Shown: one piece after another, positions 1 through 43,067 of the stretch
Position numbering within the stretch: the stretch's first letter is position 1
Layout: each line of letters opens with the position of its first letter
Assembly (NCBI GenBank): GCA_017503235.1
Contig: JAFVTL010000112.1
Location: forward strand, 1-43,067
Source: Bacteroidaceae bacterium
Lineage (GTDB): Bacteria; Bacteroidota; Bacteroidia; Bacteroidales; Bacteroidaceae
Reading direction: 5' to 3'
DNA: 43,067 nt
Notes under the pieces: model-generated
Seen by the model: the letters and a program-made list of their open reading frames with translations, nothing else
Databases searched by the model: none
What the model was told of the DNA's origin: nothing
Made by a program: the position numbers and the translations under genes

Positions 1-1681
1 GCAGATTGAACAAGACTTGGCTGCTGCCGACCTCTTGGAAAAGGTAGAAGCATATACCAACAAGGTAGGTTGCTCGGAACGTACCGGTGTAGCCATCGAG
101 CCGAAGCTTTCTATGCAGTGGTTCTTGAAGATGCAGCACTTTGCAGACATGGCACTTCCACCGGTAATGAACGATGAACTGAAATTCTATCCGGCGAAGT
201 ACAAGAATACATACCGCAACTGGTTGGAAAACATCAAGGACTGGTGTATCAGCCGTCAGTTGTGGTGGGGTCACCGCATTCCGGCTTACTACTTGCCGGA
301 AGGTGGTTTCGTGGTAGCTCCGACTGCTGAAGAAGCATTGGCTAAGGCCATCGAAAAGACAGGCAACAAGGACTTGAAGGTGGAAGACCTCCGCCAGGAT
401 GAAGACTGCCTCGACACTTGGTTCTCTTCCTGGTTGTGGCCGATTTCACTCTTCGACGGTATCAACAACCCGGGCAACGAAGAAATCAAGTACTACTACC
501 CTACCAGCGACTTGGTGACAGGTCCGGACATCATTTTCTTCTGGGTAGCCCGTATGATTATGGCCGGTTACGAATACTTGGGCGACATGCCGTTCAAGAA
601 CGTGTACTTCACCGGTATCGTACGCGACAAGATTGGCCGCAAGATGTCGAAGTCGCTCGGTAACTCACCGGACCCATTGGATTTGATTGACCGCTATGGT
701 GCCGATGGTGTACGTATGGGTATGATGCTCTCGGCTCCTGCCGGCAACGACATTCTGTTCGACGATTCACTTTGCGAACAAGGCCGTAACTTCAACAACA
801 AGATTTGGAATGCGTTCCGTCTGGTGAAGGGATGGTCTGTAGAAGATATAGCTCAACCGGAATATGCTGCCCTCGCAACCGAATGGTTTGAATCCATGCT
901 GGCCAAGACTGCTGCTGAGGTGGAAGATCTCTTCAGCAAGTATCGTTTGAGCGAAGCGTTGATGGCTGTGTACAAGTTGTTCTGGGATGAATTCTCCAGT
1001 TGGTACTTGGAAATGGTGAAGCCGGCCTACATCGACGGCAAGGCTCAACCAATCGACAAGAAGACATATGAAAAGACATTGAGTTTCTTCGACAGCCTCT
1101 TGAAGTTGCTCCATCCGTTCATGCCGTTCATCACTGAAGAGTTGTGGCAACACATCTACGACCGCAAGGAAGGTGAAAGCCTCATGGTTCAGACCTTGGA
1201 CATTTGCAAAGACTGTAACGAAGGCATTATCAAGAACTTCGAAATTGTAAAGGAAGTCATCGGCGGTATCCGTACCATCCGTTTGCAGAAGAACATCGCA
1301 CAGAAGGAAGCTTTGTCACTCCAAGTAGTAGGCGAAAGCCCGGTAGCTGCATTCAATTCGGTAATCAGCAAGCTTTGTAACTTGACTGCTATTGAAAGTG
1401 TAGAAAACAAGGCAGAAGGTTCGGCTTCGTTCATGGTAGGTACTACTGAATATGCCGTACCACTCGGCAACCTCATCAATGTAGAAGAAGAACTCAAGAA
1501 GTTGGAAGCTGACTTGAAGTACAACGAAGGTTTCCTTCAGAGTGTATTGAAGAAGCTCAGTAACGAAAAGTTCGTGAGCAAGGCTCCAGCCAACGTCATC
1601 GAAATGGAACGCAAGAAGCAAGCCGATGCCGAAAGCAAAATTGCTTCGTTGAAGGAAAGCATCGCTGCTTTGAAGAAGTAA
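1..1681 (+). CDS. valS: Valyl-tRNA synthetase, 3' part only
   Basis: Charges tRNA-Val with valine in the cytoplasm. The reading frame is open from the first base of the window (first full codon at base 2), so the N-terminal half with the HIGH motif lies outside. About 560 codons remain. The class I synthetase signature KMSKS is at bases 641-655, in the context [18 protein letters not shown]. It is followed by the helical anticodon-binding domain and a C-terminal coiled coil rich in Lys and Glu (about bases 1480-1675), which is typical of ValRS. The pattern [17 protein letters not shown] before the editing-domain exit is also typical of this family. No operon partner follows; an inverted repeat and a terminator lie downstream. 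Confidence 0.97.
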
Positions 1682-1696
1682 AGCCCCCTTCAAGAA

Positions 1697-1840
1697 ACTG
1701 TGCCAAAATACACTTTTCATCCGCTGATGACGCTGATAACGCAGATTTTTCATCTTTAAAACTACCGAGAGGTCGTTATTTATCTGCGCAATCCGCGTAT
1801 TCTGCGGATGAAAAATAAAAGAGGCATTTTTGGACACAGT
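1697..1840. repeat. Imperfect ~144-bp inverted repeat downstream of valS
   Basis: The ends are complementary: ACTGTGCCAAAA on the left and TTTTTGGACACAGT on the right. Inside them, TTTTCATCCGC on the left faces GCGGATGAAAAAT on the right. The whole element can fold back on itself. Related GCGGATGAAAAAT and CATCCGCAGATTACGC strings recur at 33060-33540, so this looks like a dispersed non-coding repeat rather than a gene. Confidence 0.7.
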
Positions 1841-1849
1841 CACTTAAAA

Positions 1850-1889
1850 TAAAAAAAGGTGAATGCATTTTTTAGCATTCACCTTTTTT
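1850..1889. terminator. Bidirectional intrinsic terminator
   Basis: The stem GGTGAATGC (1858-1866) pairs with GCATTCACC (1875-1883) around an 8-base loop. An A-tract lies on the left and a T-tract on the right, so it can end transcription of valS (plus) and of the minus-strand gene that stops at 1928. Confidence 0.85.
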
Positions 1890-1927
1890 ATTCCATATAT
1901 TAGCTCCCCTTCTGGGGAGTTGAGGGG

Positions 1928-2377
1928 CTATTTTTCTAAAAGTTCTTTCAAAAACGCATCCAATTCCTCGTCCAGTCCTTTCAACAATTCATCATTCAGC
2001 AGCATCGTTTCTTCGTCATCCATCAGCAACAGGTCGGCAACCGTTTCCTTGTCATCGTCTATCAAGACAAAGGAATAAGGCTTCATGATGCCCAATCGGT
2101 CCAAAGTACCTTCCTTGCGCAATTCTTCCAATGCCTGTTTGAGGTGCAGCTCTACGGATACATAAAAATCTTCCGCTACACAATCCACCCAATCTTGAAC
2201 CGTCGTACGAGCCAGCACTTGTTCATCATCATCATACACCACCAATTCGCCTGACTCAGACAAAGGCTGCAAATGAATGTCCGTAACAAAAAGGGCGTCC
2301 GTATCAGACTGATACCGTCCCAATGCCTTTTTCAAAGCACCAAGAATGGAAGAATAGGATTGTGCGCTTAGTTTCAT
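1928..2377 (-). CDS. Hypothetical acidic protein, 149 aa
   Basis: I do not recognise a named family. The protein is cytoplasmic by appearance, with no signal peptide or membrane segment. It starts MKLSAQSYSSILGALKKAL and is strongly acidic, with a C-terminal helix full of Asp, Glu and Leu. The ATG at 2377 has a TATATTTG -7 box upstream at 2404-2411 and a bidirectional terminator downstream, so it is probably a monocistronic real gene. A hairpin-forming repeat (1902-1931, CTCCCC/GGGGAG core) overlaps its 3' end. Confidence 0.75.
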   Translation of the reverse strand: MKLSAQSYSSILGALKKALGRYQSDTDALFVTDIHLQPLSESGELVVYDDDEQVLARTTVQDWVDCVAEDFYVSVELHLKQALEELRKEGTLDRLGIMKPYSFVLIDDDKETVADLLLMDDEETMLLNDELLKGLDEELDAFLKELLEK

Positions 2378-2403
2378 AAAACCATGTTTTTATAAATGAC
2401 GGT

Positions 2404-2411
2404 CAAATATA
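2404..2411 (-). promoter_or_regulatory. Bacteroidetes -7 box for the 149-aa gene
   Basis: TATATTTG on the minus strand matches TAnnTTTG and lies 26 bases before the ATG. A TTG lies about 18 bases further upstream, slightly closer than the usual -33 spacing. Confidence 0.5.
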
Positions 2412-2444
2412 CAAAAAAAACGATTCAAGCAAGTTGTTTTTCCA

Positions 2445-3458
2445 TTATTTATCCTCAAAACGCAGCATCTGTAGGCGGAGCCGTTGGTATTCAGTCATTC
2501 TTTCGGACAATTGCGAACGGTAGGAAGCAATCAAGGTAGCCTCGAACGTTTCCGGCTTGGCAAGATTTGCAGCCTCATTCAAATAGGTTGTAGCCGTTTC
2601 AAATTCTCCCTGCATTTCATGATACAAAGCCAAGTTGAAAGCTGCCCTCATCTTTTGTTTGCCCTTTTTGTTGTCATAAAGTTTCTTCCACAGCGGATAG
2701 GCTTCCGACCAATCGTGTTCACGTACATATAATCCGGCATCACGCATATCCGCATTACCGCCATCGAAATAAAAACGGATGTCTTCTTTCCACGAAGGAA
2801 TCAGATAAGGTACCAGCATTTGCGCTACATAGCCCGACGACTCCTTGACAATCTGCGTAAAGGTCAACTCAGGGCCTGATTCCCAAAAGATGGTATCCTT
2901 TCGGGTTACTGTCAGCATAGATGTATCCCGATTGGGGACATAGGCTCTCATGACGACCGAGATGATGCCATCTATCGTAGGAGGATATAGAAGATTGGAC
3001 ATATTGGCGGATTTCTTCACTTCAATGTGGACACGTTCTACCGAGAAGAGCATATCCACTCCCAATTTGTCCGTCCACTCCCGAACCTGACTCCTCGAAA
3101 GGACATTTCCACGCCAATCATCCCTCAGCGACTGATGCCCCTTAAGGGAAAGCGTCAGTTCACACAAAGAAGAATCGCATATTACCACTTCATCAAAATA
3201 TTCCGTAGCCGCAATTTCTTCAGCCAAAGCCTCGGCCACCACCTTACCATCCCCTTCCAAGAGACCGGCAGTGCGGGACATCGAAGCTTCATCGGCTATA
3301 ATCCGAGGCATGTTATTGACAACCCCCACTCTTCTGACTGATTCCGGAAAACTGAATTCAGCCGGCTGCAAGCTGTCATATTGCAAGGAGCTTATGGTAG
3401 AACAGGATGCAAACAAGGCAAGCGCCACACTCCAAACAAGCCATAATCGTTTCTTCAT
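2445..3458 (-). CDS. Outer-envelope lipoprotein, DUF6340-like
   Basis: About 337 aa. The N-terminus MKKRLWLVWSVALALFASC is a lipoprotein signal with the lipobox FASC. I prefer this ATG to the in-frame ATG nine bases upstream because it gives a standard charged n-region. The body starts PAEFSFPESVRRVGVVNNM and ends in a helical, TPR-like stretch (EMQGEFETATTYLNEAANLA). This resembles the Bacteroidetes DUF6340 lipoprotein group, whose function is unknown. It stands alone, with its own -7 box (3484-3491), and is insulated from secA by a terminator. Confidence 0.8.
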   Translation of the reverse strand: MKKRLWLVWSVALALFASCSTISSLQYDSLQPAEFSFPESVRRVGVVNNMPRIIADEASMSRTAGLLEGDGKVVAEALAEEIAATEYFDEVVICDSSLCELTLSLKGHQSLRDDWRGNVLSRSQVREWTDKLGVDMLFSVERVHIEVKKSANMSNLLYPPTIDGIISVVMRAYVPNRDTSMLTVTRKDTIFWESGPELTFTQIVKESSGYVAQMLVPYLIPSWKEDIRFYFDGGNADMRDAGLYVREHDWSEAYPLWKKLYDNKKGKQKMRAAFNLALYHEMQGEFETATTYLNEAANLAKPETFEATLIASYRSQLSERMTEYQRLRLQMLRFEDK

Positions 3459-3483
3459 AAACATCAATTTTATTCTTTCGGAA

Positions 3484-3491
3484 CAAAAGTA
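3484..3491 (-). promoter_or_regulatory. -7 box for the DUF6340-like lipoprotein gene
   Basis: TACTTTTG on the minus strand matches TAnnTTTG, between the secA terminator and the lipoprotein start. Confidence 0.5.
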
Positions 3492-3525
3492 AGGCTTTTC
3501 TTTTTAGAAATAGGTTAAAAGGAAT

Positions 3526-3560
3526 AAAAAAAGCCCGAATCTTAACAATTCGGGCTTTTT
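3526..3560. terminator. Intrinsic terminator after secA
   Basis: AGCCCGAAT and ATTCGGGCT form a 9-bp stem with a 7-base loop, flanked by an A-run on one side and a T-run on the other. It lies just past the secA stop codon on the minus strand. Confidence 0.9.
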
Positions 3561-3579
3561 CTTTCTTTATGGGAAGGAA

Positions 3580-6500
3580 TTACATGTTCTTTCCATGACA
3601 ATTCTTGAACTTCTTACCGCTACCGCAAGGACAAGGATCGTTACGGCCTACCGTCTTCTGGGCACGAATCGGTTCACGCTTCTGTTCGCGAGTATCGCGT
3701 CCGGCAGCTGCCTGTTGATTCGGGTCATTCAAGTCCTGTTTGGTTTCCTGATATTGCTGACGCGGAGCCGGTCTTTCAGGAGCCGCTTCACGCACCTGTC
3801 CCGGTTCCTGTACTGGAATCTGTCCGCGCATCAATACCGAGATGGTATTGTTGTTAATCTTGTTCACCATATTGTCAAACAGCTTCACCGACTCCAATTT
3901 GAAAATCAGCAACGGGTCTTTCTGTTCATAACTTGCATTCTGTACGGAATGTTTCAATTCATCCAACTCACGCAAGTTTTCTTTCCAACAATCATCGATG
4001 GTATGAAGCAAGATGGCCTTTTCAAACACCTTTACGATTTCTTTACCTTCTGTTTCATAAGCTGCCTTCAAGTTCACAGGGATGTTGTACATACGCTTAC
4101 CGTCAGTAATGGGAACTGCGATATTTTCGTACATGGCACCCTGATTTTCATAGACTGACTTAATAACCGGATTGGCAATCTGAGCCATGCGTTCTGTCTT
4201 GCGCTTGAAGTTTTCCATGGCTTTGGCAAATACGATTTCCACCAAATCTTCCTGCTTCTTGGCGTTGAATTCCTCTTCGGTGAATGGAATTTCCATGGCC
4301 AATGTCTGCAGAATTTCCATCTTGACGTTATCATAATCGCCCAGTTCAACTGCATAAGCGCAACGGTCCCAAATCATGTTCACGATGTCCATACCGATAC
4401 GTTCACCCATCAAAGCATGACGGCGCTTGGTATAGATAACGGTACGCTGCTTGTTCATCACGTCGTCGTATTCCAACAAACGTTTACGGATACCGAAGTT
4501 ATTTTCTTCCACCTTCTTCTGAGCGCGTTCGATGGAGTTGGAAATCATCTTGTGTTCAATCATTTCGCCTTCCTTGAATCCAAGCTTATCCATCACGGTA
4601 GCGATACGGTCGGATGAGAACAGACGCATCAAATCGTCTTCCAAAGAAACGAAGAATACAGAAGAACCCGGGTCACCCTGACGACCGGCACGACCACGCA
4701 ACTGACGGTCTACACGACGGGATTCGTGACGTTCTGTACCAATGATAGCCAAACCGCCTGCAGCCTTCACTTCATCGCTCAACTTGATGTCGGTACCACG
4801 ACCCGCCATGTTGGTAGCAATGGTTACGATACTCTTCTGACCAGCACGGGCCACGATGTCGGCTTCCTTCTGGTGCAACTTCGCATTCAACACGTTGTGT
4901 TCAATCTTACGAAGTGAAAGCATCTTGCTCAGCATTTCAGAGATTTCGACAGAAGTGGTACCCACCAAGACCGGACGTCCGGCTTCCACCATCTTTTCGA
5001 TTTCTTCAATAACGGCTTTATACTTTTCACGCTTGGTCTTATAAACGCGGTCGTTCATATCCTTACGGGCAATCGGACGGTTAGTCGGAATGACTACTAC
5101 ATCCAACTTGTAGATATCCCAGAATTCACCAGCTTCGGTTTCTGCCGTACCGGTCATACCCGAAAGCTTGTGGTACATACGGAAGTAGTTCTGCAAAGTA
5201 ATGGTAGCAAACGTTTGGGTAGCCGCTTCAATCTTCACACCTTCCTTGGCTTCTACCGCCTGATGCAAGCCGTCGCTCCAACGACGACCATCCATGATAC
5301 GGCCTGTCTGCTCATCTACAATCTTCACTTGTCCATCCAGCACCACATAGTCGGTATCCTTTTCAAAGATGGTATAGGCTTTCAACAACTGGTTGATGGT
5401 ATGAACACGTTCGGACTTGATGGCATAGTTAGTGAGCAATTCATCCTTCTTGGCCAACTTTTCCTCATCACTCAACCCTTGATTTTCCAATTCTGAAAGT
5501 TGGGAAGTAATGTCAGGAAGTACAAACAATGTCGGGTCAGAAGCATTTCCTGTAATCAGGTCAATACCCTTATCGGTGAGTTCGACACTCTTGAACTTTT
5601 CGTCAATCACAAAATATAACGGAGCGGTCGCTTCAGGCATGCGCTTGTTGTTCTGCTCCATATAGATTTCTTCGGTCTTCAGCATACCCGCCTTGATACC
5701 TTGTTCACTCAAGAACTTGATCAAAGCCTTATTCTTTGGCAATGCCTTGTGACTACGGAACAAAGCGAGGAATCCCTCTTCCTGTTCCTTTTCGTCAGAA
5801 GAGGCAATCAAGCGCTTGGCATCGGTAAGGTATTGGGTAGCCAAACGACGTTGAGCTTCCACCAGACGTTCTACCAACGGACGGAGCTGTTCGAAGAGCT
5901 GGTCTTCGCCCTTAGGTACCGGACCTGAGATAATCAATGGAGTACGTGCGTCGTCAATCAACACCGAGTCCACTTCATCGACAATGGCATAATTGTGTCT
6001 CCGCTGTACCAAGTCACTGGGGCTGGTAGCCATGTTGTCACGCAAGTAGTCGAAACCGAATTCATTGTTGGTACCGAATGTAATATCTGCCAAATAAGCA
6101 TTTCGGCGAGCATCCGAGTTAGGCTGATGCTTGTCTATACAATCCACACTCAAACCGTGGAACTGGTAAAGAGGTCCCATCCACTCCGAGTCACGCTTGG
6201 CCAGATAGTCATTGACAGTCACCACGTGTACACCATTACCGGTCAAAGCGTTCAAGAATACAGGCAAGGTCGCAACCAAAGTCTTACCTTCACCGGTAGC
6301 CATTTCGGCAATCTTTCCTTTATGAAGCACTACCCCACCAAACAACTGAACGTCGTAATGCACCATGTTCCAGGTCATTTCATTACCGCCTGCCATCCAA
6401 TGGTTCTGCCAAATGGCCTTGTCACCTTCGATGCGTACAAAGTCTTTGCCTTGTCCGGCCAACAAACGGTCAAAATCAGTTGCCGTAACTACCAGTTCTT

Positions 6501-6873
6501 CGTTTTCCGAGAGTCGGCGTGCGGTTTCCTTAACTATCGAGAAGGCTTGTGGAAGGACATCGTCCAATGCTTTTTCATACTTGGCCAATACATCTTTTTC
6601 CAACTTGTCTATCTGATTGAATATCGGTTCACGGCTTTCGATATCCGTTGTTTCAATAGTAGCCTTGAGCTCTTCAATCTTCTTCTGTTCTTCAAGAGCC
6701 GATGCCTTGATGTACTTCTTCAGTTCTTCCGTACGAGCACGGAGTTCATCATTATTCAGTTTGGAAATTTCCGGATAAACGGCCTTAACCTTGTCTACCC
6801 ACGGCTTTATCTCCTTCATGTCACGGGTAGCCTTGTTTCCAAACAGCTTTCCTATAAATTCATTAAATCCCAT
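3580..6873 (-). CDS. secA: Preprotein translocase ATPase SecA
   Basis: Motor ATPase that drives unfolded proteins through SecYEG across the inner membrane. The 1097 residues are longer than the roughly 900 of E. coli SecA, as is usual in Bacteroidetes; extra sequence sits in the region after the DEAD motif (about residues 330-480). Visible motifs are Walker A ([11 protein letters not shown], about residues 189-199), the DEAD-like box [17 protein letters not shown], the helicase-type [11 protein letters not shown] and [11 protein letters not shown], and the C-terminal zinc-binding [17 protein letters not shown], which binds SecB or ribosomes in other bacteria. The ATG at 6873 gives a standard N-terminus. 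A TACCTTTG -7 box lies upstream and a strong terminator downstream, so it is monocistronic. Confidence 0.98.
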
Positions 6874-6917
6874 TGTATATTAGTTTTATTTTTTCTGATT
6901 GATTATGGATTGGAGTG

Positions 6918-6925
6918 CAAAGGTA
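6918..6925 (-). promoter_or_regulatory. -7 box for secA
   Basis: TACCTTTG on the minus strand, 44 bases before the secA ATG, matches TAnnTTTG. The -33 element is not clear. Confidence 0.5.
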
Positions 6926-6961
6926 CAATAAAAAGCGGACTATCACACCCCTTCGCTCAAT

Positions 6962-8548
6962 TTATTGCCTGCGGACGTCGGTCAACGGAGGCAAATCGGA
7001 GGCATTCGGTGCCCTGATACGCATAAAATGTGCAAGCGTAGGCACAATATTTCCCACACTCAGCGGAGTATGAACCACTTCCGGCTTGACATTCCATCCA
7101 AAGAAGAACAAAGGAACTGATACATATATATTCCTTATAACCTCTGTATCCAAAGAATGTTCACGGACCATTGTCCAACCCGGGAGGACGTCTATCCACA
7201 AATCGCCTGAGCACTCGGAATTGTATCTGTTTTTGATTTTACCCACTTCGGGAGTCCATGCGCCTAACTTCAATCTTTGGGAAGAATAGACATCCTTGAC
7301 TCCACTGAACTGAATCAGGAACTCGGATGAACGGGAAAGAATCTCTGCCAAGTCGAGCTGTTTCTGTTCAATGAGCTTATGATTCAAATAGATTTCCTGA
7401 TTGTTGTGCGCCTCTACATATTGCCCTTCACCATAAATGGCGGCCAAGTAGAGATTCAGCAAAGCCGAGCAACGAGCTATATGAAACTCACCACCCGGGA
7501 TACGATATTTCGGGTCATCAACCGGCTCAGGGTCGGAATATCCTGTAGAAGTAATGAACACCAACGTATTACGCAAGCCTACTTTGCGGTCAAGGATGTC
7601 AAGCAACTCGGCTAACGCATGGTCCAAACGAACATAGACATCCTGCATTTCAATGTAATGCTCCGACGATGGCTGATGGTCATAATTGCCGGCATAATAG
7701 GCCAGTTGCAACAAATCAGGCACCCTGTCCTGTCCCATCGGAGTATTGTTCAAGCATGCATTGGCCAGGCGGTTCACCTCATCATTTGCATAAGGACTGG
7801 TCTTGAACTTGCGGTATTTATTCTTGCGTTCGTCATCGAACTTATGTTTGAATGCAATTCGTTTGGTATCGTTCGATAAATATTGATAGGCATTGATGGG
7901 CAGATAAGGCATCCATTCCATTCCATCAATCCGAAAATCCAATCCCTGACGGTCGTTATAGGCAGACACCCAAGTCGGGAAGTCTGCATAATAAGTCGTA
8001 CCGCTCCACTTGCCCGTTTCATCATTCAGCCAGAAAGCACCCTTGGAAGCATGACCTGCCGAAAGCACGGCCATCTCGCGTGTCGGAGCAATGGAATAGG
8101 TTTCGGCCATGCCCTGGGTAGCTACCATCAGTTCATCCACCAGATTGGATACCTTCAGTCTCACCGGAGAAGTGGATTCTGACGTATAGACTCCCATAAA
8201 GTTGGCATCGTCCACGCAATTGACCATGCGCAATGTATTGCGGTCCAACCACATATCACCTACAATGCCATGATTGTAGGGAGTCGTACCCGAATAGATG
8301 GAAGCCACGGACGACGACTTGTCTACATCAACAAAATCATATTCCAAATGCTGATAGGTACGACCTTCCTTCAACAAACGCTTGAAGCCGCGTTCTCCAT
8401 AAAGTGCCGAAAAGGCTTCCACATAATCCATGCGGAGCTGGTCAATGGTAATCCCTACCACCAACCGAGGCACAACCGGAGTTTCCTGAGCCTGCAAACC
8501 TGACAATACAACCATTGCCAGCAGAGATGTCAACAATCGTCCTTTCAT
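6962..8548 (-). CDS. PafA-like alkaline phosphatase-fold protein, catalytically degenerate
   Basis: 528 aa with a signal peptide (MKGRLLTSLLAMVVLSGLQA), so exported. The fold is that of PafA-type alkaline phosphatases: PRLVVGITIDQLRMDY, SIYSGTTPYNHGIVGD, MQDVYVRLDHALAELLDILD and VPLFFFGWNVKP line up with that family. The catalytic positions do not. By my alignment from memory the Thr nucleophile position is Lys77, the Asn and the Lys/Arg phosphate-binding positions are changed, metal-ligand positions are Asn288, Gln292, Thr335, Gly336 and Ser477, and only Asp36 remains. No frameshift or stop is present. I infer a non-enzymatic relative with a binding or scaffolding role. Its ATG overlaps the stop of the upstream DUF4105/Lnb gene by four bases, so the two are translationally coupled. 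Confidence 0.85.
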   Translation of the reverse strand: MKGRLLTSLLAMVVLSGLQAQETPVVPRLVVGITIDQLRMDYVEAFSALYGERGFKRLLKEGRTYQHLEYDFVDVDKSSSVASIYSGTTPYNHGIVGDMWLDRNTLRMVNCVDDANFMGVYTSESTSPVRLKVSNLVDELMVATQGMAETYSIAPTREMAVLSAGHASKGAFWLNDETGKWSGTTYYADFPTWVSAYNDRQGLDFRIDGMEWMPYLPINAYQYLSNDTKRIAFKHKFDDERKNKYRKFKTSPYANDEVNRLANACLNNTPMGQDRVPDLLQLAYYAGNYDHQPSSEHYIEMQDVYVRLDHALAELLDILDRKVGLRNTLVFITSTGYSDPEPVDDPKYRIPGGEFHIARCSALLNLYLAAIYGEGQYVEAHNNQEIYLNHKLIEQKQLDLAEILSRSSEFLIQFSGVKDVYSSQRLKLGAWTPEVGKIKNRYNSECSGDLWIDVLPGWTMVREHSLDTEVIRNIYVSVPLFFFGWNVKPEVVHTPLSVGNIVPTLAHFMRIRAPNASDLPPLTDVRRQ

Positions 8549-9738
8549 TTGAAACGCTTACTTCGATATAAAAACAAATGACCTGCCGAACAAACCAACA
8601 AACTTAATGTCAAAGGTAACACCGTTGCGTTAAAGTATTGCGGTATAAAAGGCATCGCTATTATAAAAAGTGTTAAATACACAACATTCAAGGCATGATA
8701 GAAGTCCTTCTTCCGCTTTACAGCCTTATAGACCATCATCGGCAAATAGCATAAAGGCAACGGATTAAACAAGACAAGCATCCAGTTTGAACCTACTGTA
8801 GGATGTACTGAGAAGAAGAAGAGGAAAGCAATGATGCAACCTCCCAAGCCCTGCAAGCCATACAACAGGACATCCCAAAGCCAACATACCCTTCCAACCT
8901 TGTAACTCCATACAGCCACAGTCAAGGTTATGCCCAACAAGATAATTGCACACGCCAATGGACTCAATGGAAAACCTTCCGAATGGTCTCTAATCACCTC
9001 CGCCTTCCTGACATGTTCACTTTCGATGTAAGAAGTGACGCTTTCCGGCCGGGAAAGCGTTGCTTTACGAGCCGAAGACAGCATCTTGAACGGAGCGAAC
9101 TGCTGCTTCCTGTAGTCGAGAGGTACATCCGCTTCGGCACCCAGACACAAATCAATGCCCAATTCACTCCACGCATTGCCGGCCGTAAACTCATGGATGA
9201 TATCGCGGAATGAGCACGAAGGCACGTCTTCGGGATAGGAAACCGTTCCATTCAGGCATTCTTCTATCTTGTCCCTTGCACGGGTTGTACAATTGTCATA
9301 AAAATAATTATAGCGGTAGGTACGATTAGACGGATGATAGTTTTCGTCCAACAACATAACAAGTCTGACTTTCTCTTCCTGTGTCAGATTGAGCACTTGC
9401 TGGTAGACATCGGAGCCGCGCATGGCATACTCCATCTCAAAATGGGAATAAGGAACCGCACCCAACTGGTAGTCAGTCTTCCCCATCAGAAAGCGCATCA
9501 CGAAATTGGGCGTATTGAAACTGAACATTCCATAGTTGAAGACCAGATCCTGCCGACGGGTATAGTTTTCATAGCGGATGGCCGTATGTCCGAACAAGGC
9601 ATAAATCTCGGAGCCTGGCGCACAAGTCACCAAGCTGATGCGAATACTGTCCTGCATCAACCCGCTGGCATGAACAGGCAATTTCCCGCACATACCGACC
9701 ACAAAAACCAACCAAAGAAGTAATGTCTTTATCCGCAT
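8545..9738 (-). CDS. DUF4105 / Lnb-type membrane protein
   Basis: About 397 aa from the ATG at 9738. An in-frame upstream ATG at 9780 would add 14 residues before a normal signal sequence, so I reject it. A signal segment (MRIKTLLLWLVFVVGMCG) is followed by a periplasmic domain with SLVTCAPGSEIYALFGHTAIR and YNYFYDNCTTRARDKI; the Cys in NCTT and the His in FGHTA are likely active-site residues. About five C-terminal membrane helices follow. The architecture matches DUF4105, for which a Bacteroides member has been described as the lipoprotein N-acyltransferase Lnb. Paralogues exist, so the exact reaction is an inference. The stop codon overlaps the start of the phosphatase-fold gene. Confidence 0.85.
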   Translation of the reverse strand: MRIKTLLLWLVFVVGMCGKLPVHASGLMQDSIRISLVTCAPGSEIYALFGHTAIRYENYTRRQDLVFNYGMFSFNTPNFVMRFLMGKTDYQLGAVPYSHFEMEYAMRGSDVYQQVLNLTQEEKVRLVMLLDENYHPSNRTYRYNYFYDNCTTRARDKIEECLNGTVSYPEDVPSCSFRDIIHEFTAGNAWSELGIDLCLGAEADVPLDYRKQQFAPFKMLSSARKATLSRPESVTSYIESEHVRKAEVIRDHSEGFPLSPLACAIILLGITLTVAVWSYKVGRVCWLWDVLLYGLQGLGGCIIAFLFFFSVHPTVGSNWMLVLFNPLPLCYLPMMVYKAVKRKKDFYHALNVVYLTLFIIAMPFIPQYFNATVLPLTLSLLVCSAGHLFLYRSKRFK

Positions 9739-9777
9739 TATATAATATAATAAGGTATAGCCTCCCTTATTCCGTCG

Positions 9778-9785
9778 CAAAAGTA
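9778..9785 (-). promoter_or_regulatory. -7 box for the DUF4105/Lnb operon
   Basis: TACTTTTG on the minus strand, 40 bases upstream of the preferred ATG. It lies in the 143-bp gap shared with the divergent coaX, where TTACTTTG (9851-9858, plus) may serve coaX. Confidence 0.45.
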
Positions 9786-9881
9786 CACCTAAAATTCAAT
9801 TATTCCTCATAAATACCACAATTAATTACCCATTCTATCCAAATTTTACCTTACTTTGCACCATAAAAACATGCCAACAGA

Positions 9882-10610
9882 GTGAATTTAATCATCGACA
9901 TAGGAAACACATCGGCTAAAATGGCTGTGTTTGACCAAGGGAAGCCCGTTGAAGTGCGCCGTACTTCCAACCAGTCACTGGAAGGATTGGAGGAACTATG
10001 CATGCATTACCCCATCCGGAAAGGAATCATCTCAACGGTCATCACCCCCGGAAAAACCATCAATGAACAATTGGAGAAGCTTCCGTTTCCATGGATGAAA
10101 TTCAACCATGAAACCCCCATTCCCATCAAGAACCTTTACCAGACGCCACACACCTTGGGACCGGACAGATTGGCGGCCGTCATCGGAGCCAATGACCAGG
10201 AACCCGGGCGCGACATTCTGGTAATAGATGCAGGGACTTGCATCACTTACGACTTCATCGACCATGAAGGACAGTACTGGGGAGGCAACATATCCCCCGG
10301 GATGAACATGCGGTTCAAGGCGCTTCATGCCTTCACCGACAAACTTCCCGAAGTGAAAGCCGGTTGTAATATTCCACCTTATGGCCAAACGACGGAAAGT
10401 GCGATACAAGCCGGAGTCATTCACGGGATTGAGTTCGAAATAAACGGTTATATCCACCAACTTTTAAAGAATTATCCCGCACTTTTGGTTTTTTTAACGG
10501 GCGGAGACGATTTTTCTTTTGATACAAACTTAAAAAGTCTCATCTTTGCAGATGGTTTATTAGTATTGAAAGGTTTAAACAGAATATTAGAATATAATGA
10601 TAAGATATAA
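9882..10610 (+). CDS. coaX: Type III pantothenate kinase
   Basis: First step of coenzyme A synthesis: phosphorylates pantothenate in the cytoplasm. 242 aa, close to the usual length. The start is GTG at 9882, since the nearby ATG at 9871 runs into a stop after four codons, and only this start gives the invariant N-terminus [17 protein letters not shown]. Motifs seen are DIGNT (phosphate loop), [20 protein letters not shown] (catalytic Asp region), GGNISPG and the C-terminal FLTGGD. Its end overlaps the next gene by 14 bases, so it leads an envelope operon. The metabolic link to that operon is not obvious; the arrangement probably reflects shared expression. Confidence 0.96.
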
Positions 10611-11865
10611 AATTTTGATTTGTGTCTGCCTTTTATTGGGAATAGCCAACATGGGACATGCACAAACCTCGACCAATTCACCCTATACCCGTTACGGATT
10701 CGGTCAGTTGTCCGACCAGAATTTCGGTAACAGCGTTGCTATGGGTGGCATCTCATACGGATTGAGAAACGGACTTCAAGTCAACGCCTCCAATCCGGCA
10801 TCCTATAGTGCTGTAGACTCCTTGACATTCATCTTTGACTTTGGTATGTCTCTCCAGAACGCCAATTTCAAGGAAGGGAAGGTAAAGACCAATGCCAAAA
10901 ACTCCAGTGTAGACTATATAGCCATGCAATATCGCCTGTACAACCGAATGGGGATGAGCTTCGGATTCCTTCCTTTCTCATCGGTGGGATACAGCATGAG
11001 CCATACCAGCAATGTTACATCCGATGACAACACTTCCACGACAGCAACTCAAAGCTATTCAGGCGAAGGAGGGTTGCAGCAAGTATACGTCGGTCTCGGC
11101 TTCAAAGCATTGGACAATCTTTCCATCGGTGTCAATCTGTCTTACTTGTATGGAACCATTACCCATACAGCGGGTACCATCTTCAGCAATTCTAATGCAT
11201 TCACCAGCTCACGTACCCACAAGATTTCCGTCAGCGACTACAAGCTGGATTTCGGTGTGCAATATACACAGAAGATAAACGAAAAGAGCCAAATCAATGT
11301 CGGTGCCGTCTATTCTTTAGGACACGAATTGAACAGCAAAGGATACAAGTACATCCAGAAGTATACCAGCAGTGGTACTATTGCTACCCAAACGGCAGAT
11401 ACCATTCCTGATGCATTTGCCTTGCCACATACATTCGGAGCAGGTATTACCTATGTATATGACAACCGTTTGACAATCGGTTTGGACTACACCTTGCAGA
11501 AATGGCAGGACACCAAGTTCTTCAACGAAAAGGGAGCCTTTGAAAATCGATCAAAGATAGCACTGGGAGCTGAATTTCTTCCAGATCCATTAAGCAACAG
11601 CTTCTTCAAGAACATCCGTTATCGTGCAGGTCTCTACTATTCCACCCCTTACGCCAAAATCAACGGCATGGAAGGCAACAAGGAATTTGGAGCAAGCTTC
11701 GGCTTCGGTCTGCCGATTGTCAGAAACAAGTCTATTCTGAACATATCCGGACAATACGTGAAGGTAAGCCCCAAGATGAAGGGTATGCTTGAAGAGACCT
11801 ATTTGAGAATCAATATCGGACTGACATTCAACGAACGTTGGTTCATGAAGTGGAAAGTAGATTAA
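10597..11865 (+). CDS. Outer-membrane beta-barrel protein
   Basis: 422 aa with a signal peptide ([23 protein letters not shown]). Alternating hydrophobic and polar residues and many aromatic-ended strands follow, such as [19 protein letters not shown] and [16 protein letters not shown] at the end. [21 protein letters not shown] resembles the N-terminal part of FadL/OmpP1-like and PorV-like barrels in Bacteroidetes. The start lies inside the coaX end and is the only one that provides a signal peptide. The substrate is unknown. The location ahead of lptC and a periplasmic foldase suggests a constitutive envelope role. Confidence 0.85.
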
Positions 11866-11898
11866 ACAATAATATAACAATAACTTAATTTATATACG

Positions 11899-13260
11899 AT
11901 GAAAATGAAGACGACAACAATGTTGATAGCCCTTGCAATGGGAGCTACAACTGCTTTCGCCCAAAAAGGAGTGGAAGACGGATCAAGATTCGGTCATGGT
12001 CAAGACAGTCTGAACTGCTTGAAGAACATCAGTATCTATACTGAGTATGTAAAGACAAACAACTTCAAGGATGCTTATGAACCTTGGAAGGCTGTTTTCA
12101 CAGAAGCCCCTTTGGCTCAGATGACAACTTACGTAAATGGTGCCAAGATTCTGCGTAACCTCATCGCAACCGAAAAGGATGGTGCAAAACAAAAGCAATA
12201 CTTTGAAGAATTGTTGAAAGTACACGACCAACGTATCCAATATTTGGATGGTCTGAACACATTGGTTAAGTCAAAGAGTACCAGAGGTGATATCCTGGCT
12301 ACCAAGGCTCACGATTTCTATTCATTCATGGCTTTGAATCCAGATATCAACACTGCTTATGCTATCTTCAAGGAAGCCGTTGAATTGGAACAACAAAATC
12401 TTCCTTATTATGTAATGCAGGAATTCGCTGACGTTTCCGGACAAAAGATCAAGAGCGATGAAGCCCACAAGGAACAATTCATCCAGGACTATATCACTAT
12501 CGCCGGATATGCCAACGAAGCATATAAGGGTGCTACCAAGGAAAAGGCCAAAGAACAATACAAGATGGCTAAGGACAACATCGACGCTCACTTCATCAAC
12601 AGCGGTGTAGCTACTTGTGAAAACCTCCAGGAAATCTATGCTCCGAAGGTAGAAGAAAACAAGGCTAACATTGAATACTTGAAGTCTGTCATCACCGTTA
12701 TGCAGAAGTTGGGTTGCAAGGAATCAGAAGCATACTTCGCTGCATCTGAATATGCCCATGCTATCGAACCGACCGCTGCTACAGCATTCGGTTGTGGTGC
12801 CATGTATTATAAAAAAGGTGACATCAACAAGAGTATTGAATACTTCGACAATGCCATCGAATTGGAAACAGACTTGGAACAGAAGTCAGACTATTGCTAT
12901 ACTGCTGCTCAAGTTTTGTTCGCCAACAAGCAATTGAGCAAAGCCAGACAATATGCACGCAAAGCCATTGAATACAATGAAACAAAGGGTGATCCATACA
13001 TCCTTATCGCACAGATGTATGCAAACAGTCCTAACTGGGGCAACGAACCAGCTTTGAACAAATGTACTTACTTTGCTGCTATCGACAAATTGCAAAAAGC
13101 TAAGAGCGTTGACCCAAGCGTTGCAGAAAAGGCTAACGAACTGATCAGCTCTTACTCACGCCACACTCCGAAGGACGAAGACTTGTTCTTCATCGGTATC
13201 AAGAAAGGTGATACTGTAACTATCGGTGGATGGATTGGTGAAACAACCACAGTAAGATAA
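11899..13260 (+). CDS. Periplasmic TPR-repeat protein
   Basis: 453 aa with a signal peptide (MKMKTTTMLIALAMGATTAFAQ). Helical repeats follow, with clear TPR units in the C-terminal half: AAYEAAA-like spacing in AAFGCGAMYYKKGDINKSI, then YCYTAAQVLFANKQLSKARQ and DPYILIAQMYANSPNW. It is likely periplasmic and probably a scaffold. It begins 33 bases after the outer-membrane barrel gene and ends one base before lptC, so all are cotranscribed. I know no specific function. Confidence 0.85.
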   Translation: MKMKTTTMLIALAMGATTAFAQKGVEDGSRFGHGQDSLNCLKNISIYTEYVKTNNFKDAYEPWKAVFTEAPLAQMTTYVNGAKILRNLIATEKDGAKQKQYFEELLKVHDQRIQYLDGLNTLVKSKSTRGDILATKAHDFYSFMALNPDINTAYAIFKEAVELEQQNLPYYVMQEFADVSGQKIKSDEAHKEQFIQDYITIAGYANEAYKGATKEKAKEQYKMAKDNIDAHFINSGVATCENLQEIYAPKVEENKANIEYLKSVITVMQKLGCKESEAYFAASEYAHAIEPTAATAFGCGAMYYKKGDINKSIEYFDNAIELETDLEQKSDYCYTAAQVLFANKQLSKARQYARKAIEYNETKGDPYILIAQMYANSPNWGNEPALNKCTYFAAIDKLQKAKSVDPSVAEKANELISSYSRHTPKDEDLFFIGIKKGDTVTIGGWIGETTTVR

Positions 13261-13261
13261 T

Positions 13262-13933
13262 ATGCCAGTCAGAAACGGACTAAAGACATATTCAATCATT
13301 CTAAACATAACAGCTGCGATTTACGCAGCTGTTATGTTTGTTATTTTTCCTTCTTGCTCCAACAAGGAAAAAGGGCTTGTAGAAGCCATTACAGAGCGCG
13401 ACTCCTTACCCAGCATGAAATCGTTAGGGGTCACGACACTTATTTCAGACTCCGGCATCACCCGTTATAAAATCATCACAGAAGAGTGGAGCATCTTCGA
13501 CAAGAAAGATCCACCCTATTGGGCTTTTGAAAAAGGAGTCTATCTGGAAAAGTTCGACAGCTTGCTACACATCGATGCCAGTATCAAGGCTGATACCGCC
13601 TATTACTATGAAAAGAAAAAGCTGTGGGAACTGAAAGGGAATGTACACATCCAAAGCCAACGGGGAGACAAATTTGACACAGAATTACTATTCTGGGACG
13701 AAAACGACAAGAAAGTCTATTCGGACAAGTTCATCCGTATCGAACAGGAAGACAAGACCATCACCGGCTACGGCTTCGAATCCAACCAGGAACTGACGGA
13801 CTATGTCATCCGCAATACGACAGGAGTCTTCACCGTAGAAAACCAAGCCACTACAACCAACAACACACCTAAGGACAGTGTCCGCCAAGACAGCATACCT
13901 GTCAGACGAATCAAGCCTGTCCGAAAACAATAA
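13262..13933 (+). CDS. lptC: LPS transport periplasmic protein LptC
   Basis: 223 aa. LptC sits in the inner membrane and hands lipopolysaccharide from the LptB2FG extractor to LptA. Here the N-terminus has a hydrophobic anchor ending in FPSCSNKEK, a possible lipobox, and the body shows the LptC/OstA strands ITRYKIITEEWSIFD, ASIKADTAYYYEKKKLWELKG and TGYGFESNQELTDYVI. The length and YWAFEKGVYLEKFD are as seen in Bacteroidetes LptC. It follows the TPR gene by one base and is followed by the CNNM gene after four bases. Confidence 0.9.
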   Translation: MPVRNGLKTYSIILNITAAIYAAVMFVIFPSCSNKEKGLVEAITERDSLPSMKSLGVTTLISDSGITRYKIITEEWSIFDKKDPPYWAFEKGVYLEKFDSLLHIDASIKADTAYYYEKKKLWELKGNVHIQSQRGDKFDTELLFWDENDKKVYSDKFIRIEQEDKTITGYGFESNQELTDYVIRNTTGVFTVENQATTTNNTPKDSVRQDSIPVRRIKPVRKQ

Positions 13934-13937
13934 ATCT

Positions 13938-15203
13938 ATGGGCAACATCATCATACAAATCTTGATAACAATGGCCTTTTCCGCATTCTTCTCAGGAATG
14001 GAAATAGCCTTTGTATCCTCCAACAAACTTCGTTTTGAAATGAATAGGGACGATCGCAGCATCATCTCACGCATTCTGTCCATATTCTACAACAACTCCA
14101 ACAATTTCATTTCAACCATGTTGGTGGGCAACAACATTGCACTGGTCATCTATGGTATCCTGATGGCCGAACTGATTGAAAAGCAATTGTTGGCCGGATG
14201 GATAGACAATGAATTTGTATTGGTGCTGACCCAGACCATCATATCCACGCTGATTATCCTGGTCACAGGAGAGTTCATACCCAAGACTTTGTTCAAAATA
14301 GATCCGAACTTTACACTCAACCTTCTAGCCATACCGGCATTCATCTGCTATATCGTCCTCTATCCTATCAGCATGTTCGCTTCGGCAAGTTCTTCTTTCA
14401 TCCTCCGCTTGTTTGGAACGAAAGTCAACAAAGAGGCAAGCGCCAAAGCTTTCACAAAAATAGACCTGGACCATCTGATACAAAGCAGCATACAGGATTC
14501 GGAAGGCGAAGAAGAAATAGATACGGAAGTCAAGATATTCCAGAACGCCTTGGATTTCTCAAACATCAAGATTCGCGACTGTATGGTTCCCCGAACCGAG
14601 ATTGTAGCGATAGAAGAAGGAACCCCGTTAGAAGAACTGAAGGCACGTTTCATCGAAAGCGGTATCAGTAAAATCATCGTCTACAAGGAAAACATTGACA
14701 ACATCATCGGTTACATTCATTCATCTGAAATGTTCCAGAAGCATAGTGACTGGGAACAAGGTGTACGCCAACTCCCCTTTGTGCCCGAAACCATGAACGC
14801 CAACAAACTGATGCAGCTGTTCATGCAACAGAAGAAATCCTTGGCCGTAGTGGTAGACGAATTTGGAGGAACCGCCGGTATCGTGGCTTTGGAAGACTTG
14901 GTGGAACAGATATTTGGAGAAATCGAAGACGAGCACGACACCACCACATACATAGCTAAATGTACCGGTGAGAATGAGTACATCCTCTCCGGACGATTGG
15001 ACATCGAGAAGGCTAACGAGTTGTTCCCCATCAATTTGCCTGAAAGTGACGAATATCAAACGATTGGAGGTCTTCTGCTTCATCATTATCAAAGCTTTCC
15101 GAAGATACATGAAACCATCTCCATCGACAACTTTGAGTTCAAAATTATCAAGGTTACATCCACCAAAATAGAGCTCGTCAAGCTAAAAGTGAAGGAATCG
15201 TAG
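13938..15203 (+). CDS. CNNM/CorC-type membrane protein with CBS domains
   Basis: 421 aa from ATG 13938, chosen because it follows lptC by four bases and starts directly with the first membrane helix (MGNIIIQILITMAFSAFFSG). An in-frame start 60 bases upstream lies inside lptC. Domain order: CNNM/DUF21 membrane domain with SGMEIAFVSSNKLR and GEFIPKTLF (about residues 1-165), a pair of CBS motifs (CMVPRTEIVAIEEG, then KKSLAVVVDEFGGTAGIV, about 200-320), and a C-terminal CorC_HlyC domain. Relatives are annotated as hemolysin family, magnesium/cobalt efflux, or GldE in gliding Bacteroidetes. Ion transport is likely; the ion is not known. Confidence 0.88.
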   Translation: MGNIIIQILITMAFSAFFSGMEIAFVSSNKLRFEMNRDDRSIISRILSIFYNNSNNFISTMLVGNNIALVIYGILMAELIEKQLLAGWIDNEFVLVLTQTIISTLIILVTGEFIPKTLFKIDPNFTLNLLAIPAFICYIVLYPISMFASASSSFILRLFGTKVNKEASAKAFTKIDLDHLIQSSIQDSEGEEEIDTEVKIFQNALDFSNIKIRDCMVPRTEIVAIEEGTPLEELKARFIESGISKIIVYKENIDNIIGYIHSSEMFQKHSDWEQGVRQLPFVPETMNANKLMQLFMQQKKSLAVVVDEFGGTAGIVALEDLVEQIFGEIEDEHDTTTYIAKCTGENEYILSGRLDIEKANELFPINLPESDEYQTIGGLLLHHYQSFPKIHETISIDNFEFKIIKVTSTKIELVKLKVKES

Positions 15204-15304
15204 TTTTTTTTCACAATAAAATAGATTATGAACCGCATTTTTTGTATCTTCGTGCGCTATTTTGCAATAATATAGAAAACAATAAACAAAAAAGTAATAT
15301 AGAA

Positions 15305-17437
15305 ATGGCAACATTACAGAAAATCAGAAGCAAAGGCCCTCTGTTGGTCATTGTAATTGGTCTTGCCCTTTTTGCATTCGTTGCAGGCGATGCTTGGAAA
15401 GCACTGCAGCCTCATCAAGGCAGACAAGACATTGGTGAAATTAACGGCGAATCAGTTTCTGCCGAAGAGTATCAGACCTTGTTGGATGAATACACTGAAG
15501 TAATCAAACTTTCACAAGGTGTATCTGCATTGGGCGATGAACAATATGCAGCAATCAAGGATCAAGTATGGCAGACTTACGTAAACGACAAGTTGATTTC
15601 TGCTGAAGCTGAAAAGCTCGGTTTGAAAGTGAGCGACGCTGAAATCCAAGCCGTAATCGACGAAGGTTCTCACCCATTGTTACTCCAGACTCCTTTCCGC
15701 AACACACAAACTGGTGCGTTCGACAAGGACATGCTGAAAAAGTTCCTCGTAGAATATGCCAACATGGCAAACATGCAATTGCCGGCACAATACGTAGAAT
15801 ACTACCAGCAGATGGGTAATTTCTGGAACTTCGTTGAAAGAACCTTGAAGCAATCATTGTTGGCTGAAAAGTATCAGGCACTGTTGGTGAAGTCACTGAT
15901 TTCAAACCCGGTTGCTGCTGAAGATGCATTTGCTGCACGCACACAACAGACAGATGTATTGCTGACAGCTATCCCTTATTCAGTATTGACTGACACAACC
16001 TTGGTTGCAACTAACGATGAAATCAAGGCGTTGTACAAGGAAAAGAAGGAAACTTTCAAGCAATCCATCGAAACTCGCGACATCAAGTACATCGATGTAT
16101 TGGTTACTCCATCTGAAGAAGACCGCGCAGCTATCTTGAACGAAGTGACTGAATATGCCAACCAGTTGGCTGAAGCAACTGACGTTGCCGCATTCATCCG
16201 CACTACCGGTTCAACTGTTCCTTTCTCAACCATCGCTATCAACAAGAACGTATATCCAAGCGACATCGCTGCACGCATCGACTCTGTAGCTATCGGTGAA
16301 GTATACGGTCCTTATTACAACCAAGCCGATGATTCTTACAATGCCATGAAGGTATTGGCAAAGGAAACTATCGCTGACTCTATCCAATTCCGTCAGATTC
16401 AAGTATACGCTGATACAGAAGACAAGACAGTAGCCTTGGCTGACAGTATCTACGATGCATTGAAGAAGGGTGCTGACTTCGCTGAATTGGCTCAGAAGTA
16501 TGGTCAGACAGGCGAAAGCGCATGGTTGACTGCAGCACAATATGAAGGTTCTGCTTTGGACGAAGAAAACACTACTTACATCAAGACATTGCTCAACAGC
16601 AAGGTGAAGGAATTGACCAACTTGAAGCTCGGTCAAGCCAACATCATCCTGCAAGTAATGGACAAGAAAGAAGCCAAGGACAAGTATCAGGTTGCTGCTA
16701 TCAAGCGTCCGGTAGAATTCAGCAAGGAAACATACAACAAGGCATACAACGAATTCAGCCAATTCGTAGCTCAGAACACTACACTCGATCAATTGGTTGC
16801 CAATGCAGAAGAAAGCGGTTACCGTTTATTGGAACGTGCTGACTTCCGCAACAACGAACACCGTGTAGGTGGCGTTAACGGCACTCAGGATGCGTTGAGA
16901 TGGGTATTCGATGCAAAAGAAGGCGAAGTATCTCCTTTGTACGAATGTGGTGAAAACAACCATTTGATGGTCGTTGCAGTTGAAAAGATCAATCCGGAAG
17001 GCTATCGCAACATCAACGCTGTCGCTGAAATGTTGAGACTGGAAGTTATGCAGGAAAAGAAAGCAGAAAAGATTCTCGCTTCTATCAAGGACGTTACTAC
17101 CATCGAACAGCTCCAGGCTATGGAAGATGCAGTAACAGACACTATCAAGCACATCACTTTCTCTGCTCCTGCTTACGTTGCTATGACTTATGGTAGCGAA
17201 CCTGTATTGAGCGCTCATGCAAGCAAGAGTGAAGTTGACAAGGTATCTGCTCCTATCAAGGGTACTTCAGGTATCTACATGATGAAAGTCCTCAACAAGG
17301 AAAACAATGCTGAAGAGTTCGACGCCAAGAAGGAAGAAACTACCTTGTCTTCAATGGCTATCCGCTACGCAAGCAATTTCATCAACGACTTGTACGAAAA
17401 GGCAGAAATCAAGGACAACCGCTATATCTATTTCTAA
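15305..17437 (+). CDS. PpiD/SurA-type periplasmic foldase
   Basis: 710 aa from ATG 15305. An upstream in-frame start at 15242 would add residues before the membrane anchor and is unlikely. One N-terminal membrane helix (GPLLVIVIGLALFAFVAGD) anchors a large periplasmic body. A SurA_N-like region is followed by PPIC-type rotamase sequence around DSIQFRQIQVYADTEDK to FAELAQKYGQTGESAWL. This is the layout of PpiD, which helps outer-membrane and exported proteins fold. It fits the preceding lptC and barrel genes. Codon use is unusually uniform and biased, which suggests high expression. A strong terminator follows 24 bases after the stop. Confidence 0.9.
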   Translation: MATLQKIRSKGPLLVIVIGLALFAFVAGDAWKALQPHQGRQDIGEINGESVSAEEYQTLLDEYTEVIKLSQGVSALGDEQYAAIKDQVWQTYVNDKLISAEAEKLGLKVSDAEIQAVIDEGSHPLLLQTPFRNTQTGAFDKDMLKKFLVEYANMANMQLPAQYVEYYQQMGNFWNFVERTLKQSLLAEKYQALLVKSLISNPVAAEDAFAARTQQTDVLLTAIPYSVLTDTTLVATNDEIKALYKEKKETFKQSIETRDIKYIDVLVTPSEEDRAAILNEVTEYANQLAEATDVAAFIRTTGSTVPFSTIAINKNVYPSDIAARIDSVAIGEVYGPYYNQADDSYNAMKVLAKETIADSIQFRQIQVYADTEDKTVALADSIYDALKKGADFAELAQKYGQTGESAWLTAAQYEGSALDEENTTYIKTLLNSKVKELTNLKLGQANIILQVMDKKEAKDKYQVAAIKRPVEFSKETYNKAYNEFSQFVAQNTTLDQLVANAEESGYRLLERADFRNNEHRVGGVNGTQDALRWVFDAKEGEVSPLYECGENNHLMVVAVEKINPEGYRNINAVAEMLRLEVMQEKKAEKILASIKDVTTIEQLQAMEDAVTDTIKHITFSAPAYVAMTYGSEPVLSAHASKSEVDKVSAPIKGTSGIYMMKVLNKENNAEEFDAKKEETTLSSMAIRYASNFINDLYEKAEIKDNRYIYF

Positions 17438-17460
17438 GAAACAGAGGTTATCAAATATCA

Positions 17461-17499
17461 AAGCTGTGGATGTATCTTCCTACATCCACAGCTTTTTTT
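17461..17499 (+). terminator. Strong intrinsic terminator after the PpiD gene
   Basis: AAGCTGTGGATGTA (17461-17474) pairs perfectly with TACATCCACAGCTT (17481-17494) around a 6-base loop and is followed by a T-run. Confidence 0.93.
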
Positions 17500-17675
17500 A
17501 TACAAATACGATACTAAAACAAGATTTCCCGTCACTTTGGTAGGAACTTCATACTCGTTGAGAATCATTGGATTACGGTGAATTTTCTCAGTGAAGTATT
17601 ACTTTATGCAAAAAATCCACCGAATTAGCAGCAAAGAGCCGAGGTATTAGCTGTAACACAACGCAACACTAGCTT

Positions 17676-17761
17676 TTCCACATATTGTGGAAAACATCTT
17701 CCACATAATGTGGAGAATCTCTTCCACAATATGTGGAAGAAAAATTCAACAGTATGTGGAA
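17676..17761. repeat. Array of four 17-bp palindromes at exact 23-bp period
   Basis: Copies at 17676-17692, 17699-17715, 17722-17738 and 17745-17761 share the form TTCCACA-N3-TGTGGAA. The last has one altered arm (TTCAACA) and the second ends TGTGGAG. The 6-base spacers (AACATC, AATCTC, GAAAAA) are unrelated, so the palindrome itself is what is kept. The first copy extends to TTTTCCACA and TGTGGAAAA, each fitting the loose DnaA-box form TTWTNCACA. Just downstream are two further 22-bp-spaced repeats of CAGCTAATT-N2-ACGG (17784 and 17806). No gene spans this stretch. Confidence 0.9.
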
Positions 17762-17964
17762 GAGCGAATTATCCGGTGCTTTACAGCTAATTTGACGGCT
17801 ATCCACAGCTAATTCTACGGTGCTTTTATCCTAATCATAAAAGAACATGAGTTAACTAACGTTCTTTCAGGCGTTTTATATTTCGCCTTTTCCAAAAGAG
17901 CAGAAAGTTCAAGTCATATCGTTAAACATGAACGAGAACAGCACATTTATGTCAGCCACGTGTC

Positions 17965-18111
17965 TTATATTCTTGGTGTCTGGCATATCTTTATGATGCG
18001 AGATATGACGTAGATGATAAGCCCGTAGCAAGGAGCGATGATCATACATTTGATTCCGCCACAAAGTACTGCCATTGAAATATCGCCAGCCTGCTGTATA
18101 TCATTACAAGC
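17965..18111 (-). pseudogene. C-terminal remnant of an ExbB/TolQ/MotA-like membrane protein
   Basis: A 48-codon frame open between two stops reads NDIQQAGDISMAVLCGGIK, then CMIIAPCYGLIIYVISRII, and ends KICQTPRI. The AGDIS...GGIK...GLII pattern resembles the last membrane helix region of Bacteroidetes ExbB/TolQ-type proteins. The upstream part is missing: a stop lies just before it, and the terminator for the neighbouring genes follows directly. The rest of 17500-18139 contains no other frame that I can support. The family call is from pattern memory only. Confidence 0.35.
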
Positions 18112-18139
18112 TCAATGGGCAAAAATCCAAAATGTAATC

Positions 18140-18182
18140 ATAAAAAAGGTGGATGCGACAGAAACCGCATCCACCTTTTTTA
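18140..18182. terminator. Bidirectional terminator before the S9 peptidase stop
   Basis: AAAAAAGGTGGATGCG pairs with CGCATCCACCTTTTTT around an 8-base loop. It lies 20 bases past the stop of the minus-strand peptidase gene. Confidence 0.92.
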
Positions 18183-18201
18183 TGATTAGTATCTGATGGG
18201 A

Positions 18202-20337
18202 TTATTCCCATTCAGGAACCGGTTGATTCAAAAGATACTTCACGAAGTGGTCGTACATCTTATGGAATTCAAATGTTCCACCAAGGCTGTGAGTCTTGCC
18301 CGGGAGATAAAGCTGCTCGAAGTTCTTGTTGGCCTTCATCAAAGCGGCAACTACCTGAAGAGTTGAGGTTGGGTCTACATTGTCGTCCAATTCACCATTG
18401 ATCAGCAACAACTTGCCTTTCAGGAGGTGTGCATTGTCCACATTGGAAGAAGCACTGTACGATTCATCAAGCGGGTAGCCCATCCACTGTTCATTCCACC
18501 ATACCTTGTCCATACGATTGTCGTGGCAACCGCAAAGGGCAACAGCCACCTTATAGAAATCGTTGTGGAAAAGCAACGCAGCCATAGCATTCTGACCACC
18601 GGCAGACCAACCATAGATACCTACCTTGTCAAGGTCCATATACGGATACTTCTTGCCAGCAGCCTTCATCCAAGCGATTCTGTCAGGGAAACCGGCATCC
18701 TTCAAGTTCTTCCAGCATACATCGTGGAAAGCCTTGGAACGATTGTAAGTACCCATACCATCGATAGAAACAACGATGAAACCAAGTTCGGCCACCTTAG
18801 TAATCAAGTGGTTGGCCGGACGGAAGTCCTTCACTACGTGGCTGTCGTGAGGACCTGCATAAATCATTTCAATGACCGGATAAGACTTTGACGGGTCAAA
18901 GTTAGACGGACGGTGGATAGTTCCCCAGATGTCTGTCTTGCCGTCACGTCCCTTGGCGCAGAACACTTCCGGCATTACCCAACCCTTTGCAGCCAGGTCG
19001 GTAACGTCAGACTTTTCGAGTTCAGCTACTACAGAGCCGTCTGAAGTACGCTTCAACAAGCTGACTGCCGGGAAGTCAGGACGAGAATAAACGTCTACAA
19101 AGTAGTTGCGGTCCTTGGAGAACTTGACAATATGGTTACCGTTTTCAGGAGTCAAGTCGGTAAAGCCCTTACCATCGATGCCGACGCGGCAATAGTGTAC
19201 ATTGTATGGGTCTTCGTCAGCCACAAATCCTGAAGCGGTGAAATAGATGACACCATTTTCTTCGTCTACGTAATCGACATTGCGAACCACCCATTCACCC
19301 TTGGTAATCTGATGCTTGATTTGTCCCTTGTTGTCATGCAGATAAATGTGACGCCATCCATCGCGTTCAGAAGCCCAAATCATTTCCGCTCCGTCCTTCA
19401 AGTCTTCACGGATTCGGTTGTTATAGTAGAAGAAGGTCTCTACCTGTTCATCGGCCAAGTGAGTGATGGCACCTGTTTCGGCATTCACCTCTCCCACTAC
19501 ATAGCGCTGGTGGCCACGTTGGTTGAATTCGAAAGTGAAGGCACGGCTGTCGGCTCTCCAACCAGTGAGATAGAGCGAGAACTGGTTGGCATACAAATCT
19601 GTATCGAGAGCGATTTGCTTGCGTGATTCTACGTCAAACAAAACAGGAAGTGAGGTAGAAAGCACATCGCCTGGCTTGGCGTAATCTCTCCACTGAAGGA
19701 TAGGTTGCTTCTGAGTGGAAGGAGCCGATTCAATGAGTGGGATGCGTCTTTCTTCCACATCATTCACCTTGACTGTGGCAAGCTTGCGGGAGTCGGGCGA
19801 CCAGCTCAACGACCACTGATTATAATACAATTTTTCACTGCCGTCCATGGTCAAGGCAATTTCTTCCTTAGGAGCCTTTTCATCTGCATTCACCGGCGAA
19901 ATATACACATTGTAGCCCTTGATGTAGGCTTCCCATTTACCATCAGGAGAAGTCAAAGGCTTCACTTCTCTTTCCGGTCTGCGTCTCTGCGGCATTCTGC
20001 TTGAGTTATCAGCCAAAAGCTGTTCGGACAATTCCTTCGGCTTCTTGGGAAGATGGCGTACAAGGTCTTTCTTTTCAGCGGCCTTATACTTCTTGCCTGT
20101 TTCAGCATTTACCAGATAATAGAAATCGCCGTCCTTTTCATGGTTCTTGTACCAGAAATAGTGCGAATCACCCAACCAATAGGGAGTCACTGCAGCGGAA
20201 TAGACGTAGTTGGAATAACTCATCACGTCGTCTGCTCTCAGATAATCCTTGTAGGTCACTTGTGCGGAAGCATCGATGCTACCAAGAGCTGTTGACAAAG
20301 CCAACAAGCCCGAAATGAACAACAGTTTATGTTTCAT
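18202..20337 (-). CDS. S9 family (DPP IV-like) exported serine peptidase
   Basis: About 711 aa from ATG 20337, which begins the signal peptide MKHKLLFISGLLALSTALG; the in-frame start 60 bases upstream is not needed. The N-terminal part is a DPP IV-type beta-propeller (LYYNQWSLSWSPDSRKLATV, WRADSRAFTFEFNQRGHQRY). The C-terminal alpha/beta-hydrolase domain has the nucleophile in GIYGWSAGGQNAMAAL, the Asp in NGELDDNVDP and the His in PGKTHSLGG. This family removes N-terminal dipeptides, often X-Pro, in the periplasm. The nucleophile elbow is GWSAGG rather than the GWSYGG of classical DPP IV, so preference may differ. It appears monocistronic. Confidence 0.92.
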   Translation of the reverse strand: MKHKLLFISGLLALSTALGSIDASAQVTYKDYLRADDVMSYSNYVYSAAVTPYWLGDSHYFWYKNHEKDGDFYYLVNAETGKKYKAAEKKDLVRHLPKKPKELSEQLLADNSSRMPQRRRPEREVKPLTSPDGKWEAYIKGYNVYISPVNADEKAPKEEIALTMDGSEKLYYNQWSLSWSPDSRKLATVKVNDVEERRIPLIESAPSTQKQPILQWRDYAKPGDVLSTSLPVLFDVESRKQIALDTDLYANQFSLYLTGWRADSRAFTFEFNQRGHQRYVVGEVNAETGAITHLADEQVETFFYYNNRIREDLKDGAEMIWASERDGWRHIYLHDNKGQIKHQITKGEWVVRNVDYVDEENGVIYFTASGFVADEDPYNVHYCRVGIDGKGFTDLTPENGNHIVKFSKDRNYFVDVYSRPDFPAVSLLKRTSDGSVVAELEKSDVTDLAAKGWVMPEVFCAKGRDGKTDIWGTIHRPSNFDPSKSYPVIEMIYAGPHDSHVVKDFRPANHLITKVAELGFIVVSIDGMGTYNRSKAFHDVCWKNLKDAGFPDRIAWMKAAGKKYPYMDLDKVGIYGWSAGGQNAMAALLFHNDFYKVAVALCGCHDNRMDKVWWNEQWMGYPLDESYSASSNVDNAHLLKGKLLLINGELDDNVDPTSTLQVVAALMKANKNFEQLYLPGKTHSLGGTFEFHKMYDHFVKYLLNQPVPEWE

Positions 20338-20471
20338 GTTAGATTTGATTATGCCGGGCTCAATCCACAATAGGTTTGAACCCGAACCGGTTAACAATGA
20401 TTTTAATTTTTTGTAAAAGTAAAGATTTATTTTAGAAAAAGCGCTATTCGAAGTAAGTTTTTAGGAAATAA

Positions 20472-21005
20472 TCACTTATCAGCACGAATAACCCTCACAT
20501 ATCCTTCCTTCCGAGGCTTGGCAGGAGCAGGTTCGCCATCCGGATAGCCGAGCGACAAGGCACCGATGCCTACCAAGCCATCGGGCAAGCCCCATTGCTT
20601 CATCAGTTCCTTTCCTTCTGCTGTCGCAAACATTTCACGCTCGCGATGAATCCAGCAACTGCCCAATCCCAAGGCATGCGCAGCAAGCATCATGTTTTCA
20701 AGTACCAAAGCGGCATCGTACACTCCGTTGGCGAAATCTTCGGGCACAAAGACCAGCACATAAGTCGGTGCATCGTAATAGGGATTGGTCGTCACGCCCA
20801 TCACGTCTGCATTCATCTTAGCCAAGCGTTTCAGCAGTCCTTCTTCCTGTACGGCCACAATGAAGGGTGACTGAAGTCCTCGGGAGGTCGGTGCATACGT
20901 ACCGGCTTCGAGCACGGCATTCAGTTGTTCATCGGTAATTTGCTCGGGTTTGTAGCATCGGCAGCTGCGACGGGTACGAATGATTTCCAAGAAATTTGTT
21001 TCCAT
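20472..21005 (-). CDS. Nitroreductase family FMN oxidoreductase
   Basis: 177 aa, cytoplasmic. The N-terminal pattern IIRTRRSCRCYKPEQITDEQL and AGTYAPTSRGLQSPFIVAV is the FMN-binding start of the nitroreductase fold. ALVLENMMLAAHALGLGSCWI and GALSLGYPDGEPAPAKPRK are the second half. The substrate cannot be told from sequence. The gene is alone, between the S9 peptidase and the ilv operon, with an inverted repeat upstream. Confidence 0.92.
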   Translation of the reverse strand: METNFLEIIRTRRSCRCYKPEQITDEQLNAVLEAGTYAPTSRGLQSPFIVAVQEEGLLKRLAKMNADVMGVTTNPYYDAPTYVLVFVPEDFANGVYDAALVLENMMLAAHALGLGSCWIHREREMFATAEGKELMKQWGLPDGLVGIGALSLGYPDGEPAPAKPRKEGYVRVIRADK

Positions 21006-21022
21006 ATTCTTTTAAAATTTTA

Positions 21023-21102
21023 GGCACGGATTACGCGGATTTCACGGAAAAGATAATGCAAATACACATTAAAAAACCGTGTCAATCCGTGCAATCCGTG
21101 CC
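21023..21102. repeat. Inverted repeat upstream of the nitroreductase gene
   Basis: GGCACGGATTACGCGGATTT (left) faces CAATCCGTGCAATCCGTGCC (right), an imperfect snap-back element. The 'ATTACGCGGATTTCACGG' wording resembles the dispersed repeats at 33040-33540. Confidence 0.75.
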
Positions 21103-21125
21103 TTCTAAACTACAAATGATACTAA

Positions 21126-22169
21126 TCAGTTGTTTTCCGGACGAAGCTTGCGAACGGTTACAGCAGTCTGCCACATTTCGCTTTCGCGGAGAGCCTTCAA
21201 TTCTTCTTCCAGCTTTTCACGATAGTCAGGCTTGGAGTTGCTGTCGATAGAAATCTGAGCTTCGTTACCACACTTCACGTTGGCATACAATTTTTCAACC
21301 ACCGGCTTGATAGCATCGTGGAACGGGCCCATCCAGTCGAGGGCACCACGCTGAGCGGTAGTAGAGCAGTTGGCATACATCCAGTCCATACCGTTCTTGG
21401 CAAACAACGGCATCAATGACTGAGTCAGTTCTTCTACGGTTTCGTTGAACGCTTCTGATGGTGTGTGACCATTTTCACGCAATACTTCGTACTGAGCCAA
21501 AAGCAAGCCCTGGATAGCTCCCATCAACGAACCACGTTCACCTGTCAAGTCAGATGTAGCTTCGCGGATGAAAGTTGTTTCGAACAAGTATCCAGAACCG
21601 ATACCGATACCCAATGCAATGGTTCTATCCATAGCACGGCCGCTTGCATCCTGATAGATAGCGTAAGAAGAGTTCAATCCACGACCTTCGAGGAACATGG
21701 TACGGAGAGATGTACCCGAACCCTTAGGAGCCACCATGATTACGTCGATATCTGTTGGAGGAACTACGCCTGTACGGTCATTCCAAGTAATGGCAAAACC
21801 ATGAGAGAAGTAAAGAGCCTTGCCCGGAGTCAAATAAGGCTTGATAGTAGGCCATACAGACATTACCGCAGCATCACTCAACAAGCACATAACGATAGTA
21901 GCCTTTTCACAAGCTTCTTCAATGCCGAAGAGGGTTTCACCCGGTACCCATCCGTCAGCTACAGCTTTTTCATAAGTCTTGCCCGGACGCTGTCCAACGA
22001 TTACATTGAAACCGTTGTCGCGAAGGTTCAAAGACTGGCCAGGACCTTGTACACCATAACCGATAACCGCGATGGTTTCGTTCTTCAATACTTCACGTGC
22101 CTTTTCCAATGGAAATTCTTCACGGGTCATCACATTCTCGATGACGCCACCAAAATTTAATTGTGCCAT
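21126..22169 (-). CDS. ilvC: Ketol-acid reductoisomerase
   Basis: 347 aa. Catalyses isomerisation and NAD(P)H-dependent reduction of acetolactate or acetohydroxybutyrate, the second step of valine and isoleucine synthesis. The N-terminal Rossmann motif is GYGVQGPGQSLNLRDNGFN, followed by VGQRPGKTYEKA, the loop that decides NADPH or NADH use. Conserved metal-site residues lie in APKGSGTSLR, SDLTGERGSLMGAIQG and FNETVEELTQSLMPLF. It is the last gene of the ilv operon, 120 bases after the thioesterase gene. That gap holds a 7-bp tandem repeat and no clear promoter. Confidence 0.97.
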   Translation of the reverse strand: MAQLNFGGVIENVMTREEFPLEKAREVLKNETIAVIGYGVQGPGQSLNLRDNGFNVIVGQRPGKTYEKAVADGWVPGETLFGIEEACEKATIVMCLLSDAAVMSVWPTIKPYLTPGKALYFSHGFAITWNDRTGVVPPTDIDVIMVAPKGSGTSLRTMFLEGRGLNSSYAIYQDASGRAMDRTIALGIGIGSGYLFETTFIREATSDLTGERGSLMGAIQGLLLAQYEVLRENGHTPSEAFNETVEELTQSLMPLFAKNGMDWMYANCSTTAQRGALDWMGPFHDAIKPVVEKLYANVKCGNEAQISIDSNSKPDYREKLEEELKALRESEMWQTAVTVRKLRPENN

Positions 22170-22189
22170 AATACTTTAATTTTTTAAAA

Positions 22190-22224
22190 GTGACTAGTGA
22201 CTAGTGATTAGTGACTAGAGACTA
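22190..22224. repeat. Five tandem copies of a 7-bp unit
   Basis: The unit GTGACTA is repeated five times with single changes (GTGATTA, GAGACTA), in the gap between ilvC and the thioesterase gene. Confidence 0.9.
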
Positions 22225-22289
22225 GTACTTACTTAATTTATTATTATAATTTGTTACTTATTCCTTGTGAGAAGTCAACTTTTCCATAT

Positions 22290-23042
22290 TCAATATTCAC
22301 TATTCACCAACACCACCTTGCTGCGCACTACCACTTCGTTTGAAGCCTTACGCACTTCAATATCAATGCTTCCGTCTTCCTTTTCTTCCTTGTAGAACAA
22401 TAAGGTATCGCCGTAATAGCTCTCTGCCACATAGGCCATCTCGAAACGCTTGATCTGCTTGTCCTTGAACGTTTCCATCGGGAAAAGGTCGAGGATATGC
22501 TCGATGTATTTGATGCTGTTCACGTGTCCGTTGATGTCAATATCGCTATACTTGGTCTGATATTCAACGGCGGAAACTTCCTGTGTCACTTTGATGCGTC
22601 CCGGCTTGGAAATGGGGCATTCCTTGTCGCAGATGTATTCGCTGATGTTACCTCCATGCAAAGTCAACAAATCGGCCGGCTTACGGCTCTGCATACTGAT
22701 CATCGCCCACACCGAACGGGCATACCCTATCGTCTTGCCATCCTTATTTTTCAGTTCAAAGTTACGGTCGGTAAACAAACGATATACATTTTCCACCCAC
22801 GTCTGTATGCTGAAATCTTCGTACTGACGAGGCATATCCTCCAATTCGATAGCCAATCTTGAAAGCACCCAGGTATATTGGTTTTCATTGATCTCGGCGA
22901 TGCCGAAACCTCTTTCCGCCGCATGGAAACCGGCGCAGTTCAGCAGATGATTGCCCAATACGCCCATCGTCAGCTTTCCCATGAAGTCAACATGGAAAGG
23001 TTCCGCCACGAATTTGTAGTTTCCTATCTTAGCGTCATTCAT
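22290..23042 (-). CDS. Acyl-ACP thioesterase in the ilv operon
   Basis: 250 aa from ATG 23042, which overlaps the end of ilvN by eight bases; an upstream in-frame start lies well inside ilvN. The protein has two hot-dog domains. The first begins KFVAEPFHVDFMGKLTMGVLGN. The second has the catalytic-type DINGHVNSIKYIEHILD, in which Asn and His match the plant FatA/FatB active site. It releases fatty acids from acyl carrier protein in the cytoplasm. Overlap with ilvN shows real coupling to branched-chain metabolism. I infer a link to branched-chain fatty acid supply, but the chain preference cannot be read here. Confidence 0.92.
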   Translation of the reverse strand: MNDAKIGNYKFVAEPFHVDFMGKLTMGVLGNHLLNCAGFHAAERGFGIAEINENQYTWVLSRLAIELEDMPRQYEDFSIQTWVENVYRLFTDRNFELKNKDGKTIGYARSVWAMISMQSRKPADLLTLHGGNISEYICDKECPISKPGRIKVTQEVSAVEYQTKYSDIDINGHVNSIKYIEHILDLFPMETFKDKQIKRFEMAYVAESYYGDTLLFYKEEKEDGSIDIEVRKASNEVVVRSKVVLVNSEY

Positions 23043-23670
23043 GGTTGTCCTCCTTCTTTTGCTGACGATATTGTTCTTCGCGCATGTCCAGATATTCACT
23101 AACCCGTTCGAAGCAACTGGTTGTTATCGCTACCCTTCCCGAACGCACAAACTGAAGCACACAATTCTGGGCACGAAGTTCATCGTACAATGCGGTAATC
23201 TCTTCGCTCATGCCATTCTTTTCGACAATACAGAATACGGGATTCACTTCGACAATGCGTGCACTATGGCGACGGACTATCTTCGAAGCCATCGGATTTC
23301 CCTGAAATTCAGGAGTAGACACCTTGTAGAGGGCTATCTCATGCTGATAGATTTCCGCATCGGTGAAATAATTGGCTTGAAGCACATCAATCTTGCGTTC
23401 AATCTGTTTCACCACCTTTTCAATGATATCCTGGGTAGTCCAGGCGGTGATGGTATATTTATGTACACCGGGGATGGACGATGCCGACACATTCAAGCTT
23501 TCAATGTTTATCTGTCGGCGGGTAAATACAGCGGTTACCTGATTCAGCAAACCAGCAATATTTTCCGAATGTACGATGATGGTATATAAAGACTTTATAG
23601 ACCCACCTAAATCCTCCCTGTGAGGGAGGACTTGCATGGTGGGTTCTGTATTCTTAGTTTCTTTATTCAT
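23035..23670 (-). CDS. ilvN: Acetolactate synthase small (regulatory) subunit
   Basis: 211 aa. The ACT domain starts at SLYTIIVHSENIAGLLNQV and carries feedback regulation by valine in this family. The C-terminal ALS_ss_C domain follows (IVRRHSARIVEVNPVFCIVE). The first 27 residues before it are unusual: part of this stretch (TMQVLPHREDLGGS) is encoded by an intergenic-type inverted repeat, 23601-23633, so a repeat has become coding. Use of the ATG at 23670 is the simplest reading; an internal ATG at 23637 would also keep repeat-encoded residues. ilvB lies 55 bases upstream. Confidence 0.94.
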   Translation of the reverse strand: MNKETKNTEPTMQVLPHREDLGGSIKSLYTIIVHSENIAGLLNQVTAVFTRRQINIESLNVSASSIPGVHKYTITAWTTQDIIEKVVKQIERKIDVLQANYFTDAEIYQHEIALYKVSTPEFQGNPMASKIVRRHSARIVEVNPVFCIVEKNGMSEEITALYDELRAQNCVLQFVRSGRVAITTSCFERVSEYLDMREEQYRQQKKEDNHE

Positions 23671-23720
23671 ATCAATATCTATATTATTAAGTCCTCCCTG
23701 GAGGGAGGATTTAGGTGGGT
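23601..23720. repeat. Pair of ~32-bp hairpin repeats in inverted orientation
   Basis: The left copy (23601-23633) and right copy (23689-23720) are reverse complements except in their loops. Each contains its own hairpin, TCCTCCCT facing AGGGAGGA, and an ACCCACCTAAA end. The right copy lies between ilvB and ilvN; the left copy is inside the ilvN N-terminal coding region. Confidence 0.92.
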
Positions 23721-23725
23721 CTTCT

Positions 23726-25420
23726 TTAACACTCCAACAACATTTCGTTAACGGTGCCTCCCGGAGGCGTCATCGGCATGACATTGCCTTCTTCCACCAC
23801 ACAGGTTTCCAGAAGGAACGGACCGTCGGCAGCCAGCATCTCACGGATGGCATCCTGCAATTCCTCGCGTTTCATCACCCGACGAGCCGGAATGCCGTAT
23901 GCTTCGGCTATCTTCATATAGTCGGGATTCACCATCGGGGTGAATGAATAGCGACGTCCGAAAAACATGGCCTGCCACTGACGAACATTACCCAAATAGT
24001 TGTTGTTCATCAATATCATCTTTACCGGCGCCTGTTGTTCCATGATAGTACCCAGTTCCTGAAGGTTCATCTGCAATCCACCATCTCCCATGAAGGCACA
24101 AACCGTTCTGTCCGGACGACCGAAAGTGGCACCAATAGCAGCCGGAACACTGAATCCCATTGTACCCAATCCACCGGAAGTGACAATACTCCGGTTGCGG
24201 GTATACTTGAAGTAACGGGCAGCCATCATCTGGTTCTGACCGACATCTGTCACTAAGACAGCTTCATTGCGAGTCGCCTCGCTGACGGCACGTACCACTT
24301 CGCCCATATTCAAAGGACCGGTTTTCGGACAGACTTCCTTTTCAATGACCCGTGTATATTCGGTTTCTTCGTATTCTTTGAAGCTGTCTATCCACTCGGT
24401 ATGTTTCTTTTCTTCCAACAAAGCGGTCAACATGGCCAGGGTCTTCTTGCAATTACCCAGTACGGGAATGTCCACCTTCACGTTCTTGTTGAATTCCGAG
24501 GGGTCTATATCCAGATGGATAATCTTCGCCTGCTTGGCATAAGTGGCCAGGTTACCAGTCACACGGTCATCAAAGCGCATTCCGACAGCAATGAGCACAT
24601 CGCATTCATTGGTCTTTACATTCGGGCCCAAATTACCATGCATACCCAACATTCCTTTGTTCAAAGGATGGCTGGAAGCAATGGCCGACAATCCAAGCAA
24701 GGTACATCCGCAAGGGATGTCCCCTTTTTCAAGGAAAGCACGGAGTTCTTCCTGGGCATTGCCCAACTCCACGCCCTGTCCTACCAATACAAATGGTTTC
24801 TTCGCCCAATTTATCATATCGGCAGCCTTTTGGATAGCCTGCTCGTCAATAGTCGGGTCCGGATCATAAGTACGGATAAAGTCAAGTTCTACCGGTGCAT
24901 AATCCACCATCTCTGTTTGGGCATTCTTGGTAAAGTCGAGCACCACCGGGCCGGGACGACCGCTCTTGGCGATATAGAAAGCCCGGGCTACCGCCCAAGC
25001 CACATCTTCGGCCGAACGAATCTGATAGCTCCACTTGCTGATAGGTTGGGTTACCCCCACCAAATCGACTTCCTGGAATGCATCGGTACCCAACAAGTTT
25101 ACCGGTGTCTGACCGGCAATGACCACAATCGGGGTACTGTCTATCATGGCGTCTGCCACCCCTGTAATGGTGTTGGTAGCACCTGGACCACTGGTCACAA
25201 GACACACACCCACTTCTCCCGACACACGGGCAAAGCCTTGTGCCGCATGGGCAGCTCCCTGTTCGTGACGCACCAAGATGTGGTTCAACTTATCCCGATG
25301 TCCATATAATGCATCGAAAGTCGGCATGATGCTACCACCGGGGTAACCGAACAAAGTCTTTACCCCCTGGTGTTCCAACGAACGCATCAGCGCTTCCGCT
25401 CCTGTTATTCTTTCTTTCAT
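23726..25420 (-). CDS. ilvB: Acetolactate synthase large subunit
   Basis: 564 aa, biosynthetic type. Condenses pyruvate with pyruvate or 2-ketobutyrate using thiamine diphosphate, Mg and FAD. The N-terminal ThDP pyrimidine domain has GYPGGSIMPTFDALY and the catalytic Glu in VRHEQGAAHAAQGFAR. The central FAD/dehydrogenase-type domain has GMLGMHGNLGPN. The C-terminal pyrophosphate domain has the GDG...N motif MGDGGLQMNLQELGT followed by NNNYLG. It follows ilvD after 107 bases that contain only 7-bp tandem repeats. Confidence 0.97.
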   Translation of the reverse strand: MKERITGAEALMRSLEHQGVKTLFGYPGGSIMPTFDALYGHRDKLNHILVRHEQGAAHAAQGFARVSGEVGVCLVTSGPGATNTITGVADAMIDSTPIVVIAGQTPVNLLGTDAFQEVDLVGVTQPISKWSYQIRSAEDVAWAVARAFYIAKSGRPGPVVLDFTKNAQTEMVDYAPVELDFIRTYDPDPTIDEQAIQKAADMINWAKKPFVLVGQGVELGNAQEELRAFLEKGDIPCGCTLLGLSAIASSHPLNKGMLGMHGNLGPNVKTNECDVLIAVGMRFDDRVTGNLATYAKQAKIIHLDIDPSEFNKNVKVDIPVLGNCKKTLAMLTALLEEKKHTEWIDSFKEYEETEYTRVIEKEVCPKTGPLNMGEVVRAVSEATRNEAVLVTDVGQNQMMAARYFKYTRNRSIVTSGGLGTMGFSVPAAIGATFGRPDRTVCAFMGDGGLQMNLQELGTIMEQQAPVKMILMNNNYLGNVRQWQAMFFGRRYSFTPMVNPDYMKIAEAYGIPARRVMKREELQDAIREMLAADGPFLLETCVVEEGNVMPMTPPGGTVNEMLLEC

Positions 25421-25427
25421 TCGAATT

Positions 25428-25461
25428 TATGATTTATGAATTATGAATTATGAATTATGAT
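25428..25461. repeat. 7-bp tandem repeat (TTATGAA type)
   Basis: About five copies of TTATGAA or TTATGAT in the gap between ilvB and ilvD. Confidence 0.85.
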
Positions 25462-25497
25462 TTCTGGCTTATCATTCGGAATGAGTATTTATCCACG

Positions 25498-25530
25498 AAT
25501 CAAAAATCAGAAATCAGAAATCAAAAATCA
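25498..25530. repeat. 7-bp tandem repeat (AAATCAG type) reaching the ilvD stop
   Basis: Four to five copies of an AAATCAG/AAATCAA unit abut and include the ilvD stop codon. Confidence 0.85.
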
Positions 25531-27330
25531 ATCTATGATTCTCACTCCACCTTTATCTGCCGAGCTTACCATGCTGGCGTAAGCACGGAGACTCTTTGAA
25601 ACCACTCGTTCACGAGTCACGGGTGTCATCGGACGGGCAGCCAATTCTTCATCGCTCAACCGTACGTTGATAGAGCGGTTAGGAATATCTATTTCAATGA
25701 TGTCACCATCGACAATCTTTCCGATATTACCACCAGCAGCCGCTTCAGGAGAAATATGGCCGATACTCAAGCCCGAAGTACCACCACTGAAGCGTCCGTC
25801 GGTAATGAGCGCACATTCCTTACCCAAGTGTTTGCTCTTGATGTACGAAGTGGGATACAACATTTCCTGCATACCCGGTCCACCCTTCGGACCTTCGTGG
25901 GTAATGACCACCACATCGCCACTGACTACCTTACCGCCCAAGATACCGTCACAAGCGGCTTCCTGTGAGTCAAATACCTTAGCAGGACCGGAGAACTTCC
26001 AGATGCTTTCATCCACACCGGCCGTCTTCACCACGCATCCGTCCTGAGCAATGTTACCTTTCAATACGGCCAAACCGCCATCTTTGCTATAGGCATGTTC
26101 AAGGTCGCGGATACAACCTTCTGCACGGTCGGCATCCAATGCCTGGTAGTAAGTCGTTTGAGAACCGAGTTGGATATTGAATTTGTTGGCCGGAGCACTG
26201 GTGTAGATACGCCATGCATCGGCATCCACCCCAACCTTGCTGATGTTATATTTAGTTATCGCTTCTTGAAGAGTCATGCCATCCACCCTACAAACGGAAG
26301 TATCGAGCAAGCCGCCCTTCGATAATTCATACAGAATATTCAAGATACCACCGGCACGGTTCACATCCTGAATGTGATACTTCTGGGTGTTGGGAGCCAC
26401 TTTACAAAGGCAAGGCACCCGACGCGAGAGCATATCAATGTCGTCCATGGTGAAATCCACACCCGCCTCATTGGCTATGGCCAACAAGTGAAGGACGGTA
26501 TTGGTAGAACCTCCCATCGCAATATCCAGTGTCATGGCATTGAGGAATGCTTCACGGGTAGCAATGCTCTTCGGAAGGACACTTTCGTCGCCTTCTTCAT
26601 AATATTTGTAGGCGTTCTTCACAATCAGTGCCGCCGCATCCTTGAAGAGTTGTGTACGGTTGGCATGAGTGGCAAGGATGGTCCCGTTGCCCGGCAAAGC
26701 CAAACCGATAGCTTCGTTCAGACAGTTCATTGAGTTAGCGGTAAACATCCCCGAACAACATCCGCATCCGGGACAGGCATGGTTCTCAATCTGAGCCACG
26801 TCTTCATCGCTCACGCTTTCATCGGCACTCTTGATCATCGCATCAATCAAGTCCAGATGCTGGCCGTTCCATTCACCGGCTTCCATCGGTCCGCCCGAAA
26901 CGAATACCGTAGGAATATTCAGTCGCATGGAAGCCATCAGCATCCCCGGAGTAATCTTGTCACAATTCGAGATGCACACCATGGCATCCGCCTTGTGGGC
27001 ATTCACCATGTATTCCACCGAGTCGGCAATGATGTCACGGCTGGGCAATGAATAGAGCATGCCGTCGTGTCCCATGGCGATACCGTCGTCCACCGCAATG
27101 GTATTGAATTCGGCGGCGAAGCATCCTAACTTCTCTATCTCCGCCTTCACCATCTGTCCTATTTCATGCAAGTGTGTATGCCCCGGCACGAATTGAGTGA
27201 ACGAGTTCACGATAGCGATGATAGGCTTTCCAATCATTTCACGCTTCATGCCGTTGGCCACCCACAGGGCACGCGCTCCGGCCATTCGTCGGCCTTGTGT
27301 ACTGAATGCACTTCGTAATTGATGTTTCAT
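25528..27330 (-). CDS. ilvD: Dihydroxy-acid dehydratase
   Basis: 600 aa. Dehydrates dihydroxyvalerates to keto acids, the third step of valine and isoleucine synthesis; Fe-S dependent. The cluster-binding Cys residues are in [12 protein letters not shown] and [20 protein letters not shown]. Other motifs are [23 protein letters not shown] and [20 protein letters not shown]. It is the first structural gene of the operon. The ATG at 27330 lies after an attenuator hairpin, and AAGGAG sits a short distance upstream, useful because most of the leader precedes it as a separate translated unit. Confidence 0.97.
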
Positions 27331-27351
27331 TTTCAGATTCTCCTTTTAATT

Positions 27352-27431
27352 CAAAAAGCCTCTCCCAACATGTGAGAAAGGCTTCTGTTCTTTATTTCCT
27401 GTTAACAACTAACACACACAACCTTTCTCAC
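27352..27431 (-). promoter_or_regulatory. Transcription attenuator of the ilv operon
   Basis: Read on the minus strand, GTGAGAAAGG (27431-27422, in the leader peptide's last codons) is exactly complementary to CCTTTCTCAC (27381-27372), a 10-bp antiterminator. The same downstream bases alternatively pair, as AGCCTTTCTC (27383-27374), with GGGAGAGGCT (27366-27357) to form a 10-bp stem with two G-U pairs, followed by a T-run: an intrinsic terminator. The two structures exclude each other, the classical logic of ribosome-mediated attenuation. Confidence 0.88.
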
Positions 27432-27507
27432 CTCTTGATGTGACCACCACGACGCGAATAATGTGCAACACTGATAGGTTATGTAAAGTTGTCATACTTT
27501 CTTTCAT
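27409..27507 (-). CDS. ilv operon leader peptide, 32 aa
   Basis: The frame from ATG 27507 to TAG encodes MKESMTTLHNLSVLHIIRVV followed by VVTSRGEKGCVC. Leu, Ile and Val make up ten residues, eight of them within the twelve-residue run LSVLHIIRVVVV. The last part (RGEKG codons) is also the 5' arm of the antiterminator. Ribosome stalling at Ile/Val/Leu codons would leave this arm free to pair and let transcription continue into ilvD. The ATG is only a few bases from the predicted transcription start. An internal Met5 could also serve as start. Confidence 0.85.
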   Translation of the reverse strand: MKESMTTLHNLSVLHIIRVVVVTSRGEKGCVC

Positions 27508-27519
27508 TTCTTACGATTG

Positions 27520-27550
27520 CAAAGGTAAGCCGTTTTTCTTAATTAGCAAA
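27520..27550 (-). promoter_or_regulatory. Promoter of the ilv leader and operon
   Basis: On the minus strand TTTG (27550-27547), a 19-base spacer, then TACCTTTG (27527-27520) fits the Bacteroidetes primary sigma consensus TTTG-N19-21-TAnnTTTG exactly. Confidence 0.88.
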
Positions 27551-27745
27551 CACTTTATTCTTTTTTTTTCAATTAAATCATAATTTGTAAGAGAAATCGC
27601 CGTTTTTCAAAACAAATTATAAGAATCGGTGCATTACTTCTCGCCCACGGATGATACGGATACAATGGATGACCACCGATTTCATGGATTTGAAGCCCCA
27701 TTATAGTAATCATAATTAGGTAATAATATAGCAGTTGACACTATT

Positions 27746-27857
27746 TGTCATCCAGAACGGAACGAAGTGTAGTGAAGGATCTCGGAAGCACAAAGTGGGT
27801 GTTATCGAGATTTTTCACTTCGTTCAACAACACGTCTTCGCTTCGCTCTGAATGACA
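27746..27857. repeat. Snap-back dispersed repeat, ~112 bp
   Basis: TGTCATCCAGAACGGAACGAAG at the left end (as TGTCAT then AGAACGGAACGAAG) faces CTTCGCTCTGAATGACA at the right end. The remaining gap 27551-27868 shows no open gene. A short relative is at 41533-41563. Confidence 0.8.
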
Positions 27858-27868
27858 GTATGTGTTCA

Positions 27869-27902
27869 CTTGTATATCATTGCCAAATTTTTCGTATCTT
27901 TG
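27869..27902 (+). promoter_or_regulatory. Promoter of the FKBP gene
   Basis: CTTG (27869-27872), a 22-base spacer, then TATCTTTG (27895-27902), a full TAnnTTTG match, 40 bases before the ATG. Confidence 0.7.
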
Positions 27903-27941
27903 CGCCACCAAGCAAGAAAACAATCAAAAAGAAAGAAGAAT

Positions 27942-28508
27942 ATGGAAAACAAGTACATTACTGTAGCCTACAAGCTTTATACGCTTCAGGACGGCAAGGA
28001 AGAACTGATTGAAGAAGCTCCCGTAGCTCATCCCTTCCAGTTCATTTCCGGATTGGGAACTACCCTCGAACGTTTCGAAAACGAAATTGTGCCCTTGAAC
28101 CAAGGTGACAAGTTTGACTTCCAGATACCTTGCGAGGAAGCCTACGGCGAATACATGCCGGAAGGTGTACGCACTGTGTCCAAGGAAATGTTCACCATCA
28201 ACGGCGTATTCGACAACGACCACATCTACCCTGGCAGCGTCGTTCCTCTCCAAGACAATGAAGGACACCATTTCAACGCTACCATCACCGATGTAACCGC
28301 TACCGAAGTGACCGTTGACCTCAACCATCCGCTTGCCGGAAAGGATTTGACATTCAGAGGAGAAGTCGTGACATCACGCCCGGCTACCAACGAAGAAATC
28401 CAAGGCATGCTGAACATGTTGAGTGGCGAAGGTTGCGGCTGTGGATGTTGCGGTGGCGATTGTGAAGGAGGATGTGACGAACACGGATGTGGCGGACATT
28501 GCCACTAA
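27942..28508 (+). CDS. SlyD-like FKBP peptidyl-prolyl isomerase
   Basis: 188 aa from ATG 27942; an upstream in-frame start is before the promoter and is rejected. The N-terminal FKBP half (MENKYITVAYKLYTLQDGKE, then PFQFISGLGTTLERFEN) is split by the IF chaperone domain (VRTVSKEMFTINGVF to VDLNHPLAGKDLTF), the SlyD arrangement. The C-terminal tail is extremely rich in Cys, His and Gly (GCGCGCCGGDCEGGCDEHGC), like the nickel-binding tail of SlyD. It probably acts as a prolyl isomerase and chaperone and as a metal store. No hydrogenase genes are in the window. Confidence 0.93.
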   Translation: MENKYITVAYKLYTLQDGKEELIEEAPVAHPFQFISGLGTTLERFENEIVPLNQGDKFDFQIPCEEAYGEYMPEGVRTVSKEMFTINGVFDNDHIYPGSVVPLQDNEGHHFNATITDVTATEVTVDLNHPLAGKDLTFRGEVVTSRPATNEEIQGMLNMLSGEGCGCGCCGGDCEGGCDEHGCGGHCH

Positions 28509-28514
28509 TTGAAG

Positions 28515-28620
28515 GAGGAGTTAAAGGGAGATAGAGGGAGATAATCGCTTCGCTCCTTGAGGAGATAAAGGCCAATAGTCTTGTTGATGAATACAAATGT
28601 ATTGGCCTTTATCTCCTTTT
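28515..28620. repeat. Dispersed repeat copy A with a 17-bp perfect palindrome
   Basis: GGAGATAAAGGCCAATA (28561-28577) and TATTGGCCTTTATCTCC (28600-28616) are perfect reverse complements. The flank GTTAAAGGGAGATAG and the core AGTCTTGTTG are shared, in the same orientation, with copy B at 38787-38889. The stop codon of the S24/S26 peptidase gene lies in the right arm. The hairpin may also end transcription from both sides. Confidence 0.9.
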
Positions 28621-29073
28621 ATCTACTTTAACTACCTGAATTTTATAACAAAAGCGAATCAAATAGCTACGAAATACCCCTGTCCCCCTCCACAAACGAC
28701 TGGGCAACGTCCATTCCCAATTGTCAACCGACAGGACTTTCCCCGACGGGCGGTACACTTCCCTGACGATTCCCACAACATCGGCCACCTGACAACGCTC
28801 GAAAGAAGCATACACTCCATCTCCTTGAATCAACAGATTGTCTCCCTCCCGACGGAGGATGCGATGCAACACATGACTTCCACGATAACGGAAAAGCACC
28901 ACATCCATCGGTTTCAGGTCTTTTGCCTCGCAAGGGCACAACAACACTTCATCGCGTTCGTTACGCAACAACGGGAACATGGAGTTTCCCTTCAAGCGGA
29001 AGCGTACCGGCCTTCCGGCGGCTATCTCCGCCTCTACTCCTGCAAAGAACAGGTTATTTGGAATGGTCTTCAT
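28609..29073 (-). CDS. S24/S26-type peptidase, Ser-His form
   Basis: 154 aa from ATG 29073, which overlaps the kinase gene by 20 bases; the ATG at 29115 would overlap it by 62 bases and put non-conserved residues first. The catalytic Ser31 is in the motif KGNSMFPLLR. The second motif is DVVLFRYRGSHVLHRIL, where His70 stands at the place usually held by Lys in bacterial signal peptidases, as in SipW-like and eukaryotic forms. QGDGV corresponds to the GDN motif. No clear membrane anchor is seen. As last gene of the PqqD/ABC operon it is a candidate leader or signal peptidase for the operon's substrate. Confidence 0.85.
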   Translation of the reverse strand: MKTIPNNLFFAGVEAEIAAGRPVRFRLKGNSMFPLLRNERDEVLLCPCEAKDLKPMDVVLFRYRGSHVLHRILRREGDNLLIQGDGVYASFERCQVADVVGIVREVYRPSGKVLSVDNWEWTLPSRLWRGTGVFRSYLIRFCYKIQVVKVDKRR

Positions 29074-29932
29074 CGGCAAACACAGTTTGGCAGGACAAAC
29101 GGGCGGCATCTCCATCCGGCAAGCAGGCCAAATGATAACAAGGAACTTTTGAAAGAATACCGTTCAGCGTTTGGCTCACCCCATCATACAAAGTTTCGTC
29201 GTAGGCAAACTCGGGAGCACACGAAGGATGGAGGGCTCCTACCGATTGAAGGACGGAGAGCTTGCGGATTTCATTGAAAGGAGCCTGCGTCAAGCGTACA
29301 CAGCCCTTCAGTTCGTAACGCTCCGCTTTGTAACAAGGCGTCTTTCCACTCCACGGACTTCCATACGCCCACACCTTTCCGTCTTCCACCCGTATCATGG
29401 GACTGTCATCGTTCAGCAACACCGCACCGGGGATATGCTCACGCCACAAGCGGGTGTGCGTACTCTTCCCCGTACCGCTTTCGCCCAAGAACAGCACCGC
29501 CTTGTCGTTATATATAATACAACTGCTATGTAAAGCCAAGGTATCTTTCCGACAGGTCATCAATCCATAGCCCACCCACAAAGCAAAGCGAAGGAGATAA
29601 GGCTCCATGTTGCCACACAAGCTGACCACATCGGTTCCTGTCTCTGTCCACAAATAGAGGCTTTCCCTGCCTTCGGGCGACAGGACAAGCAGATACCCCT
29701 GCTCCGTAGTGCCGAACGAGCCTTTCACATCTTCATACTCCAAGGTATATTGCACCTTCGCGAAGGAAGGAGCTGTTTCGCCCGTTACAAACTCAAAGTC
29801 CGCCGCTCCGTCTTTTTCCACCAAAAAAGGACGGAATCCCGGCAATTGGTCAATCCCTTCTTTCAACGTCTCTGCAAAAGCCAAGCGATGTCCGGCTATT
29901 TCATAAAATCTATTCACGTCGTTTTCAATCAA
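29054..29932 (-). CDS. HPr kinase/PEPCK-like kinase
   Basis: 292 aa, soluble. Walker A is GESGTGKST (about residues 150-158), preceded by ALHSSCI. The following LLNDDSP (Asp175/176) and AYGSPWSGKTPCY match the C-terminal domain of HPr kinase and PEPCK-type nucleotide folds. The N-terminal 130 residues are not like HPr kinase and may bind a substrate. In kinase-bearing lasso clusters such a protein phosphorylates a Ser of the peptide. Here it overlaps the ABC gene by eight bases and the peptidase gene by 20. The substrate is unknown. Confidence 0.85.
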   Translation of the reverse strand: MIENDVNRFYEIAGHRLAFAETLKEGIDQLPGFRPFLVEKDGAADFEFVTGETAPSFAKVQYTLEYEDVKGSFGTTEQGYLLVLSPEGRESLYLWTETGTDVVSLCGNMEPYLLRFALWVGYGLMTCRKDTLALHSSCIIYNDKAVLFLGESGTGKSTHTRLWREHIPGAVLLNDDSPMIRVEDGKVWAYGSPWSGKTPCYKAERYELKGCVRLTQAPFNEIRKLSVLQSVGALHPSCAPEFAYDETLYDGVSQTLNGILSKVPCYHLACLPDGDAARLSCQTVFADEDHSK

Positions 29933-31544
29933 TGGTTATTACTCGGTCACAATACGACAAGGAACTTTCCCTGTGCGCAATGGAAAGGATGGTGAGCCCC
30001 GGAAAATCCGTCCGCAACAAAGCCAGCATGTCGTTGATGTCTTTTTCCGTGTCGTTGTCAAGCGCAGAAGTGGCCTCATCCAGCAAGATGATTTCGGCTT
30101 GCTTGTACAAGGCACGGGCAATGCCGATGCGTTGGCGTTGGCCACCGGACAACCGGCCGCCATATTCTCCCAAAGCGGTATCGATACCTTCCGGAAGTGT
30201 CTGCACCCATTCGTACAGACAAACCTGTTTCAATATCTGCATTATCTTTTCCTTGTCTATATCCTTGCATCCCAAAGCGATGTTTTCGGCCAACGAACCC
30301 TGGAAGATGAACACATCCTGTTGCACATATCCGGTCTTCCGAAGCCAGGCGGGCTGCACCTCGGAGGTCAACGGCACCCCGTCAATCCGGATTTCCCCCT
30401 GTTGGGGAGTCAGGAAGCCTAACAGAAGATTGAACAACGTGGATTTGCCCACGCCGCTACATCCCCGGAAGCCGATGTATTCCCCCTTGCGGATGCAGCA
30501 ATTGAAATCATGCAACACTTCCCCACCCTCTCCGTAGCTATAAGTCAGGTTGCAGGTTTCCAGTGCTTTTTCAAATGCGAGCGGAGTCTCTTCCTCCGGC
30601 CGAGGGTCCGCATCCTTCAATCCGTCTTCCACAATCTGCAAGGCATTGGCATTGTTCTGTATGAGTGTCCATCCCGAAAGGATGCCCTTCAAGGCCGGCA
30701 ACAGACGGAAGGCAGCCACGGCAAAGATGCCGACCAACGCCTTCACATCTCCCGTACCCAAGACCGCCAGCAGGGTAAGCCCTACAATCACCGAAAGTTC
30801 GGAAAGGAAACTCGGCAACCGCCCGATTGTCTCCATCTTCATGCGGTTGGCCGTTATCTGCTCCAGCCCCTCCTTGAAGGAATCCTTCATGGCATAGAAG
30901 GCTTCATTCACTTCGAGTTCGGCAAATCCGCCGAAGGTTTCATTCACCACTCGCGTCTGCTTCCGGCGGGCATCCAGCTCCAACTTGCCGAATTCGCGTA
31001 CATGCTTGCGGATGGCAAACAGATAAATCAGCATGAAAGGCAGGAAGGAAACAAACAATATCAGGGCGGTAAACCAATCGTACACCAACAAGGCAATCAG
31101 CACCATCCCTATCAGCAAGCCGTCGCCGGCCATCCGAAGCAACGGTGCAAGAATGTTCAAGCTGAAGGCATAACAGATGAAGTTCACCTCATAGCCGAGG
31201 CGGTTGACGCCTTGTTCGCGGATGAACAGCAAGCCCCGGCGGTAATAGGCGGTGAAGAGCGAGAAGCTCAACCGCTTGTAGAGGTCGAGCAGATAGTGCT
31301 GCTGGAAACGGGAGAACAAGGTAATCAGCACACTTTTCAGTACAATCACCCCCACGGCCAACAAGCAGAACCCGATGGCGGCACGTTGCTGTTCCCCTCC
31401 TTCGAGCAAGAGATAAAGCACCGGAAGTAGTGCGGCCAACCCGATAAAGTCGAGCAAGGCCGACAAGAAGACGGCTCCTACCACCTTCGTGCCTTTCTTC
31501 CGTTCCTCGGGGAGCAACAAGCCCCAAATGCGTCCAATCATCAT
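29925..31544 (-). CDS. ABC exporter, fused membrane and ATPase domains
   Basis: 539 aa. An N-terminal transmembrane domain (about residues 20-300, five to six helices, e.g. VVGAVFLSALLDFIGLAALL) is fused to an ATPase. Walker A is GCSGVGKST (about 361-369), the signature is LSGGQ (465-469) and Walker B is IILLDE (485-490). No C39 peptidase domain is present, so leader cleavage would need another enzyme. Its start overlaps the stop of the nucleotidyltransferase gene (ATGA). Context suggests export of a small peptide rather than a lipid. Confidence 0.93.
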   Translation of the reverse strand: MMIGRIWGLLLPEERKKGTKVVGAVFLSALLDFIGLAALLPVLYLLLEGGEQQRAAIGFCLLAVGVIVLKSVLITLFSRFQQHYLLDLYKRLSFSLFTAYYRRGLLFIREQGVNRLGYEVNFICYAFSLNILAPLLRMAGDGLLIGMVLIALLVYDWFTALILFVSFLPFMLIYLFAIRKHVREFGKLELDARRKQTRVVNETFGGFAELEVNEAFYAMKDSFKEGLEQITANRMKMETIGRLPSFLSELSVIVGLTLLAVLGTGDVKALVGIFAVAAFRLLPALKGILSGWTLIQNNANALQIVEDGLKDADPRPEEETPLAFEKALETCNLTYSYGEGGEVLHDFNCCIRKGEYIGFRGCSGVGKSTLFNLLLGFLTPQQGEIRIDGVPLTSEVQPAWLRKTGYVQQDVFIFQGSLAENIALGCKDIDKEKIMQILKQVCLYEWVQTLPEGIDTALGEYGGRLSGGQRQRIGIARALYKQAEIILLDEATSALDNDTEKDINDMLALLRTDFPGLTILSIAHRESSLSYCDRVITID

Positions 31545-32659
31545 CCTCTCATCAATATCGTTTTAGGTTTACGGATATGGACTACTATCGACTCCCATAT
31601 TCTCCGCCACAAGGAGTGGTCAAATATCATGGCTTGCATCCGATGGATGTACAACAGGCGTTTGGTCTTGTAGCGCAGGATAGCGAACACGCCCTTCACC
31701 GGCACTCCTCCATGAGGCGGATAGAGCGGATGCATCATCTGTTCGTACACGATGCTTACCATCGGTTCGCCGCCCTTCACGGGAATATCCATATCCAGCA
31801 AGCGGTTGCACAGATGGGTCAGCGCACAGATGAAGTCCAACAGGCGTTCGTCGGTCACTTCCTTGGGCAGACACCAGCCGTATTTCTTCAGCAGGAAGGC
31901 CCAGTCGAGCAGATGGTGCAAGCGGATGCCGTTGCCAAAATGCTGGGCGGCATGGAAAGTCAGAAACAAGGCATTGAACTCCGGCGAAGGGATGTGGACC
32001 TGATAGATTCCTCCACACAGCTTCACTTCACGGGGGTTCAGCAACGTGTGGAGCAGCTCGTTCATCGGAGCGGCCAGCTTGTAGCGAAACACATCGAGGA
32101 AGGTCTTGTGATTCTCGACGGGGATGCCTTTATAATAGAAGTTGCTATGCTTGGGCGAATGGTCGGTCTCCACATCGATGCCCTGCTTCTTCATCAGTTC
32201 ATCGGCCAGCCGGTTGGCTTCCTGATCACTGATGATGCTCTTTACGGCCGACCAGGTGTAGATGTCAATGTCGCCTCCTTCGCGATGGGCAGGGACGGGA
32301 TAGTAAGTCGAAAGCCCCACGCCCTTCAGTTGCACCATGGCAATGTTGTTCTGGGCATAGAAGTCCTGCAAGTCGGCCACCGTGCCGCAATAGCGTTCAT
32401 ACTTCTCTTCGTAGCTCTGCACGGCCAGTCCCCAAGTCAGTTTCAAGGCTCTGGGCGGCACGCATCCGGCATCCTGAAGGGCGATGCCATCCCATGCCAA
32501 GGCCATCACTCCGTGGGTGGAGGCCAGTTTGTAGCATTGCTGCCAGTCCTCGTCCGTACACGATTTCCAGCACACCTCGGTTCCGGCGTTGCCATGCAAG
32601 GCTGCCTTCAGCAAGGCGAAGAGCATCTTTTCCGCCGTCGTCATCGGTAAGCTATTCAT
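31541..32659 (-). CDS. Nucleotidyltransferase family protein (PF14907 type)
   Basis: 372 aa. The motif LKGVGLSTYYPVPAHREGG (about residues 111-129) continuing DIDIYT is the nucleotidyltransferase core with the metal-binding Asp pair. VENHKTFLDVFRY and FHAAQHFGNGIRLHHLLDW follow, as in the PF14907 family found beside kinase-bearing lasso clusters. It may nucleotidylate a peptide or a phosphorylated residue, but no reaction can be assigned. It begins four bases after pqqD. Confidence 0.85.
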   Translation of the reverse strand: MNSLPMTTAEKMLFALLKAALHGNAGTEVCWKSCTDEDWQQCYKLASTHGVMALAWDGIALQDAGCVPPRALKLTWGLAVQSYEEKYERYCGTVADLQDFYAQNNIAMVQLKGVGLSTYYPVPAHREGGDIDIYTWSAVKSIISDQEANRLADELMKKQGIDVETDHSPKHSNFYYKGIPVENHKTFLDVFRYKLAAPMNELLHTLLNPREVKLCGGIYQVHIPSPEFNALFLTFHAAQHFGNGIRLHHLLDWAFLLKKYGWCLPKEVTDERLLDFICALTHLCNRLLDMDIPVKGGEPMVSIVYEQMMHPLYPPHGGVPVKGVFAILRYKTKRLLYIHRMQAMIFDHSLWRRIWESIVVHIRKPKTILMRG

Positions 32660-32663
32660 GCCG

Positions 32664-32933
32664 TCATTCGATGATGATGTTACACTTCTTCAGGGCTTCA
32701 ATCCAGGCGGAGGCATCTTGTCCGGCCTGTCCTTCACCGATGCCATACACATTGGTAAGGATGTTGGCGGCATCGTCCAGTTCAAAGTCCTTGCCGGAGA
32801 GGTTTTCCCACAACAGGCGTGCCGATGCATTGAGCGAAATGATTCGGGTCAAGTCGGTTTCCGATGCGCCCTGATTCACCACGATGGTTTCTCCCGCTAT
32901 TTCGCGTAGTTTGTAATTTGTACCGATTCTCAT
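32664..32933 (-). CDS. PqqD family (RRE-like) peptide-binding protein
   Basis: 89 aa. The sequence MRIGTNYKLREIAGETIVVN, then IISLNASARLLWENLSGKDF and a C-terminal helix WIEALKKCNIII, is the PqqD winged-helix pattern. PqqD and lasso B1 proteins bind precursor leader peptides and deliver them to modifying enzymes. As the first gene of the operon, directly behind a TATCTTTG -7 box, it marks the operon as a peptide-modification system. Confidence 0.9.
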   Translation of the reverse strand: MRIGTNYKLREIAGETIVVNQGASETDLTRIISLNASARLLWENLSGKDFELDDAANILTNVYGIGEGQAGQDASAWIEALKKCNIIIE

Positions 32934-32960
32934 TCTTTTATCTATTAATTATTCGTTTTG

Positions 32961-32968
32961 CAAAGATA
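32961..32968 (-). promoter_or_regulatory. -7 box for the pqqD operon
   Basis: TATCTTTG on the minus strand, 27 bases before the pqqD ATG, matches TAnnTTTG. The five genes behind it have gaps or overlaps of 4, -4, -8 and -20 bases, so they form one transcript distinct from the lipoprotein operon. Confidence 0.65.
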
Positions 32969-33039
32969 TAATCTTTTTGAAATTCGCCACAGCGTATAAG
33001 TAGTTTTTTTCCGTGTGGATGATGGCATGCTGATTAATT

Positions 33040-33540
33040 TTTACCACTGAGTACACGGAGTTCCACAGAGTTTTTTATTTTTCATCCGCAGATTACGCCG
33101 ATGACGCAGATTCTTTATTATAGAACTCAGAGACACGGAAACACAGAGTTTATTACTTGTTCACCACAGATTACACGGAATGTATTCACCAACCTGAAAG
33201 GTTGTACTTCTTTATTAGCCGGGGGCTTTCAAGCCTCCGGTGTCGACGATTCGCACGCACGGAACAGTCTGAAAGACTGAACATTCCCATTCACGAGGTT
33301 CAGCCTTTCAGGCTGATGGGAGGAGAAAGGTCCACCTCCATTCCACGGGTTTGAAAACCCGCGGCTATTCATAGTTCAGCCTTTCAGGCTGTGCAATCTG
33401 TGATGAATCATCCCATCCGCATGGCAGATTAAAAAATCCGCGTCATCAGCGAAATCTGCGGATGAAAAATTAAAAACTCTGTGGGACTCCGTGTACTCTG
33501 TGGTGGGTCATCCCATCCGCATGGCAAATTAAAAAATCAA
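33040..33540. repeat. Gene-free repeat cluster
   Basis: The 813 bases between pqqD and the lipoprotein gene hold no supported gene. They carry several repeat types: CACGGAGTTCCACAGAGTTT strings, CATCCGCAGATTACGC and its inverse GAAATCTGCGGATG, two copies of CATCCCATCCGCATGGCA, and small palindromes with a CTTTCA core: AACCTGAAAGGTT, GGGGGCTTTCAAGCCTCC, AGCCTTTCAGGCT (twice) and CGGGTTTGAAAACCCG. Confidence 0.8.
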
Positions 33541-33692
33541 CGCATTAAGCCATCCTGACACTTTTGACAGATGTTTTTACCTAGTTTAAATTGAAGGTGC
33601 TGACCAAATTCTGTAGCAGATACATTATTAAGCATCCTGCCTCTCCCTCGGGAAACTCCCCTATAAAACAAAATGGAAGAGAGAGGGGATGA

Positions 33693-33722
33693 TAAAAAAG
33701 GCTGCACCGAAGTGCAACCTTT
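33693..33722 (-). terminator. Intrinsic terminator after the fimbrillin-like gene
   Basis: On the minus strand AGGTTGCAC, TTCG loop, GTGCAGCCT and a T-run. It lies 25 bases past the lipoprotein stop and separates that operon from pqqD. Confidence 0.88.
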
Positions 33723-33746
33723 AGGAGATTATTTTAGGGGGATGGG

Positions 33747-34772
33747 TTATGCTGGTTCGTACCATTTATCTGGAGCGATTGCTGCACCTGTAGGACCATC
33801 CATAATGATGGCAGCACCATTGGTTACTTTTTCTTTGTAGGTATCGTAAGGTCCAAATTCGCGAACATAGTAATAGGTTTCATTAGATACCGAAAATTGA
33901 ATGAAATCACTATCAGCATCTGGTTCATAACTACTATCAACAGCAGCATAGATAGAAATACCATCAGTATTAGGATGTACCCAGCAAGGTTTGTAATAAT
34001 TACCAACAGCTACTTGATTCAACTCGATGCCACTGGATGTAATAGTACCTCCTGAATAAGCTATAAGGCCTCCTACGCCGACTTCACCTCCATCGGATAA
34101 TTTACCTTCATCTTCTTCCTCGTCATCCGATAAATTCTTGATAGTGAATTGGGCTACTTGTGGCACCATCATAATGTTTAGTGCCAATACATAGCCATCC
34201 TCTTCATTTCCTGAAATCTCGAAGGAACCATCCTCGCAAGTCATAATACATTCGCCTTTACCTTCTCCTACTGCATTCGACACAATCCTGAGAGTTTCCG
34301 GAACATTACCAAGTAGTGTCACATCCTGTTCCGGGATAGACGCTCTTGTTGCCGGTGTGGAGTCTCCGTTTTCGGGATATACTTCGCCAGAAGATAAATA
34401 GATGGCTTTCAGGTTACCATTATCTCCTAATTCAGTTTTTAGGTTTCCTATGAATTCGGACACTTTATAATCATATATTGCGTCAAATTCCTCACCATCG
34501 TATATATAATAGGAGGCTTGCCATTCTCTTGAATAACCTTCATAGTACAAATGAACAAAAGCACCAAAGTAATTGTTAAGCACTACTACCACCTCTTCAT
34601 CACCTTCCCAACCTTGGCGAGGAGCGCGAGTATCTTCGCCAAAGCCCGGCTTATCCATATTTACCACTACCTTAACGGCCTTCTTTTCGCTCACTTGGAT
34701 AGCATCCTCTTCCTGGCTGCATCCGGTAAAGGCAAGCACAAGGGCTGCCAATGCAAAAAATATCTTTTTCAT
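33747..34772 (-). CDS. Fimbrillin-like lipoprotein
   Basis: 341 aa from ATG 34772, chosen because MKKIFFALAALVLAFTGC is a typical lipoprotein signal with lipobox FTGC; the in-frame start 42 bases upstream would run into the 46-aa gene. After the Cys come EDTRAPRQGWEGDEEVVVVL, with the TRA...W..GD pattern seen in Bacteroidetes fimbrillin-like (Mfa-like) proteins, and many beta strands. An acidic patch, DDEEEDEG, is in the middle. It is likely outer-membrane anchored and surface exposed. It follows the 46-aa gene by 32 bases and is probably cotranscribed with it. Assignment to fimbrillins is by pattern and not certain. Confidence 0.75.
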   Translation of the reverse strand: MKKIFFALAALVLAFTGCSQEEDAIQVSEKKAVKVVVNMDKPGFGEDTRAPRQGWEGDEEVVVVLNNYFGAFVHLYYEGYSREWQASYYIYDGEEFDAIYDYKVSEFIGNLKTELGDNGNLKAIYLSSGEVYPENGDSTPATRASIPEQDVTLLGNVPETLRIVSNAVGEGKGECIMTCEDGSFEISGNEEDGYVLALNIMMVPQVAQFTIKNLSDDEEEDEGKLSDGGEVGVGGLIAYSGGTITSSGIELNQVAVGNYYKPCWVHPNTDGISIYAAVDSSYEPDADSDFIQFSVSNETYYYVREFGPYDTYKEKVTNGAAIIMDGPTGAAIAPDKWYEPA

Positions 34773-34804
34773 TTCTTCTTGTTTTAAGTTGTTAAACACT
34801 CGGA

Positions 34805-34945
34805 TTAGCCCCAATTTTGTTCTCCATCATCACCACCAAAAGGCGTGAATGCCGGTACACCGGATACGGCAAATCCCTTTTCCACTTCCACTTCGATGAC
34901 CTCTACCAGAGGCGCTTCGTAATTCAAAATTTCATTTCTGTTCAT
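34805..34945 (-). CDS. 46-aa peptide with YxxP leader-like N-terminus
   Basis: The frame from ATG 34945 to TAA encodes MNRNEILNYEAPLVEVIEVE, VEKGFAVSG, then a Gly/Asp/Phe-rich tail VPAFTPFGGDDGEQNWG. There is no signal peptide. NYEAPLVEV fits the Y-x-x-P-x-(hydrophobic) motif that lasso-type B1 (PqqD-like) proteins read in leader peptides. The change from a charged, helical first half to a small, aromatic and Gly-rich second half resembles leader plus core. Similar short YxxP proteins are common near Bacteroidetes fimbrillin-like genes. Role as a modified peptide is an inference. Confidence 0.7.
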   Translation of the reverse strand: MNRNEILNYEAPLVEVIEVEVEKGFAVSGVPAFTPFGGDDGEQNWG

Positions 34946-35040
34946 ACCTCAACTAATATTTATGTGTTAATAATCGATGTTACTTTCGGAGTATTCATCC
35001 GCTCAACTGCTGATGAAACCGATGGATATCCGTCGGGCTT

Positions 35041-36354
35041 TTACTTATAATTTACCTTTTGCTTGAATTGAGACTTCTGACGCATGTCGTAGCTTCCCCA
35101 ACTGCCACCCTGGTAGTTTTGCCACAACATCTGATGAGAGACAAAATATTCATCACCCTCCTTGACGATAACGTCAACATCCATGCTGCGGTGGTCGGTG
35201 CGGTTGAAGTTGTTGGGGTCGGTATAGACATGCCAGTCACTTTCCACTACAATGGCTTTCACGAACGAAGCACCAAACTTAGCCTTGGCTTGTGCGGTAG
35301 CCTGATTCTTAATCTCGGCCGATACGGCAGCTTCCTTAGGCATGTCCACCGGAGTCGAGCCTGAAGTTTGAACGACATTGAGCCAATCCTGATAATACTG
35401 TTGATACATCAACTTGTAGTCATCGTCCATATCCAAGTAAATGTCATCGTTCTTGCGGTTTGAAGTGAAGCGTTCGCGTTCAATATCGCTTTTCATCAGC
35501 CGGTATTGTTTGAAAAGAAGATTGAAAGCATCGGCGATGCGACCTTCGGTTTGCGCCTGTTTTGCTTCATTCATGGTTTGCTGCATCGCGCTACGGATTA
35601 CTTCATAAGAAGTGTTATCCATGAATGCACCGTATGCATCGTCACCATCAATGGTTTTCCAACGCTTCAAACGGGCTTTTTCCGACTCCAACAAGTTGAT
35701 TTGTGTGCCGTCATTGAGGAGAAGCTTGCGCATATCCGACATGCCGGTATATTCTTCCGTCCATCCCAATCGGGTCAATTTATAAGGCACCGTGTGTACA
35801 TTAGAGCTTAAAGCCAGAATTTCATAGGCGAGTCGTGCACGAATGTAGCATCTATAGCCTTCCACGTCATTGGGATGAGTGATGAAATAAGAGAAATAGG
35901 CTACCAACGGATATTCCGTAACATGCACCTGCTTCAACCCTCTGGTCGGTGATTGATAATCGAAGAATTCAAACAACCAATAGTGCTGGTCGTCATTAGG
36001 CAAGTTGCCCAATTCAATCCATTTGTCGTAATACTCCTTCACTTTCGGATTGTTGATGTCGTAGAGAGGTGCATTGACGGGGTCGTCCACCGGCTGATAG
36101 ATAAATGTCTCGGGCTTGAGCTGGAGAGTACCTCCCTGCTGGTCAGCGGCCTCTGGCTGAACATTGCTCTCTGTTGTAGTGTTATTGGCAGCCTCCTCCG
36201 ACTCGTTTTCACTTCCAACGGTTATTTCCACATTCAATGCCTTCTTGGCTTTCTTAAGCAATCCGCGCAATTGAGCTGAAGCAGTAGTCTGTACTCCGAA
36301 CATAACGGCTATAGCCATTATCATTCTTAATGCTAAATTCTTTTTCATTTTCAC
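35041..36354 (-). CDS. Secreted protein of unknown function, 437 aa
   Basis: A signal peptide is evident (MKMKKNLALRMIMAIAVMFG, cleavage near TASAQ). A low-complexity Asn/Glu/Thr-rich linker (SENESEEAANNTTTESNVQP) follows. The rest is mostly helical with many Tyr and Trp, for example YYDKWIELGNLPNDDQHYW and RLAYEILALSSNVHTVPYKL, and ends in a Tyr/Gln/Trp-rich strand region. I do not recognise a named family. A promoter with direct repeats (36458-36525) precedes it, and the 46-aa gene follows after 95 bases without an evident promoter, so the two are likely on one transcript. Confidence 0.85.
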   Translation of the reverse strand: MKMKKNLALRMIMAIAVMFGVQTTASAQLRGLLKKAKKALNVEITVGSENESEEAANNTTTESNVQPEAADQQGGTLQLKPETFIYQPVDDPVNAPLYDINNPKVKEYYDKWIELGNLPNDDQHYWLFEFFDYQSPTRGLKQVHVTEYPLVAYFSYFITHPNDVEGYRCYIRARLAYEILALSSNVHTVPYKLTRLGWTEEYTGMSDMRKLLLNDGTQINLLESEKARLKRWKTIDGDDAYGAFMDNTSYEVIRSAMQQTMNEAKQAQTEGRIADAFNLLFKQYRLMKSDIERERFTSNRKNDDIYLDMDDDYKLMYQQYYQDWLNVVQTSGSTPVDMPKEAAVSAEIKNQATAQAKAKFGASFVKAIVVESDWHVYTDPNNFNRTDHRSMDVDVIVKEGDEYFVSHQMLWQNYQGGSWGSYDMRQKSQFKQKVNYK

Positions 36355-36457
36355 TTTCCTTTTAATATATTATGGTAATCTATTATTATCTTACGAAAGA
36401 CGGGGACAAAACCCATCCGCTTTTACGCACGTCAATCTTTTCTCGTTTTGTTCACAA

Positions 36458-36525
36458 CAAAGGTACGGGGGAAGGACACAAAGTGACCATGCAAAATCGA
36501 GCCAAAATCATGCAGAATGAGGCAA
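36458..36525 (-). promoter_or_regulatory. Promoter with paired 17-bp direct repeats, 437-aa gene
   Basis: A TACCTTTG -7 box (36465-36458) is preceded, 22 bases upstream, by two direct repeats on the minus strand: TGGCTCGATTTTGCATG (36504-36488) and TTGCCTCATTCTGCATG (36525-36509), exactly 21 bp apart. The same layout occurs at 37017-37083. Confidence 0.8.
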
Positions 36526-36640
36526 ATTCCAGCTATGGTCGGTGTTTTCGTCAAGCGTAGTGGGTGTTTCCGTCAGTCGCGTCGGAAGAATCAGCAGCTA
36601 TTTCCTGCCCGACCAGCGCAGGCCTCTCCTGCTTGGAGGA

Positions 36641-36707
36641 ACGGCCGTTCTTGGTCGGAGGAACGGCCGCACCTGGTCGGAGGAGCGGCCGCACCTGGTA
36701 ACCAGGA
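36641..36707. repeat. 22-bp GC-rich tandem repeat, three units
   Basis: Units start ACGGCCGTTC, ACGGCCGCAC and GCGGCCGCAC and each carries a TTGGTCGGAGGA or CTGGT..CAGGA tail. The composition is much richer in G+C than the surroundings. An open frame across it (36517-36786, plus) looks fortuitous. Confidence 0.85.
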
Positions 36708-36731
36708 AAGGCCTGCGCCGGTAGCCAAAAA

Positions 36732-36760
36732 AGGCTTGCACCAGTTACCCAGGCAAGCCT
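36732..36760 (-). terminator. Intrinsic terminator for the 69-aa gene
   Basis: On the minus strand AGGCTTGC pairs with GCAAGCCT around a 13-base loop and is followed by six T residues (36732-36727). It lies 28 bases past the stop at 36788. Confidence 0.85.
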
Positions 36761-36787
36761 TTCCTCATAAGATTAAAACAATATAGA

Positions 36788-36997
36788 TCAAAGAGAATCT
36801 TTGTTTCCCATCCAGTTGTTTTTCAGTTTGTTCTCAAAGTCGTCCAATTTCCGGTCCACCACATGCTCTATGTGTTCATCGAACTGTTCAAGGATGATTT
36901 CATCCTCCATGATTTTCTTTACCAGCCCTATGGAGTATTCCATGGCTTGTGCATGACGTTTCCTGTTCTTTTCCGGCACCTTGTTTTCTTCCATCAC
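36788..36997 (-). CDS. Small helical protein, 69 aa
   Basis: Starts MMEENKVPEKNRKRHAQAME and is highly charged and helical, with no signal peptide. I do not recognise the family. It is supported as a real gene by its own promoter with paired direct repeats (37017-37083), its own terminator, and its position directly behind the TPR-AraC regulator. Confidence 0.72.
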   Translation of the reverse strand: MMEENKVPEKNRKRHAQAMEYSIGLVKKIMEDEIILEQFDEHIEHVVDRKLDDFENKLKNNWMGNKDSL

Positions 36998-37016
36998 TAC
37001 CCTTATTATGACAGCA

Positions 37017-37083
37017 CAAAGGTAAAGTGAAAGCTACAAAAAGACCATGCAGAATGAGGCAAGTCTCATGCAGAATGAAGCAA
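37017..37083 (-). promoter_or_regulatory. Promoter with paired 17-bp direct repeats, 69-aa gene
   Basis: A TACCTTTG -7 box (37024-37017) is preceded, 21 bases upstream, by TTGCCTCATTCTGCATG (37062-37046) and TTGCTTCATTCTGCATG (37083-37067), 21 bp apart. One copy is identical to a copy at 36509-36525. The repeats sit within 30 bases of the regulator's stop codon. Two-turn spacing upstream of the promoter is typical of AraC-family activator sites. Confidence 0.85.
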
Positions 37084-37090
37084 AAAGGGG

Positions 37091-38761
37091 CTAAACTGTC
37101 CGCCCATCCATTCCCTCACGATACTGGGTAGGAGATTTTCCGAACATCCGCCGGAAGGATCGGGAAAAACTGGTAGCATCCTCAAATCCGCACTGCATGG
37201 CCAGTTCGGAGATGGACACTTCCTTCTGTCCTTCGAGGACGAGGCGTGCCTGTTCCATACGGATGCGCTGCACATACTGCTGGGTAGTGATGCCGGTAAT
37301 GGATTTCACCTTGCGGTTGAGATTGCTCCTTGAGACACACATGTCCGAAGCCAAGGTTTCGACAGAGAAATTGCCCTGCGGCATCCGCCTGATGACGAGA
37401 GTGACAATCTTGTTCAAGAATTCCTTATCCGAACGGGACAACAGTTTTTCTTCTTGTAAATCAGCGACCGCTTCTTCCTTGACATCTTCCGCATGACCGG
37501 CCGCATCCCTCAGCTGACGAATGATGGTATTCAACGCCGCCTCACGCAGCTTCATCCGACGATGCATATATATCCACACCAATACAGCCAGGAGCAGCAT
37601 GCCACCAATGCCACAAAGAATGGAAATCCGAGTACGGACACGCTGAATCTCGTTTTCCTGTTGCAACCAATCCGAACCGAACTCGGCATTGTAGCGTGCC
37701 AGACTCTCTGCGGTTGCCTGGTTGTAAAGTGTATCCTTCAGGTCGTTGAAACGATCCAGCTCCATCTTGGCACTATCGGGATACTGGCTCCAAAAGCTTT
37801 CATAAAGTCCTTTGCGTGCATGCATTTCGTTATGCTTGTCTCCCATCCGCACAAACAGGTCGGCCGCTTCGCGATAATAGGGAATCGCTTCCAACGGCCT
37901 TTCTTGAGAGAGCAACGCCATGCCCATCTTGTTGCAGGCTATGCCCAACGACTGGACATTCTGCGTCTGACGGAAATACGGAATGACTTCTGACAGAACC
38001 TGCTCGGCGTCCGCATAGTCGTGATGACCGATAAGTACGGAAGCCTTCTGTGCCAGGCGCACCATCAGGCGGTCGGTGCTTCCCAACTTCCTTTCCACCT
38101 CGCACGCCTGGTCAATGTATTGAATGGCTTTCTCATCATCTCCCTGTGCATGATACACTTCGGAAGCCATGCCCAACAATACAGCCATACGTGCAGGGTT
38201 TTCGGCTTTATGAGCCATCTCAAGACCTTTCAGAATGTATTTCTCGGCTTCGTAGGGTTGGTTTGCTCCGATATAGATGCCGGCAATCGTATTGAGGGAA
38301 GAGCTCATGAGGTCGGGGTCGCCGCTTTGTTCATCTATCCGATAACAACGCTTGGCATACTCGGCGGCCGCCTCGTATTGAGTCGTCCGGAAATAGCCGA
38401 GTGCCAGCAGATTCAGACAATTGGCTTCAACATCCGTTCCCTCGCACAAAGGAAGCGCCAGTTCTCCATATTGCAAAGCATCGTGATAGTTGCCGGAGGC
38501 ATAATAGTGCTCGGCCGTCCAATACCATACTTGTTGGCAGAGAGTATCGGGATGTGTCCGGTCATCAAAGCAAAGAAGTCCATCGGTCAATTCCTCCTGA
38601 TGATAGGTTTCCATCAACCGATTGGCGGCTTGAAGGCGTTCCTGTCCTTCACCCGTCTTGAACCGGCTCAACAAGGCCGCCACTTCTTTTCCCTCGGATG
38701 CCGCCACTTGAGAGACGGCTATAAGGCACCACACCAGTGCCGAAAGCATTCGTTTCATCAT
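37091..38761 (-). CDS. Membrane-spanning TPR sensor with AraC-type DNA-binding domain
   Basis: 556 aa. A signal peptide or first anchor (MMKRMLSALVWCLIAVSQVA) is followed by about 330 residues of TPR repeats (e.g. YHDALQYGELALPLCEGTDV, CLNLLALGYFRTTQYEAAAE), a membrane helix (about residues 379-399, CGIGGMLLLAVLVWIYMH), a short helical linker, and a C-terminal AraC HTH (about 455-550, with DMCVSRSNLNRKVKSITGI and AMQCGFEDATSFSRSFRRMF). The TPR part is therefore periplasmic and the DNA-binding part cytoplasmic, a one-component system. It is transcribed from a promoter at 39035-39066 with a long 5' leader. The likely targets are the two repeat-bearing promoters just downstream. Confidence 0.9.
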   Translation of the reverse strand: MMKRMLSALVWCLIAVSQVAASEGKEVAALLSRFKTGEGQERLQAANRLMETYHQEELTDGLLCFDDRTHPDTLCQQVWYWTAEHYYASGNYHDALQYGELALPLCEGTDVEANCLNLLALGYFRTTQYEAAAEYAKRCYRIDEQSGDPDLMSSSLNTIAGIYIGANQPYEAEKYILKGLEMAHKAENPARMAVLLGMASEVYHAQGDDEKAIQYIDQACEVERKLGSTDRLMVRLAQKASVLIGHHDYADAEQVLSEVIPYFRQTQNVQSLGIACNKMGMALLSQERPLEAIPYYREAADLFVRMGDKHNEMHARKGLYESFWSQYPDSAKMELDRFNDLKDTLYNQATAESLARYNAEFGSDWLQQENEIQRVRTRISILCGIGGMLLLAVLVWIYMHRRMKLREAALNTIIRQLRDAAGHAEDVKEEAVADLQEEKLLSRSDKEFLNKIVTLVIRRMPQGNFSVETLASDMCVSRSNLNRKVKSITGITTQQYVQRIRMEQARLVLEGQKEVSISELAMQCGFEDATSFSRSFRRMFGKSPTQYREGMDGRTV

Positions 38762-38786
38762 AATTCTTAATATTTTTGGGGAGTTA

Positions 38787-38889
38787 AAGGAGTTAAAGGG
38801 AGATAGTCACTTCGTTCCTTGGGGAGTTAAAAGCCAATAGTCTTGTTGTTGAATACATCCACAAAATGTATTGGCCTTTATCTCCATCT
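38787..38889. repeat. Dispersed repeat copy B in the regulator's 5' leader
   Basis: Shares AGGAGTTAAAGGGAGATAG, AGCCAATAGTCTTGTTG and TATTGGCCTTTATCTCC with copy A (28515-28620), in the same orientation. The left palindrome arm is less perfect here (GGGGAGTTAAAAGCCAATA). It lies between the regulator start and its promoter. Confidence 0.9.
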
Positions 38890-39034
38890 ATCTCCATTTT
38901 ACTCCTTTTATCTTCCTTTATTTCCATTTCCCTACCTTAGTTTCAACAACAAGGGAACTCGATTTTTTTATATCACTGATAGTATTTAGTTTCTCTATCC
39001 GGATCCTGCCCCTCATCAGAGCATTATCTATCGG

Positions 39035-39066
39035 CAAAAATAAAAAAGAAATCTGATAGGAACAAA
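39035..39066 (-). promoter_or_regulatory. Promoter of the TPR-AraC regulator
   Basis: On the minus strand TTTG (39066-39063), a 20-base spacer, then TATTTTTG (39042-39035): a full consensus match. It gives a ~265-base leader that contains repeat copy B and no other gene. Confidence 0.75.
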
Positions 39067-39100
39067 GAAACTTAGACTACAATTTGTAAGTTCATCCCAT

Positions 39101-40252
39101 TCATTGCACCAAAACATATGCCTGATACGACGTTTCTTCAAAGACAGGAGTCAGCGAAAGATAGCCCTGCCGGATCCTTCCATCCTGCAACACCAACGGA
39201 TGACACTCCTGCATCGCCCGATGCATCCGCAGGGCTTCGCCCGGCACCGGATAATATTCAATGACAAAGCGTCCTTGTACGTCCGGGGTTATATAATGGT
39301 CGTACAACAAACGGGAAACGACTCCCATATTCATCCGCAGGTTGATTTCCACGCAAGGATGTACCGCAAACCCCTCCTCCGTGCGACATACCATCATATC
39401 CACGCCCAAATAACCATCGTACGCATCGCCGATGACTTCAGCCAGTTTCCCCTCCAGATGTTCCCTGACACGGCAAAGCGATTCGCGGGGCACATAAACC
39501 GACAAGCGTTCTTCGATAGTTTCGTCAGCAGCCAGCAGATTCTCCTTATAGATGCCTCGTGCATCCGTCTCGAAGAAGGAATAGCCGACAAAGGAGACCT
39601 TTCCCTGACAAGCCAGGAACTCCATGGCAAAATCGACTACCTTATTATAATAAGGCTCACCCACCACATAGCCCTGCGTCTTCAGAATGTGATTGGTCCA
39701 CCCCTGTAACGGAAGGGGCAGTTCCTTCTCCACCGGCTGAATGCCCCGGCCGCTACCCGACCAGGGCGCCTTGAGCAAGGAACGGTTCCTTTCCTTGCAC
39801 CACCGGATTGTCTCCTCCAAAGAATAAAGCATACAGGATTCCCCCATCACTCCGTCTCCTTCAAACGAATGCAACACCTCTACCGCCGTAGCCCGTGCGG
39901 ACAGGGTCCGTATCCGTTGGATTTGTCCTTCTGTCGGGCAACAGGAAGCCTCCACTCCCGCTTCCTGCAAACGGCGGACCATCGAAGCGCTCCACCCCCA
40001 TGGATGCAACCGGTCATAATGAGCCCGTAGGGATACCACCCCACAAGCTTTTGGAGACAAGCCACACTCCTTCATCCAAGCGACCTGACGGAATTCGGGC
40101 AACCACACTTCGCCCTCCGAGGAAGCATACCAAAGAGGCAAAGCTGCCAAATCGTGAGCCATCTTGCGGGCGTTGGAAGGAGGCATGTAGTAGGGTCCTC
40201 CGTAGGCCAAAGCCATGTCATTTTCGGGGTTGAACAAATAAAGGCACTTCAT
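39101..40252 (-). CDS. ATP-grasp-like protein
   Basis: 383 aa from ATG 40252. Upstream in-frame starts would run past the promoter boxes into the divergent gene's promoter, and the body begins naturally with MKCLYLFNPENDMALAYGG. The middle contains LLKAPWSGSGRGI (nucleotide-binding loop), the lower part DFAMEFLACQGKVSFVGYSF, and the metal-binding end YLGVDMMVC followed by HPCVEINLRMNMG, in which Glu and Asn fit the ATP-grasp ligands. A carboxylate-amine ligase activity is likely; the substrate is unknown. It is divergent from the AAA ATPase gene. Confidence 0.78.
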   Translation of the reverse strand: MKCLYLFNPENDMALAYGGPYYMPPSNARKMAHDLAALPLWYASSEGEVWLPEFRQVAWMKECGLSPKACGVVSLRAHYDRLHPWGWSASMVRRLQEAGVEASCCPTEGQIQRIRTLSARATAVEVLHSFEGDGVMGESCMLYSLEETIRWCKERNRSLLKAPWSGSGRGIQPVEKELPLPLQGWTNHILKTQGYVVGEPYYNKVVDFAMEFLACQGKVSFVGYSFFETDARGIYKENLLAADETIEERLSVYVPRESLCRVREHLEGKLAEVIGDAYDGYLGVDMMVCRTEEGFAVHPCVEINLRMNMGVVSRLLYDHYITPDVQGRFVIEYYPVPGEALRMHRAMQECHPLVLQDGRIRQGYLSLTPVFEETSYQAYVLVQ

Positions 40253-40258
40253 ACGCCA

Positions 40259-40266
40259 CAAAAATA
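40259..40266 (-). promoter_or_regulatory. -7 box for the ATP-grasp gene
   Basis: TATTTTTG on the minus strand, close to the ATG at 40252, so the mRNA leader would be very short or absent. Confidence 0.45.
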
Positions 40267-40297
40267 CAAACTTTTCACTATATTTTGTCATGTCGAC

Positions 40298-40328
40298 TTT
40301 GCAATTCGAGGGAATATTGCTATATTTG
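40298..40328 (+). promoter_or_regulatory. Promoter of the AAA ATPase gene
   Basis: TTTG (40298-40301), a 19-base spacer and TATATTTG (40321-40328), a full consensus match. It favours the ATG at 40349 over the GTG at 40340. Confidence 0.82.
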
Positions 40329-40348
40329 CAGCCAATTAGGTGACAAGA

Positions 40349-41527
40349 ATGGAAGCTTTCTATAGGACACATAGCTATTTGGTGGAGCATACCCATGCAC
40401 CCATCCGTCGCGGACTGATGGATGAAATAGACTGGAGTGACCGTATGATAGGCATCAAAGGCACCCGAGGAGTAGGGAAAACCACCTTCCTGTTACAATA
40501 CGCCAAGGAAAAGTTCGGTACCGACCGTTCGTGTCTGTACATCAACATGAACAACTTCTACTTCTCGCAATACAGTCTGGTAGACTTTGCAGGGGAGTTC
40601 GTAAAGAGAGGCGGCAAAGTGCTCCTCATCGACCAAGTGTTCAAGTACCAGCAATGGAGCAAAGACCTTCGTGAATGCTACGACCGCTATCCGGAGCTGA
40701 AGATTGTATTCACCGGTTCATCGGTCATGCGGCTGAAGGAAGAGAACGAAGAACTGAGCGGCATCGTCAAGGTGTACTACCTCCGGGGACTTTCATTCAG
40801 AGAATTTCTGAACCTGCAAAGCGGCATGAACTTCCGTCCCTACACGCTGGATGAAATTCTGAAAGACCACGAAACCATAGCGGCCGACATTCTGAAGCAA
40901 GTGAATCCGTTGAATTACCTGCAGGACTATCTGCACCACGGCTTCTTCCCCTTCTTCCTCGAAAAAAGGAATTTCTCGGAAAATCTGCTCAAAACCATGA
41001 ACATGATGATAGAAGTGGACATCCTACTCATCAAGCAGATTGAACTGAAATATTTGTCCAAAATAAAGAAACTGCTGTACTTGTTGGCAACAGACGGGCC
41101 GGTAGCACCGAATGTCAGCCAATTGGCTACAGAAATACAGACCTCAAGAGCTACCGTCATGAACTACATCAAGTATCTGGAAGATGCACGCCTCATCAAC
41201 ATGGTCTATCCGAAAGGAGAAAGTTTCCCCAAGAAGCCATCCAAAGTCGTCATGCACAATTCCAATCTGATGTATGCCGTTTATCCCGTGAAGGTGAACG
41301 AACAGGATGTACTCGACACCTTCTTCATGAACACCCTGTACAAAGACCATAAATTGTATAAAGGTGACAAGGGAACCTCCTTCCAAGTGGACGAAGGATT
41401 ACACTTCCGAATCTGCGCCGAAGGTTGCAAGTTCAAGAACAACCCCAATGTGTATTACGCCATGCACAAACTTGAACAGGGGTATGGGAACCAAATCCCG
41501 TTGTGGTTGTTCGGTTTTTTATATTGA
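40349..41527 (+). CDS. AAA-family ATP-binding protein with DUF4143-type C-terminus
   Basis: 392 aa. Walker A is GIKGTRGVGKTTFLLQYAKE (about residues 35-54), Walker B is KVLLIDQVFKYQQW, and the sensor FTGSSVMRLK follows, all as in PF13173-type ATPases. A winged-helix segment (NVSQLATEIQTSRATVMNYI) and a DUF4143-like end follow. Such proteins are very common in Bacteroidetes with unknown roles, sometimes near mobile DNA. The Walker B acid is Asp-Gln rather than Asp-Glu, which may lower hydrolysis. Confidence 0.9.
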   Translation: MEAFYRTHSYLVEHTHAPIRRGLMDEIDWSDRMIGIKGTRGVGKTTFLLQYAKEKFGTDRSCLYINMNNFYFSQYSLVDFAGEFVKRGGKVLLIDQVFKYQQWSKDLRECYDRYPELKIVFTGSSVMRLKEENEELSGIVKVYYLRGLSFREFLNLQSGMNFRPYTLDEILKDHETIAADILKQVNPLNYLQDYLHHGFFPFFLEKRNFSENLLKTMNMMIEVDILLIKQIELKYLSKIKKLLYLLATDGPVAPNVSQLATEIQTSRATVMNYIKYLEDARLINMVYPKGESFPKKPSKVVMHNSNLMYAVYPVKVNEQDVLDTFFMNTLYKDHKLYKGDKGTSFQVDEGLHFRICAEGCKFKNNPNVYYAMHKLEQGYGNQIPLWLFGFLY

Positions 41528-41532
41528 CCTCT

Positions 41533-41563
41533 GTGTCATCCTGAACGTAGTGAAGAATGACAC
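41533..41563. repeat. Short snap-back repeat downstream of the AAA ATPase
   Basis: GTGTCAT and ATGACAC flank CCTGAACGTAGTGAAGA. It resembles the ends of the element at 27746-27857. Confidence 0.75.
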
Positions 41564-41604
41564 TAAAAACGTAATAGTAAATTTAGTATTAACTAACATA
41601 ATAA

Positions 41605-43067
<1,463 letters not shown>

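Follow-up and report, generated by a model that had tools for sequence, protein, structure and literature searches.

Five adjoining genes in a 43,067-nucleotide stretch of DNA from a Bacteroidaceae bacterium (contig JAFVTL010000112.1; hereafter the window) encode enzymes of the kind that tailor and export peptides, and they raise the question of what such a set acts on and whether systems like it are already known. The initial annotation saw in them a cyclase-free system for peptide tailoring and export of an undescribed type. The first part of that proposal stands, in that the genes form a RiPP-type set with neither cyclase nor B2 protease beside it, but the claim of novelty fell, because this gene set has been reported in Bacillota (PMC13381572). 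The locus very probably represents a Bacteroidales branch of these cyclase-free, kinase-bearing RiPP systems, which were defined in Bacillota in May 2026 in Nat Commun as Linear Polyphosphorylated Peptides (LPP; PMC13381572).

The five-gene set in the window

The five ORFs all lie on the minus strand and encode, in order, a PqqD protein, a nucleotidyltransferase, an ABC exporter, a kinase and an S24/S26 peptidase. They adjoin one another as first annotated, with a 4-nt gap followed by overlaps of 4, 8 and 62 nt. Pfam and NCBIfam searches, together with profiles of relatives, bore out the assignments made from the letters alone (PqqD, PF14907, an ABC protein without C39, a P-loop kinase and a Ser-His peptidase). 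A promoter-like TATCTTTG (32961..32968, minus strand), read directly, stands 27 nt upstream of the PqqD start and was called on TAnnTTTG, which we take to be the consensus. A Pfam scan of 28 window ORFs turned up no gene for a cyclase, a radical SAM or YcaO enzyme or lanthionine formation, in agreement with the initial annotation; outside that scan lie other ORFs, including neighbors that we presume to be IlvB-, IlvD- and FKBP-like, and the end of the window beyond 41.5 kb. The RiPP recognition element (RRE), kinase, nucleotidyltransferase and ABC exporter are indeed, as had been noted, the partners common to kinase-bearing lasso clusters.

The first gene (32664..32933, minus strand) encodes a PqqD-fold RRE that is LppB/B1-like (PF05402, E = 2.1e-10). 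Its single sequence returned one irrelevant match from the PDB. A profile built on its homologue alignment matched the lasso B1 proteins TfuB1 (6jx3, E = 1.2e-8), TbiB1 (5v1u, 3.1e-5) and PbaB1 (9x90, 2.9e-4), all of which scored above LppB (9x8z, 0.0019). N35 and D73 were invariant across 23 aligned homologues, and they align with N33 and D70 of LppB, which are reported to fix the kink at the leader proline and to hydrogen-bond the tyrosine (PMC13381572).

The LppN-like nucleotidyltransferase (31541..32659, minus strand) matched PF14907 at E = 5.8e-41. It is followed by an MsbA-like, LppD-like ABC exporter with fused permease and ATPase (29925..31544, minus strand; PF00005, E = 1.8e-32). PF00664 fell below its cut-off, as did all the MsbA/PglK-type NCBIfam matches shown, and C39 was absent among the families listed for this protein.

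The HprK-like, LppK-like kinase (29054..29932, minus strand), which starts at TTG as called, carries the Walker A sequence GESGTGKST and an NDD motif. Its family matches were weak only: TIGR04352 (HprK-related kinase A) scored 20.7 bits over the P-loop region against a curated cut-off of 200, and membership was rejected. A profile of its relatives matched PEPCK (E = 1.5e-5) and HPr kinase (0.0036) in the PDB, and H135, S152, G153, G155, K156, T158, D175 and D176 were invariant in 28 aligned sequences. The last gene (28609..29115, minus strand) encodes a predicted LppS-like leader peptidase of the SipW/Sec11 (S26) type. No Pfam family was matched at E 0.1, and there was a weak signal peptidase I match; the profile of its relatives matched the Ser-His signal peptidase SEC11A (7p2p, E = 1.1e-8), and all 22 aligned sequences kept S45, H84 and D99. 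Translation may in fact begin at an inner ATG (MKTIPN). Both leader peptidase and kinase functions have been demonstrated experimentally for the Bacillota counterparts (PMC13381572), which by analogy supports the earlier proposal that the S24/S26 enzyme cuts the leader and the kinase tailors the peptide.

Candidate precursors and their distribution

We then asked which peptide such enzymes might modify. A first motif scan gave no convincing peptide in the window; it missed the one there because its pattern required Lys or Arg a few residues before the tyrosine. A profile built from 12 peptides that had been chosen by eye in other genomes identified seven peptide genes in the genome to which the window belongs (E = 8.3e-7 to 5.2e-5), one in the window and six scattered elsewhere; an eighth match (E = 0.86) lay inside a 329-codon frame. 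The window gene (34805..34945, minus strand; E = 2.1e-5 genome-wide), read as an ORF, encodes a 46-aa candidate precursor consisting of the leader YEAPLVEVIEVEVEKGFA followed by VSGVPAFTPFGGDDGEQNWG. None of the seven peptides, that of the window included, belongs to a Pfam or NCBIfam family. This gene and the adjoining lipoprotein gene lie outside the region covered by the initial annotation, where both were overlooked.

The seven peptides share the invariant leader YxxPxVEVIEVEVEKGFAxS and, counting the start Met, 17 invariant columns, while their tails vary. Among the 36 pairs of nine peptides, the leader codons showed 5 to 12 silent differences out of 20 and 0 to 4 amino acid differences; the leader is under selection at the protein level. 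The seven-peptide family is likely to comprise the precursors of the five-gene set.

Across Bacteroidales the five genes are found together repeatedly, in many different arrangements, and the named records that contain the module come from Phocaeicola, Bacteroides, Alistipes, Prevotella and Paraprevotella. We counted neighbors lying no more than 6 kb from the kinase on its own strand, in 80 loci of named records and in a separate set of 40 loci; the two may overlap in species, and the second also served to train the profiles for the peptidase, RRE, nucleotidyltransferase and exporter. The peptidase was near the kinase in 70 of the 80 named loci (35 of 40 in the other set), the exporter in 52 (28 of 40) and the RRE in 50 (31 of 40). 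The nucleotidyltransferase, present in 14 and 13, was missing from most. Order and content together made 18 different arrangements in the named loci and 21 in the 40-locus set, and the kinase stood without any of its four partners in 5 of the 80. The set is largely kept together, as the initial annotation needed it to be. Nor does a known RiPP class enzyme always accompany it: across 58 genomes B2 (PF13471) was never a neighbor of the module kinase, on draft contigs in which a break could hide some such cases.

In the 80 named loci the peptide profile gave 15 matches, compared with none in shuffled ORFs; only 15 of the 80 carried a peptide match within the stretch fetched. The 13 matches in the 40-locus set are mostly training peptides, so that only the 15 in the named loci test the profile.

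Of 393 genomes sampled from the window's order, 58 had the kinase (E ≤ 3.3e-35); 23 weaker ones among the 81 at E ≤ 1e-10 were scored as negative. Peptides (E 0.01) were found in 36 of the 58 kinase-positive genomes but in only 7 of the other 335. Removing the 13 training genomes left 23 of 45 versus 7 of 335 (Fisher p = 1.3e-18, phylogeny ignored). At this threshold 22 of the 58 had no peptide match, and 7 peptide-positive genomes were without a strong kinase. In six nontraining genomes the peptide and kinase matches were 51 to 340 nt apart. Beyond the order the kinase was rare, being found in four genomes and the window's own among 345 (E ≤ 1e-30). A nucleotidyltransferase-based scan of genome contigs confirmed no relative.

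Lipoprotein neighbors and possible modes of action

All seven peptide genes in the window's genome immediately precede a gene for a predicted lipoprotein. In the window this gene (33747..34772, minus strand) begins 32 nt past the peptide gene and encodes a predicted surface lipoprotein, a candidate partner, whose lipobox LAFTGC was read directly. Its N terminus weakly resembles the Mfa1 family (fim_Mfa1_fam, E = 7.1e-5, yet 22.2 bits against a cut-off of 130), and no Pfam family scored above cut-off.

The scheme that we favor would run as follows. The PqqD-type RRE would grip the YxxP leader of the small precursors, the HprK-like kinase would phosphorylate the serine just past the leader (GFA-x-S), and the nucleotidyltransferase, where present, might decorate the peptide itself or its phosphate. 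Leader removal would then fall to the Sec11/SipW-type Ser-His peptidase, assisted by the RRE, after which a linear core without rings would be exported by the MsbA-like pump. In the window's genome one enzyme set would serve seven scattered precursors, and since each of these is encoded just upstream of a lipoprotein gene, the product probably acts with lipoproteins at the cell surface. A bolder extension, which we offer tentatively, is that a class of phosphopeptide RiPPs, widespread but so far unrecognized, exists in gut and rumen Bacteroidales; a single trans-acting set would modify a repertoire of peptides, each encoded with its own surface lipoprotein, and each modified peptide would serve an adhesin-like surface protein as its dedicated partner, ligand or prosthetic peptide.

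The peptides might instead take part in lipoprotein maturation or surface display, as phosphorylated tags attached to, or coassembled with, the neighboring lipoprotein. Besides the seven in the window's genome, which are included in the count, this reading can draw on the 32 type-A peptides as a whole (identical peptides counted once), 29 of which precede a lipoprotein gene; 28 of these pairs were recognized by one pattern and the other, L086, by a second pattern that alone gave 25. Some of the lipoproteins next to peptides have fimbrillin-like, BspA-LRR or GLUG domains. The remaining three type-A peptides comprise L037, before the kinase, and L057 and L117, with no gene called. Adjacency alone is, however, no proof of a physical link, no enzyme for covalent attachment was seen, and 9 of the 18 type-B peptides matched by the same profile (L109 taken as one of them) directly precede the kinase without a lipoprotein. 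We consider this reading possible but rather unlikely.

The distance from the peptide end to the called lipoprotein start, at most ~75 nt in 28 of the 29 type-A pairs, with some overlapping, and 184 nt in the remaining one, would also suit short ORFs that regulate the lipoprotein genes or couple their translation, in which case the five genes would act on something else. This is improbable: besides the nine type-B peptides placed before the kinase, only one (L111) precedes a lipoprotein gene, two precede other genes and for six no gene was called within 300 nt, while the leader is selected as protein, its Tyr and Pro match a known RRE ligand, and the presence of the peptides tracks that of the kinase.

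Very improbable, finally, is a degenerate or split lasso system making a phosphorylated lasso peptide with a cyclase and B2 elsewhere in the genome. In its favor are the RRE profile, which comes nearest to lasso B1 proteins, the YxxP of the leader, the kinase and nucleotidyltransferase as lasso partners, and two genomes (G170 and G263) in which a B2-type protein lies ~2 kb from an additional, weaker kinase match. Against it, PF13471 was unmatched in the window's genome (83.7% complete) and in 49 of the 58 kinase-positive genomes; of the other nine, eight had it on a different contig from the kinase and one had it ~369 kb from the kinase. No cyclase-like protein was recognized by eye among the neighbors recurring in the 80 loci (PF00733 lying outside the genome-wide search), and the leader peptidase belongs to another fold class.

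Comparison with known systems

Paeninodin-like lasso clusters (B1, B2, C, K, N, D) share with the module the RRE, kinase, nucleotidyltransferase, ABC exporter and YxxP/WxxP leader logic, and by sequence the window has a B1-type RRE with a Y/WxxP leader. They differ from it in that B2 and the macrolactam synthetase (C) are absent from its locus, the cyclase as judged from the window ORFs and from neighbors by eye, and in that its leader peptidase is of the Ser-His S26 type. A nearby lasso B2 or recognizable cyclase was rejected on the PF13471, window ORF and recurrent-neighbor checks.

Plasmid pNP243 of Butyrivibrio fibrisolvens D1 (NZ_CP146964.1) carries in a row a kinase (156.6 bits with our profile), a 57-aa YVKP peptide, a PqqD protein (73.5 bits) and an S24/S26 peptidase (100.4 bits), with nucleotidyltransferase and ABC genes nearby. 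The window PqqD and the Butyrivibrio one gave no pairwise alignment; the PqqD profile does match the latter. This cluster differs in belonging to Bacillota, in its Cys-rich core and adjoining polysaccharide genes, and in having His-Ser for a conserved His-Arg and Gly-Glu for Gly-Asp.

The closest counterpart is LPP, exemplified by Paenibacillus alginolyticus lpp, with an RRE, an HprK-like kinase, a SipW-type peptidase, a nucleotidyltransferase and an MsbA-like exporter (PMC13381572). The window set has the same five functions: a discrete RRE, indicated by PF05402, the LppB match and the N35/D73 alignment; a kinase, NTP transferase and MsbA-like transporter in one cluster; and, by sequence, an SpI-like (SipW/Sec11-type) leader peptidase, whose Ser-His spacing of 39 equals that of LppS S29-H68 and whose D99 may correspond to LppS D93. 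Like LPP, it has no macrolactam cyclase of its own, as judged from the 28 window ORFs, neighbors by eye and the B2 search of 58 genomes. Its leader has YxxP and a Ser shortly past it, and the two RRE residues that touch the Tyr and Pro are conserved. The full LPP leader motif, YxxPxVLxHQxIxFETxxS (PMC13381572), is absent: HQxIxFET is lacking, and all but YxxP and the Ser is replaced, in the peptides of the window's genome by VEVIEVEVEKGFA. We therefore file the system as a putative LPP-like variant and not as LPP proper. The RRE was compared with LPP through PDB chains. The nucleotidyltransferase is often absent near Bacteroidales kinases. LPP precursors lie in capsule loci, whereas the candidate precursors of Bacteroidales are scattered and paired with lipoprotein genes, and a single enzyme set for seven scattered precursors differs from the lpp clusters described in that report.

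The only description of such systems that we found calls them, in its discussion, restricted to Bacillota, and it states that their role is unknown (PMC13381572). In the window's order the kinase occurs in 58 of 393 genomes. Relative to that account, the novelty lies in a Bacteroidales branch and its likely precursors, the gene set itself being known. The candidate precursors provide exact substrates for testing, and their pairing with predicted surface lipoproteins gives a first lead to a role.

Composition and conservation of the gene set

All five minus-strand ORFs claimed in the initial annotation were found in the window. A family scan matched the PqqD ORF, a PqqD-type RRE, to PF05402 (2.1e-10) and the nucleotidyltransferase ORF to PF14907 (5.8e-41), and identified the exporter as a fused ABC protein, with the C39 family not among its listed matches. 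The kinase and the S24/S26 protein gave weak family matches when scanned singly. A kinase profile of relatives reached PEPCK and HPr kinase, and the corresponding peptidase profile aligned with SEC11A, a signal peptidase of the Ser-His type (1.1e-8). The kinase P-loop and two Asp residues are kept in 28 of 28 aligned sequences, and peptidase residues S45, H84, and D99 in 22 of 22.

Short direct and inverted repeats, seen by eye (e.g., copies of cctttcaggctg and ccgtgtactctgtgg), lie between the lipoprotein and PqqD genes at window positions 33000-33560. An Arg/Pro-rich, repeat-like ORF at 36517-36786, near the AraC-TPR regulator gene (37091-38761, minus strand), is probably no gene.

A single kinase sequence had matches (E ≤ 0.001) in 82 of the 393 genomes sampled from the window's order, which is Bacteroidales judging by its named relatives, and a kinase profile matched 58 of the 393 at E ≤ 3.3e-35. 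We fetched the regions around 40 of the 82 matches and, from a kinase search of further genomes' contigs, the best 80 of at least 263 confirmed loci. The genes are largely kept together in other genomes, a point on which the initial annotation had staked its reading. Among genes sharing the kinase's strand and lying no more than 6 kb from it, the peptidase was present at 35/40 and 70/80 loci, the RRE at 31/40 and 50/80, the exporter at 28/40 and 52/80, the nucleotidyltransferase at 13/40 and 14/80, and all five genes at 8/40 and 10/80; the 40-locus counts arise partly by construction, because the profiles were trained on those loci, and the 80-locus set comes closer to a test. At 5 of the 80 loci, the kinase stood without any of its four partners. 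Order and content took 21 distinct forms in the smaller set and 18 in the larger, so the genes are linked by function and not by descent of a single layout.

The window's gene order (peptide, lipoprotein, PqqD, nucleotidyltransferase, ABC, kinase, peptidase) recurs in Phocaeicola massiliensis and P. faecalis. P. sartorii shares it, but with the lipoprotein and the exporter each divided between two frames. At this locus (L126:3870-6859), the lipoprotein beside the peptide is represented by two overlapping frames, and the exporter and perhaps the kinase look split too, through assembly error or decay. At two other loci (L060 and L061, from genomes G211 and G357), the module adjoins genes resembling those for a biotin carrier and a carboxyltransferase, together with two proteins that look secreted, alike in both (names assigned by eye).

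Candidate precursor peptides

Within the fetched stretch of several relatives lies a short ORF with a K/R-x-Y-x-x-P motif, in some cases directly beside the kinase. A profile of 12 peptides chosen by eye, all from other genomes, gave seven matches in the window's own genome (E 8.3e-7 to 5.2e-5), with an eighth at 0.86; one of the seven is a candidate precursor peptide at window positions 34805-34945. These ORFs are 35 to 46 aa long; their alignment has 17 invariant columns, the start Met among them, and their tails vary. Among 36 pairs formed by the seven and two Phocaeicola peptides, the 20 leader codons show 5 to 12 silent differences and 0 to 4 that change the amino acid, which indicates selection on the protein sequence. 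A single PqqD match (E ≤ 0.001) was found in the genome, which suggests that all seven precursors share one RRE, with the caveat that the genome is 83.7% complete.

The loci examined hold 50 distinct peptides, 32 of type A (GFAxS or LLxGS), 21 of them with a Trp near the core end, and 18 of type B (ISLIMMT-like; the peptide of locus L109 was moved here by eye). Type A peptides precede a lipoprotein gene in 29 of 32 cases, the kinase in 1, and no called gene in 2; type B peptides precede the kinase in 9 of 18, a lipoprotein gene in 1, other genes in 2, and nothing called within 300 nt in 6. In the window's genome, each of the seven peptide genes is immediately followed by a gene with a lipoprotein signal. 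Some lipoprotein neighbors are fimbrillin-like, BspA-LRR, or GLUG proteins, and the window's own gave a weak Mfa1-family match and no stronger family. From gene order alone, we infer a role shared with the lipoproteins.

A broader profile of 17 peptides, six from the window's genome, matched 43 of the 393 genomes at E ≤ 0.01: 36 of 58 kinase-positive genomes versus 7 of 335 others. Without the 13 training genomes, the comparison was 23 of 45 versus 7 of 335 (Fisher 1.3e-18, a value that ignores phylogeny). Peptide and kinase matches lie 51 to 340 nt apart in six nontraining genomes (G279, G263, G170, G047, G162, and G143). With the profile, the 80-locus set gave 15 peptide matches (E ≤ 0.05), of which 10 reached ≤ 1e-3, against none in shuffled ORFs; the 13 matches in the 40-locus set are mostly training peptides. 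Counting against the link, 22 kinase-positive genomes had no match to the 17-peptide profile at E ≤ 0.01, seven peptide-positive genomes had no strong kinase, and 65 of the 80 loci gave no peptide in the stretch fetched when searched with the profile.

Relation to lasso clusters and linear polyphosphorylated peptides

The initial annotation's statement that the window has no lasso B2 protease held up. PF13471, the B2 family, matched 9 of the 58 kinase-positive genomes (7 above its cut-off), with no match in the window's own genome. It was never beside the module kinase, lying on another contig in eight genomes and ~369 kb away in one; because the genomes are mostly drafts, a contig break could hide such a neighbor. 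Recurrent neighbors beyond the five core genes in the 80-locus set look like housekeeping synteny, judging from sequences read by eye. Two genomes have an additional HprK-like kinase match, weaker than the first, ~2 kb from a PF13471 protein (G170:C283 and G263:C277); each probably has a lasso cluster in addition to the cyclase-free module.

The set had been called a type not recognized as described, a view we revise: the same five functions define the Linear Polyphosphorylated Peptides (LPP) of Bacillota (PMC13381572). According to that paper, the LPP kinase puts phosphates on core Ser3, a SipW-like peptidase removes the leader with the RRE, and the RRE grips YxxP. N35 and D73, the sole invariant residues of our 23-member RRE alignment, pair in a profile alignment with N33 and D70 of the LPP RRE, LppB (9x8z chain B; numbers obtained by counting from PMC13381572). 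The contacts reported there include N33 fixing a kink at the Pro and D70 hydrogen-bonding the YxxP Tyr. The RRE profile scores higher against TfuB1, TbiB1, and PbaB1, which are lasso B1 proteins, than against LppB and so does not establish an origin inside LPP.

By homology to LPP, the RRE would bind the leader, the kinase would phosphorylate the Ser just past GFA, and the nucleotidyltransferase, where present, would extend the modification. The peptidase would then cleave after GFA or GFAx, and the pump would export a linear core that is mostly acidic and in many cases has a Trp close to the end.

A cross-phylum counterpart is found on Butyrivibrio fibrisolvens plasmid pNP243, which carries consecutive genes for a kinase, a 57-aa YVKP peptide, PqqD, and an S24/S26 peptidase. 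The Bacteroidales profiles scored 156.6 bits on its kinase, 73.5 on its RRE, and 100.4 on its peptidase; the peptide profile covered only the first nine residues of its peptide (6.4 bits). Pairwise, the window's kinase is 35% identical over 159 residues and its peptidase 25% over 113, and the RREs gave no alignment. The Butyrivibrio peptidase differs in lacking the Arg and Asp invariant in Bacteroidales peptidases. The plasmid peptide (L204:9621-9794), encoded between the kinase and PqqD genes and annotated as hypothetical, is Cys-rich, has YVKP at its start, and is likely a clostridial precursor of the same type.

The results of PMC13381572 place the peptidase cluster "predominantly" in Bacillota genomes, and its discussion restricts LPP and paeninodins to Bacillota; words beginning "bacteroid" occur 0 times in its main text. 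Among the matches listed from the open-licence literature (including PMC10352776, PMC8939145, and PMC7533575), we found no Bacteroidota version of an LPP-type set described. The module is a real, widespread LPP-like RiPP system with candidate substrates, present in a group excluded by the sole paper found on such systems (PMC13381572).
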